DNA of 64,000 nt from Neospora caninum Liverpool (lineage: Eukaryota > Apicomplexa > Conoidasida > Eucoccidiorida > Sarcocystidae), in NCBI RefSeq assembly GCF_000208865.1, contig NC_018390.1, positions 448,798 to 512,797 of the forward strand. The letters run 5' to 3'. The stretch's first letter is position 1. Every line of letters begins with the position of its first letter. Positions 1-64,000 of this stretch are shown piece by piece. Under the pieces are notes generated by a model. It had not been told where the DNA came from. It ran no database searches and was given only the letters and a program-made list of their open reading frames with translations. Made by a program: the position numbers and the translations under genes.

Positions 1-934
1 TTTCTGTCCCCTCCTGTTCGCAGTCGCCTGCTTGCGCATCCCCTCGCGCTTGGTCGTGCGCGGCGAAAGGCAAGGCGAGCTCGCCGAGAAAGGCGACGTT
101 TTCGGGGGAGAAACACCGGATTTTCCCGTCGCGAAACGCGAGAAAGACGACGCCTCGCGCGCCGCCTAGCGACGCGTCCTCGTTCAAGGCGCCACACGCA
201 CAGCCGCCCCACTCCCTCGGAAAGGCCAGCTCGTACAGTGAGCATCCGAACACAGCAGAGAGCACCTCAATGCGCGAGAAGGACGCGACGAGAATGCCGC
301 CGTGCGCGGTCCTGTTTTTGCGCGACCGCAGCCGCGCAGAGAGTGTCGCTACACCACAAGGCGCAGGTGAGGCGGAGGCGGGAGAGGGATTGGAAGTCGA
401 AAAGAGAGAGAAAACCTTCGGGAGAAAGGGAGCGAGACCCGAGTCCTGGAAGAAGGACGGCGCAGAGGCGAGACGAAAAGAGAAAAAGCCCGAGACGACG
501 GGAGGACGCGTCGCCGGAGGAAGGTGAGAAGCTGAAGTCACGACTGACGCGAAACGATGAGAAGGAGGCGGCAGAGAAGACGAAGAAGAAGCGGAAGAAG
601 GGAAGGACGTTGCTGCGCCCATTGTGGAGGAAAACAGAGGCGGCGAGAAACACAGGACAAGAGAGAAAGAAACAAGAGCGAAACACCCGCTATAAAAGAA
701 AAGAGAAGGCGGGGAAGACGCTAGGCAGTGCTACCTCCGCATTTCCCAGTTCCGAGTCGCTTCGGCTCTCGTCTTGTGGTCTTCTCTGCTGTCCCCCGAG
801 TCGCGCACGCCTCGCTTTTCTGCCGAGTCATCTTTGTCGAAGGCAAAGCGAAGAAAGAGACACGAGATGCGTCCTAAGTGGGGTCTTCTGCTCGCGTCCC
901 GGTCGTCGCTGTGTCTTCTCTCCGAGTCAGAAGG
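1..934 (-). CDS. 3' part of an unidentified spliced gene, possibly beta-propeller-like (partial)
   Basis: Two minus-strand exons can be read: 735-934 and 1-311, the latter running off the left edge. The first follows a pyrimidine-rich acceptor ending in catag, encodes a charged Asp/Glu/Arg-rich stretch, and ends at a GCGGAG|GTAGCA donor. It leaves two bases (AG), which join in phase to an exon starting at 311 and give R-T-A-H-G-G-I-L-V-A-S-F-S-R. The open frame to the left edge contains G-V-V-F-L-A-F-R-D-G-K-I-R-C-F-S-P, resembling alternating beta strands of a WD40 or other propeller, but that is only an impression. A better-looking acceptor at 349-351 (tgtag, good pyrimidine tract) would start the exon at 348 but does not match the phase of the upstream donor, so the junction is uncertain. 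Start codon and 5' exons were not found. No function is assigned. Confidence 0.4.
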
Positions 935-2708
935 CTATGTGGAAAACAGTAACGGGTCTCTGCGAGAAATGGTGAGCTCCTCTCGAGTCTGTTTCCTCCG
1001 TACCCGTGGCTTCATCTTCATGCTGGTTTCGCAAATGGAACATTTGTCGCTGTTCCCCAAATAGCGGAAAAGAAAATCAGGATCTGCCGAAAGGGTTTGT
1101 TTTCATGCGGCCGTCGCCTTCTCCTCTTTACAAATCTGTCCCCCTCCCTTTCTCTTCTTGTCGTCTACTTCTCTTTATCTTCTTGTCTTCTACTTCCCTT
1201 TGTCTTGTTGTCTTCTTCTCTTTCATCTCTTGTCTTGTTTTGGGTTCTTCTGATGACGGTTCACCGCGAGGCAAGGCGGCGAGCCGAGCAAGACCGGGCC
1301 GGGGGCGCAGAGGCGTCACCGTGTAAGAATCCCAGGCAGGAAAAAGGGAAACAGGGAGAAAGAGAGAAGACAACGGAGCACAATTTGGTGGCAAAGGAGA
1401 GAAAAGAAGAGGAAAAAGACGAGGCAACACCAGAGAAGAAACAGAGGGCGAGGGCGGCGGGTGACGCGGCGGGCGTTTTTTGCGAAAGAAAACGAGGCTA
1501 GACGAAGGGAAAGAGAAGCGGTACAAGGCGGGAAGTAGTGTGCGTGGATTTGGACGACGAGAGAATGAGTAAGCGCTTTATCACTTTCCAGAAGAAAAGA
1601 AAGCCGAGGACGAGAGGGACTGGACGCTCAGGAGAGATGCCTCGCGAGGGCGAAGGAGACACCCCCCTCGTCGGAGAAGACAGGAAAAGGAAGAAACGTC
1701 TGCTGGGCGCGGTTTCCATTCCTCCGCGCTCTACGGTTTAGGGTGTTTGTTGTGGTTCTCCAGAGAAAGGAAGCAGGGTATACAACGAAACGAACAGCCG
1801 CTGTTCTCTCTCCGCTTTGCTGGCTCTGGCTCGGCGGTAACTGCATGCCCCCGCTCGCTATCGCTCGCCTGCTCCACCCTCCCTGCAGGCTAATCCCCCT
1901 TGCGCCAACACCGTGATGTTTGACGTTTCCTTCGTCTTTGCTTTTTGCCCGAGTTCGTTGGGTCTTCTCGCACCGCGTTCCGGATTTCGTGTTCGGGAAA
2001 CCGCGAGTGTCTCGCCGGCTTCGCGCGCAAACTCCGCGCCCGGTTTCGTCGTGTCGCTCCGTGCCGCGTTGAGTCTCGGCAGCACACACGGCGTGTGTCG
2101 AAACGCGGCACGTTGAGAGACGGGACAGAAGAAAGGCTTTTGTTTGCCTTTCCGCTCTAACACAAAAAGGGGGGAAAAAAAGAGGGAAGGATCGGAGAGC
2201 CGTCCACAGAAATGGCGACTTCGGTTTCGCGGGCAAACGGACGCGCGAGCGGCCCAAAAAGGGAAGGCGCGGCAGACACACACTGCGAGAGTGAGAGAGG
2301 AAGTTTCCTCTGAATTCAGGGATGGCTTTCCCCGAAGCTCCTTTTCTCCCACGTCCCTTCTCCGCAGAGATCTTCCTGCCTTTTCGCGTCGCTGGCCCGC
2401 CTCGTCTCCTGCGGGCCGTTGAACCTGCTGAGACTCGTCTCTGCCGCGCTGTGGGTCGCTCGCACTCTCAAACGCTTTTTTGTGCCTTTTTCTTCTCACG
2501 CGTCGTGTTCTCTCCGGCGGGGTTGCCCCCGTCCCTCTCGTGGTTCCCGGCCTGTGTGTCGTCTCTAGGATCTTCCTGTTTCCCTCGCTCCGCGCGCGCG
2601 AACCTGCTAGCGTCCCGGACCAGTCGCTGGTGATTGCCCTCGGTCCTTACCGATTGCTTTCGCTCTTCTTGTGTGCCGCCCCTCTCTCACGCTTTCTTGA
2701 ACTAAGTT
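935..2708. other. Stretch without a supported gene
   Basis: Purine- and pyrimidine-rich low-complexity DNA, with an imperfect TTCTTGTCTTCTACTTC-type tandem at about 1150-1240. Several open frames exist on both strands, but none has a recognisable domain or a convincing start and splice structure. It may hold 5' exons or the leader of the minus-strand gene to its left. Confidence 0.4.
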
Positions 2709-2786
2709 AGAAGATGTGCGTATCCACTCTTCACCTTCTCGGACCTTAGAAGATGTGCGTATCCACTTGTCACCTTCTCGGACCTC
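2709..2786. repeat. Two direct copies of a 39-bp repeat
   Basis: Units 2709-2747 and 2748-2786 are adjacent and nearly identical. Each starts AGAAGATGTGCGTATCCACT and ends CACCTTCTCGGACCT; they differ at a few bases. Confidence 0.9.
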
Positions 2787-2899
2787 GATGCCGGATTGAA
2801 GATCGCCAAGAGGGCCAGCGTCTGACACGCAGGAAAAATTCAGAGATCTCCCGACGGGTTGGTACACCGGGCGTCGCTTCACGCAAAGGCCCCACGTAC

Positions 2900-3205
2900 G
2901 AACAAATGTGTATGTATGTGTATGATTTGTGGAACAAATGTGTATGTGTGCGTATGATTTGTGGAACAAATGTGTATGTGTGTGTGTGCGATTTGTGGAA
3001 CAAATGTGTATGTGTGTGTGTGCGATTTGTGGAACAAATGTGTATGTGTGTGTGTGCGATTTGTGGAACAAATGTGTATGTGTGTGTGTGCGATTTGTGG
3101 AACAAATGTGTATGTGTGTGTGTGCGATTTGTGGAACAAATGTGTATGTGTGTGTGTGCGATTTGTGGAACAAATGTGTATGTGTGTGTGTGCGATTTGT
3201 GGAAC
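2900..3205. repeat. Minisatellite, nine units of 32-34 bp
   Basis: GAACAAATGTG recurs at 2900, 2932, 2964, 2998, 3032, 3066, 3100, 3134 and 3168, and a tenth unit breaks off at 3202. The first two intervals are 32 bp and carry variant TG tracts; the next seven are 34 bp and essentially identical, each holding a (TG)n run and GATTTGTGGAACAAA. All frames stay open on both strands, which creates spurious His-Thr and Cys-Val repeat ORFs. Confidence 0.95.
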
Positions 3206-4519
3206 AACGTCTGATGAAGTGCACCAGTTCAACTGTAAAATTGCGCGGCACATTTGTGCACCTGAGAGGGTCCGCACAGAATCGACACAACTGCCGTTTC
3301 ACGCATTTTTGGCCACGAGTTTCGGGGAAAAAAGATGTGTGATGCATGCAATATGTGACCGAAAAAACAAAAGCCGCAGTTGAGGTGCCGAGCTGGCGTC
3401 TCCACAGGAGCCCGCGGTGCGGACGGCCCCACGGGAAACCCTAAAATGCGAGATAGGTCATGTTTTATGCCGCGCAAGCACGCGTGCGTCGATGTAAAGC
3501 GTCTGTAGTTCTCTCCTACTCGTACTAGAGCTCAAATTCACATACATCGAAATTTAAATCTGTCTGTGTGCATATGTCGGTACATCTTGGAGAAAGTCCC
3601 TTGGAGTTGACCGCGCTGCGGAGATGTGCCGGGGGGTCTGAATACATTAGTTCTCGTGTCGAAAGAGACGTCTGGTTGCCGCTGAATTGTCTCAATAGCA
3701 TGTGCCTGTGTATGTGAGTTCACATGTGCTTCCATAGAGCTGTGCTGCGTACAGAGGCGCGTCTTCACGAGGCTGTTTCTCGCTCTCTCAACGACTAAAA
3801 TTCACCCCCGCCTCGTTCAAAGCCGTAACTTCTCCAATTTCGCGTCCCCATGCTTTTGCCCATGCCTGACGATCCCTGACGATGAACATGCGTATACGAG
3901 CGAGCTTCGACGCGCGTGCCTGCAAACAATCTCCGCAGAGACATCCGTTTATGTTTTGTTCGCATCTGCTCACAGCAGCTGGATCTGCGAGAGACTGGCT
4001 CTTCCCTGTGCCTCGAGCGGCCCGCGCCGTCCAAGACGTCCTCTTCAGGGAGACCGGAGAAAAACGCTCGTTTCTGTCCACCAACTGAGCAGTGTTCAAA
4101 AGCTGGTGTCCCTGAGCGATTAAAAAAGTTTGGAGTTTCCGACAGAAAAAAGACCCCTCGACCTACGGAACCTTTTTTCGTCCCACGCTGAGATTAGTGG
4201 ACGTTGAGAACCAGGCGTGAGGGGACAAAGCGCGAAAGGGACGGGGCGGCAAAAAGCCATCAGACAGGCCGCTGAGCAGCTATGTCTTCCTGTTTGTTTC
4301 TTGCGGAGTGGAGCGGGCGTCCGTTTTTTGAAGTTCCCTCAGTGTCTGTCTCCCCGCTCTTTTGCTTCTCGCGTTCTCTCCGCTGCCGCTGCGTCTCCGG
4401 CCTCCATCTCTCTCAGCCCCCCTCCGGCCTTGCTTCCTCCTGCTGGCCTGACGCCTTCTCCGCTTCGGCCTCCGGGCGCCTGCGAGGAGAAAACATGCGT
4501 GCGCTCTGACGGAGTCGCC
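3206..4519. other. Upstream region of the NRAMP gene
   Basis: No supported gene. The reading frame of the NRAMP gene is open back to about 4217 but has no ATG before 4520. The stretch most likely holds the promoter and 5' leader of that gene. Confidence 0.4.
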
Positions 4520-7500
4520 ATGAGCTCGTTTGCGCCGCCTGCCGTGTTCTCTGACTCCGGGAGGCAGCGTTCCTCTTGCCACTTGGTGTCTCCTCCAGAT
4601 CCGCTCGTGAAGCCGCTGCTGTCCGAGTTTCTTCCTCAAAGTGCTTCGCGCTCCCGTGCCTCTTCGCGGCCTGACGACCCTCCCGCCTTTCCTTCTTCAG
4701 CCTCTACGAGCTCTTTCTCTTCTCCTGCTGCGAGTCTCCCCCCGCCGCGAAGCCCCCAGACGCCAGGCGACGCCGTGTCTCTGCCGTCGGCCTGTATTCC
4801 GTTTCCTGCTCGCAGTCTCGCCCAGCTGTGGAGGAAGAAGTCGAGCGGCGACAGCAGCGGGTCTGCCTCCTTCGCGTCCTGTCTCATGAGGAAACTCTGG
4901 TCGGCTACCGCCATGAGGGACGACAGCGCGCTGGAGTGCGGGGACAGCCATACCCCACCTGCAGAGAGGCTCGGCAGGCAGGGCGTCGATCTCGCCAGCG
5001 ACGGGCGAGAGGCCTCGCGGGGCCAAGAGGCCGAGAGAGGCGAACTGAGCCGGATCGTTCTTCTCTCGGAATCTTCGTCTGCTTCGGCGCCTCGCAGTCG
5101 ACGAGAACAGGCCGACAGTTCCGGCGCCTGTTCTGAAGCTGCGCGGGCCACACAGACGACCCACGCGGGGCCGTGGTGGCAAACCCGCGAAGGCGAGAGG
5201 GACCACGAACGCCGCCCGGGAACGGACGTCGAAGCCTCGCGAGAAGACGAGAGTGAAGAAGCGGGCGAAAGAGAAGATATGGAAGAAGTCCTTGAAGGGC
5301 CAGAAGACGTGAATGAGTTCGAGGAAGCACCGGACTTCTTCACTGAATTTGTCGATGTCCCTGACGACGATGAGGACCAGGGGGAAGAGGGCGGAAGGCA
5401 TGTTTCTCCCTCACCTCCTGCACGACTCTCGCGGCTACATGAAAGCGATACTTTTTCGCTTTCGACCGCGACTTCCGGGGCGCGTGCGCCTCGCGAGACC
5501 CTGCGAGGACGCGAACAAAAGACCGAACATGTGGAAGATGCGCGAGCGCGAGAACAAGGTCGTACGCCCCTGGCGTGTGCGCAAATGCCTGCCTCCGCCC
5601 GCAGTTGCTCGCCTGCGCCTGCTGCCCCGCGGCCGTGGATAGGTACGCGTTGCGAGTCGCCGGCAGCACACTCCGCGTTTGGCCACAGCGTTCCGCAGTC
5701 CTCAACTTCCGCCTCTGCCCCGTTTTCCGCTTCCTCCGGCTCTCCAGGTCGCGTGCCCGTCCACCTGCCGTCTCCCGAACCCCGCCCAAGTTCTGCGGAG
5801 CTTCCGACGCCGCACGCGCCTCTGTGCGGGAGCGGGCCGGAGACGGAGGTGGCGACGTCGGCGGCTGCGCCTCTTCTTTTTGGAGAGAGGACCGAGGCGA
5901 AGAAAGGACAGGGGCGGAGGCTATTGAGCATCTCACCCCAGCAAGCGGTCTTGCCCCCTCTTTTCGAGACAAACATCGGGATCGACCGGCCAGCTCTGGA
6001 GACGGGGCAAACGCCCGTTTCAGGACATCGGTTTCCCCAACAGGGGGACGACGGTAACTCTCTGGTGGCTCGACTGTTGCTTCCCTCCCCCTCGCCTTCC
6101 TTACCACTTGCTCCAGAAGCGCCTGCTTTCTCCTCGAACGGTGCGACAGGTTCTAGCCGTCTCTCGTGCGCCCAGTCGTCATGTGGTACGTCTGAGTGTT
6201 CCGAGGACGACTCAGCCGCCGAGGAGGCCGCGTCGGCGCGCTCTTTCTGGTCGTGTTTCTCCTTCGTCCCCTTCTCACTCACGTGTCTTTCTTCCCCCTG
6301 TTTTCTTCTCTCCACCCAGCTCCTCTCGACTTCTCTGCGCGGTTTGTCTCTGCGCTCGCCGACCCCCTCGAGTGCCGACTCCCCTGTATCGAGGGTCGGG
6401 GCGGTGGCCCGCCGTTCGCGTCTGCGTCGTTGCCTGGTTGCGGTCTTTGTCACTCTTCCCCTTGCGCTCCTCCTGCTCCCCCTCAACCTCGTTTTCCTTC
6501 TCGCGCAGCTGCTGCGGCGCGGCGTCGAGTTGCTCCTTCCGCCGCCGCTTCCCGCTCACTTCAGATGGAAGAAGTTCGTCGCCTTCCTCGGCCCCGGCTG
6601 GCTCGTGGCGATGGCGTACCTGGATCCGGGAAACCTCGAAGGCGATTTGCAAGCTGGAAGCAGAAGAGAAGAGCCTGGCATTCTTCCGCCGGGCACGCCC
6701 GACCCCAAGGGACACGCCCTCCTGTGGGTTCTCTTGTGGGGCCACGCAGGGGGTTGGATCTTTCAAGTCCTGGCCGCCAGGCTCGGAAACGCCACGGGCG
6801 TCGACCTAGCCACGTAGGCCAAGCGGGGACACGAGAAGCGAGGAAGCGGAAGAGGAAAAGGCGAGAAGCGAGGAAGGGGATGAGGGGGAAAAGAGCGAGG
6901 ACAGGCCAGAGGTGCCGATTGGTGGGACTCGAAAAAACAAACACCAGAGGGGGGGGTGCGTTTCACCGCGACGGCTTCTCGTCGCGTAAGTCGGCCTTCC
7001 TGTCTTTGTGGATGTTTCTCCACCTCCAGTCTCTGCAGGCGGCAATACAGTCGGAGCGTCGCCTGGCTCCTCTGGGTCCTCACGGAGATCGCGATTCTGG
7101 GCGCCGACATCCAAGCCGTGATCGGTTGCGCGGTGAGTTTTTTTGCCGATAGGCCGTGTGAAAAAACAGAAACAGTCCGCGCGTTCTTTTCTCCTTCCTA
7201 AGGAAGGAGTTCTTCTCGTCTTTCTGTCTGGGTATGCCGTAGCTCGAACCCCTTCACGGCGTTTGTGGCAATCCACTTCCTGGTCGGCTCTCCATCGTCT
7301 TTGTCTCCACACCTTTCGCTTCACACTTCTTTTCCTCCTCTCCTCGAAGTGTCTGCCATCGATCCCGCCTCCGGAGTCTTCTCTCTCGATTGCCCCTCCC
7401 CTACGCCTGCTCGTAAACCCTTCTTCGATGCTTTTGTTTTTCCTCAAGTTCTTTCTTCCTCGTCTCTCTTTCCGTCTCTCTCGATCTCTCGACTCCTCTG

Positions 7501-9413
7501 TCTTTGTCTGCTCCCTCTTTCTCGTCATCACCCTCGGCTTTCTTGCGCGGAACTCTGTGTCGTTTCCTCCCATTCTTTCCTGGCCCTCCATTCTGTGCGT
7601 CCGTTCCCTCAGGTCGCCTTCAATCTGCTCCTCGGGCTCCCTGTGTGGGTCGGGGTTCTCGTGACTCTCGTGGACTCGTTCACCTTCCTCTCCCTGAATG
7701 CCGAGAGGACTCAGCAGCTGGAGCGGGTGTTTTCCTTCTTCATCGGCATCATGGCCATCGCGTTCGGCTATACGCTTGTCCTTTCGAAGCCGTCTTTCCG
7801 CCTGATTATCCACGGCCTGGTGGCGCCTACGCTGCCCCGCACGCGCGCAGACGCCTTCGATCTCCTCGCCCTCGTGGGATGCATCATCATGCCGCACAAC
7901 ATCTTCCTCCACAGCGCTCTTGTCCTGACCAGAAATGTCAAGAGAAGGCGACCCGACAAGGTGGCGGAGGCAAACTACTACTTCTCCCTTGAAGCTGCCC
8001 TCGCGCTCGCCGTCTCCTTCGTGTAAGGAAAGATTTCGAAGCCTCGGGGATGCCGATCAACGTAAAGCGAAACGGAAAATATAGATGTGTGTGCACACGT
8101 GTACGCATATATAAATATAGATATAGTTGTGTAGATGGACAGAGTAGGTGTGTATATAGGGTACAGAGGTAATCCGGCAACGGGTGCTCGCGATTGAAGT
8201 TTTAGGTAGAGTGCTTTCTCTGACACTTTCTTGCGCTTTTTTGCCGTTGAGGAGAGTGCAGGAGAAAGACGTGAGGGTTTTCGGGTTGCCTTGTCTCTCC
8301 TTTCAGCTTAAACAGCTGCGTCTTGTGCGCCTTCGCAAATCCCCGCGTGAAGACTCCGGAAGGCGAAGACCTCACCCTTTCCACCGCCCCCGAGGCTCTC
8401 CAGAGCGCCTTTGGTCATGGCGCTCTTTACATTTGGGCGACGGGGCTTCTTGCAGGTGAGTGATGCGGCCATGTGGAGACAGCAGGGGCGACAGGGAATT
8501 TGAAGAAAACGGAGAAGGAACAGGGAGAAGAGCGAAGAGACAACGTTTGGACGGGGCCTCTTGCTTTCCGGAGCGAGTAAAGGAAAAGGGATAGTTGCAT
8601 CTTTTTCTGTTTGCGTGTGCGTGTACGCATCTCCCTACGCGAATGTGTGGATGCCGTGTGTACGTAAATGACGGCTTCCTGTCTCTTGACCGATGCGTGG
8701 CCTTTTCCGTCATGCGCCGCTTGTTCCTCATCCACCTGTTTTTTCCTTCAGCTGGACAGAATGCGGCGATGGCCGGGACATACGCGGGGCAGTTTGTGAT
8801 GCAGGGTTTTCTCAACCTTCATTTCTCGCGCCCCGTTCGCCTCGTCCTCACGCGCTTAGTGACCATCCTTCCCGTCGCCGTTCTGGCGGACCTCGACCAA
8901 GCCGTTGTCGATTCGATCTGTCGCGCGGTGAACATTGCGCAAGCTTTTCTTCTTCCTTTCGCCCTCGTTCCGCTCCTCCTTTTTTCGGCCTCCCCCCGAG
9001 TGATGGGGAAATTCGCGCTCAACGGTTTGCGCTGGTTGGCCGTCTTTGCCCTGGCTCTTGTCGTCACAGCAGGGAACTTCGCGGTGGCGTTTTTTCAACT
9101 GTCCGCGCTCCAGCTGTCTCCGCAGCTCTGGATCGCAGGGTTCACTCTCCTCCTGCTGTATGCCGCTGTTCTTATCCTTATCGCTCGGCAAAAGATTCGA
9201 GGAGTCTTCTGCGTCTACCTCCTTGGCGCTGCAAGGCAACGACCAGAGAGAGGAAGCTTGGAAGGAGAAGGCGTGGAAGAGAGGGGAGGAGACGCGACCG
9301 AAAGACTCCGAGGAAATCCGCTAGCATCCGCAGGACACGCGCAAGATATTTCCGTCCTTGGAGACGCCAGCATTGTGCCTGTCTCCTCGGGGACAGATGG
9401 GGAGGGACCGTAG
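4520..9413 (+). CDS. NRAMP: NRAMP-family divalent metal transporter
   Basis: Proton-coupled Fe2+/Mn2+-type transporter. Exons: 4520-6813, 7030-7132, 7613-8022, 8307-8455, 8752-9413. All junctions are GT-AG, keep phase and join conserved NRAMP helices (1205 aa). TM1 carries the metal-binding D-P-G-N motif (702-705) and TM6 carries M-P-H-N (892-895). Exon 2 encodes the TM3-type L-T-E-I-A-I-L-G-A-D-I-Q stretch. Exon 5 opens with the conserved transport signature G-T-Y-A-G-Q-F-V-M-Q-G-F. The ATG at 4520 is the first in frame and is preceded by GTCGCC. The first ~630 residues are Ser/Pro-rich and apparently disordered, with a strongly acidic tract at about 240-292. An extra hydrophobic segment at about 638-668 precedes the canonical TM1. 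The C-terminal ~80 residues are hydrophilic. The family assignment is firm; membrane location and substrate are inferred. Confidence 0.93.
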
Positions 9414-10124
9414 TGTGGGGTGGTCGAGCGGAGAGAGATGCGGAGTGACAAGATCTAGAAAAGAGAGGGCGTCTGCCGAGAGCCAGTCTGGAGTTCGAAA
9501 GAGCAGTCGGAGGCCCCAGGCAAAGAATACGTTTTCGCAAAGAGGTGAAGGGTAGCTGGCGGAAATCACTCGGTCAAATGTTTTATTTCATGTGATACTC
9601 TTATTTCACAGCCTCGCTATATGCTTCTTCGCCTCTTTTGGTATGACCTATCTTGTTCTCGTTCGTTGCATTCTTCGGGAAGGAAAAAAGCTCGTAGATG
9701 GGCGATGGATACCCACGAGCGGTGCACATGGTGAAGCCGGAAAACAGAGCCAAGAAGGGTATGGCGGGGAAAAGAGAGGCCGCGCGAACAGAAAAAGTAC
9801 ATCTTGTGGCTGTTACTGTCTCTCGTCAAAGGGTGAAGAATACTTTCGGAGTCCCACACGGATCAGGAACTGAGAATTCGAGACAGAAGCCATCACTGAA
9901 TTCCACGGCGACTGGTACAGCAAGGAAACAGCTGATGGGTCCTTCAATGCAAAAAGATAATTTTGTGGCATCGTTCTCAGCGAACAGAAATAACGACTCA
10001 GGATAGATACCTGTGTGCTTCCTACGGTATCCCAATCTGGTATGATGCCGCCAGGAACCCGAAGACCTGTTCAAATTGACACGCAGCGGTGCCCGGTCAA
10101 AAAACCTACCTCGAACACCTGCAG
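9414..10124. other. Convergent 3' flank between NRAMP and the SRS array
   Basis: Unique sequence holding the 3' end of the NRAMP transcript and ending where homology to the SRS array units begins (about 10125). No gene is supported. Confidence 0.5.
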
Positions 10125-10141
10125 TTGTCACCGAACTCGGC

Positions 10142-11296
10142 TCACACCACACAAGCAGAAAATGTCAACAGCGCCAGAAAGGAAACAACCGAAGAGACCA
10201 CACCACCCATGCCCCCAGACAGGGACGCGGCTGATGCCACACCCTCAATCGTCACATCAACGCTGCAGACGGTCGGTGACTCGGTTGCAGGTTCCCCTTT
10301 CTCCTTAGAGGGCTGACTCGTCTTTTTCTGGCAGCCAACCATAATCTTCGTTGCCTCCTCCGGAAAACCGTCCTCTGGAATCGCCAGAGTGAATGAGTGA
10401 CTGCTTGTGTTTTCCTTCCACCAGTTGCTTTCGTACGCTGGGATAACTTCTGTGTAATTGCCACTACACTCGGCGGAGGCGTTCTTTCCCGCCTGACTAA
10501 CACAGTACGTGTTTTGGTATTCCGTCGGGAGAACTTCTCCTTCGCTTCCGCACACCAGAGTGAAGCTGTTTTGAGAGGGGCTTAACGTGACGGTTTGGTG
10601 TGTTGGATTGCTGGTCTTTCCGTACGCACATGTGACTGTCTGGTTTTCAGTCACACTTTCTCTCGCCTCAAGCGTCACTGTCAACTTGCATTTGGTGTTC
10701 TTTTTATTTTGGTCTAGGCAACCCACAATGAACTTTTTGTCGGTGTAGGGGAGATTCTCCTTGGGAATAGTCATCTTCTTGACCGTGTTTGCCTGATCTG
10801 TGACCTGTACCCATTTGACTTCCTCGGCGTTGCCGGTGAGTAGGGTCGTGACACTGACACATTGAGTCGTCTGCCCATTTCGTTTGCAGTCCTTCAGGTC
10901 TGGCGTGTTTTCTGGACAAACCTGTTTCTCGGTCAGTTCTTCTGGTGCACATTTCAGATCATTCTGACACACCAACTGCAGCGCAGATTTCGTTGCCGAC
11001 AGTGTTGCCTGAAGCTCCTTTGGATCTCCTTGCTCCATCGAATTGCAGGTGCACGTTGTCTGACTCCCGCCTTCTTCAATACACTCCGAGGCCTTTGCCT
11101 CCAACGCCATCGCTTGGATCACAAAGGAAGACGGACAACCAGATAACCCCGCCGTGCTCACGAGCAATACCAAGAAAACTAACCCCAAGCGAGAGGCAAG
11201 TGCCAATTTCAGCGGCACTCTGTTCACAGGAAGAAAACGCGATGCCGACGGTGAGGCCTCAACAGCCGCTGCGCCCGCCAAACGCACATGCGCCAT
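10142..11296 (-). CDS. SRS-family GPI-anchored surface antigen (array gene 1)
   Basis: 384 aa, single exon. The gene encodes a predicted tachyzoite/bradyzoite-type surface antigen of the SAG1-related family. A hydrophobic signal segment lies at about 31-53, after a basic N-terminus shared by the paralogues (M-A-H-V-R-L-A-G-A-A). SRS domain 1 spans about C72-C203 and domain 2 about C223-C344. Domain 2 has the six cysteines 223, 249, 265, 277, 322 and 344. N-Y-T in domain 2 is a potential N-glycosylation site. The C-terminus (S/G-rich, then V-S-F-L-A-L-L-T-F-S-A-C-V-V) fits a GPI-attachment signal. The start ATG aligns with those of the other array genes. It is convergent with NRAMP and is the leftmost array gene; array homology stops just past its stop codon. 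The role in host attachment or immune modulation is known for the family, not shown here. Confidence 0.94.
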   Translation of the reverse strand: MAHVRLAGAAAVEASPSASRFLPVNRVPLKLALASRLGLVFLVLLVSTAGLSGCPSSFVIQAMALEAKASECIEEGGSQTTCTCNSMEQGDPKELQATLSATKSALQLVCQNDLKCAPEELTEKQVCPENTPDLKDCKRNGQTTQCVSVTTLLTGNAEEVKWVQVTDQANTVKKMTIPKENLPYTDKKFIVGCLDQNKKNTKCKLTVTLEARESVTENQTVTCAYGKTSNPTHQTVTLSPSQNSFTLVCGSEGEVLPTEYQNTYCVSQAGKNASAECSGNYTEVIPAYESNWWKENTSSHSFTLAIPEDGFPEEATKIMVGCQKKTSQPSKEKGEPATESPTVCSVDVTIEGVASAASLSGGMGGVVSSVVSFLALLTFSACVV

Positions 11297-11509
11297 GGTT
11301 TGACGGAGGTGTTATTGTCTACTGAAAGAGGGTACAGTGTAGGGAAATCTGAGATTGTCAGGGAGACACCCGAACTTACGATACGGGTGAAAAGTGCAGG
11401 GAAAATGCAAGAGATAGCCTGCGCATGTAAATACAGATGTTTGCGTCCGCGCAGAGCTTGCTTGCCTTAAGGCAGGGTTCTGCAGGGACTGAAGCATAAA
11501 GAGATCGGC

Positions 11510-11560
11510 CAACTGGTGACACCTTGCAAGTCCCGTCTCCTCAAAACTCGTCTCGTTGCC
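11510..11560 (-). promoter_or_regulatory. Conserved SRS upstream element, gene 1
   Basis: About 215 bp upstream of the ATG lies a block reading, in the gene's sense, GAGGAGACGGGACTTGCAAG then GTGTCACCAGTTG. The same block recurs at nearly the same distance upstream of six other SRS genes in the window. The regulatory role is inferred from position and conservation only. Confidence 0.5.
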
Positions 11561-12130
11561 TGTACCTTTTCTGATGATAGAGAAAATGAAGTGCCACGAA
11601 GAAGAAGCAAGGGGTTCTAAACCAACAACTCGACAGGCACCTCGCTCCGTGAGCCCGCGCCGCGTTCGCCCGGAACGAGATTGTTGCCGTCCGAAGCATC
11701 CGCTCATCCAGCGGGGGACACCCGCTCGGGTCTGGGGCACTCGGCTACACAGGAAAGGGATGCATGCTTGCTGTATAATCCAGGCAAAGCTACTATGTCC
11801 TAGCACACCTCATATTCCACATAGCCTTGTCCGAGGCCGGATTTTTTCGTGTGACCCCAGCAGACCATGTCGAACTCGAGCGCTCGGACTTCAATCTCCA
11901 GCGCATGCCTCGTCGATGAGACGCACGCGACACAGCTGGGCGGCGGTACTACCTAACGCAACGAATGGGACGGTCAAGAGTAGATTCCTTCATTTTTGGA
12001 TACACTCACTCGATCACTTTATTTAAAATAAGTTTTCATACACATAAACTCGGGGTATCTTCGGGTATGTCCACTCCTTTTCGGAATGTGTCAAGGGGCC
12101 GCTCATGACGCCAGTATAGTGAAATGTGTA

Positions 12131-12210
12131 GGGAGCCGCTGGCGAGGGAGAAAGTGAGCGCGAGGGGGGCGGAAACGCTACCTCGCGAGGGGGGAGGGGG
12201 GTGCCAGAGG
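12131..12210. repeat. G-rich element, copy 1
   Basis: Contains CGAGGGGGGCGG followed by GAGGGGGGAGGGGGGTG, with runs of up to six G. Near-identical copies occur at about 20395-20470 and 24695-24770, each ~0.85 kb upstream of an SRS start. Four G-runs within ~45 bp could form a quadruplex. Confidence 0.7.
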
Positions 12211-14217
12211 TATTGTTATGAGAAAACAGGAACCTGGAAAGCCTAATGCCAAAGTGGAGTGAGGAGGGTCATCCTTGGGTTCTCCTTTCACTCAAAAACA
12301 CCATCGGTCTGCCACGGGTACTCTCCATTCAGAGCTGCCAGCCTGCGTCCCTCGGCCGCTCGCGTCTAGTCCGAATTGAGCGGCTTACCAGCAGCGCACA
12401 TGAGGGCGTGTTCCGGAATAAGCAGCGGTGTAGATGAGTTCATTCCTCGTTTATGGTGAGCATGTGGAGTTCTCCCCGATGTTTGTCTCTCTAACTGTAA
12501 ACGAGATCCGCCTTTAGCCACGACTCGCCACCGATGGCTCGCCCAATTCGTGCTTACTGCGTGCGCCGGCAGACAAGGGCAAGTCAGAGGTATCAGCTAG
12601 ATGTTGGTTTGCCTCCTTCGCACTCGTCGAACGCCATGTCTACCATACAGTTTCGGTGTGAGCAGGAACATTATCAGTGTGACAAACACTTGTTTCCACA
12701 TGGCAGCAAAGATGATACGGTCCATGGAATGTTTCCCGCCGGATTCCATCATATCGCAACAAGATGGTCGTTGACGTACCATACGCAGCTCTCCAGTGCC
12801 ATGTTGGCTCGCCTCTGGTGACGGTCCTGGGTGGTTGAGCACAATTATAAAGCGGTAAAAGGTGATCTCCTTCCGTGCAGATGTCCATACTCGTGATGTC
12901 CAGTTAATCGCCGCCGGTTTCACAGGTGTCTTTAGCGGACGGTTCTGGAGCATACGAGGGTACGATTGTTGAGTTTGCCTATCTCATTTTCTACACAACT
13001 GTGGAGCGTGGAGCCTTTCTAGAAGGCGAATTTGATTCAGTGGGATTAGCTACATTTTAGGCAGTCTGTTTTGGTGCAGAGCGATTGATGCCGCAACGCT
13101 ACCTGTACTCTACTCGACGCTTGACACCTGGCTACCTTCATTGAGCGAAGGAGTGAGCTGAATTTCGCCTGTTTTCCGTAGGTTTTGCCATTTCGGCGGA
13201 CTCCGTGAGAAGTCGCCAAGCTGATGTTGGCTCACGCTCCTATGAAAAAAAGTTTGCGAACCATTGCTTAGGCGCATTTTTTTCGCCTTGACCCTATAGC
13301 GCAACCACAACATACTCAAATGCGTATACTTTGATGAAAAAGAGAACCATTCTTCTCACACGACAGCCAGTGGCGACGTCTCCGGCAAACAACTCGATGA
13401 ACTACCGAGTCCTTTGCGACAGGCTTTTCATACGATCGGGGGAAGCGAGGAAAATAAGACAGGCATGGCAGTTATGTTTTGGCACATGCAATGGTCCCCT
13501 CGAAGCAGAAAAGAGGAGAAACCGTGAAATTGGTCCGCATTGAATCTAATGCCTATAGCTGGGATGCTACTCTACTTGCTTGTCCGTGTCGGATGTATCC
13601 TATGTACATTAGGCCGTAAGCAACGACAAAAAGGAGACACTGTCTCTCTTGTTTCTGTTGAGAGGAAAGCACGAAACTAGAGAAACATGCAATCTCTTCC
13701 CCATCATAATGACGGCGCAGTTATGTTCGTCAACTCCTGGCTCGAAGATCCTACGGAATAACTGATTTCGTGCCTCCGCAAATCACAACTGGTGAACCCA
13801 CCTCTCGAAATCAGGTACCTCGCACATTCGAATTCCGTTCAAACGTGCGAACCTCAATGACTGGGGCTCCACCAAGTTTCCATATTCTGGCGCGTGTGTA
13901 TGATATTCATGTGTGGGGATTCACGAAAATGGAAGGATCTTTTCTTTTGAAAAGCAGTACACATTGTTCCTCTTGAACGTAAAACATGAGACAGGAGTCA
14001 AACGCGGTTTCCTCTGTATCAGGCCTACGAACTGCGAAACAGCAGGACTTCCTTCGACGTAAAATCAAGACCCGCACATACGGCCCTCCCATTCGCGAAT
14101 TCGGTTTATTGCGGCAGTAGTCTCACTACAGAGAGGAACAATTATGTTGTAAGCAGGTCTCTAGAATGAGACATGCATACTTACAAAGGACGCCTCCAAA
14201 CGCCCCCCGAACTCGGC

Positions 14218-15387
14218 TCACAACACACAACCTAACCCTGTGAGCAGCGACGCGAAACCGACAACCAAAGAGAAGGCACCTGCCGTGTCCACAGACAAAG
14301 ACGCGGAAGATGTCACACCCTCAATCGTCACCTCAACGCTACACACACTCGACGAATCTGCTGATGTTTCCTTCTTGGAACGGTCGACTGACCCAGTAGC
14401 TTTCTTTCCACATCCAACCACGATCTTCGTTTCCTCCTCCGGAAAACTGTCCTGCGGAATCACCAAACTAAATGAGTGATTGCTTGAGTCTTGATTCCAC
14501 CAACTGCTCTCGTACGCCGGGATAACCTCTGTGTAGTTGCCACCGCACGTCTTGGCGGCGTTCCCTCCTTCCTCACTAAAACAGTATGTGCTCTTGTAAT
14601 CTGTCGGGAGAACTTCTCCTTCGCTTCCGCACACCAATGTGAACCTGTTTTGCGAGGGGCTTAGCTTGACGGTTTGGTGTGTTGGATTGCTGGTCTTTCC
14701 GTAGGCACAAGTGACGGTATGCTTATCTGTCACGCTTGCCCTCGCCTCAAGAGTCACAGTCAATTTACATTTGGCTGTATTGTTGGTAGTGGGAGTCGAG
14801 AGGCACCCAACAATGAACTTTTTGTCGCTATAGGGGAGGTTCTCGCGCGGAATGCTTAATTTTTTCGCTTTCACATTTTTCACTTCTGGAACGGCCTCCC
14901 ATCCAATGCTTTCGGCGGAGCCGGCGAGCAGGGTTGTGACATCGATGCATTTAGGATTGCCCTGATCGTTCTTGCACTTCGTCAGGTCTGGTGTGTTTTC
15001 TGGGCATACTTGTTTCTGGGTCAGCTCGTCTGGCGCACATGTTAGACCCGTTTGGCACACCAACTGCAGAACAGATTTCGTTGACGACAGTGTTGCCTGA
15101 AGCTCCTTTGGATCTCTATCATCTGTCGACACGCAGGTACACGTTGTTTGACCCCCGCTGTCCTGCACAACACACTCTGAAACATTTGGAGTCGCGGCCG
15201 CTGCTTGGATCACAAAGGGTGACGGATAACCAGATAGCCCTGCTGTGCTCGCGAGTAACAGCAAGAAAACCAGGACGAAGCGAGTTGCTAGTGACCGTTT
15301 TAGTGACTCTCCGTGCACAGCAAAAAAGTGCGACTCCGAGGGTGAGGCCTCAACGACCGCCGCGCCTCTCAGGCGCGCGTGCACCAT
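14218..15387 (-). CDS. SRS-family GPI-anchored surface antigen (array gene 2)
   Basis: 389 aa, single exon. It has a signal segment (about 32-55, L-V-F-L-L-L-L-A-S-T-A-G), two cysteine-rich SRS domains and a GPI-type tail ending L-L-T-G-L-G-C-V-L. The frame continues to an upstream in-frame ATG at 15453, but the ATG at 15387 (M-V-H-A-R-L-R-G-A-A) aligns with the starts of all paralogues and is preferred. Domain 1 starts near the T-T-C-T-C pair; domain 2 starts near T-C-A-Y-G-K and has six cysteines. It is almost identical to array gene 5: the eight amino-acid differences I count all lie in domain 2 and the tail, while the N-terminal half is the same. Confidence 0.94.
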   Translation of the reverse strand: MVHARLRGAAVVEASPSESHFFAVHGESLKRSLATRFVLVFLLLLASTAGLSGYPSPFVIQAAAATPNVSECVVQDSGGQTTCTCVSTDDRDPKELQATLSSTKSVLQLVCQTGLTCAPDELTQKQVCPENTPDLTKCKNDQGNPKCIDVTTLLAGSAESIGWEAVPEVKNVKAKKLSIPRENLPYSDKKFIVGCLSTPTTNNTAKCKLTVTLEARASVTDKHTVTCAYGKTSNPTHQTVKLSPSQNRFTLVCGSEGEVLPTDYKSTYCFSEEGGNAAKTCGGNYTEVIPAYESSWWNQDSSNHSFSLVIPQDSFPEEETKIVVGCGKKATGSVDRSKKETSADSSSVCSVEVTIEGVTSSASLSVDTAGAFSLVVGFASLLTGLGCVL

Positions 15388-15611
15388 GACTGGACACAGG
15401 GAGTATTGGTCTACGGAACGAAGCGTCAGGGTGAGAAAATCGGGTCTTGTCACAGATATGTCAGAGGTTGCGGTATCGGAGATTTAAAAAATTAATCACC
15501 TCACCGCTGTAGGAGACCTGGGGACGTGACAACTTCAGATGTCTGCACCCATGCAGTGCTTAGTGTTTCGCGTGATTCTGCTGGGGCTGACGAAACAACC
15601 GTAGGGTGGGT

Positions 15612-15660
15612 CAACTGAAGACACCTTGCAAGTCGTGTCTCCTCAAATCTCGTCTCCAGG
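15612..15660 (-). promoter_or_regulatory. Conserved SRS upstream element, gene 2
   Basis: Variant of the shared block (sense: GAGGAGACACGACTTGCAAG, then GTGTCTTCAGTTG), starting about 225 bp upstream of the chosen ATG. Confidence 0.45.
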
Positions 15661-18440
15661 CCTTTACCTTCCCTGATGAGAGAAAAAAAGAAACCCACGA
15701 ATAAGAAGCGAGGGCTTGGAAACCAACTCTACGGGCACACCTCGCTCCGGTGAGCGCGTGCCGCGTTCCGCCCGGGACGAGATTCTCGCCGTGTCCGAAC
15801 CAACCGCGCATCCAGCCGGGGACTCCCGTTCGGGTCTGGGCCACTTGCGACGAGGAAAGGGATGCATGCTTCGCATCTCACTCCGAAGTAAGGGGCTGTG
15901 TCTTCACATCCCGTGTTGACGTATGTACTTTTAACTTTAAAAGAAGATTATATCATTGATGTAAAAAAGTATCAAATAAAATCCTTCTAACCTAGTTCGA
16001 AGACTGACTTCTCGAGTTACCTTGGAAGAGCAACTTAAACTGTACCACGGCAACTTGACCCTCCAGTGCGTCCCGTCTCCCGTCGCTGGTGCCCAGTTCG
16101 GCAGCGTGGCAGCGGCAGTCCGAAAGGGACGGAGTAGGAGGGTGGCGTGTAGTTTACTCGACATGTACTCTCCTTGAGCTTTCATCTGACGTAACGCACG
16201 CAGATACTCTCGGGGCACCTTCACGTATATCCACATTCATCCGGAATGTGGCCACGGGCAGTGCGAACACCAGTACAGGGAACTTACGGAGACTCTATCC
16301 CGGAGATCGTGTTCCCTGAATGGAGGAAAGAGGCTACATTGCACGGGTGTGCCGCGAGACATACCAAGAGAAAACATGCAGCTGTGAAAACCCAATGACG
16401 TACTGGAGTACGGACGGTCGTGCTTTGCCTCTCCTTTCCTTCAAACACGCCCTCGTCCTCCGCTGCTTCGGCCGCGTGAATGCTGCCAGCCCCTGGCAGT
16501 CAGTATTTATCCGATTCGAGCACATATAAACGGGCACAAATGAGGGGACCTTCCTGGACAAAAGGAAGTAGTCGGAGCTAGCCTTTTTGCCACTATATGC
16601 CATGAGTGTTCCAGAAAAATACTTCTCTTCCTGTAAACTATTTATGACTGTTTCCCCGATCCGTCGTCGGCCCCACGAGTCCCAATCAAAACGTGCTTGT
16701 TGGTGGATTTTCATGAAGACAAGAGAGAGTCAAAATATCAGATAGATAGTACTCTGCCCGAGCTCACTTGGTGGATGACGCGTCTACCTTCAACGAGGAG
16801 TATGAGCAGGAGCATTGCGTGTGTCCAAAATGTGTGTTACCCTGTGGTAGCAGGATATGATGCAGCGCGACTACGATGTGTCAGGCCATTTTACACTATC
16901 TGGTAATAGGATAGCCCATGACGGGGCAACCACAGCTCTCAACTTTCGCTTTACCTCGCATCTGTGGACGGTCCTGGAGGGTAGAAAATCTAAAACCTGA
17001 AAAACTTATTTCCTCTGTGCAACTCCCATTCCGTTTCGAAATCTGGTGTTGATCGCCGACTGCTTGAATAGTGTATATACTGGGCGATACTGGAGCTTAT
17101 GAGGATACGCTTGTCTTTTCCTATCTCGCTTTCCAATGGACTTTGGACCCGTTCTAGCAGGCGAGCTTGATTCAACGGGATTCCTTTCATTTCAGCCAGT
17201 CTACCGTGGTGCGAAAAACGTTGATGCCCCATTGCCACCTGTATGCCGCCAGAGGCTTGATAACACGCTACTGTGAAGCAGTGGAGGAGTGTGATAAATG
17301 TTGTCTGTTTTCTGCAGAACTTGTCACGTCAGTCGACTCCGCAGAAGTTGCAAAGATGAACATGGTTCGCGCTGCCACCAACATGTACGGGGTTACCTTG
17401 TGTCGTGTGCGGATCCTCTCTAAAGCCTAAAGAAAAACTACAGTATCATCTACTGCGCCTACCCCTGGTAAAACAAGCCGGTTGCTGCTCTCGCGACCTG
17501 CAACATTCTCGCCGGCCGTAGCACGCATCTGCCTCTCTCCCAAGATGGTTCTTCTGTGCCTCTGTCCCGGCGTGATGACAAAAGGAACATGCAAGAAAAT
17601 GCAGCCACATTTGGATGTGTTCCAGAAGTCTCATGCGAGATCTAGGAGAGCCAAGGGGTGGTGTGACTAGTCGCTCCTTCGTTTACTGGTCTGGTATTTG
17701 CCGGTGGTGTGTGGGAAGTCTGCATGGCGCCCGCTGTGGCAAAGCGCTGTGTGAACGGCCACCTCGTTTGCGAAGGGGACGTACCAGATGGTTGCAGGAA
17801 GGAAACAACAGCCGGATTTGTGACTGCTTGCCATGCACAAGAGTGTTCAGAAGCAGAGACAACGATAAAACGTGGAAATGTCGCGCATTCAATCCTACTG
17901 CATAGCGAGGCTGCTAGTGTCCTCGCATGTCGCTCTGTGGTGTCTCCTACCTGCCGGCGGTCTTCGGCAAAACAGCAAACCGGCTGTGAACTGCCGGTTC
18001 TATCACGACTGGAGCCACTATCGTATCAAATCAGGAATCGCATAGGCTCGAATTGTGTCCCTACGCATCGATGGAATTTTGAAATGCCTGTCTCTGACAC
18101 TATTCCCTACTGCGTGGGGTGGAGAGGAAGGATAGTGGCGTGTTAGGAGTCAACAAGTTCCATTAGTTTTGCTTTCAAATAGGTTCTCGTTCTGGTTCTT
18201 CGAAGAAAGAGCCTTAAGCAAGAACAATGCGCAGTTTTGGCCTAGTTAGACGGGCGAACTGCGATTCAGCAGGAGAATTCCGGCGATGCAAGATCGCGAA
18301 CAACACATACGACTCATACACATCGGCGGATGAAGGAACGAAAAAAGAAAAACCGGCCAACAAACAAAACCATGGTGAACGCAGTGCTACCAATGAGAAA
18401 CCATTACCAAGGACACATCCATGCACTCGACGAACGCGGC

Positions 18441-19601
18441 TCACATCACAGGCCCTAACCCTGTCAACAACGCAGCGAAACCTCCAAGGAAAGAGAATGC
18501 ACCAGCCGTGCCCACAGAGGATGCCGACGAAGTGACACCTTCAATCGTCACGTCAACGCTGCAAACAGTCGGTGAATCCGATACAGCCTCATCCCGGGCA
18601 TTGTTGGATGTGTCAGCACGCTTCTGTTGGCAGCCAACCGTGATATTCGTTGCCTCTTCCGGAAAACCATCCTCTGGAATCGCCAGAGTGAACGAGTGAC
18701 TGCTTCTGTCTTCCTTCCACCAGTTGCTTTCGTACGCTGGGATAACTTCTGTGTAATTGCCACTACACTCGGCGGAGGCGTTCTTTTCCGCCTGACTAAC
18801 ACAGTACGTGTTCTGGTATTCGGTCGGGAGAACTTCTCCTTCGCTTCCGCACACCAGAGTGAAGCTGTTTTGCGAGGGGCTTAACGTGATGGTTTGGTGT
18901 GTTGGATTGCTGGTCTTTCCGTACGCACATGTGACTGTCTGGTTTTCAGTCGCACTTTCTCTCGCCTCAAGCGTCACTGTCAACTTGCATTTGGCTTGGG
19001 CTCCCCCTCTATTGAGGCAACCCACTATGAACTTTTTGTCGGTGTATGGAAGGTTCTCCTTGGGAATAGTTAGCCTCTTGGGCTTGGGGTCCTTTGAGTC
19101 GACATTGACTTCTTCCCACCTCACTGTCTCAGTGTTGCCTGTGAGTAGGTTCGTGACATTGACACATTGAGTCGTCCCCCCCTTACGTTTGCAGTCTTTC
19201 AAATCTTTCGTGCCTTCTGGACATACCTGTTGCTGGTCCAATCCGTCTGGTGCACATTGTAGATTCGTTTGGCACTCCAACTGCAGCGCAGATTTCGTTG
19301 CCGACAGCGTTGCCTGAAGCTCCTTTGGATTTTCATTTTCTGTCGACACGCAGGTACACGTTGTCTTACCCCCGCTTTCTTCAACACACGCCGATGCCTT
19401 TGCCTCCGACGCTATCGCTTGGATCACAAAGGAACACGGATTACCAGATAGCCCTGCCGTGTTCACGAGCAACACCAAGAAAACTAATCCCAATCGAGAA
19501 GCAAGTGACAGTTTCAGCGGCACTCCGTTCACACGAAGAAAACGCGATGCCGACGGTGAGGCCTCAACAGCCGCTGCGCCCGCCAAACGCACATGCGCCA
19601 T
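18441..19601 (-). CDS. SRS-family GPI-anchored surface antigen (array gene 3, mosaic)
   Basis: 386 aa from the ATG at 19601 (M-A-H-V-R-L-A-G-A-A); the frame extends 50 codons further upstream, but paralogue alignment favours this start. It has a signal segment, two SRS domains and a tail ending L-L-T-G-L-G-P-V-M. The 3' two-thirds match array gene 6, including S-N-N-A-R-D-E-A-V-S-D-S before the last cysteine. The 5' third and the whole 5' flank match array gene 4, including D-G-L-D-Q-Q-Q-V-C-P-E-G-T-K-D. The switch is near 19165-19190. The gene therefore looks like a recombinant of two paralogues but is open and apparently functional. Confidence 0.93.
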   Translation of the reverse strand: MAHVRLAGAAAVEASPSASRFLRVNGVPLKLSLASRLGLVFLVLLVNTAGLSGNPCSFVIQAIASEAKASACVEESGGKTTCTCVSTENENPKELQATLSATKSALQLECQTNLQCAPDGLDQQQVCPEGTKDLKDCKRKGGTTQCVNVTNLLTGNTETVRWEEVNVDSKDPKPKRLTIPKENLPYTDKKFIVGCLNRGGAQAKCKLTVTLEARESATENQTVTCAYGKTSNPTHQTITLSPSQNSFTLVCGSEGEVLPTEYQNTYCVSQAEKNASAECSGNYTEVIPAYESNWWKEDRSSHSFTLAIPEDGFPEEATNITVGCQQKRADTSNNARDEAVSDSPTVCSVDVTIEGVTSSASSVGTAGAFSFLGGFAALLTGLGPVM

Positions 19602-19812
19602 GGTTTGACGGAGGTGTGATTTTGTACTGAACGCGGGTGAAGTGTAGGGAAATCTGAGATTGTCAGGGCGCTGCCAGAACTTATGATAGGGGTGAAAAGT
19701 AAAGGGAAAATGTAAGGGATAGCCTGCACATGTAAAAACAGATATCTGCATCGACGCAGTGCTTGCTTGTTAGGGCAGGGCTCTGCAGGGGCGGAAGAGT
19801 ACAAAGATCGAA

Positions 19813-19860
19813 CAACTGATGACACCTGGCAAGCCCCGTCTCCTCAAAACTCGTCTCGTT
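19813..19860 (-). promoter_or_regulatory. Conserved SRS upstream element, gene 3
   Basis: Copy of the shared block (sense: GAGGAGACGGGGCTTGCCAG, then GTGTCATCAGTTG), about 215 bp upstream of the ATG. Confidence 0.45.
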
Positions 19861-20394
19861 GCCTGTACCTTTTCTGATGGTAGAGAAAATGAAGTGCCAC
19901 GAAGAAGAACCAAGGGGTTCTAAACCAACAACTCGACAGGCATCTCTCTCTCCGGTTAAGAGTGCGCGGCGTTCCCCCGCGGCGAGATTGTCGCCGCGTC
20001 CGAAACAACCGGGCATCCAGCCCGAAGCAAACGGGCGCCCAGGTACTCGGCTACACAGGAAAGGTGGATGCATGTTTGCTGCCTCAATCCAGGCAAAACT
20101 GCTGTGTCCTGGCGCACCTCATTTCTCATCTAGTCTCGTTCGAAGAGGGTTTTCTCGTGTGACCTCAGAAGATCAAGTCGAACTGGAGCGCTATGAGTTA
20201 AGTCTTCAGCGCATGTTGTCCTTGTCGATGAGACCCAAGCGAAGCAGCTGGGCGGCGGTGCTACTAACGCATGGAATCGGAAGGTCAAGAGTACTTTTCT
20301 TCATTTTTCGGGACATCTCGGTGTATGTCCACTCCCTTTCGGAATGTGTCAAGGGGGCGCTCATGACGCCAGTATAGTGAAATGTGCAGGTAGC

Positions 20395-20470
20395 CGCTGG
20401 CGAGGGAGCAAGTGAGCGCGAGGGGGGCGGAAACGCTACCTCGCGAGGGGGGAGGGGGGTCCCAGAGGTA
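20395..20470. repeat. G-rich element, copy 2
   Basis: Near-identical to the G-rich element at 12131-12210, at the same relative position upstream of array gene 3. Confidence 0.7.
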
Positions 20471-21660
20471 TTGCTATGAGAAAACAGGAACCTGGAAAGC
20501 CTAATGCCAAAGTGGAGTGAGGAGGGTCATCCTTGGGTTCTCCTTACACTCAGACACACCATCGGTCTGCCACGGGTTCTCTCCATTCAGAGCTGCCAGC
20601 CTGCGTCCCTCGGCCGCTCGGGTCTAGTCCGAATTGAGCGGCTTACCAGCTGCGCACATGAGGGCATCCTCTGGAATAGGCAGGGGTGTAGATGAAGCCA
20701 GTCCTTTTCTGGTGAGCATGTGGAGTTCTCCCCGATGTGTGTTCCTCCAACTGTAAACGAGATCCGCCTTTAGCCACGATTCGCCACCGATGGATCGCTC
20801 AATTCGTGCTTACTGTGTGCGCCGGCAGACAAGGGCAAGTCAGAGGTATCAGCTAGATGTTGGTTTGCCTCCTTCGCACTTGTCGAACGTCATGTCTACC
20901 ATACAGTTTCGGTGTGAGCAGGAACAGTATCACTGTGAAAAACACTTGTTTCCACATGGCAGCAAAGATGATACAACCATGCAATGTGTCTGATCGGATC
21001 CACCACATGAGAACAACATGACCCCTGTCGAAGCATACACAGGAGTCCAGGACGTTGATCGCGTGTATGTGAGGGCCAACCTGGGGCACTAGCATATCTG
21101 AAGGTCTGCAAACCTTTATTTCCTTCGATGGAGCTCCTATTCTCTCTCGAGATCCGATGTTGGTCGTCGTCAACTGCAATGTTGTGTAGGGACGTGACTA
21201 GAGCAGGACAGAATTCGCTGCATAGACTTCCTACGTCGTTTACCACACACCTGTGGAGAGTGGAGCGGTTCTCGAAGGCGAATGTGATTCGGAGGGATCC
21301 GCTACATTTTAAACTGTCTGTTTTGGTGCAGAGCGATCGAAGCCGCGAAGCTGCTTGTCCACTACTCGAGGCTGGACACCAGCCTACTTGCATGCTGCGG
21401 AGGACTCAGATGAATATTGCCTCTTGCCCGTAGTTTTTGTTATTTCGGCTGAATCAGGGAGAGGTCGCCACGATAAACGTGATCCGCGTTTCCGTCGATA
21501 CGTATCGGGAACATGTTTTGGTGGTGGCTGTGTTCTGGACTTGTGCCCGCTACAGATCCACACCCTAGTCAACTATGTCTAATCCTAGTCAATGAGAAGC
21601 CCGCTGGCGTTCTCGCGACAGCCAGTGTCCTTGGCGGCCTCAACACACACCAGCTCACCA

Positions 21661-21681
21661 CCCCCCCCCCCCCCCCCCCCC
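21661..21681. repeat. Homopolymer run of 21 C
   Basis: An uninterrupted poly-C tract in the intergenic region between array genes 3 and 4. The length is prone to slippage and to sequencing error. Confidence 0.9.
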
Positions 21682-22700
21682 GCCGATTTTCCTGCCTCCT
21701 GCTTGACGCGCTACCGGCAGCAATGCAAAAATGTGTAGCCTAATCTGAATCTCTTTCATCTACCCCAGCCTCCGCCCTACAGATTCGATATGGGCTCTGG
21801 CTTGCCGCCGCTGCGTTCGCGGGTCTGGATGTTGCTGGCGGTGAGGAGGGGAAGTCTGTGTGCCGACGCCTGCGTTTTACGGGATGCTGAAACTTAACTT
21901 CTGACGTTGAGGCTGACTCCCCATGATTTGGAGGCAAACGCAAAGGCAGGCAGTATAGGTGCTTCTCATGCGCATCGAATGTTCAGAAGCGAATAACAAC
22001 GAGCAGCTGTGAAAATATCACCCATTCAATCCTACTGCAGATAGCGGCGCTGCTAGTCTCCTTCCATGTCGCTCTCTGGTGTCGCCTATCTCCGGGCGGT
22101 ACGAAGCAAAACATCAAACCAACTGGGAACTGCCTGTTCCATCGGGAACAGAGGAGAGAGCAATGAAAAGTTTCCCTCAATGGAATGACGAAGGAGAGGT
22201 TCTCCTGCACTGCTGCTTCCAAGGACATAGGGGATGACTTCTCGCCTGCGAAACCCACGACTGAAGGCGCTGTTATACGAAACAGGAGCCGCATACACCA
22301 GGCTAACTTGCGTACACATCTGTGGAACTATGAAACGTTTGTCCCCAACATTTCTCCATGCTGTTTCTCCTGGTACGGAACGGTAGTAGAATGCGAGGAT
22401 TCAACAAGTTGGAAGTCTTTTATTCAAAAAGGCGTTCGGGTCGTTCCTCATAAAAAAATGCTCGAAGCAAGCGCAGGGCGCAGTTCTCGACAAGCTAGAC
22501 GTAAGAAATGTGGAACAACAGGAGAATTCCGGCGACGCACAATCGCGCACACCACATACGACCCATACACACCGGTGGATGAAGTAACACAATAATCGAA
22601 AAACAGATCAACGAAACAGAACAATGCTGAACACAGCGGCGCTGCACAGTGAGACACACAATGTCGCCAAGGACACATCCAGGCACTCGCCGAACACATC

Positions 22701-23855
22701 TCACACCACACAGCCAGAAAATGTCAACAGCGCCAGAAAGGAAACAACCGAAGAGACCACACCACCCATGCCCCCAGACAGGGACGCGGCTGATGCCACA
22801 CCCTCAATCGTCACATCAACGCTGCAGACGGTCGGTGACTCGGTTGCAGGTTCCCCTTTCTTCTTAGAGGACTGACTCGTCTTTTTCTGGCAGCCAACCG
22901 TAATATTCGTTGCCTCCTCCGGAAAACCGTCCTCTGGAATCGCCAGAGTGAATGATTGCCTGCTTGTGTCTTCCTTCCACCAGTTGCTTTCATACGCTGG
23001 GATAACTTCTGTGTAATTGCCACTACACTCGGCGGAGGCGTTCGTTCCCGCCTGACTAACACAGTACGTGTTCTGGTATTTCGTTGGGAGAGCTTCTCCT
23101 TCGCTTCCGCACACCAGAGTGAAGCTGTTTTGAGAGGGGCTTAACGTGATGGTTTGGTGTGTTGGATTGCTGGTCTTTCCGTAGGCACATGTGACTGTCT
23201 GGTTTTCAGTCACACTTTCTCTCGCCTCAATCGTCACTGTCAACTTGCATTTGGCTTGGGCTCCCCCACTATTGAGGCAACCCACAATGAACTTTTTGTC
23301 GGTGTAGGGGAGATTGTCCTTGGGGATAGTCATCTTCTTGGTTCTGTGTGCGTCGGCATTGACATCTTCCCATCTGACTGCCTCGGCGTTGCCGGTGAGT
23401 AGGGTCGTGACACTGACACATGTAGGCGTCCCCCCATTACGTTTGCAGTCTTTCAAATCTTTCGTGCCTTCTGGACATACCTGTTGCTGGTCCAATCCGT
23501 CTGGTGCACATTGTAGATTCGTTTGGCACTCCAACTGCAGCGCAGGCTTTGTCGCCGACAGTGTTGCCTGAAGCTCCTTTGGATTTTCATTTTCTGTCGA
23601 CACGCAGGTACACGTTGTCTTACCCCCGCTTTCCTCAATACACGCTGAGGCCTGCGGTTCGTCGGCCACTGCTTGGATCACAAAGGAGCACGGATTACCA
23701 GATAGCCCTGCCGTGCTCACGAGCAACAGGAAAAAAACTAATCCCAATCGAAAAGCAAGTGACAGTTTCAGCGGCACTCCGTTCACACGAAGAAAACGCG
23801 ATGCCGACGGTGGGGCCTCAATAGCCGCTGCGCCCGCCAAACGCACATGCGCCAT
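22701..23855 (-). CDS. SRS-family GPI-anchored surface antigen (array gene 4)
   Basis: 384 aa, single exon. It starts M-A-H-V-R-L-A-G-A-A-A-I-E-A. A signal segment lies at about 31-53, followed by two SRS domains with the family cysteine pattern. The C-terminal half and tail (G-G-M-G-G-V-V-S-S-V-V-S-F-L-A-L-L) match array gene 1; the N-terminal third matches array gene 3. The Ser/Lys-rich linker before the last domain-2 cysteine differs from gene 1 at several positions. Expected to be a GPI-anchored surface protein like its neighbours. Confidence 0.94.
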   Translation of the reverse strand: MAHVRLAGAAAIEAPPSASRFLRVNGVPLKLSLAFRLGLVFFLLLVSTAGLSGNPCSFVIQAVADEPQASACIEESGGKTTCTCVSTENENPKELQATLSATKPALQLECQTNLQCAPDGLDQQQVCPEGTKDLKDCKRNGGTPTCVSVTTLLTGNAEAVRWEDVNADAHRTKKMTIPKDNLPYTDKKFIVGCLNSGGAQAKCKLTVTIEARESVTENQTVTCAYGKTSNPTHQTITLSPSQNSFTLVCGSEGEALPTKYQNTYCVSQAGTNASAECSGNYTEVIPAYESNWWKEDTSRQSFTLAIPEDGFPEEATNITVGCQKKTSQSSKKKGEPATESPTVCSVDVTIEGVASAASLSGGMGGVVSSVVSFLALLTFSGCVV

Positions 23856-24067
23856 GGTTTGACTGAGGCGTGATTGTCTAGTGAACGAGGGTACAGTGTA
23901 AGGAAGCCTGGATTGTCAGGGAGATACCCGAACTTACGATACGGGTGAAAAGTGCAGGGAAAATGCAAGAGATAGCCTGCGCATGTAAATACAGATGTTT
24001 GCGTCCGCGCAGAGCTTGCTTGCCTTAAGGCAGGGCTCTGCAGGGACTGAAGCACAAAGAGATCGGC

Positions 24068-24115
24068 CAACTGATGACACCTTGCAAGTCCCGGCTCCTC
24101 AAAATTCGTCTCGTT
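24068..24115 (-). promoter_or_regulatory. Conserved SRS upstream element, gene 4
   Basis: Copy of the shared block (sense: GAGGAGCCGGGACTTGCAAG, then GTGTCATCAGTTG), about 215 bp upstream of the ATG. Confidence 0.45.
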
Positions 24116-24694
24116 GCCTGTGCCTTTTCTGATGATAGAGAAAATGAAGTGCCACGAAGATGAACCAAGGGGGTCTAAACCAACAACTCGACAGGCACCT
24201 CACTCCGTGAGCCCGCGCCGCGTTCGCCCGGAACGAGATTGTTGCCGTCCGAAGCATCCGCTCATCCAGCGGGGGACACCCGCTCGGGTCTGGGGCAATC
24301 GGCTACACAGGAAAGGGATGCATGCTTGCTGTATAATCCAGGCAAAGCTACTATGTCCTAGCACACCTCATATTCCACATAGCCTTGTCCGAGGCCGGAT
24401 TTTTTCGTGTGACCCCAGAAGACTAAGTCGAACTCGAGCGCTCGGACTTCAATCTCCAGCGCATGCCTCGTCGATGCGACGCACGCGACACAGCTGGGCG
24501 GCGGTACTACCTAACGCAACGAATGGGACGGTCAAGAGTAGATTCCTTCATTTTTGGATACACTCGCTCGATCACTTTTTTAAAAATAAGTTTTCATACA
24601 CATAAACTCGGGGTATCTTCGGGTATGTCCACTCCCTTTCGGAATCTGTCAAGGGGCCGCTCATGACGCCAGTATAGTGAAATGTGTAGGGAGC

Positions 24695-24770
24695 CGCTGG
24701 TGAGGGAGAAGTGAGCGCGAGGGGGGCGGAAACGCTACCTCGCGAGGGGGGAGGGGGGTCCCAGAGGTAT
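24695..24770. repeat. G-rich element, copy 3
   Basis: Third copy of the G-rich element, upstream of array gene 4, nearly identical to the copies at about 12131 and 20395. Confidence 0.7.
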
Positions 24771-26997
24771 TGCTATGAGAAAACAGGAACCTGGAAAGCC
24801 TAATGCCAAAGTGGAGTGAGGAGGGTCATCCTTGGGTTCTCCCTTCACTCAAACACACCATCTGTGTTCCATGGGTTCTCTCCATTCAGAGCTGCCAGCC
24901 TGCGTCCCTCGGCCGCTCGGGTCTAGTCCGAATTGAGCGGCTTACCAGCAGCGCACATGGCGGCATGTTCCGGAATAAGCAGCGGTGTAGATGAGTTCAT
25001 TCCTCGTTTCTGGTGAGCATGTGGAGTTCTCCCCGATGTTTGTCTCTCTAACTGTAAACGAGATCCGCCTGTAGCCCCGATTTGCCACCGATGGCTCGCT
25101 CAATTCGTGCTTACTGCGTGCGCCGGAAGACAAGGGCAAGTCAGAGGTACCAGCTAGATATTGCTCTGCCTCCTGCGCATTCGTCATGTCTACTATGAAG
25201 TCTCTGTGTGAGCTGGAGCATTATCACCGTGGAAAACACTTGTTTCCACATGGCAGCAAAGATGATACAACCATGCAATGTGTCTGACGGTTTCCAGGAT
25301 ATGAGAACAAGATGACCCCTGTCGAAGCATATACACAGGAGTCCAGGACGTTGTTCGGGTGAACGTGAGGGCGGGTCTAGGGCGCGAGCACGTCTTAACG
25401 CCAGCAAGTCTGATTTCCTTCGGTGCACCTCCTATTCTCTCTCGAGATCGGGAGTTGATGGTCGTCAACTGCAATGGTGTGTACCGGTCGTGACTACAGC
25501 AGGACAGAATTCTGGTTCCATAAATCCTACGAGTTCACTTACCACACAAGTGTGTGGAGTGTGGAGCGATTCTAGAAGGTGAATGTGATTCAGAGGGATC
25601 CGTTACATTTAGACAGTCTGTTTTGGTGCAGAGCGATTGATGCCACAACGCTACCTGTACTCTACTCGACGCTTAACACCTGGCTACCTTTTATCTAGCG
25701 GAGGAGTGAGCTGACGCTTGCCTGTTTTCCGTGTGTTTTCTCATTTCGGCGGACTCCGGGAGAACTCGCCAAGCTGATGGTGGCTCACGCTCCCATGAAA
25801 AAAAAAACGTTGGGGAAGCATTGTTTAGGTGCGTTTGTTTCTCCTTGACCCTATAACGCAACCACACCATACTCAACTGTTTATACTTTGATGCAACAAA
25901 GAACCATTCCTTCTCTCACGGCAGTCAATATTCGTTGGCTGCCTTAAAATACACCTGCGTAGCCCCAGCCATCGATCCATGCCTCCTCTCGCACGTGCTC
26001 ATAACAGAACAATACAAGCTCTATATAGGTGGATTGGAGTCTGGTGCACGTATCCGGTTCTAGGTCCTGTATCGGCGTTACGTAGTCCGACTTGTAACAC
26101 CTTCGTTTATCGGTTTGGTTTTTGCTGGCGGTGTGAAGAGGAAGTCTGCATGACGATGTCTCTGGCAAACGACTCGATGAACCACCTAGTCTTCTGCGAC
26201 AGGCTGCTCACACGATCGCGCGAAGGGAGGAAAATAAGGCAGGTGGGGCAGTTATGTTTTGGGTCATGGGATGGTCCCCTCGAAGCAGAAAAGAGAAAAA
26301 ACCGTGAAATTGGTCCGCATTCAATCCTACTGTGTAGAGCTGGGATGCTACTCTACTTGCTTGTCCGTGTCTGATGTATCCAATGTACATTAGGCCGTAG
26401 GCAACGACAAAAAGGAGACACTGTCTCTCTTGTTTCAATTGATAGGACGGCACGAAACTAGAGAAACCTGCAATCTCTTCCCCATCATAGTGATGGCGCA
26501 GTTATGTTCGTCAACTCCTGGCTCGAAGATCCTACGGAATAACTGATTTCGTGCCTCCGCAAACCACACCTGGTGGCCCCACCACTCGAAATCAGGTACC
26601 TCGCACATTCGAATTCCGTTCAAACGTGCGAACCTCAATGACTGGGGCTCCACCAAGTTTCCATATCCTGGCGCGTGTGTATGATATTTACTTGTGAGGA
26701 TTCACGAAAATGGAAGGATCTTTCTTTCGAAAAGCAGTACACATTGTTCCTCTTGAACGTAAAACATGAGACAGGAGTCAAACACGGTTTCCTCTGTATC
26801 AGGCCTACGAACTGCGAAACAGCAGGACTTCCTTCGACGTAAAATCAAGACCCGCACATACGGCCCTCCCATTCGCGAATTCGGTTTATTGCGGCAGTAG
26901 ACTCACTACAGAGAGGAACAACCATGTTGTAAGCAGGTCTCTAGAATGAGACATACATACTTACAAAGGACACCTCCAAACGCCCCCCGAACTCGCC

Positions 26998-28167
26998 TCA
27001 CAACACACAACCTAACCCTGTGAGCAGCGACGCGAAACCGACAACCAAAGAGAAGGCACTTGCCGTGTCCACAGAAAAAGACGCGGAAGATGTCACACCC
27101 TCAATCGTCACCTCAACGCTACACACACTCGACGAATCTGCTGATGTTCCCTTCTTGGAACCGTCGACTGACCCAGTAGCTTTCTTTCCGCATCCAACCA
27201 CGATCTTCGTTTCCTCCTCCGGAAAACTGTCCTGCGGAATCACCAAACTAAATGAGTGATTGCTTGAGTCTTGATTCCACCAACTGCTCTCGTACGCCGG
27301 GATAACCTCTGTGTAGTTGCCACCGCACGTCTTGGCTGCGTTCCCTTTTTCCTCACTAAAACAGTATGTGCTTTTGTAATCCGTCGGGAGAACTTCTCCA
27401 TCGCTTCCGCACACCAATGTGAACCTGTTTTGTGACGGGCTCAGTTTGATGCTTTGGTGTGTTGGATTGCTGGTCTTTCCGTAGGCACAAGTGACGGTAT
27501 GCTTATCTGTCACGCTTGCCCTCGCCTCAAGAGTCACAGTCAATTTACATTTGGCTGTATTGTTGGTAGTGGGAGTCGAGAGGCACCCAACAATGAACTT
27601 TTTGTCGCTATAGGGGAGGTTCTCGCGCGGAATGCTTAATTTTTTCGCTTTCACATTTTTCACTTCTGGAACGGCCTCCCATCCAATGCTTTCGGCGGAG
27701 CCGGCGAGCAGGGTTGTGACATCGATGCATTTAGGATTGCCCTGATCGTTCTTGCACTTCGTCAGGTCTGGTGTGTTTTCTGGGCATACTTGTTTCTGGG
27801 TCAGCTCGTCTGGCGCACATGTTAGACCCGTTTGGCACACCAACTGCAGAACAGATTTCGTTGACGACAGTGTTGCCTGAAGCTCCTTTGGATCTCTATC
27901 ATCTGTCGACACGCAGGTACACGTTGTTTGACCCCCGCTGTCCTGCACAACACACTCTGAAACATTTGGAGTCGCGGCCGCTGCTTGGATCACAAAGGGT
28001 GACGGATAACCAGATAGCCCTGCTGTGCTCGCGAGTAACAGCAAGAAAACCAGGACGAAGCGAGTTGCTAGTGACCGTTTTAGTGACTCTCCGTGCACAG
28101 CAAAAAAGTGCGACTCCGAGGGTGAGGCCTCAACGACCGCCGCGCCTCTCAGGCGCGCGTGCACCAT
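26998..28167 (-). CDS. SRS-family GPI-anchored surface antigen (array gene 5)
   Basis: 389 aa from the ATG at 28167 (M-V-H-A-R-L-R-G-A-A). Near-identical duplicate of array gene 2. The eight substitutions I can see (for example T-V to S-I in the P-T-H-Q segment, E to D after V-C-G-S, G to K after S-E-E) are all in domain 2 or the C-terminal tail. Signal segment, domain 1 and 5' flank are the same. An in-frame ATG at 28233 would add 22 residues, but paralogue alignment argues against it. Confidence 0.94.
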   Translation of the reverse strand: MVHARLRGAAVVEASPSESHFFAVHGESLKRSLATRFVLVFLLLLASTAGLSGYPSPFVIQAAAATPNVSECVVQDSGGQTTCTCVSTDDRDPKELQATLSSTKSVLQLVCQTGLTCAPDELTQKQVCPENTPDLTKCKNDQGNPKCIDVTTLLAGSAESIGWEAVPEVKNVKAKKLSIPRENLPYSDKKFIVGCLSTPTTNNTAKCKLTVTLEARASVTDKHTVTCAYGKTSNPTHQSIKLSPSQNRFTLVCGSDGEVLPTDYKSTYCFSEEKGNAAKTCGGNYTEVIPAYESSWWNQDSSNHSFSLVIPQDSFPEEETKIVVGCGKKATGSVDGSKKGTSADSSSVCSVEVTIEGVTSSASFSVDTASAFSLVVGFASLLTGLGCVL

Positions 28168-28391
28168 GACTGGACACAGGGAGTATTGGTCTACGGAACG
28201 AAGCGTCAGGGTGAGAAAATCGGGTCTTGTCACAGATATGTCAGAGGTTGCGGTATCGGAGATTTAAAAAATTAATCACCTCACCGCTGTAGGAGACCTG
28301 GGGACGTGACAACTTCAGATGTCTGCACCCATGCAGTGCTTAGTGTTTCGCGTGATTCTGCTGGGGCTGACGAAACAACCGTAGGGTGGGT

Positions 28392-28440
28392 CAACTGAAG
28401 ACACCTTGCAAGTCGTGTCTCCTCAAATCTCGTCTCCAGG
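28392..28440 (-). promoter_or_regulatory. Conserved SRS upstream element, gene 5
   Basis: Identical to the element upstream of array gene 2 and at the same distance (about 225 bp) from the ATG. Confidence 0.45.
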
Positions 28441-31221
28441 CCTTTACCTTCCCTGATGAGAGAAAAAAAGAAACCCACGAATAAGAAGCGAGGGCTTGGA
28501 AACCAACTCTACGGGCACACCTCGCTCCGGTGAGCGCGTGCCGCGTTCCGCCCGGGACGAGATTCTCGCCGTGTCCGAACCAACCGCGCATCCAGCCGGG
28601 GACTCCCGTTCGGGTCTGGGCCACTTGCGACGAGGAAAGGGATGCATGCTTCGCATCTCACTCCGAAGTAAGGGGCTGTGTCTTCACATCCCGTGTTGAC
28701 GTCTGTACTTTTAACTTTAAAAGAAGATTATATCATTGATGTAAAAAAGTATCAAATAAAATCCTTCTAACCTAGTTCGAAGACTGACTTCTCGAGTTAC
28801 CTTGGAAGAGCAACTTAAACTGTAGCACGGCAACTTGACCCTCCAGTGCGTCCCGTCTCCCGTCGCTGGTGCCCAGTTCGGCAGCGTGGCAGCGGCAGTC
28901 CGAAAGGGACGGAGTAGGAGGGTGGCGTGTAGTTTACTCGACATGTACTCTCCTTGAGCTTTCATCTGACGTAACGCACGCAGATACTCTCGGGGCACCT
29001 TCACGTATATCCACATTCATCCGGAATGTGGCCACGGGCAGTGCGAACACCAGTACAGGGAACTTACGGAGACTCTATCCCGGAGATCGTGTTCCCTGAA
29101 TGGAGGAAAGAGGCTACATTGCACGGGTGTGCCGCGAGACATACCAAGAGAAAACATGCAGCTGTGAAAACCCAATGACGTACTGGAGTACGGACGGTCG
29201 TGCTTTGCCTCTCCTTTCCTTCAAACACGCCCTCGTCCTCCGCTGCTTCGGCCGCGTGAATGCTGCCAGCCCCTGGCAGTCAGTATTTATCCGATTCGAG
29301 CACATATAAACGGGCACAAATGAGGGGACCTTCCTGGACAAAAGGGAATAGTCGGAGCTAGCCTTTTTGCCACTATATGCCGTGAGTGTTCCAGAAAAAT
29401 ACTTCTCTTCCTGTAAACTATTTATGACTGTTTCCCCGATTCGTCGTCGGCCCCACGAGTCCTAATCAAAACGTGCTTGTTGGTGGATTTTCATGAAGAC
29501 AAGAGAGAGTCAAAATATCAGATAGATAGTACTCTGCCCGAGCTCACTTGGTGGATGACGCGTCTACCTTCAACGAGGAGTATGAGCAGGAGCATTGCGT
29601 GTGTCCAAAATGTGTGTTACCCTGTGGTAGCAGGATATGATGCAGCGCGACTACGATGTGTCAGGCCATTTTACACTATCTGGTAATAGGATAGCCCATG
29701 ACGGGGCAACCACAGCTCTCAACTTTCGCTTTACCTCGCATCTGTGGACGGTCCTGGAGGGTAGAAAATCTAAAACCTGAAAAACTTATTTCCTCTGTGC
29801 AACTCCCATTCCGTTTCGAAATCTGGTGTTGATCGCCGACTGCTTGAATAGTGTATATACTGGGCGATACTGGAGCTTATGAGGATATGCTTGTCTTTTC
29901 CTATCTCGCTTTCCAATGGACTTTGGACCCGTTCTAGCAGGCGAGCTTGATTCAACGGGATTCCTTTCATTTCAGCCAGTCTACCGTGGTGCGAAAAACG
30001 TTGATGCCCCATTGCCACCTGTATGCCGCCAGAGGCTTGATAACAGGCTACTGTGAAGCAGCGGAGGAGTGTGATAAATGTCGTCTGTTTTCCGCAGAAC
30101 TTGTCACGTCAGTCGACTCCGCAGAAGTTGCAAAGATGAACATGGTTCGCGCTGCCACCAACATGTACGGGGTTACCTTGTGTCGTGTGCGGATCCTCTC
30201 TAAAGCCTAAAGAAAAACTACAGTATCATCTACTGCGCCTACCCCTGGTAAAACAAGCCGGTTGCTGCTCTCGCGACCTGCAACATTCTCGCCGGCCGTA
30301 GCACGCATCTGCCTCTCTCCCAAGATGGTTCTTCTGTGCCTCTGTCCCGGCGTGATGACAAAAGGAACATGCAAGAAAATGCGGCCACATTTGGATGTGT
30401 TCCAGAAGTCTCATGCGAGATCTAGGAGAGCCAAGGGGTGGTGTGACTAGTCGCTCCTTCGTTTACTGGTCTGGTATTTGCCGGTGGTGTGTGGGAAGTC
30501 TGCAATGGCGCCCGCTGTGGCAAAGCGCTGTGTGAACGGCCACCTCGTTTGCGAAGGGGACGTACCAGATGGTTGCAGGAAGGAAACAACAGCCGGATTT
30601 GTGACTGCTTGCCATGCACAAGAGCGTTCAGAAGCAGAGACAACGATAAAACGTGGAAATGTCGCGCATTCAATCCTACTGCATAGCGAGGCTGCTAGTG
30701 TCCTCGCATGTCGCTCTGTGGTGTCTCCTACCTGCCGGCGGTCTTCGGCAAAACAGCAACCCGGCTGTGAACTGCCGGTTCTATCACGACTGGAGCCACT
30801 ATCGTATCATATCAGGACTCGCATAGGCTCGAATTGTGTCCCTACGCATCGATGGAATTTTGAAATGCCTGTCTCTGACACTATTCCCTACTGCGTGGGG
30901 TGGAGAGGAAGGATAGTGGCGTGTTAGGAGTCAACAAGTTCCAATAGTTTTGCTTTCAAATAGGTTCTCGTTCTGGTTCTTCGGAGAAAGAGCTTTAAGC
31001 AAGAACAATGCGCAGTTTTGGCCTAGTTAGACGGGCGAACTGCGATTCAGCAGGAGAATTCCGGCGATGCAAGATCGCGAACAACACATACGACTCATAC
31101 ACATCGGCGGATGAAGGAACGAAAAAAGAAAAACCGGCCAACAAACAAAACCATGGTGAACGCAGTGCTACCAATGAGAAACCATTACCAAGGACACATC
31201 CATGCACTCGACGAACGCGGC

Positions 31222-32379
31222 TCACATCACAGGCCCTAACCCTGTCAACAACGCAGCGAAACCTCCAAGGAAAGAGAATGCACCAGCCGTGCCCACAGAG
31301 GATGCTGACGAAGTGACACCCTCAATCGTCACGTCAACGCTGCAAACAGTCGGTGAATCCGATACAGCCTCATCCCGGGCATTGTTGGATGTGTCAGCAC
31401 CCTTCTGTTGGCAGCCAACCGTGATATTCGTTGCCTCCTCCGGAAAACCATCCTCTGGAATCGCCAGAGTGAATGAGTGACTGCTTCTGTCTTCCTTCCA
31501 CCAGTTGCTTTCGTACGCTGGGATAACTTCTGTGTAATTGCCACAACACTCGGCGGAGGCGTTCGTTCCCGCCTGACTAACACAGTACGTGTTCTGGTAT
31601 TCGGTCGGGAGAACTTCTCCTTCGCTTCCGCACACCAGAGTGAAGCTGTTTTGAGAGGGGCTTAACGTGATGGTTTGGTGTGTTGGATTGCTGGTCTTTC
31701 CGTAGGCACATGTGACTGTCTGGTTTTCAGTCACACTTTCTCTCGCCTCAAGCGTCACTGTCAACTTGCATTTGGCATTGTTTCCTTCCTTATCGAGGCA
31801 ACCCACTATGAACTTTTTGTCGGTGTATGGAAGGTTCTCCGTGGGAATAGTTAGCCTCTTGGGCTTGGGGTTCTTTGAGTCGACATTGACTTCTTCCCAT
31901 CTCACTGTCTCAATGTTGCCGGTGAGTAGGGTCGTGACATTGACACATTCAGTCGGACCATTTGCTTTGCAGTCCTTCAGGTCTGTGGTGCTTTCTGGAC
32001 AAACTTGTTTCTCTGACAATCCGTCTGGTGCACATTTTAGATCCGATTGGCACACCAACTGCAGCGCAGATTTCGCTGCCGACAGCGTTGCCTGAAGTAC
32101 CTTTGGTTTTCCTGCCTCGGTCGACAGGCAGGTGCACGTTGTCTGACCCTCGCTTTCCTGCACAACACACTCTGAGGCCGGTTCGTCGGCCACTGCTTGG
32201 ATCACAAAGGAAGACGGATACCCAGATTGCCCTGCCGTGCTCGCGAGCAACAGCAGGACAACTAATCCCAATCGAGAGGCAAGTGTCATTTTCAGCGACA
32301 CTTCGCGCACATTAAGAAACTGCGATGCCGAGGATGAGACATCGACGACCGCTGCGCCTTGCGTTCGCACATGCCCCAT
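31222..32379 (-). CDS. SRS-family GPI-anchored surface antigen (array gene 6)
   Basis: 385 aa, single exon. It starts M-G-H-V-R-T-Q-G-A-A-V-V-D-V, divergent from genes 1-5 over the first ~60 residues. It has a signal segment, two SRS domains and a tail ending L-L-T-G-L-G-P-V-M. Domain 2 reads S-A-E-C-C-G-N-Y-T where all other intact copies have a single cysteine (E-C-S-G, T-C-G-G or Q-C-S-G), so it carries one extra, presumably unpaired, cysteine. It is the last minus-strand SRS gene; the array reverses orientation beyond its 5' flank. Confidence 0.93.
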   Translation of the reverse strand: MGHVRTQGAAVVDVSSSASQFLNVREVSLKMTLASRLGLVVLLLLASTAGQSGYPSSFVIQAVADEPASECVVQESEGQTTCTCLSTEAGKPKVLQATLSAAKSALQLVCQSDLKCAPDGLSEKQVCPESTTDLKDCKANGPTECVNVTTLLTGNIETVRWEEVNVDSKNPKPKRLTIPTENLPYTDKKFIVGCLDKEGNNAKCKLTVTLEARESVTENQTVTCAYGKTSNPTHQTITLSPSQNSFTLVCGSEGEVLPTEYQNTYCVSQAGTNASAECCGNYTEVIPAYESNWWKEDRSSHSFTLAIPEDGFPEEATNITVGCQQKGADTSNNARDEAVSDSPTVCSVDVTIEGVTSSASSVGTAGAFSFLGGFAALLTGLGPVM

Positions 32380-32599
32380 GATTTGACAAACAGGTATATT
32401 TGACCACTGAACAAGAGTGTAGTGTGGTGGAAGCTGCTCTTGTCAAGCTGGTACCAACGGTTGGTGCGTCGCAGGATAATAAAGTGCAATACCGTCCACG
32501 ATGCAGGTGGTAGCACGCAATTGTAAAGTACAGATGTTTGCACCCATGCAGGGCTTAACGGTTTGGCGGGGTTCTGAAGGGGCAGAAAAGAAGGGTTGG

Positions 32600-32655
32600 A
32601 CAACTGAAGACACCTTGCACGTCGTGTCCTCCTCACAACCGGTCTCCACGACTTT
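32600..32655 (-). promoter_or_regulatory. Conserved SRS upstream element, gene 6
   Basis: Diverged copy of the shared block (sense: GAGGAGGACACGACGTGCAA then GGTGTCTTCAGTTG), about 220 bp upstream of the ATG. Confidence 0.4.
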
Positions 32656-34670
32656 ATCTTTCCTAAGGACGGGAGAATGGACGTCAACGGAGAAGAAGCA
32701 AAGAGTTTGAAACCAACTCTAAAGCCACCACGCTCTGCCTGTGCGCGGCTCTGCCAACCCTCCGTGATGGGGTTGTCGCCCAGTCTACGAAAAAGCACAT
32801 CCAGCCGGAAACACGCGTGCGGCCAGAAGGCGCCCGACCAGACAGGACAGAGGATGCACGCTTTTCGACTTAATGCAGCAAAACCGCTGTGTCAAGACAC
32901 CATTCATTCAAGTCAGTATTATTTGGTTTTGATAAGGAAGGTATCATGAAGATAAAAAAGTCTTAAATAAAATAGTCTCAAACTATATCGAAGACGGATT
33001 TCTTGGGTGTTACAATGAAATATCGATGCAAACTGTAGCACGGCAACTTGACCCGCCACGGCGCGTGCCCTGTCGATGGTACCCCAGTTCGGCAGCGTGG
33101 CAGCGGCGACTCGAAAGGGACGGAATGAGAGAGTGAAGAGCAGTTTCGTGTCTTGCACATAAACACTCCGTGAGCTTTCTTTACTCACAATGAACGTAGC
33201 TAACCTCGAGGAAGCCTAGCTTCACTTCACCCTCCTTCGGCATATACCTAGCGTCTAGACAGGCGACAGCGGAATCGGGTAAATCGATTGCGAGCCTGCC
33301 GCGGAGACAGGGTATACCAGGTTAGCGAGAAAAGCTACCTCGCAAGGTTTCCGGGTCCACCCCTTCGCTTCTGCCAACACGAGACAAAAATTTTCATCTG
33401 AATAAACAAGGGTGCTCACAGCGCAAAGCAGAAAGCACGACGCGGGGAACGACGCATAAATAAGCGCAGCGACACTATTTTCTGGCTTAGCGCAACAAAT
33501 AATTCCTCTACGCATGATCCCTTCCTACGTTAATGCCTCCGGCAGTTGCCACGCTTTCTCGGCGAACCCTCGCTCAACCCGCTAGTGGTGGCTCCTCGTG
33601 AAGACAAGGGGGAGCCAGCGGTTTCAGCTAGATCGTACTTGGTCTTCAGCTCGCTCGTCAAACGACATGCCCAGGTTCGAATAGCTGTCTGACCTGGAGC
33701 ATTCCCACGGTTGAAAAGGTGTTACCACAGGGCAGCATGCCAAGATGCACCGCGACAACGATGTGTCTAACCAGTTTCCAACATCTGGCGACAAGACATC
33801 CCCTGACGGAGCAAACATAGCCTTTCCGGGACCCCGTTTGCATACATCTATTGTGAGTCCTGGGAGTGAGCATGAAACTCAGGCATGCGAACCGGATTTT
33901 GGTGAAGGCAACAATCATTATCTCAAAGTGTTAGCGTTGAAAGGACACGATGTGGCCCTGCCGGGGTTAGAAGGGAAGCAAGAGATGGCACTCCGTGCTG
34001 GGCTCTCTTCTCTGCCTTCCATGTTGGCTCCTTTGGCCACATTCTGTCGTCCCTGCATCCTTGGCCAGCTCGCCTCCTCTCGTTCGCTGCTACCCTTCCT
34101 GTCACTCCTGCCACCAAGGTCACCGTTATTGATCTGCACGCTGGTCCACCACGGCGTGAGAGATTCACAGGAAAACAGCCAATGTAGGCTAGCCTTCGCT
34201 GGAGCCGGTGAGACAGAGCACTGATGGACATAAATACATGTTTAAGTGGCTCTACAATTTTTACCAGTGAGTCTCTGCGCCCCTACCGCCTCGCTTGCAC
34301 TAGCGCAATTCGACCGCATCGACAAGACACGTCCTGGAAGGTCACACTCAACACCGCAGTCACCGCAGTTTGACTTCGTTTTCCGTCTTCACTGAAATAT
34401 CCTTTCTGTTGGCAGTGAAAATATGAGGAGGGTCCCGAGCGCACAGTACATCATTTCGGAGTCCGCTACCATGTTGTACCTCATTCCCCATGTCCGAAAA
34501 CCCCGGACCGAGCGGGACGCCCGGCTGAACACAGTGTCTCTGGACAGGTCAAAAATTGCGTCGAAGAGGTAACGCAGAGCCGCATGCAACACGGCGAGTG
34601 TCTCAACGGTTGGTGCGGACCCACTTCCTTCTTCATTGAATTTTATTTGCCTTATCATCACGAAAAGCAG

Positions 34671-34726
34671 TGTCGTGGAAGCAGGTTGTGAGGCGGACGC
34701 AATTTTCAAGGTGTTTTCACTTGTCC
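34671..34726 (+). promoter_or_regulatory. Degenerate SRS upstream element of the pseudogene
   Basis: On the plus strand GCAGGTTGTGAGGCGGACGC is followed by TTTTCAAGGTGTTTTCACTTG, matching the shared SRS upstream block with several changes. It ends about 225 bp before the ATG at 34954. Confidence 0.4.
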
Positions 34727-34953
34727 GACCTTGTTCTTTTATCTTTCCAGCCCCTGCAGAGCGCGGCCACCACGCAAGCACTGCAGGGATGGGTCTCTCT
34801 GTTTTGCGCAAGTGTGTGCTATTTCCCTCGTCACAGACAGTCTTGGTTTTATTGTTCGCCGGCACCGTATCCCCTGATAGCACCCCATCGAGGGCCCAAT
34901 TTTTCCCACACTCTACCCTCGTTCAGTGGACAAACAGACCTTTTTGTCGAATC

Positions 34954-36094
34954 ATGGCGCATGTGTATTTGGCGGGCGCGACGGTCGTCGAGGCCTCATC
35001 CTCGGCATCGCAGTTTCGCCATCTGCGCGGAAACCGCTGAAATGGACACTTGCATCTAGACTGGGATTCGCTTTCTTGCTGTCGCTGTGAGCATGGCAGG
35101 ACTATCTTGTCATCAGTGTTTTGTGTGATCCAAGCAGTCGCATTCGCTCCGTACGCATAGCAAGAGAGGGAACGACGAAGTACGCCGGCGTTGGACACGG
35201 AAATGGCTCGCCAGAGCTTGTTGAAGCACCGTTGTCCGAGCAACTATCTGCACTGCAGGTAGCCTGCCACTCCGCACAACTGAACTTTGCAACGGATGGA
35301 TCGGACAACAAGCAGGTATGTCCCGAAAGCACGTCTGACATGTAGGCCTGCAAAAAAAAGATGGAAAAATCCAATCTGCCGATGTGACAATCTTTCACAT
35401 TGGATCCACGGAAGGCGTGGATTGGGCGAATGTGCCAGAGTATAGTATCAACACGGCGAAGAAGTTGAACATCCCGGCCATGAATCTCCCCTACACCGAC
35501 AAAAAGTGCATTATGGGGCGCTTAGATACTAACAAATCGAACACCAACTGTAAGTTGACTGTGGCCGTTGCGGCCAGAGCAAGTGTGACTGACAAGACTG
35601 TCACATTTGCGTACAGGAAAAATAGCGATCAGATACATCAATCCATCAAGCTGGGTCCGTCGCACAACAGATTCACTCTGGTGTGCCGAGGCGGTGCAGA
35701 AATTCTCCCCACGCAACACCAGAGCACGTTCTGTCGCAGTAAGGACGGAGTGGGCGCCGCCAAGCACTGCAGTGGAAACTACACAGATGTTGTCCCAGCT
35801 TATGAGGATACATGGTGGGAGGAGACCACGGATAAAACCTCATACAGTCTGGTGATTCCTTCGGACGGTTTTCCGGAGGAGGAGACGAAGATTACGGTTG
35901 GTTGCCAGAAGAAGACTGCTGAGTCATCCAACAATGCCCGGGATGAGGCTGTATCGGATTCACCGACTGTTTGCAGCGTCGATGTCACGATTGAGGGTGT
36001 CACTTCGTCGGCAGCTTCGTCTGTGTGTAGGGTCGAGATGTGTTCCTTGGTTATCGGCTTGGGGGTGATGTCGACTTCGGTTGCCTTTTTGTGA
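34954..36094 (+). pseudogene. SRS surface antigen pseudogene (array gene 7)
   Basis: A start of SRS type (M-A-H-V-Y-L-A-G-A-T-V-V-E-A) hits a stop after ~28 codons, in the signal region. Further SRS sequence follows in other frames: a piece with K-Q-V-C-P-E-S-T at about 35310, then an open stretch 35384-36094 covering the end of domain 1, domain 2 and a GPI-type tail. Family cysteines are lost: the V-G-C-L motif reads M-G-R-L and T-C-A-Y-G reads T-F-A-Y-R. The tail segment S-S-N-N-A-R-D-E-A-V-S-D-S-P-T-V-C-S is nearly identical to array genes 3 and 6, whereas E-E-T-T-D-K-T-S-Y-S-L-V-I-P-S-D resembles the plus-strand genes 8 and 9. The gene is broken but still mosaic. Confidence 0.85.
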
Positions 36095-36482
36095 TGTGAC
36101 CCGAGTTCGCTGTCTGGCACTGTGTATGTTTTGAAACAGATGTGCCCGACTGCAGCTCTTATTGTGAGGCAGACTGAGTTTTGACTTTGTATTTAGACTC
36201 CCTTCCCGCCACTGTCGACTGAAACGTATTTGACGTGGTGTTGTTGCTTGGTCGTGTTCCCGGTTTCTGCCATCCGTAGATCGGACCAAGTCTGCCTCAC
36301 TGCTCCCCAAGTGGGATGCCATTTCGGTTGCTTGCGTGTGATGCAGAAGATAGTGCTCTGTTTCCGTTGTACTTTCGTCTTTACTTCCCGTTCGCTCCAG
36401 CGTAAAGCGTGCCAAACAAGCCCCGCGGCGAGGAGGTCCGTTGTTTCTTGCAAACACCATTTTGCTCATTTGTTCACATGCT

Positions 36483-36582
36483 NNNNNNNNNNNNNNNNNN
36501 NNNNNNNNNNNNNNNNNNNNNNNNNNNNNNNNNNNNNNNNNNNNNNNNNNNNNNNNNNNNNNNNNNNNNNNNNNNNNNNNNN
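36483..36582. other. Assembly gap (100 N)
   Basis: Exactly 100 N, a conventional placeholder for a gap of unknown size. Its right edge coincides with the left edge of the duplicated unit that begins at 36583. Confidence 0.99.
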
Positions 36583-39245
36583 CTGCATCCCCTCTCACTC
36601 TCTTCCAGAGTACCGGCGGCTCAGAGGAGGAGTGCAGCCCGGACGGGTAACGGGGGCTGGTCGCGTGTCCCGGGCTGGGGGCGAAAACGTCAGCGGGCCG
36701 CGCCGTTGTCTTTGAGGAAGGACGGGCGGCAATCGGGTACGCGAGAGCTCCCACTGTCGCGAAAGAGAAACGATTCCGCAGTTTTGTGTTTCGCAGTCCT
36801 TGTTGCATGCCCGACAGAGTACATTGCTTTTCTTTCCAACAAAGGTCAACGCCTATCTTGCGCATCGGACACGGGCAGACTGTGACGTTAAGACTCGGGG
36901 GCACGTCTGCAGTATTCTCACTTTTTCAAACCTCGCAGACCCCCGAAGCTGTCAATGATTGCGGGCGCAGTGCCATCTCTCCGACTCACCTGCACGTTGT
37001 CACCGGATTCATCGAGAGTGTGGCGTTCTGCTTCTTTCCGACATTGTATCCTCTTATAGCCTTGCATTTACCGTACCTCTCGAGTCCGATTCACCGCACA
37101 TTGCACCCGCTTGAATAGTAACAAAATTTTTTGTGACGGCTATGGCGCATCTCCTGCAAGCAGGCGCGACCCGCTTTGGGGTCTCTTCGTCGGTGTCGCA
37201 CTTTTCCCTCCATCACCAAGTGCAACTGAAGCTCCGACTTGGTCCTCGAATAGTTTTGACCCTTTTACTCCTCGTCGCAACCACATCACAGCTGTGTGGC
37301 GACAGTACTTTTTTCACGACTAACGGAGCCGTTGCTCAAAAAACTGCGCCGTTCAGATGCGAGGATATTGATAACGGGACACAGTGCACGTGCGAGGCAA
37401 CCTCCAGTGAAAGTGCAATTACTGCAACGCTATCTGCAACTAGGTCTGTGCTGCAGTTGCTTTGCAAAACCGGTTTAACATGGACACCAGCCGGAGCGGA
37501 CAACAAGCAAGTATGCCCAGAAACCACAACCGACCTGAAGCAGTGCACGAAGGGTGGAGGCGAGCACCAATGTATTGATGTTACAACCTTGCTCGCTGGC
37601 TCCACCGATGATATCAAATGGAGAGAGGTTACAGGAGTTCCACCGACCGCTGATAAAAGCAAGATACTAACCATTCCGGCCGCGAATCTCCCCTACTCCG
37701 ACAAAAAATTCATTGTTGGTTGCCTCTCTAGTGATCAAAGCACATCCAAATGCAAATTGACAGTGACGCTTGAGGCGAGGCCAAGTGTGACAGAAAAAAA
37801 CCATACCGTTACATGTGCCTACGGAAAGACTAGCAATCCCACACACCAAACCGTCAAGCTAAGCCCGTCGCAAAACAGCTTCACTCTGGTGTGCGGAAGC
37901 GAGGGAGAAGTTCTCCCGACGAAATACCAGGACACCTATTGTGGCAGTAAGGACGGAGAGAGCGCCGCCGCCAAGCAGTGCAGTGGCAACTACACAGAAG
38001 TTATACCAACTTACGAAAACACATGGTGGGAGGAGACCAAGGATAAAACCTCATACAGTCTGGTAATTCCTTCGGACAGTTTTCCGGAGGAGGAGACGAA
38101 GATTACGCTTGGGTGTCAAAAGAAGGCTTCTACGTCAGGCGACAGAACCAGAGAAGAAGCGACAGCAGCTGCGTCAACTGTTTGCACCGTGGACGTGACG
38201 ATTGAGGGTGTGACATCGTCGGCGTCCCTGTCTCGGGGTATGGATGGTGTGCTTTTCTGGGTTGTGGGTTTCGGGGCGATGTCGATTGCATTTGCATGCT
38301 TGTGATGTGATTTGATTTCGGTGACTCGTGCTGGGTGTTGAGTTGAGGATGCTGGCCTCACTTTGAAGCCCTGAAGGTGAAGTAATTTCAGGTCCATGCA
38401 TATTCTTTAGAATTGAATCCCCGCCGCTGACTACGGAAATATAAATGACGTAAACCTTTTGCGTCACCGGTGTACCCGTTTCCGCTCTTCTCACTCTGGG
38501 GCCAAACCCGCCTCACTGTGCCCCGATGGCGTGCCAATTTTTTTTGCGCTAACGCCCATGTGATGGAGAATTAAAAAAAAACGGTGCTGTCTCTTCGCAC
38601 TGCCGTCTCCAAATCCCACTTGGTCTTGCGCGGAGTGTTCCAAGCCGGTGCTGCTGTGAAGAGCTGTGCTGGTGCGCGAACACATGTGCTTTTTCCCAGT
38701 ACACCTAGCTGCGTTTACGTCGGCCTCTAAAAGGTTGTTGACTGTTCGGGTTTGCGGGTTCTCACCTCCAGCTATGTGGGGCGTGAGGAACAGTGTTGCC
38801 TCTCCTCAGGGATACCTCTGGAAGGAGCGCGTTTCCTATCGTTTTACCGCCTGTTTCAAGATGAAATAGTATGCACCACCATTTCAAGGAAAGACTCATC
38901 CAACCTTCCTATTCCCCACATGCACTACCCTCAGCCCTTCCGGCAAACAGCGCTATGGTAGGGCGGAGAAGAAATTCATTTGTTTATAGTTAAAATATTC
39001 TGTAGCGCCTCACGTCCGGCCTGTGGGGCTATCTTCTTGTATCTGGCAGTGCCTTCCCTGAAAGAGATCACATGTATGATCTCAGTGACTTTGTAGTATT
39101 TCCATAAGCGAATTCCACTGAAGGACTTCACTCCGTCAGTCTTTGAGGCCGGGATGTCCGCGTCATCTGGCGACTGTTGTCTTTTCTCAAGGATACTGAT
39201 AGCAGATCATACAATGTATCCCCATGCATTGCTGACAAATCAACA
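36583..39245. repeat. Duplicated SRS unit, copy 1
   Basis: Matches 40474-43139 in direct orientation with an offset of about 3.9 kb, covering the upstream region, SRS gene 8 and about 0.9 kb of 3' flank. Identity is very high, apart from two patches inside domain 1 and part of the upstream region. Confidence 0.85.
37142..38305 (+). CDS. SRS-family GPI-anchored surface antigen (array gene 8)
   Basis: 387 aa, single exon on the plus strand. It starts M-A-H-L-L-Q-A-G-A-T-R-F-G. A hydrophobic signal segment lies at about 33-50 (R-I-V-L-T-L-L-L-L-V-A-T-T). Two SRS domains with the family cysteines follow, then a C-terminal hydrophobic tail (V-L-F-W-V-V-G-F-G-A-M-S-I-A-F-A-C-L) fitting GPI attachment. 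The 3' half and about 170 bp of 3' flank look identical to gene 9. Domain 1 differs in two patches: around C-T-C-E-A-T-S-S-E-S and around K-Q-C-T-K-G-G-G-E-H-Q-C. Confidence 0.93.
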   Translation: MAHLLQAGATRFGVSSSVSHFSLHHQVQLKLRLGPRIVLTLLLLVATTSQLCGDSTFFTTNGAVAQKTAPFRCEDIDNGTQCTCEATSSESAITATLSATRSVLQLLCKTGLTWTPAGADNKQVCPETTTDLKQCTKGGGEHQCIDVTTLLAGSTDDIKWREVTGVPPTADKSKILTIPAANLPYSDKKFIVGCLSSDQSTSKCKLTVTLEARPSVTEKNHTVTCAYGKTSNPTHQTVKLSPSQNSFTLVCGSEGEVLPTKYQDTYCGSKDGESAAAKQCSGNYTEVIPTYENTWWEETKDKTSYSLVIPSDSFPEEETKITLGCQKKASTSGDRTREEATAAASTVCTVDVTIEGVTSSASLSRGMDGVLFWVVGFGAMSIAFACL

Positions 39246-39249
39246 TTCG

Positions 39250-39500
39250 GGTGCGAATACGAAGGTCTAGGATCAGAAGCCTCTTTTGCTCGAGTCTCTT
39301 CTCGTACCGACGCTATCCAAACGACCACGAGATTCATATCAAACTTTCAAGAGAGATTCAGTTTCGCTTGCGTGTGGCGAATCTTTGCTGCATCCCTTGC
39401 ACCCGTGCACAGACGAAGAGAGAAGAACACTGGAAGACCTGCGTGTGCTCCCTCAAGTGATACTAGCCTTCGTCGGATGCTGCAGACTGGCCTGTCACAA
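39250..39500. repeat. Segment shared with the front of the SRS remnant at 44.4 kb
   Basis: Runs from TAGGATCAGAAGCCTCTTTT through GATGCTGCAGACTGGCCTG and matches 44230-44473. In this copy the match ends at GAAAG and no SRS domain follows; in the other copy SRS domain 2 begins there. Confidence 0.75.
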
Positions 39501-40473
39501 GAAAGTGCTGTGTCTTACCACGTAAAACTGTGCTACCACACTCCGGACACAATGCGACCCTCCGCAGCGCAGTCACACACTTATCTAGGGAAGAATGCGT
39601 CGTCCCACGAACGACCTGGAGAGACAAAGCTACCTAGCTGACGGCCTCGATGTACCTTTGTCTACATACGCACGGAGGAACAGGGGGTGATGAGAGGGTC
39701 CGGCGCCATACAGTGGTTGGCAGTAGCTAGAACGGGCTTTCTAGCAGTGATTTATGCTTCTCTTGATACTACTGTGCATTCAATCAAGTTAATGGTAGCT
39801 CCCGCTTTGCATGCTTCTCTCCGCGACTCACAATCTCCCTCTGTGTCACTCATTCGCGCTTTTCGTGGGATTCTCAAGTCAGATGAGGGAATTTGAAGGA
39901 CCAGGCTCCAGCCTTGAAAGTCCAGAACCATAAGGACAGCGCGTGGTTGCTATTGTGCGAGAAGACAGCCAAATATCGAAGTCTGCTCATCCTTTGTACA
40001 GTCAGTTTCCCACGGTCTTCCCATTCCCAGATTGACCTGTAATCGCACCCCTGCAGGCATCTGTGCCTCGCCCACCTGACAAGACACTTTCGATATCCCC
40101 CGCACCAGCGCCGTCCAGCTCCCCTCTCCCGGCGTCCTGGCGGGCCTCGACCCTGTCTGTAATCCTGATGAAAGACGCCAGGAATGTCTCAAGATTCACT
40201 GTACCTCAACTCGAAACAAAATGTTGCAAACCTGTGGGTGCACATGCCACGAAAGTAGTCTTCACCTAATATGTCCGTCCAAATATATAGGCTGCCGAGC
40301 TGTTGCAGCGCGACCATGTCGACAAGACACGCAGCGTGGCAGAGTCACTCCACTGAGGGCAGCGGCTCGACTTCCTCTCACACCATCCCTCGACACCCCA
40401 GATTGCCCGTCAGCTAAAATGATAAGAAAAATCTCAACGACACACCACGTGCGCGTGCAGAAGATGTGGCCAG
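39501..40473. other. Intergenic DNA between SRS genes 8 and 9
   Basis: No supported gene. Open frames are short and without recognisable motifs. It holds the far upstream region of SRS gene 9. Confidence 0.4.
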
Positions 40474-43139
40474 TTGCATCCCCCCTCACTCTCTTCCAGA
40501 GTACCGGCGGCTGAGAGGAGGAGTGCAGCTCGGACGGGTAACGGGGGCTGGTCGCGTGTCCCGGGCTGGGGGCGAAAACGTCAGCGGGCCGCGCCGTTGT
40601 CTTAGAGGAAGGACGGGCGGCAATCGGGTACGCAAGAACTCCCACTGTCGCGAAACAGAAAACGGTTCCCGAGTTCTGTGTTTCGCAGTCCTTGTTGCAT
40701 GCTCCACACAGTATACGTTGCTTTCCTTTCCAACAAAGGTCAACGCCGATCTTGCGCATCGGACATGGGCAGACTGTAACGTCAAAACTCCATTTTGGGC
40801 ACGTCTGCAGTATTCTCACTTTTTCAAACCTCGCAGACCCCCGAAGCTGTCAATGATTGCGGGCGCAGTGCCATCCCTCTGTTTCACTTCCACGTTATCA
40901 GCTGAATCGTCGAGACTGCGGTGTTTCGTTTGTTTCCGACATTGTATCCTCTTATAGCCTTGCATTTACCGTACCTCTCGAGTCCGATTCACCGCACACT
41001 GCACCCGTTTGAATAGTAACAAAATTTGTTTGTGACGGCTATGGCGCATCTCCTGCAAGCAGGCGCGACCCGCTTTGGGGTCTCTTCGTCGGTGTCGCAC
41101 TTTTCCCTCCATCACCAAGTGCAACTGAAGCTCCGACTTGGTCCTCGAATAGTTTTGACCCTTTTTCTCCTCGTCGCAACCACGTCACAGCTGTGTGGCG
41201 ACATTACTTTCTTCACGACTAACGGAGCCCTTGCTCAAGATACTGCGACGTCCAGATGCGAGGATATTGATAACGGGACACAGTGCACGTGTGATAAGGT
41301 TAGTGGAAATCAACAGGATCTTACGGCAACGGTATCTGCAACTAGGTCTGTGCTGCAGTTGCTTTGCAAAACCGGTTTAACATGGACACCAGCCGGAGCG
41401 GACAACAAGCAAGTATGCCCAGAAGCCACAGATGACCTGAAGAACTGCAAGAAGGATGGTGGTAAGCCTACATGTATTGATGTCACGACCCTGCTTGCTG
41501 GTTCCACCGACGGCATAAAGTGGCAAGATGTTACAGGAGAGTCGCAGGGCAATACTAAAGGCAAGCAACTAACCATTCCGGCCGCGAATCTCCCCTACTC
41601 CGACAAAAAATTCATTGTTGGTTGCCTCTCTAGTGATCAAAGCACATCCAAATGCAAATTGACAGTGACGCTTGAGGCGAGGCCAAGTGTGACAGAAAAA
41701 AACCATACCGTTACATGTGCCTACGGAAAGACTAGCAATCCCACACACCAAACCGTCAAGCTAAGCCCGTCGCAAAACAGCTTCACTCTGGTGTGCGGAA
41801 GCGAGGGAGAAGTTCTCCCGACGAAATACCAGGACACCTATTGTGGCAGTAAGGACGGAGAGAGCGCCGCCGCCAAGCAGTGCAGTGGCAACTACACAGA
41901 AGTTATACCAACTTACGAAAACACATGGTGGGAGGAGACCAAGGATAAAACCTCATACAGTCTGGTAATTCCTTCGGACAGTTTTCCGGAGGAGGAGACG
42001 AAGATTACGCTTGGGTGTCAAAAGAAGGCTTCTACGTCAGGCGACAGAACCAGAGAAGAAGCGACAGCAGCTGCGTCAACTGTTTGCACCGTGGACGTGA
42101 CGATTGAGGGTGTGACATCGTCGGCGTCCCTGTCTCGGGGTATGGATGGTGTGCTTTTCTGGGTTGTGGGTTTCGGGGCGATGTCGATTGCATTTGCATG
42201 CTTGTGATGTGATTTGATTTCGGTGACTCGTGCTGGGTGTTGAGTTGAGGATGCTGGCCTCACTTTGAAGCCCTGAAGGTGAAGTAATTTCAGGTCCATG
42301 CATATTCTTTAGAATTGAATCCCCGCCGCTGACTACGGAAATATAAATGACGTAAACCTTTTGCGTCACCGGTGTACCCGTTTCCGCTCTTCTCACTCCG
42401 GGCCACGCCCGCCTCAATGTGCCCCGATGGCGTGCCAATTTTTTTTGCGCTAACGCCCATGTGATGCAGAATTAAAAAAAACGGTGCTGTCTCTTCGCAC
42501 TGCCGTCTCCAAATCCCACTTGGTCTTGCGCGGAGTGTTCCAAGCCGGTGCTGCTGTGAAGAGCTGTGCTGGTGCGCGAACACATGTGCTTTTTCCCAGT
42601 ACACCTAGCTGCGTTTACGTCGGCCTCTAAGGCGCTGTTGGCTGTTCGGATTTGCGGGTTCTCTCCTCCAGCTATGTGGGGCGTGAGGAACAGTGTTGCC
42701 TCTCCTCAGGGATACCTCTGGAAGGAGCGCGTTTCCTATCGTTTTACCGCCTGTTTCAAGATGAAATAGTATGCACCACCATTTCAAGGAAAGACTCATC
42801 CAACCTTCCTATTCCCCACATGCACTACCCTCAGCCCTTCCGGCAAACAGCGCTATGGTAGGGCGGAGAAAAAATTCATTTGTTTGTAGTGAAAATGCTG
42901 TGTAGCGCCTCAAGACCGGCCTGTGGGGCTATCTTCTTGTATCTGGCAGTGCCTTCCCTGAAAGAGATCACCTGTATTAAATTAATGGCTATGCAGTACA
43001 GTCGTAAAAGCATCTTCCATCCGTCAGGCTGTTGAAGGCGGGATGGCCGCGTCATCTAACGACTGCTGTCTTTTCTCAAGGATACTGATAGCAGATCATA
43101 CAATGAATCCCCATGCGTTGTTGACGAATCAACAATCAG
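40474..43139. repeat. Duplicated SRS unit, copy 2
   Basis: Second copy of 36583-39245. The match is interrupted at about 43140 by a ~1.08 kb insertion and resumes at about 44219. Confidence 0.85.
41041..42207 (+). CDS. SRS-family GPI-anchored surface antigen (array gene 9)
   Basis: 388 aa, single exon. The signal region is nearly identical to gene 8 (one Leu/Phe change in the core), and the second half, including all of domain 2 and the GPI-type tail, looks identical. It differs from gene 8 in domain 1 in two blocks: C-D-K-V-S-G-N-Q-Q-D-L-T after the C-T-C motif, and K-N-C-K-K-D-G-G-K-P-T-C followed by Q-D-V-T-G-E-S-Q-G-N-T-K. The start context is TGACGGCTATGG, the same in both copies. Confidence 0.93.
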   Translation: MAHLLQAGATRFGVSSSVSHFSLHHQVQLKLRLGPRIVLTLFLLVATTSQLCGDITFFTTNGALAQDTATSRCEDIDNGTQCTCDKVSGNQQDLTATVSATRSVLQLLCKTGLTWTPAGADNKQVCPEATDDLKNCKKDGGKPTCIDVTTLLAGSTDGIKWQDVTGESQGNTKGKQLTIPAANLPYSDKKFIVGCLSSDQSTSKCKLTVTLEARPSVTEKNHTVTCAYGKTSNPTHQTVKLSPSQNSFTLVCGSEGEVLPTKYQDTYCGSKDGESAAAKQCSGNYTEVIPTYENTWWEETKDKTSYSLVIPSDSFPEEETKITLGCQKKASTSGDRTREEATAAASTVCTVDVTIEGVTSSASLSRGMDGVLFWVVGFGAMSIAFACL

Positions 43140-44218
43140 GTTTTTAAAGCTTCCGGGTTTAAGCTTAAATGTACAGATGGACATGATTAATCCTTGTACG
43201 GTTTGTACCTATTTGACACCTCAGTTTCTAGGGTGATTTCCTTCATCGACACTCGGTGAGGAACTTTCAGTTATCGACTAGCAATGGCATTACCCGTGCA
43301 ACTCTTGGCAACACGGCTGACACATGCAGAGTTCGACAGGTTTACTGAGGGTGGGGGTTACCGATATGCATGAGAAGCATCTTCAGTGCATGTCTCATTT
43401 CGTTTTTGTGAGCTAGGCCATCTATTGTCGAGAAAAGGGGGTATACATTTTCACGACGTCTGTCACAAGTTCTTTATGAGCCTTTCGCATTGACACAGCC
43501 AGCAAAAGTGGAGAGCCAGCATAAGGAGAATGCTGGGCCGATCATCAGGTCTCTTAAACTTTCCATCGTGCAAGTCTAACAGATTCAAAACCGTGTCCAT
43601 ACAATCGTGCACGGTTCTTCAGCCACCCCACATCCGGGAAAAACGTGGCAGAAAACTGTAAGATATATAGCTTTTTCAATAGCAATCTAATAAATTAATG
43701 TAACAGTTAATTTAACTCTATCTCCAGGAAGAGTCATTTTTGTGCTAGTTTCTTTTGTATTTGAAGCAGATCTTATAGAACTTGAAATATTTATAGTATA
43801 TACATAATATAGGCACACTATAGAGGCATGGGAAGGAAGACTGCGTATCGCAGTCGCGGCTGACCACGAGCGTCTCTGTGTGTGTCCAGATGTCCTGGAA
43901 AAATCGCTGGCTCAGCAGACGCCCAGAGGTTCTGAGGACAGGTAGGCACTAGAGGAGAGTCGCCATCGGGTTCTTACAGGCAGCCAAAACACTTCCCACC
44001 GGTCCACGTTCCGTGGGAATCCATCGAGACAAGATGTGGGAATCACAAGCGAGACTCTGCGCAGCTTGGGACTAGTGACAGCAGCCTGTTTGCCAGACTC
44101 GATCCGCCGGTAGCAACGCAACACCAATTCGACTGTACCACCACAAGGTGCCAGAAATGATGAGATCGTGACTGACTCGAAATCGTTTGTCAGCAGGAGC
44201 CCACACCCCGATAGCGTG
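43140..44218. other. ~1.08 kb insertion relative to the sister unit
   Basis: Sequence on both sides is continuous in the sister unit (around 39240-39260), so this segment was gained here or lost there. No ORF of note and no terminal repeats were seen. It contains the AT-rich plastid-like fragment at 43667-43816. Confidence 0.6.
43667..43816 (-). pseudogene. Nuclear fragment resembling apicoplast tufA (EF-Tu)
   Basis: On the minus strand one frame reads Y-V-Y-T-I-N-I-S-S-S-I, later S-T-K-M-T-L-P-G-D-R-V-K-L-T-V-T-L-I-Y, then a TAG in place of the expected Pro codon, then I-A-I-E-K. This follows the start of EF-Tu domain III: the T-T-D-V-T-G-type strand, then M-P-G-D-x-V-x-x-T-V-x-L-I-x-P-I-A-I-E-K. 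The stretch is about 70-75% AT with plastid-like codon use (AAA, TTA, ATT), unlike its surroundings, and the match stops abruptly on both sides. Most likely a plastid DNA insertion (NUPT) of ~150 bp, not a functional gene. The assignment rests on motif recognition, not a database search. Confidence 0.7.
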
Positions 44219-44473
44219 CGGAAAGCGAATATGAAGCTCTAGGATCAGAAGCCTCTTTTGCTCGAGTTTTTCTTCTCGTACCGACACTATCGAATCGAAC
44301 AATCGAATCATATCAAATTTCAAAAGAGAATCAGTTTCGCTTGCGCGTGACAAACCTTTGCCGCATCCCTTACACCCGTGCACAAACGAAGAGAGAAGAA
44401 CACTGGGAGACTTGCCTGTGTTCCCTCAAGTGCTTCTAGCCTTCGTCGGATGCTGCAGACTGGCCTGACACAA
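44219..44473. repeat. Second copy of the segment at 39250-39500
   Basis: Resumes the match to the sister unit after the insertion. It ends at CAAGAAAG, where the SRS domain 2 remnant begins. Confidence 0.75.
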
Positions 44474-44980
44474 GAAAGCCAGATCATCACCTGTGCCAAC
44501 GGAAAGACTAGCAATGAGTCGCATCATGCTGTCAAGCTGACCCCGTCGCAAAACAGGTTCAGTCTGGTTTGCGGAAGCGAGGGAGAAATTCTCCCAACGA
44601 AATACCAGGACACCTATTTCGTCAGTAAGGACGGAGAGGGCTCCGCCGCTCAGACGTGCAGTGGCAACTACACAGAAGTTATCCCAGTCTACGAGAGCAA
44701 GTGGTGGCAGACGAATGGGGACAACACCACATTCACTTTGGTTATACCAGAGGACGGTTTTCCAGAGGAGGAAACGAAGATTGTGGTTGGTTGCCAAAAG
44801 AAGCCTACTCAGTGCTTGACGGTGAGGGGGGCCGCTGGAAAGGACTCACCGACTGTTTGCACCAGTGACGTAATGATTGAGGGTGTCGCATCGTCGTCTG
44901 TGGGCGTGGTTGGTGTGTTTCCCTGGACCGTGGGCTTCGCGGCTACGTCGAGTGCATTTTGCATTTTTGTGATGACCTGA
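44378..44980 (+). pseudogene. SRS remnant with domain 2 and GPI tail only (array gene 10)
   Basis: The frame is open for 200 codons, but SRS similarity begins only at I-I-T-C-A-N-G-K-T-S-N (about 44480). Signal segment and domain 1 are absent, replaced by a duplicated non-SRS segment. Domain 2 is well kept (L-V-C-G-S-E-G-E-I-L-P-T-K-Y, C-S-G-N-Y-T-E-V-I-P-V-Y-E-S), but T-Y-C-V reads T-Y-F-V, losing one of the six conserved cysteines. A hydrophobic tail follows. Without a signal peptide it is unlikely to reach the surface. A short single-domain product from an unseen upstream exon cannot be excluded. Confidence 0.75.
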
Positions 44981-45967
44981 GTTCGGTGGTGGCAGAAATA
45001 GTTTTAGGTAAAGGGGATGTGTACCGGACTACGGAGCGCTGAATGGGGCTTCAACAGGTATTGTGATTCTGCCAGTGATGCCACAGGGAATGTCAAATCT
45101 AGGTCACAAGCAGTGACTTCTACTTCAAGTGACCGGCTTCTGGCACCAGTTTGGAAGTCACCGGACCTGCTGATTAGTACGCAAACGGGATTCCATGCAC
45201 GATACCCGACTCTCTTTTTCCATCGGTTTGTTCACGTTTTTATGGTGGTATGCGGTTATTTGCACAAGAGTAAGTTTGAAAAGTGCGTCGCTTTCTGTGC
45301 TGACTCTCGTCCGGCTAAAGGGCGAACACTGATCCGGTCACACGATTTAGCTGATGACTGCTACAAGAAAGGCTTTAAATACACACTCTGGACCTTCAAC
45401 CGGCGAAGACACGGACCACGCTTCCCTTATCTAAAGCTCGGTATGTGACCTGGCACTTTTTTCTTGCTGTTGTTTCCCCATCCATTAGTGCCCACAGCAC
45501 TACTCGATCCACAAGGAAGCGCAACAGGAAAGAAGACGAGACGAAAAAAACAACCCGAGACAGCAGATAGCAAGCTGGAAGGGATTGCGAGAGAATCCGA
45601 AAAACGCGGTGGCCGACTGTCAAAAGGAAGTTCCATGTACCTTCTACAACCAAAAAAACCCCGCGTCACTGGAGCGAATGTGTTCTCCTCAACTTCAAAA
45701 AGAAACTTTCCAGTTTCGCTCGCCTGTTTGCATCCTCATTGAAATGAGTCGAATGTGCCAGTACTGTGGAGCTTTATCGGGTGCATGAAGACGAATGAGG
45801 CTCACGAGGGCAACTACCCTAGCGGCTGTACAGTGACGTGTTGCTCCCCAGAACGCGTGAGGGGAGCGATACAGTAAAAGATATTCACGTTTTCCTCCCC
45901 AAATAAAAATGGAGCTTCTGCGTGTCTCTGGTTTCCTTTCTTCTGTTTAAAATCCCTAAACCGTTGA
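44981..45967. other. Right edge of the SRS array
   Basis: No supported gene. An open frame at 45017-45448 (plus) has no recognisable motif. SRS-related sequence ends with the remnant at 44980. Confidence 0.4.
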
Positions 45968-46117
45968 TCAAGACGTCTTCTCCCCGTGAACGGTGTCCTT
46001 CTTCGCGCTGACGGGACTGTCGGGAATAAAGCCGTGCTTTTTCCATTCTTTGAAGCTGCACATGACGCCACACGAGGCCGAGCCGACACAAACCGCAAAG
46101 AAAAGCCCGAAATGCAT
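45968..46117 (-). CDS. Putative very small single-pass membrane protein
   Basis: 49 codons from the ATG at 46117. A hydrophobic segment (H-F-G-L-F-F-A-V-C-V-G-S-A-S-C-G-V-M) is followed by S-F-K-E-W-K-K-H-G-F-I-P-D and a charged C-terminus ending G-E-K-T-S. Codons are GC-ended, unlike the surrounding intergenic DNA, which suggests real coding. The frame stays open upstream of the ATG through V-T-Q-A-A-V-G, so this may be the last exon of a longer gene, but I found no convincing upstream exon. The architecture resembles small organellar-complex subunits; no function is assigned. Confidence 0.35.
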   Translation of the reverse strand: MHFGLFFAVCVGSASCGVMCSFKEWKKHGFIPDSPVSAKKDTVHGEKTS

Positions 46118-47208
46118 GCCCACTGCTGCTTGTGTCACTCGCGCCGGGAGCGTGGTGCACCGGAGACTGCCATGCTCCCTCAGCAACCCGTGAATAAATG
46201 AAACAGATGTACACGCCTATGGACAATAACGTACACATCGATATATACATGTGTACAGAGGGCTTCAAACTTCATTACCTAGCACTTCTCGTGATGCCTA
46301 GATTCACCCGAAATTGCCTTCTCTTCCAAACAGCCTACATACCTCTGAACCGATCCACATGTTGTTGGCACATCCCTTACTAGGCGTAAATTAAAATAAA
46401 TGCCTCTCTATAATAATCATGTATATATGTAGCTTCACATACGTACACAGGTCAGGAGAGGCTGCTTCTTTCAGTAACGGACTGAACTACGGACACCGCT
46501 CATCTGCACTCCCCTTGAGTACACTCTAGGAATCGTTGCAGCGCTTCCAGACAAGGCCGTGGAGCTCGACCCCGAAGAGTGCGTTCATGCCAATTGAAAC
46601 GAAACTATCACCCGACACATAGGCACCTACATCTACATATGTATTTCTATAACTGCATCTTTTTTGGAAGCTCTCCGCGTATCCGTCGGCACTACACATG
46701 CACCTATCTACACAATTGCGTTTTTGTTTTTCCTTTCTCGCGTTTCCTACCACCGCCGTCACCGCCCTGTGTCGGTTCTTTTGTTTCCACAAAATGTGCG
46801 TCGATACCCACTACGGGAAAACTAATACGGTTTGTTAGCTAAGCTGTTCGCTGCTCGGAGCAGCCAGGAGCCGCCGGACGAGAAAAGGTATCCAGACAAA
46901 GTCATGCCTTTCTTCGTTTTTACTGAGGAGAAAAGACAATACCCTTCCCCCTTAACTGTGGAAGTTGACTGCACCAAACCAAACTCAGCAGAAAGCAGCT
47001 GCCACCACATCGGGTGCGTTTGCTGCAGTGCGAGCTAGTGGAGTCGCTTCTGTAGGTTCGACCTCGGCACGGCTGGTGACTTTCGGGCTTTCATACAAGA
47101 GAAGAAGGACCGCGCCGGCTTGGAACGAGAAGAGTGAGAAAGCCGGTGAAGGTGGGCGCCTGTTCCCGTGAGCGGAACGAATGAAGAGAGGAAAGAACGT
47201 GGGGAAAC
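46118..47208. other. Intergenic DNA without a confident gene
   Basis: Short open frames on both strands (for example plus 46965-47171, Ala/Thr/Ser-rich) could be exon pieces, but start, splice sites and homology are lacking. AT-rich sequence lies at about 46385-46440. Confidence 0.35.
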
Positions 47209-48082
47209 CTACGTTGTTACACCGAGTTCGCGGATCAGGCGTTCTTCAGCGGGGTCTTGGACGAGCTGCTCAGCGTCTTGCGGAAGGGGAGACTGCCGAT
47301 CGCTTTCCTTCGAGGGAAGAAAAGGACACCGACCGTCCACGTACCAAACATATCCCAAGTAGGTCACAGAAGCGTACGTGATCCACGACTGGAGCTTCTG
47401 AACAGAGAAGGGAAGAAAAGGAAGAGAAGACAGCAGAAAGGGTGTGACGCTGACTGCGAGAGAAAGTGGGAGACCGCGAAGAACCTCCACGAACATACTT
47501 TCCTAGACAGGTGATAAGCACGTGGCGCAAGATGAACGGCGAGAAGAAGAGGAGACGAGAGCACGGGAAGAGATTAAGAGTCGAGACGAACGAAGCGGCA
47601 GACCTACACCAGCGCGACAGGCGGCGCGAGCACAAAAACGCAGGAGACAGAAGGCTCAAGTACCGATAAAAAGACCCCGGAATACGTAGAGAGAAAGAGA
47701 AGGGTGCGAAAGAAAGAGAGAAAGAGATACGGAGAGAACGGAAGGAAGAAGCAGAAGGGAGAGTGGGCCGGGGATAGCAACCTGAACACAGGCTAACACA
47801 GTAAAACTTGGATCCGGTAAACAAGGACGGAAGCAAAGGGGAGGAAAAGGGATGTCGGAGAGAATGGAGCCCGTCAAAAATTCAGACAAGGGAAAAGACG
47901 CAGGACTCAGCGAGACAGTCCGGAAGAGAAGAACGAGCGTCGGCAGGGAGAGAAGAGACGCATGTGAAACGAAGGAAAAGAGCAGCTGAGGGCCCAACAG
48001 GAGATGGATCGAAGCTCACAGTGAATCCAGTTGGTTTGATAATGAAAATGTCGCTTAGAAGGCGGCCCAGTCTTTTGGCCAT
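47209..48082 (-). CDS. Small two-exon conserved-looking protein, function unknown
   Basis: Exon 1 is 48020-48082, from an ATG in a strong coccidian context (CCGAAAATGGCC): M-A-K-R-L-G-R-L-L-S-D-I-F-I-I-K-P-T-G-F-T, then donor GTGAGC. Exon 2 is 47209-47397, after a long pyrimidine tract and TTCAG; it opens K-L-Q-S-W-I-T-Y-A-S-V-T-Y-L-G-Y-V-W-Y-V and ends I-R-E-L-G-V-T-T-stop. Both ends are phase 0, giving 83 aa. The basic, amphipathic N-terminus and aromatic hydrophobic centre would fit a small membrane-associated, perhaps mitochondrial, subunit; this is inference only. A further small exon inside the 622 bp intron is possible. Confidence 0.55.
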
Positions 48083-49773
48083 TTTCGGTAACCGAGTCAC
48101 CTGCGCCGTTTTCTTTTTCTCAGGACGGAAACAGACCGAAGGGAAAAGACAGCTTCGCAGCAGTCTCGCAGCAGTCCTCAGTTCTTGGTGCGTCACTCTA
48201 CCCAAAACAGCGAAAGCGCGGGCAGAAACGAAACTCTGGCTGTTCACCAGTGTGGGCAGATCACTTGATGAGAAAAAAAAACGGCGGAGATCCTCTCCAA
48301 CTTTTCCTCCAAGTTTTCTCCTGTCCTGCCCCTCTCGGGCCCAAAAAACGGTCTCGAGAGAGGACGGCAGACGACGCGAGGGCCACGAAAGGAAGGAGCG
48401 CAGGAAACGCAGAAGGACACAGGCGACGAGGGAAACGTGAAAGAGAGAGAAGAGTGGAGACGCTAGAACGAATGACCGGCAGGAACGGAAACGAGGCTGA
48501 AGCTGAGGGCCAGGAAAGAGAGAGAGACACGAAGAGGACCACTGGGGAGAGGAAAGACGGAGGAGGACGCAATAAAAAAAACAGGAAACCAAACAGCGAG
48601 AAGTCGAAGTGGAAATTAGCTCGAATGGACCGAGACCAGAGCTAGTTTGCATAACTGAGAGTAAAAACGGGAGAGAATCCGGTCGCGAGTTCTCTTCATT
48701 TGCACCGACTGCATGCATGAAAAGACATGCTGGACTCTTGTCTTCGCACCACCGAGTCCTGCTCTCTTTTTTGTTTTCTCGCCGGAGGAGAAATCACAAA
48801 GACAACCACGTCAGAGTGCCGGACTGTCTAGACACCGCCCCTGCTTGCTGCTGCCCAGCAAGTCGCACACGCTGAAAAGAGGCACGAGACTCTCTACACG
48901 CGTCTACACGAAGGAAAAAATATCTGTAATTTAAGGTGGATGAATCATCTAGTTCGTGGGAAGACAGATGGGCCTATCTGCTGCTGCGTAGACGCCACCC
49001 GTCATGGAACAGTTGCAGCTAGACTCCCTGTCCCACATCGTAAAGGAGAAGTGGTAGGTTTCCACAAACCACATCTGCCTGTGGAGCATCTGATGCGAGC
49101 TGGAATGTACGAAAACCAGAAGTAATCTAGTGACAACCGTTTCACTCTCTGTGCAAGAACCGGTAGCCTCGATGGTGGCCTAACTCGGCCTTCCAAACAG
49201 GCGAGGCAACGCTGCAGCGCCGTGGAGAGAGCGCATTTCATAGAGATACTTCTGCAACGCAAAGTGTGCACACTCCAGTTTCACCGTGGTGTAAGCCTGT
49301 TCTTTTTCTGTACGAAGTGGAATGTGTATGAAACACAGCCATGTGAGTCGAACACCGACACTGTGACCGAAACGAGGACGGCGGCCACGCGCGCAGACAG
49401 CGAGAAAAGCTGCCAAAAAAAAGACGCGAAGGAAGCGTGAGCCGACGTCTACAGTTAAGAGCACACTCTGTCGACAAAAGCGCGAATTTCTCACAACCTT
49501 TTCCCGTTCACACCATTGTAAACGCATGCATGCTTTCTTTCATCAATCTTAATAGATATACATGGGCACGCAGCGTGCATGCAGGCTTGCCGCGTCTCGA
49601 CTGGAGATGATGTTTGCTGCTGGCAGGACATATCTCACGGCTGCTGGATTCTTTCCTTCGTCTGTAAAATCTCATTTAGGCTGGAAGTTTTCCCAAGAAG
49701 AGGCAAAGCATATAAAAGACTGTAAATGAGATCCTTTGTCCATGTAAATTCAACCAAAAGTTCAAGGAACGAC
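48083..49773. other. Upstream region of the small gene, up to the tRNA
   Basis: GA-rich low-complexity sequence at about 48340-48600, with long open frames on both strands that lack recognisable motifs. It probably holds promoter and leader of the minus-strand gene at 48082. No gene is supported. Confidence 0.4.
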
Positions 49774-49845
49774 AGGTCCTACTGGGATTTGAACCCAGGT
49801 CGGCGGATTCAGAGTCCGCAGTGCTAACCGCTACACCATAGAACC
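49774..49845 (-). tRNA. tRNA-Gln (anticodon CTG)
   Basis: The 72-nt cloverleaf on the minus strand runs 5' to 3' from 49845. The acceptor stem GGTTCTA pairs with TAGGACC (one G-T). The D-arm contains GTGTAGCGGTTAGCAC. The anticodon stem is GCGGA/TCCGC with loop CTCTGAA, giving anticodon CTG. The T-arm is CTGGG/CCCAG with TTCAAAT. No intron and no encoded CCA. Confidence 0.95.
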
Positions 49846-52554
49846 GAGAGCCGAAACACAGTCACTCGTTGAGAGCGGGGACACACGAAGGACCAGCTTG
49901 TTGTGGAGCTGTAGAGTCAGAGAGGAGAACTTTCTGTTTTGCCAGCATCCCCCTACGCTGTACGTTCTTTTATCCGTCTACGGAGACGGACTCCGTGGTT
50001 GCGATGGATCTTCCTGGCTGTTTTTGACGTGCATGGGAGTGAACCCCTCTTCTCCCACAAGGGTCAAGCTCCACGGCGATCGGCTCTGGGAGTTCTTCGC
50101 CTTTCAGCTCTGCCGCTATCCGTCAAGTACGCTCTCCTTTTTTCCGTCTACAGCCGTTCAGACCTCTCAGTTTCGCCGAACAGTTCTTTACTGGAGACAA
50201 AGAAACCTGCGTACTCAAGCAATGCAGGACCTGCCAGAACACACATGGAAGAGACTCCCGGTACAAATAACACCGGGGGGTTTCTCGCATACAAATCTTT
50301 ATACATATACGTCCATATGATATAAATGCATCTTTTTCGATTTGGGCCTTCAAACCTTGGTTCAACACGCGTCGATCTGGGTAGGTACGTGTCCAATCAC
50401 GCGGGGTTAATGGGGTTTTGGTCGGTCGTTTCCCTGCTGGGTGCTTCTCTGTGTGCAGATTCTTCTGAATATCTGCATCTTTCCCGAGTGATCCTGTGTG
50501 CAGTCTAGGCGAAACTCGATGTTTTTTTTCTCGCTGGCCTCGGTTCTTCCCTTTCTATGAGGCGCGCCAGTGAGGTCCTCGTGGAGTCTCGCTGAGTTTC
50601 CTGACAAACCTGGAACTCGACTTTAGGCGTCTCCCAGACAACCCTAAAAAACACGCTTCCTATAGCATGAGGGGATAGCATGCAACCGAGGAAGACTTCA
50701 GGAGCGAGGATACATACATATATACACACATTGTCTCGTCGAGAATTGCCAAAACGTGTCAATCTATCCAGGGTGTAGCGTTCTGCTGTGTTTCCACCTT
50801 CATGGGAATACCGACAGCTCGGGAGAGGCATCACGAAGTCCTACGCCTTCCTCACGAGAGGCGTAAGTTAAGGGTTCTTTACGACCTCGCTTTTGCCCCC
50901 GCATGAAGCGATAAAGAAGACATACCACGGAGTAGGAAACCAATCGTCAGTGGACCCTTCGCACAGATGCCGCTCTCTGTACAGCAGAATGCGTCACGGC
51001 ACTCTCGGTGATCACGGAGCAAACAGAGTGATTTTCTGCGGGGCTATACGAGACTTTGGAGCCGTCTTTTTACCGTTCCACGGAGAGTAGGCGTGGAGAG
51101 TTTCCCGGGATATAAACACAAAGTCGCTTGCCATCATTGAAAACGGAAACGTTCTAACGGTAAGCATTTATATTTGTAAAAGTTGCCATTCTTTCGAAAA
51201 AGTTGATTCAAATTTACTGGGTTGGATTTTCACAAACTCTGTTGAACCGTGAGCAACGGCTCCTCAAAAAAGGCGGAGGGCGGGATTTTGGCGTTCTTTT
51301 GTGTTTGAATCCATTTCGCATGTCCACCCTGTCCCTTTGAAAAAAACAGAACGGCAGCGGAGGAAAAGGAGTCGCGAGTCCCACCAGCAAGAAACAGGGC
51401 CCTTTCGCTCGTGCCCGAAATCAACTTCTCTACGTCCACTCTCTCCAGAAGGGACCGAGACACCTCCCCTTTCATTACTGGTAGTGTGCGGTAACACTCG
51501 TTGCCTTACTCCTCACCTTTCTTCTCTCTGTGCTTCTCACGTTCAGCCTTCCCTCTTTGTTACTCGCTATCTCGCTGTCCCCTGCATCCCCCGTTCTTCC
51601 CTCCTTCTTGCCCACAGAAAGTCCCAGGCCGCGACGCGCCTCTTGGTGGGGGTAAATCATCGCGCCTCTCGCGGGGTGTAGGTACACCTCGTCAGGCTTT
51701 TGAGCGGAAGAGAACGCCGGCGGTCACCAAACGGAGGCCGCACAAACTAGCCTACTCGGGTTCTTCTTTCTCCCAAAAAAGTAAGGTTCTAGGAACCCTG
51801 CAAGTATAGATACCGCGAATTGGAACGCCTCGCTGCCTCGCTTCGTGCATCTCTTCTCACGCAAGCTTTCCCACAGCTGGAGAAGAGCGCCTACACGGCA
51901 GCCCTTTCAAGACTCCGCGTATTGCATCTCTACAAACTCTCCTTCCCTTTCTAAGAACATACCGGGAAGAAGTGGCGTGCATGCAAGTCAAAAAACGAAA
52001 ACGTGTAAAAAAGTGCGAGGGAAAATGACCGTGGAAAGACGAACGGGACCTTTTCACAGCTCCACCTAGAGACATCCACAGGTCCGCCCATGGAACTAGA
52101 AATGAAACCTCCAGGTCGCTCTGTCGCAAAAAAGGTAAAAGACACGCATGCAGGTGTACAGACACATATTCGTACACAATCGGGGAAGACCCTTCTCGTC
52201 TTCCGTGCGCTCCACATCGTCGCACGTCTTCGTTTTCAGACAAAATCGCCTCACCATATTCACTCCAGTTTTCCGGTTTTCCCCCCGAGTTCCTTCCTTC
52301 TCACGCTTTCCCTCCGTCCTTCTGCGTGGTTGCGATCGCCTCTTTCCACCATGCCCCTATCTCACTTTTTCACCACCTCTCGGGCGATCTGTTTCTCCTC
52401 GTTTCGCCTCTGTCCCCGATACTTCCCCTCCATTATTCGGCAATAGCGCCCGAAACGCTCAACTCTCTCTTCCTGCCAGCCGCAGACCGTCTTCTCTCCA
52501 GCAGCGTCCAGTTTCGACCGCGCTCTCCTCCGCGGTCTCCTCTCTCGCGCCTCC
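49846..52554. other. Intergenic DNA between tRNA-Gln and the PP2C gene
   Basis: Open frames at 49898-50320, 51301-51681 and 52148-52615 have no recognisable domains; the last is partly the antisense of PP2C exon 6. It probably includes the phosphatase 3' UTR. No gene is supported. Confidence 0.4.
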
Positions 52555-55500
52555 CTACGCAGCGCCGTCTTTCTCTTCTCTCGCCGTCGCCGGAGACACC
52601 GGCGTCTCTCCCTGAACTTCGGCTTTCTCCTCTTCTTCTGGCCTTCGCTCTTCGCCCTCTTCCGTCTTTTCTCCCCTCAATTCGGCACTGCAACGCACCG
52701 TGCTTTCTTCTCCGTCGTCGACACGCACTCGCAGCGTCTGCTTCGGCAAGCGTGGCAGCTCGTCGCGCTCTTCGCTCTCCAAAACCGGGGAAGAAGAGGA
52801 CGGGTCAGAAGGCGCCGGCGGGGGTGCGCGCTGCGCCCCAGCGACTGACGCGACGCGTGCCGGCGAAGATGGATCCGTTTCCTTCAGCCGCGAGGACGAC
52901 GCGTGGAGAAGAGAAACAGTCGAAGTCCCTGCTCTCTGCAAAGACGCATGAGAGCCGAAATCGAGAGAAGCAGATCGGTAGTTTCGCGTGTGCGGTTTTA
53001 AGTCCACCAGAATCGCCGTCATGTTGTCGCAGCCATACTCAAAAACCGCGGGATTCGGAGACAGCAAACTGTCCAGCAGGTCTTGCAGAATCTGAGACAA
53101 ATCGGACGTGTCCTGAAAAAAAAAACACACACGGGAGCACCATGACCGCTCAAAACACATCCCTGAACACCCTCACACTCATCTAAAGCCGCCTCGTCGC
53201 TCCGGCACTCCCTCTCTGCAAAGAGAAATATTTCAACATATCTATATCTATATATATAGATATTCGTCGGCGTATGCATGCATATATCAAAATATATCCA
53301 TGTATATCCGCGTACAATCTGTGCATATATACATCCACGTGTAAATCCATATATATATCCATCAATGTACATCAATAAATATCCATACAAAGTCATGCAC
53401 ACATATATGCCAGTAAACCATCGATGTCTGGCTCAGCAGGTGGACGCAGTCTAAAGTTTTGGTCGGCTGCCCCAGCGCACGTGCCTCCAAGCGGATTACC
53501 TCGATGCGTTTCCGAATGAAGTCGACTACCTCCTGAGAGCTCAGCAGTTCCCAGATGCCGTCGCATCCAATGATCTGCAACAGGAGAACACCCCAGTCGT
53601 CTGAGCGCTTCAAGAAGGGACCAAAAGATTTGCATGAGTCTTTGCGCAGTTTTTATACCCAGTTCCCTATCCTGTCGGTAACACCGCACTACTATCCAGA
53701 ATGTGGCCGTGGAACCATATATATATATATATATATATATATAAACATATATATAATTAAATAATGTATGCAAGTGGTTTTGTTCACTCACCGCATGTGC
53801 ATTGCAAATGTGTATATATAGGTATCTTTGCGTCCATTCCTGTGTTTGTTGGACTTACAAGGAACTCGTCTCTAGGGTCTCTGTGCACACTGACGACATC
53901 GGGGACGGCGGAGACAATTTGCTTCTCGGGGGGCAAAGTTGTGTCTTGTTTGTAAACGAGGTCGCCGAGCGCGCGGCTGAGGTTCAAGTTGCCGTTAACG
54001 CGCCCCATCTCCAAGTAACCCCCCGCTGCGTAGATGCGAATCTGGAGACAGACAGCGGAGACAGCGCGGCAGAAAAAACAGAAACGTCCAGGAAGAAGGG
54101 AGACAGGCACTCAACGAAACGGACGGCGGGACGGCGGCACACAGAAACACCGCGAGCACAGCCTTCAGACGATTGTGGGAGAGTCCAGAGAAAGGACAGC
54201 ATGACAAAACACTGGAGAGAAAGAAACGTGAAGCAACGAAAGGAAAAAATGAAGAAAGAGGATTGAATCGAGAGAAAGGATGGAAGAGAACTGATGAGAA
54301 AGAAGAGAGAGGGAAACTGGAAGAAAACAGAGAAGAGTTTTTACCCGTTCTTCCGGGAGCTGAGGTTTGTGATCTCTTGACAGCTCCACAGCCTCTTCGC
54401 CTCGACACAGCACGCACCGCGAATCTCCGACATTCCCGACGATGATCCACGACGGCTGAAAAGCAGCGCAAAACAGAAAACGAATCTCGTGAGCACCACG
54501 CCTCCACGTACGATCGAGACATTCTTTCCGTGGGTCTCCGCACATGCACTCAAAAACCGATCTCTCTGCAAATACACAGCGTTTCACTCTCTCCGTTGCA
54601 CCACCAGCGACGTCTGCGTTTTCTCGCGAGCGGGACACGGGATCTTACATGCAGCAAACCCACATTCACATTGCAGCTCGCGAATCCAGACGCATATGCA
54701 TGCCTCAATAAGAAATATGCAAGGCCTTTCGTGTAGGTGTCTTCCCTGGCAAGCGGCCGAAAGACGCCGGCAGAATCTCAAAGAACACCCCCGCTTCCAA
54801 CGATCTTTCCTCACGGTCAATACCTCTCCATACATGCATTCCGGCATAGATACCAAGAGACTGCCTACTCTGTGCGCATTCAAACATTCCCATTCACCCA
54901 TTCCCGTCAACACCTATATATGGACCCAACGACATCTCCGTAGATGCACAGATGTCTGGAATGTCTCCGGCCATTTTGGCAGAACGAATGCACGCAGTGC
55001 GCTTACCGTGACGAGCACTGTGACGGCTGTGCACCCTGCGAGGCTGGCGAGGGACTTCAAAGGATTCTGCGTCGTGCCTCCGCCGACAGCTTTCGAGAAG
55101 AGTTTCCCCACATTCAACGTGTTTCGCACGCCGTCGAGGAAGCCCGCGAGCGAGGCTCTCAAGCTCTTGCCTCGTCCAGTCCCGGACGAAGCCGCGGCTG
55201 CGCCCTGCGGCGCAGACGCGCCCTGAGCAGCTTCTTTACAGCCGGGACCGCTGGACGAAGCGTTGCTGCAATCGGGAGAGACAGAGCCTTCTCGGGCGGC
55301 GATCATTTGCGGGGGTGGGAAGGCTGCAGCGTCGGGACTGGCTGCAGCGTCGGGACTGGCTGCAGCGTCGGGACTCGCTGCAGCCTCGAGCTCCGCGGAG
55401 AAGGCCTCTGAGGCTCTCGAGTCGCTCCTGTCTCGCGGACAGGCAGGCGCGTCTCGCCCGTCGCGCGAGGGCACTTCAAAGAGCGGCAGGAAGAGCGGCG

Positions 55501-57382
55501 CGCGACGCGGGGAGTCGTCGGCGTTGGGGACACTTGCCGCCAGCGGGCTCCTCGGTTTCGGAACGAAGAAGTCATCGGAGCTCTCGGACTCGAACGGCTC
55601 TTTCCCTCGCCCCGTTTTCGCTCCGCCCAAAGACGCGCCGCCCGCCTCCGTACCTGTCTCCGAGGACTCCTTCGCTTCCTCTCTCGGCGCCGGAGCGCCG
55701 ACTGTTCGGGCCCCGTCCGTCTCTTCGCCGCCTCCACTCGCCGCACGCGGCGCAGTTCTCCGTTCTGCGTCGGCCGCTGCCGCCTCGCCGGCCTCCGTTC
55801 CGCCTTCGGCCTCCTCTGAAATCTCGGCGAGCCCAACGGCCTCCATGTTGCCTCTGGGCTCCGGCTCGTGGGGCTCCACGCCCGCGCCCGTGGCGACAGG
55901 GCCCTCCGAGCCTCCTGGTCCCGCAGAAGTCTCCGCTGTGGGCAGTCCCGAAGCGGCGCCGGCGCCAGACTCGTCTTTGTCGTCAGCTGCCAAGCCGCCG
56001 AGGGAGAGGGCCCTGGCCACGTAGCCGCTCCCAGAGAGGCGCGTGAATCTGCGCGAGGAAGAAGACGCGAGCACGCTCGAGGGAGGCGCGCCAGAGCCGA
56101 CGACGAGGGCGTTCTGTTCCAGTCTGAGCATGTGCGCGGTGGGGTGGTGCGCAAGGAAATGCAGCTCCTCTTGGGACGCAGTTTCGCGCAAATCGTCGTC
56201 GACGTCGAGGTACGCGCCCCGAAGCGCTGCCCCGTAATGACCCTTCCGGAAGCCCTCCTGGGCGAGAAGCGCTTGCGGCAGATGCTCAGCCGCAAATCTA
56301 AAAACGAAAAACGCGAAAAGGAAACTACCATAGCCCCGTGCAATGCAAAAACCCCAACCCACCGCAGAGGCCCACAGAACGCCAGGACAAAAGAGGGGAA
56401 TGAGACACAGAGGAGAGAAACAAGACAGAGGAGAGAAACAAGACAGAGGAGAGAAACAAGACAGAGAAGAAGCACTTCTCACGCGCGTGACCCGAGCCAG
56501 GGACGCACAGCGCCCACACCTGGCCCTGAAGGCTCTTTTCTTTCTAGCCGTTTTTCGTTGCCAGTTTCTTTTTCTGTTTGCAGTTTCTGCGTACCTTGCG
56601 ACATGTGCGCCTCCGTGTCCATCGAAGACGGCGAAGAGCGCGAGTTTCACATCGCCGCTTTCGACATCTTCGGGGGTTTCGTCTTCGTCCTCGTTCGCCT
56701 TTTCCTCCGGCGCCCCCGCGGACGATCGCCGTCTCCTCCGGAAGGCCCTGCGCGCGGAGAGTCCTCCGCGCAGGCTCGCGCTCTTCGGCTTCTCTTCGTC
56801 GCCTTTCCCGAGAGCCGACTCGAGCTTCTCCTCGCCCTCGACGGCGTCGCTCTCCGGAGCGAGACCGCCAACCGCCCCCACGGGAATGCCTCCCACCGTG
56901 CCTCCCGCGCGTCTCTGGGAGCGGCTCAGACGCTTCACCATCGAGGTCTCGCCCCACTGGAAGTAGATCTCCTCGTCGGGCCCCACAGATAGGGCGCTAG
57001 AGCCGGACGGCCACGGTGCCGGAGACACCGCGGAGACACTTGCCCCGCCGGGGGCCTCCGCCGAGGCGCTTCGCGGGTGCGACGCCTGAGAGGCCCTGGA
57101 GCTCGCTCGGACCGGAGAGGCGTCTCCGGGGCCTTCTCCCAGGTCGAGAGGATTCGCGCCTGCCGACGACGTCGCGCCCAAGTCGATTTGCGTCTTCTCG
57201 GAGGACGGGAGGGAAGTCTGCGTCAGGCGCGGGAAGGTTTTCGCGTAGAGCACCAAGTGGGAATCCTCCATGCTCACTCGCCAGCCTTGCATGCTGCACG
57301 TGCTCCACCGGAGATTCATCGACGTGCAGACGCCGCTGGTCGTCTCCTTCGAGGAGTCTGCTGCTGACAGATACGCCCCCAT
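52555..57382 (-). CDS. PP2C-type (PPM) serine/threonine phosphatase, probably N-myristoylated
   Basis: Metal-dependent Ser/Thr phosphatase, ~1028 aa. Exons, in transcript order: 56595-57382, 55007-56297, 54345-54455, 53859-54041, 53419-53574, 52555-53112; all junctions keep phase. M-G-A-Y-L-S at the start fits N-myristoylation and membrane targeting. Catalytic motifs in order: M-Q-G-W-R-V-S-M-E-D (31-40), V-F-D-G-H-G-G (252-258), G-C-T-A-V (684-688), G-N-V-G-D-S-R (700-706), G-R-V-N-G-N-L-N-L-S-R-A-L-G-D (743-757), C-D-G-I-W-E (795-800), G-C-D-N-M-T (870-875). All metal-binding Asp positions are present. Two large low-complexity insertions split the core: ~210 residues before D-G-H-G-G and ~420 after it. 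The end of exon 5 is uncertain: a stronger donor at 53500 (GAG|GTAATC), also in phase, would shorten the protein by 27 residues; 53419 is preferred because the extra stretch has coding-like codon use. Confidence 0.92.
53716..53743. repeat. (AT)n microsatellite in PP2C intron 4
   Basis: Uninterrupted AT dinucleotide run, followed by a shorter AT-rich tail to about 53760. Confidence 0.9.
55323..55380. repeat. In-frame 18-bp minisatellite in PP2C exon 2
   Basis: GCTGCAGCGTCGGGACTG repeats at 55323, 55341 and 55359, with a partial fourth copy. On the coding strand it encodes tandem S-P-D-A-A-A hexapeptides in the low-complexity insertion, so copy-number change would not shift the frame. Confidence 0.9.
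56411..56464. repeat. 18-bp tandem repeat in PP2C intron 1
   Basis: Three copies of AGGAGAGAAACAAGACAG start at 56411, 56429 and 56447, inside the first intron. Confidence 0.9.
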
Positions 57383-59330
57383 GGTGAGGATTTAGCCGGT
57401 TTGTGGGGAAAGACGGCGAGGGAAAGACTCTTTGCACACGCCCACCCGGAGAGACGAAGAAACACGCGGATGCGGGGGGCGAGGGAGGTTGGGGGTGGGG
57501 GAGGGGCGAGAAGGGACAGAGAGCGAAAAAGAGACAAGAGAAGAGGAAGGAGAGGAAGAAGAGGAAGAAGGGAAGATTTGTCGGGTTCTGTTCCTCCCGA
57601 TCCTTGGGGGACTCGGCGGGCGTCCCGTTGAGAGATCCACGGCTGTTTGCCAGAGAGAAGATCTTCAGTTGATCGCACAGATTTTATTTTGCGGTGTGAG
57701 ATACAAAGGACACACTTCGATGCAGCCCTCAGAGGACATCCTTTCCACGCGTGGCCGCGTAAACCCGCAAGCGTATTTCTGTCTTCAACGCCAGAAACAT
57801 GAAGAAGAAAGGACCAAGACGAGGGAGACAGACGATTTTCACCGCATCCGTGGGGCATGCCCCGGAGGTCGGCACTGCCTGTCACCCTCCATGGATGCGA
57901 AGGCGCAGAAGCAGCCGAAATTCAAAAGGAGAAAAGAAGAGGAAACGGAGCGAAAACGAGACGAAGAGGAAACGGAGAGAAAACGGGACGAAGAGGAAAA
58001 TGAGGGCAGACGAGAAGGAGAGAAGACGAGAAGAGGAGGAAAAGGAGAGAAGAGGAAAGGGAGAGAAGACGAGAAGAAAAGGGGGAGGATGTGGCGTCGC
58101 CTGCGTCTAAAGAAGGGGAAGGCATGCACCGACTGACGATACTTTCCTCGTGTTTCTCGCGAAGAGAGAAAGACGTGGTTTTCCCTCGCGCCCTCGCGGC
58201 AAAGGATAGCAAGAGAGAGAAGAGAGAGGAGAAAAGAGAGAAGAGAGAGGAGAAGAGAGAGAAGAAGAGACAGGAGAAGAGAGGAGAGAGAGGAGAGAGA
58301 GGAGAGAGAAGAGAGAAAGAAGAGAGAAGAGAGAAAGAAGAGAAAGGAGACAGAAGAGAGAAAAGAGGAAAGGGAGGATGGCGAGAAGACGGAGGTCGTT
58401 AAAGAGGTGGAGAAAAGAAGAGGGGAAAAGAAGAGAAGGAGGAAAGATCGGGGTATGCAAAGAGAAGGGAGTGACAGTGAAGAAGGGACGAGAAGTCACG
58501 GTAAACGGGGGAGAAAGAGACGGTGGAGGATTCCCATAAAACCCTCCGGAGCGAGAAACAGGACGTGCGGGCTTAATGTTTTCCCCCTTTCCCCTCTCCC
58601 TGATTTTTTTTCAGCCGCTCGCGGAGACAGGCAAGAAATAGCAGGCGCGGCGAGAAACACTGTAGAGCTGTTCACGAGAGAACAGAAACAAACCGAAACG
58701 CGATTCACAGAGACCGGTGCGCAGCGCGTTCTGGCCGTGGATCGAAGTGACCCTTTTGTGAGACTGGCGTTTCGAAAAAACAAACGATAGGGGAACAAAG
58801 CGTGCCGAGCGTTCTGGAAAAGAAAACGGGAAAGACGGCCAAAGGCGTGACGGAACACGAGTTCGAAAAAGGACGTTCCCGCGGAGAAACAGGAAGTGCC
58901 GCCACGATGTACATACACCGGCGATGCGAACAGGACGCCCTCCTCACTTTGTGCCTCTCTCTCGCCGGAGTGTAGCTTTTTCTCGGAAAACGCGCAACTC
59001 GCTAGGAAAGTGTTATCGTGGCTTTTGCGTGCTTTTCCACGCGAAGAAAGCCTTTTTGCGCCAGGACGACGTCTCTGTGCCCAGCTTTCATACAGGCCGA
59101 GAGGCGCGCGCGCGCAAAGCACACAGCCGTTCCCGGACAGCTCGGCCCGAAACAGGGCGGCGAGTCTCCCGTTTTTCCCCGTTTTGGTTTTCTTTTCAAC
59201 TGCGTCCTCCCCAAGCACGGGATAGAATGCGTCATCTCCCCTTCTTTTTCCAACGCCTCCCACGAACGCTTTCGAACGCTGGAAAAACTCCACAGAGCAA
59301 GCGGCAGCAGGACAGCCCAGAGAGCCCCTT

Positions 59331-59349
59331 GGGGGGGGGGGGGGGGGGG
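59331..59349. repeat. Homopolymer run of 19 G
   Basis: Uninterrupted poly-G in the PP2C upstream region; likely variable in length. Confidence 0.9.
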
Positions 59350-59761
59350 AGAGCCAGAGAGCCGGCGTGGTTTCTCAGTCTCGCCACAGAAGGCGGCAGG
59401 TTCTTTCGATTTGAAACGGACGAAAACAGGCCTTGACTCTCTCTGTGCACGGACAGGACGAGAGAGAGAAGAGAAACTCGGGGGAAATCACCGTGCAGCC
59501 GAAAAAACCAACTCAGTAGGTGAAAGCCACCCAGCACACACACACACACATAGAGCTAAATACCGTCTTGGACGTGTATTTCAGGGGAAAACCTGAAGAG
59601 TTCCGCAGAGACTGGGTGTCTTATTCTATCAGAGTACGCGCGAGCTCTTTGATCTTCCCGCAAGAAAATGATACAGAGAAAGCGGTCGCACTAGACCAAA
59701 ACACTCATAGACACAGAAAGCACAATTCAAAAGACGTGTATGGAGCCCTGGACACATGACA

Positions 59762-59762
59762 C

Positions 59763-59800
<38 letters not shown>

Positions 59801-59801
59801 G
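59762..59801. repeat. (AT)n microsatellite
   Basis: AT dinucleotide run interrupted once by a G. Confidence 0.9.
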
Positions 59802-60444
59802 CACGCGTACAGTGAAGACCAGTATTCAATGTGTACACGTACTTATTCTATTCATGTATGCGTATAGACGCAGGAAACGATATCATATGTATATTCGTAT
59901 AGAACTATAGACAGGGAGAACGCAGATTGTACCAATATGTTCACATGGACTGATAAAAGCACAATGATAGAGGTGTGTACATTCACGCGGAGACGCGCGT
60001 GAATCTGTGGACCATTTATGTATTTGTAGATTTGTGGCGACACACGCTGTTTCCATGAAAGGGAAGAAAAACAGTTTCTCCTCTTGTGTGGGAATAGGGA
60101 AACAATTTATAAAGGAAGTCTTCTTGCATGCTGCGTGAAGACTCTCAAAAATGGCCAGGGGGAGCGGCTAAATTGTGGGTTCATGGGTCTGTTGTCTCCT
60201 GAGAATTCGGTAAAAAACCGGAAAGATGGCGAAGACAGCCCACTTCTCAGTACCACCAAAGATTCGCGTGCCCGTGCGCAGCTTCACATTTCTGAGATTT
60301 CTTGTAAACACCGCAAGGCCTCGCACACCTGCACGCTCACCGTCGGAAAAAACTAGGACTAAGTTACACAGGGGCTCTTTCAAAAGAAATGCACTTGCAT
60401 GTGGACCAGAAGCAGAAGCTCTCATCAACACATGTATGTGTGTA

Positions 60445-60447
<3 letters not shown>

Positions 60448-60510
<63 letters not shown>

Positions 60511-60790
60511 GCGAGAGAGGTATATATCTTCCGAGCTCTATAGCTCGATATATCTCTGTAGATATATATATATATATATATATATACCTACACATATATC
60601 GTTATATGCCTCGCTCTGCCTCTCTCTCTATATATGCCTCTCTATATATATGTACATCCACACACATCTATACACCTGCATACATCTACCTGCGTATACC
60701 TATATATAAATAAATATATATATATATATATATATAAACATATATGTATACCTATACTACATATAAATATATATACATATATATGTAGAT
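60448..60790. repeat. Compound TA / GA microsatellite cluster
   Basis: A (TA)n run at 60448-60480 is followed directly by (GA)n to about 60502, with further (TA)n tracts at about 60562-60586 and 60714-60736 and AT-rich sequence between them. Confidence 0.9.
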
Positions 60791-60897
60791 TCGCCTCGTT
60801 TGTTTATGCCTCACATCGCTCTTTCTCCGGAAATCTTCTTTTCTTTGCTGTCAAAGTCTTGCCTCGGTCTACTTAGCGCGAGGGCGGATGCTCTCGA

Positions 60898-61144
60898 TCA
60901 GGCTGCCTCGTCGAGAGAGGAGCCCTGAAAGAGAATAAATAGGCGAACGTTTAGACGAAACCTCTCGTCTCCTCTCCCGTCGTTTGGTGGTCCTTCTGCT
61001 CCTTTCTTCTTCCCTTTTCCTCTCTGGAAAACAACCCAGGGAAAACAATTCAACTCACTCGACCCAACTCCTCGCTGCGCTTCTTCGCAAAGACGCAAAA
61101 AGAGAGCAAAGCGGGAGAGACGTGCTTCGCCGACTGGTGACAGG
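60898..61144 (-). CDS. Possible last two exons of an unidentified minus-strand gene
   Basis: Splice signals are strong. A long CT tract and CTAG precede an exon at 61059-61144 encoding C-H-Q-S-A-K-H-V-S-P-A-L-L-S-F-C-V-F-A-K-K-R-S-E, which ends at donor CGA|GTGAGT. The next acceptor (TTATTCTCTTTCAG) opens a 27-nt exon at 60898-60924 reading G-S-S-L-D-E-A-A-stop, in phase. Upstream exons are not convincing; a coding-like stretch on the same strand at about 61300-61400 (G-G-D-R-A-E-I-C-G-G-N-A-L-F) may belong, but it lies antisense to the leader of the metaxin-like gene. No function is assigned. Confidence 0.28.
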
Positions 61145-61698
61145 CTAGACAGAGGGAGACAGAGACAGACAGAGAGAGAAGATTCCATTTTTTCGCGTTT
61201 TCCTTTGAGCGCCGCAAAGTGTGAAGCCGAGAGACAACGTGTGGCGAGAGAGCTGTCCTTTTAAAAGGAAGAAAGAGCCTTCTTTCCAGCAGCGGAGACA
61301 GAAAGGAAATCCCAGGTCTCGACGAGTCGCGTCTCCCAACCAGCTGTTCTCTCCGGCGAGAACAGCGCGTTGCCTCCGCAAATCTCGGCCCGGTCGCCGC
61401 CTGGGGGGAAGAAAGACACCGCGAGAAAAGGGGTTCGTCTTGTGGTTTCTCGTTCGTCTGTTCGCGTTTCCTCTTTTTCCCTCGCAAGGAAAAGTCCGAT
61501 CTTTGTCGTGTCTCCGGTTTCTTCCTCGGGTTTCCCCGATTCTCTCCGTCTGTTTGCCGTCCCGGTCTGTTGTCTGGCCTCTCTCCCTCTTCTTTCCCTT
61601 TCTTCTGTCTCTCTCTGTCTCTGGAGTCTCTCGTCTTTCTCCTTTTTCCCCGCTGTTTCTCCACTTCTTCTTGCCGTCACCTCTCCTTTCTCTCCAAG

Positions 61699-63267
61699 AT
61701 GGACGACGAGGAGGCTCTTGTGGAGGCGGGCGTTTTGTCTGCCTCTGCTCCCGTTTTAACCATTATTTATCACCGAACGCATCATCCTGTTTCTTCGCGT
61801 CGCCGGTTGTCTCCCTCGTTTCCGTCTTCCTCCGTTTCTCAGCTGTTCGCGCGCCCGGCGCCTGTCCCCTCTGCACACCAAAATGGCCCTTCTCTCATCG
61901 AAGACCGGCCCTCTGGAGTCTCTTCGCTGCTTTCGTCCCTTTCTTCGTCCGCATTTTCGCTCTTCTTCTCGCTGTTTCCTGCCGAGGAAGAAGTCTTCTT
62001 GAGTCCCGAGGTTGTCTTTCTGCGCATCTACTGTCTCCTGACGAATCTCCGCGTCGCGTTTCTCCCTTCGCGCTACCCTTCGACGCAAGCCCTCGGGAAC
62101 CTCCCCGCCGCCTTCTACAACGACGGCGTCTTGAACGGCCGTTCTCTTCAGCTTCTCTTGCAGGAAGAACGGGATCTCGACGCGCTCGTCGCTCCGGCCT
62201 CGCCCAGTCGTCTGCGCGCCGACTCCGAGGCGCTCTCTGCATACATCGACGCCAAACTCGCCCAAGTCCTCGACTTCACGCTCTGGTGCTACGAGCCTTG
62301 CTACTCGCGGTTCACCTCTCGGGTGTACAGACGCTCGCTGTCGAGTGTCTACGCACCGTTCTTCTTGTTCCGCAGGCGGCGAAGCGTCGCGGCGCGCTTC
62401 CGCGCGGTCGACGCCGTCCACATTTTGCGAACGTTCCTCGAGGTCCTCGAGCGCCTCGCCGTCGACGAACGCACGAGCAAAAAAGACGTTTCGCCGTCGC
62501 GGGGAGCTGGGCGGTTTCTCCTCGCTGACGCACCCACGAAGGCAGACGTCAATCTGTATGCGTACCTCTCAGTTCTCTTCCAGATCCCCTCCGAATATAC
62601 GCCGTGGTTCGGCGCGCGGGCGTTAACCGCCAGTCCGCGCGGGGAAGATGCTGCGGAAGCCGGGAACCCTCCGGGCCCCCGAGCTCGAGGCGGCGCGATC
62701 CTCCCCTCAGAGACGGAAGATGAAGGCGGGAACGCGTCGACTTCTTCTTCCTCTCCAGTGGATGCGACGAGCTGGGTGTCGGCACCTGGTTCTCTCGGCG
62801 GCGCGGGAATCGAAGAAAAGGAGAGACCGACGCCCCTAGGTTCTCACGCGTCACTCACCGCGCCTGTCGCCTCCCGGCTTCTCCGCACGCTGCAGCAGGA
62901 ACAAGACATCCTCTCGCGCCTCGCCGCTCTTCTTCCGGTCGCGCGAAGCTACCTGCGCATGTTTGATGAGTTCCTGGCTGAGACAGCAGTCGCCGCCCTC
63001 GACCTCTCCTCTATCTCTGCCGTGGAAAGGCGGAAGGAAGGTTTGGATTCGGTGACAGGTGACGAGGCGCGAAGCTCTGTGTCACTCTTTTCCCTGCCTC
63101 CGAAAAAGATTTGTGTTTCTCTGGACGAAAGCGTGAAGGAAGGCGACGGCGCGAAACGCTCCGCGTCCGAGAGCGAGGAGAAAGAAGCTCGTAGCTGGAC
63201 GAAAACCTCGGCCCTCGTTGCCGCTGTAGCGACACTCGGGCTCTTGGCGGTGTGCCTGAAAAGATGA
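61699..63267 (+). CDS. Metaxin-like mitochondrial outer-membrane protein (SAM complex type)
   Basis: 522 aa, single exon, from an ATG in good context (CTCCAAGATGGAC). Metaxin/Sam35/Sam37 proteins help insert beta-barrel proteins in the mitochondrial outer membrane. A thioredoxin-like N-terminal part includes an L-N-G-R-S-L-Q-L-L-L segment (about 150). A glutathione-transferase-C-like helical part follows: S-E-A-L-S-A-Y-I-D-A-K-L and F-T-L-W-C-Y-E (175-200), then F-L-L-A-D-A-P-T-K-A-D-V-N-L-Y-A-Y-L (273-290), which matches the metaxin signature (G/A-D-x-P-T-x-x-D). Residues ~310-385 are a Ser/Glu-rich insertion. The last 20 residues form a hydrophobic tail anchor (A-L-V-A-A-V-A-T-L-G-L-L-A-V-C) with a basic end, typical for this membrane. 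Longer than animal metaxins (~320 aa). Family membership is likely; the complex assignment is inferred. Confidence 0.82.
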   Translation: MDDEEALVEAGVLSASAPVLTIIYHRTHHPVSSRRRLSPSFPSSSVSQLFARPAPVPSAHQNGPSLIEDRPSGVSSLLSSLSSSAFSLFFSLFPAEEEVFLSPEVVFLRIYCLLTNLRVAFLPSRYPSTQALGNLPAAFYNDGVLNGRSLQLLLQEERDLDALVAPASPSRLRADSEALSAYIDAKLAQVLDFTLWCYEPCYSRFTSRVYRRSLSSVYAPFFLFRRRRSVAARFRAVDAVHILRTFLEVLERLAVDERTSKKDVSPSRGAGRFLLADAPTKADVNLYAYLSVLFQIPSEYTPWFGARALTASPRGEDAAEAGNPPGPRARGGAILPSETEDEGGNASTSSSSPVDATSWVSAPGSLGGAGIEEKERPTPLGSHASLTAPVASRLLRTLQQEQDILSRLAALLPVARSYLRMFDEFLAETAVAALDLSSISAVERRKEGLDSVTGDEARSSVSLFSLPPKKICVSLDESVKEGDGAKRSASESEEKEARSWTKTSALVAAVATLGLLAVCLKR

Positions 63268-63846
63268 GAAAGCGCCTGGCGAGAGAGGAAGAGGAAGGGA
63301 GCAAGGCAACACAGTCGAGGAAACAAGATGGGATGAACAATCTATAACTTCCCAGACGGAGCGAAAGACGAAGGGTGTTGAAAAACTGGCAGACGACAGG
63401 AGACGCGGCTTCGAGAGGAAGAGAAGGTGCGTTTTTTTGGAGCGACAAGGAAGGCTCGGAGAGAGATCCAGAATCCACATCGGGGGCGAAGAAGAAAGGA
63501 CGGAAAAGAAGGGGAAGAGAAGGGCGGAGGTCTGTTCTCTCATGTGAGGTTTGCGTGTGGTAGATTGAAGTTCTCATTTTTTTCCGTGTGCGTTTCGTGT
63601 TTTCGACTGACTACTCGGATCCTGTCGCCTCTTTCTCGCTATGGCAATTGCCGGGTGCGTGTGTCTCCTTTCCACCTTTTTTGGCTGCTTCCCATTCACT
63701 CGCTCGTTTTTCCAGAAAGGTGCGGTCCTCGAGTTTTTGCGCCAAGCTTCCCTTCTTTTTTCCTTGTCTGTCGACCGCGAGAGACGCAGGAAACAAATTA
63801 ACGGGAACCGAGAGACTGGGCGAGAGAGACGACAAAACGACACAAA
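63268..63846. other. 3' flank of the metaxin-like gene
   Basis: No supported gene. Short purine-rich open frames only. Confidence 0.4.
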
Positions 63847-63964
63847 GAGAGAAGAGAAAACGAGAGAGAAGAACAAACAAGAGAGAAGAGAAAACGAGAG
63901 AGAAGAACAAACAAGAGAGAAGAGAAAACGAGAGAGAAGAACAAACAAGAGAGAAGGACAAACG
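63847..63964. repeat. 34-bp minisatellite, three units plus a partial
   Basis: GAGAGAAGAGAAAACGAGAG, followed by AGAAGAACAAACAA, starts at 63847, 63881 and 63915, with a truncated copy at 63949. The three full units look identical. Confidence 0.92.
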
Positions 63965-64000
63965 ACAGGACCAAGCAAGATGACACACAGGGGTCGATGC

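Follow-up and report, generated by a model that had tools for sequence, protein, structure and literature searches.

The apicoplast is a secondary, nonphotosynthetic plastid. NUPTs as well as NUMTs were reportedly described in Toxoplasma gondii by Namasivayam et al. in 2023. For T. gondii, PMC9490983 gives the number of NUMTs as more than 9000. A 2025 paper implicates end joining in the integration of organelle DNA in Toxoplasma, which, according to the same source, seems to be without the microhomology pathway (PMC12181080). Mosaic mitochondrial-plastid insertions, termed numins, were described in nine plants and were defined by the presence, within 3 kb, of at least one certain mitochondrial fragment and one plastid fragment; an overlap of 0 to 10 bases between fragments is given as a hallmark of part of them (Portugez et al. 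2018, PMC6215612). The main text of that paper makes no mention of Toxoplasma, Neospora, Plasmodium, apicomplexa, or the apicoplast, and a literature search covering titles and abstract openings, with partial coverage, recognized no mixed plastid-mitochondrial insertion in an apicomplexan.

The locus analyzed here lies in a 64,000-base stretch of the Neospora caninum Liverpool genome (57,546,354 bases, 14 contigs), referred to below as the window (C11:448798-512797). Like the T. gondii NUPTs and NUMTs, for which PMC12181080 points to an origin by end joining, it consists of short shards of organelle DNA that lie in the nuclear genome of a tissue coccidian. It differs from the T. gondii set in its host, N. 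caninum, and in the setting of its tufA shard, which has mitochondrial-type pieces nearby and lies within an SRS array. The resemblance to numins, as these are defined in PMC6215612, is that a single nuclear site has mitochondrial-type and plastid fragments less than 3 kb apart and that at two further N. caninum loci (L112 and L111) such fragments join within a few bases. Numins, however, were described in plants, whereas the plastid here is the secondary, nonphotosynthetic one.

The tufA shard occupies 43666..43809 on the minus strand. Its 144 bases (48 codons), read from 43809 to 43666, translate as YYVYTINISSSIRSASNTKETSTKMTLPGDRVKLTVTLIY*IAIEKAI, with a single in-frame TAG, and align without gaps to residues 335 to 382 of the 403 residues of N. 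caninum apicoplast EF-Tu (UniRef A0A4Y5UMP3), of which 36 of 48 are identical. That protein was the sole match (E 2.3e-13) in a search of 5.8 billion proteins with E values up to 10 and 10 candidates, so that the plastid-derived tufA fragment that the preliminary description had placed here was recovered with a significant protein match. Identity fell to 71% with the apicoplast EF-Tu of T. gondii and 56% with that of Cystoisospora suis. The shard was also matched by NCBIfam TIGR00485 (E 1.9e-6) and by an EF-Tu structure, PDB 8yly_A (E 3.9e-5). A tblastn score of 73.6 bits was obtained with the real shard, whereas 20,000 shuffles of the island that preserved dinucleotides reached 26.2 bits at best. 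The island was correctly described as AT rich with one stop codon; its GC content is 24.3%, compared with 47.4% (43228-43664) and 55.7% (43810-44224) in the adjoining stretches, and A or T stands at 45 of the 48 third codon positions. Judged by protein comparison, the plastid origin is from the same lineage, and the segment on this basis is very probably a NUPT, a nuclear integrant of apicoplast tufA. Because organelle matching was done via protein and via genome repeats, the ends of the shard are approximate.

The shard was previously read as the start of EF-Tu domain III, with the match beginning at MTLPGD. The assignment to domain III holds, but the shard covers positions 38 to 85 of the 106 of the Pfam domain III profile, that is, its middle, and the match starts further upstream, at residue 335. 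The Pfam family GTP_EFTU_D3 reached 20.2 bits on the shard (E 7.6e-4), below its cutoff of 27. No Pfam family was found with the part before the stop alone, and the place of the shard was absent from the results of a genome-wide Pfam search. We attribute these subthreshold and missing Pfam matches to the shortness of the shard. A Pfam search of the six frames of 43142-44224 gave EF-Tu (E 0.015) and a weak match to Peptidase_C62 (E 0.19), the latter dismissed as chance. Functional transfer of the gene to the nucleus was rejected, as 48 of 403 codons are present, with an in-frame stop and no full-length frame.

Twelve of the 48 shard codons differ from the N. caninum apicoplast protein, which takes a minimum of 13 base changes, including the one that creates the TAG. 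Comparison with the apicoplast proteins of related species gives some indication of when the shard entered. At the KL(T/N)VTL site, the shard shares T with N. caninum, against N for both T. gondii and C. suis. The shard again agrees with N. caninum at a second site, both having A, as opposed to S in T. gondii and T in C. suis. A third site is uninformative: the S of the shard matches neither the N of N. caninum nor the G of the other two species. Because the shard has N. caninum-like states at one or two sites, it probably entered on the Neospora line, after the split from Toxoplasma. At present it would be decaying without function.

Two mitochondrial-type pieces lie near the shard. The first (43118..43151; 34 bases) is 91% identical to part of a mitochondrial-type block at another locus, L081 (E 3.8e-7 in a set of 57 loci). 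The matching stretch of L081 sits between cytochrome b pieces, and the 181 bases around it occur at 40 places among the genome matches listed, itself included. The second piece (43153..43227) has 29 dispersed genome matches at 78 to 97% identity, counted separately from its own place and the flank of a paralogous copy described below. Some of these are beside cob or cox1 pieces; for two of them, the distance to a cytochrome b piece is 39 and 293 bases. Among six copies of the second piece that were fetched, two (L018 and L023) share several more pieces with COX1 loci, and three (L019 to L021) have only the second piece and its edges in common with a single COX1 locus, L032, in which there is another copy. 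The second piece was named mitochondrial type because of this association with COX1 loci and cytochrome b pieces, and for both pieces the designation is one by association in sequence. Genome-wide, at E values up to 0.001, there were 21 cox1 places and 47 cytochrome b places and no match for the COX3 family.

The shard is inside a 5.49-Mb contig with SRS genes around it, in agreement with the surface-antigen array in which it was originally placed. The reading frame upstream (41026..42207, plus strand) has two SAG stretches, and that downstream (44378..44980, plus strand) has a single one. Among 10 reading frames tested at 10 to 45 kb, seven have two SAG stretches, two have none, and 44378-44980 is the one with a single stretch. 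The spacers on either side of the shard (43228..43665 and 43810..44224) have no second genome match.

The preliminary description had suggested that organelle DNA served as filler in the repair of a break, and the arrangement fits this suggestion well. We consider it highly probable that the NUPT entered with or near the two mitochondrial-type pieces and was joined into intergenic DNA of the SRS array, most likely as end-joining filler. A double-strand break in an intergenic stretch of the array would have captured the 144-base tufA piece and the two mitochondrial-type pieces through end joining, probably on the Neospora line and before or around the duplication that yielded two SRS units, one of which is the paralogous copy. 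The sister copy would later have lost 1083 bases, and the shard remaining in the window copy would then have decayed. Understood in this way, the finding is genuine, though as a relic of DNA repair rather ordinary, and belongs to a kind already known from NUPTs and NUMTs.

It is possible, though we favor it less, that two or more independent events were involved, with the NUMT and the NUPT landing near each other at separate times. The pieces could represent two events because 438 unexplained bases of nuclear-like GC content separate the plastid piece from the mitochondrial-type pieces. This distance is within the 3 kb of the numin definition, with the mitochondrial identity resting on the cob and cox1 neighborhood, but a 438-base spacer stands where part of the plant numins have an overlap of 0 to 10 bases. 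NUMTs are also common in this genome, as the cox1 and cytochrome b counts indicate. However, the NUMT and the NUPT are similarly diverged, none of 20 other 3-kb chunks of the window shows a NUMT, and two other tufA shards have mitochondrial-type DNA within about 6 bases.

In a tblastn search of the genome with apicoplast EF-Tu, 33 places were returned at E values up to 10; from these, eight besides the window were selected by eye as shards (40 to 72% identity over 29 to 79 residues). Five of these had genome E values of 1.3e-11 to 8.6e-5, and three were weaker (0.0018, 0.013, and 0.29). All eight matched again when fetched (E 2e-15 to 7e-6 in this small set). Because three have E values above 0.001, the tufA shards number firmly six and at most nine, the window included. 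The rarity initially ascribed to apicoplast-derived insertions was thus overstated, there being at least five others of tufA and perhaps eight. At one of them, L112 (C10:3011559), where the shard sits in a 379-residue open frame, tufA (1458-1544) meets mitochondrial-type DNA (1544-1579) with an overlap of one base. At another, L111 (1097-1601), mitochondrial-type matches extend up to 1462 and tufA runs from 1469, about 6 bases apart; the genome-wide tblastn has tufA starting at about 1439, further to the left, so the two may overlap.

Nearby NUMTs were counted by means of 103 library segments drawn from 55 of 57 NUMT loci, six of which had been fetched via the window's own piece. With the filtered library, a NUMT was found in three of nine presumed tufA loci (3 kb each) and in none of 20 other 3-kb chunks, a weak control since all 20 are from this one window, the 21st holding the shard. 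Leaving out the window locus, the comparison is two of eight with 0 of 20. The unfiltered library gave four of nine, the fourth being L113, a weak shard with a match to a single locus. No NUMT match was found in six of the nine presumed tufA loci with the filtered library or in five of the nine with the unfiltered one. The joints at L112 and L111 are more telling than this count.

A broader proposal is that the plastid and mitochondrial DNA arriving at nuclear breaks in tissue coccidia forms a single shared pool, with shards joined or adjoining more often than expected by chance. We put this forward tentatively and regard it as rather doubtful at present. If it is true, a shared pool would mean mosaic organelle insertions outside plants, and a genome-wide count of joints would test the joint escape of DNA from both organelles. 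One contribution of the window is a clear example of an apicoplast shard for N. caninum; more useful is its pointer to an apicomplexan nucleus in which pieces of apicoplast and mitochondrial-type DNA are almost directly joined.

The other reading to be weighed is that the whole block around the shard was recently inserted in the window copy, as the preliminary description supposed. A paralogous copy of the unit (38298..39505, plus strand) lacks 1083 bases (43142..44224 of the window copy) at 39252/39253. BLAST identity is 93% between 42200-43141 and 38298-39252 and 88% between 44225-44478 and 39253-39505, and both flanks are contiguous in the paralogue, as they would be at an empty site. No third copy of the flanks of the SRS unit, which might set the direction of change, was found in the genome. 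A genome search with the 66 bases spanning the breakpoint returned only itself, missing the paralogue as well, and is uninformative. However, the paralogue retains a stub of the first mitochondrial-type piece, 25 bases (39228-39252) that match the mitochondrial-type block at 92% and end exactly at the breakpoint. In the window copy, where the piece spans 43141/43142, the match to that block continues for another 10 bases. Because the paralogue keeps these 25 bases, its deletion of the block fits better than an insertion in the window copy; the direction rests on one 34-base match, 10 bases of it past the breakpoint. Furthermore, none of the tests made gave an organelle match over most of the block, and the organelle pieces are about 8 to 12% diverged.

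Differences amount to at least 13 of 144 bases in the tufA shard, 9 of 75 in the NUMT (or 5 of 64 over its last 64), and 27 of 252 in the right flank of the paralogue. Values of the same order for organelle pieces and right flank do not firmly separate insertion from deletion, and they and the stub make the recency of the insertion doubtful. We therefore consider recent insertion of the block unlikely. On the sequences compared, it is simplest to suppose that the patch predates the parting of the two SRS units and that the 39-kb unit lost the remainder, in a join that shows no microhomology on inspection. This case is also cautionary: a paralogue without the block resembles an empty site yet retains the stub, so that paralogue comparison can mislead.

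The two units may also have exchanged sequence. Window positions 41626-42375, about 750 bases of coding and 3' DNA, are identical to the 37- to 39-kb unit, and the stretches directly before differ by up to 27% between units, a sign of recent gene conversion. To the left of the breakpoint, the last 166 bases differ by 8 to 30% in 75-base steps, the top value coming from a poorly aligned patch; to the right, the difference is 6 to 18% in 50-base steps, except for a final 4-base step without difference. This rise toward the breakpoint may be read as gene conversion halting before a large unmatched block.

Two further explanations are much weaker. An assembly chimera with apicoplast reads would account for the abrupt change in composition, but at least 13 base changes, including a stop, relative to the species' own apicoplast protein favor an old nuclear copy instead and make a chimera very improbable. 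Derivation of the shard by decay from the nuclear EF-Tu gene, which does exist on contig C9, is more improbable still, given an identity of 14 of 46 residues with that gene compared with 36 of 48 for the apicoplast protein and the prevalence of A or T at third codon positions.

Several minor observations were made in the course of the analysis. When viral-collection contigs were searched with apicoplast EF-Tu, 22 loci (L056-L077) came up, none of which was accepted as organelle DNA; they carry EF-Tu-like genes, 21 of them at 47 to 53% and one, the partial L077, at 75% identity to apicoplast EF-Tu. No direct or inverted repeats of 12 bases or more were found inside 43100-44300. An Rfam search of 42200-44500 returned as its sole result a hairpin at 43839-43862 that resembles a bacterial S4 leader; at 23.7 bits it was below the cutoff of 34.7 and was taken as chance. 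The downstream reading frame with a single SAG stretch, where its neighbors have two, is possibly a truncated copy. One strand of 47300-48000 is purine rich, with an AT skew of 0.44 to 0.75 and a GC skew of up to 0.43.
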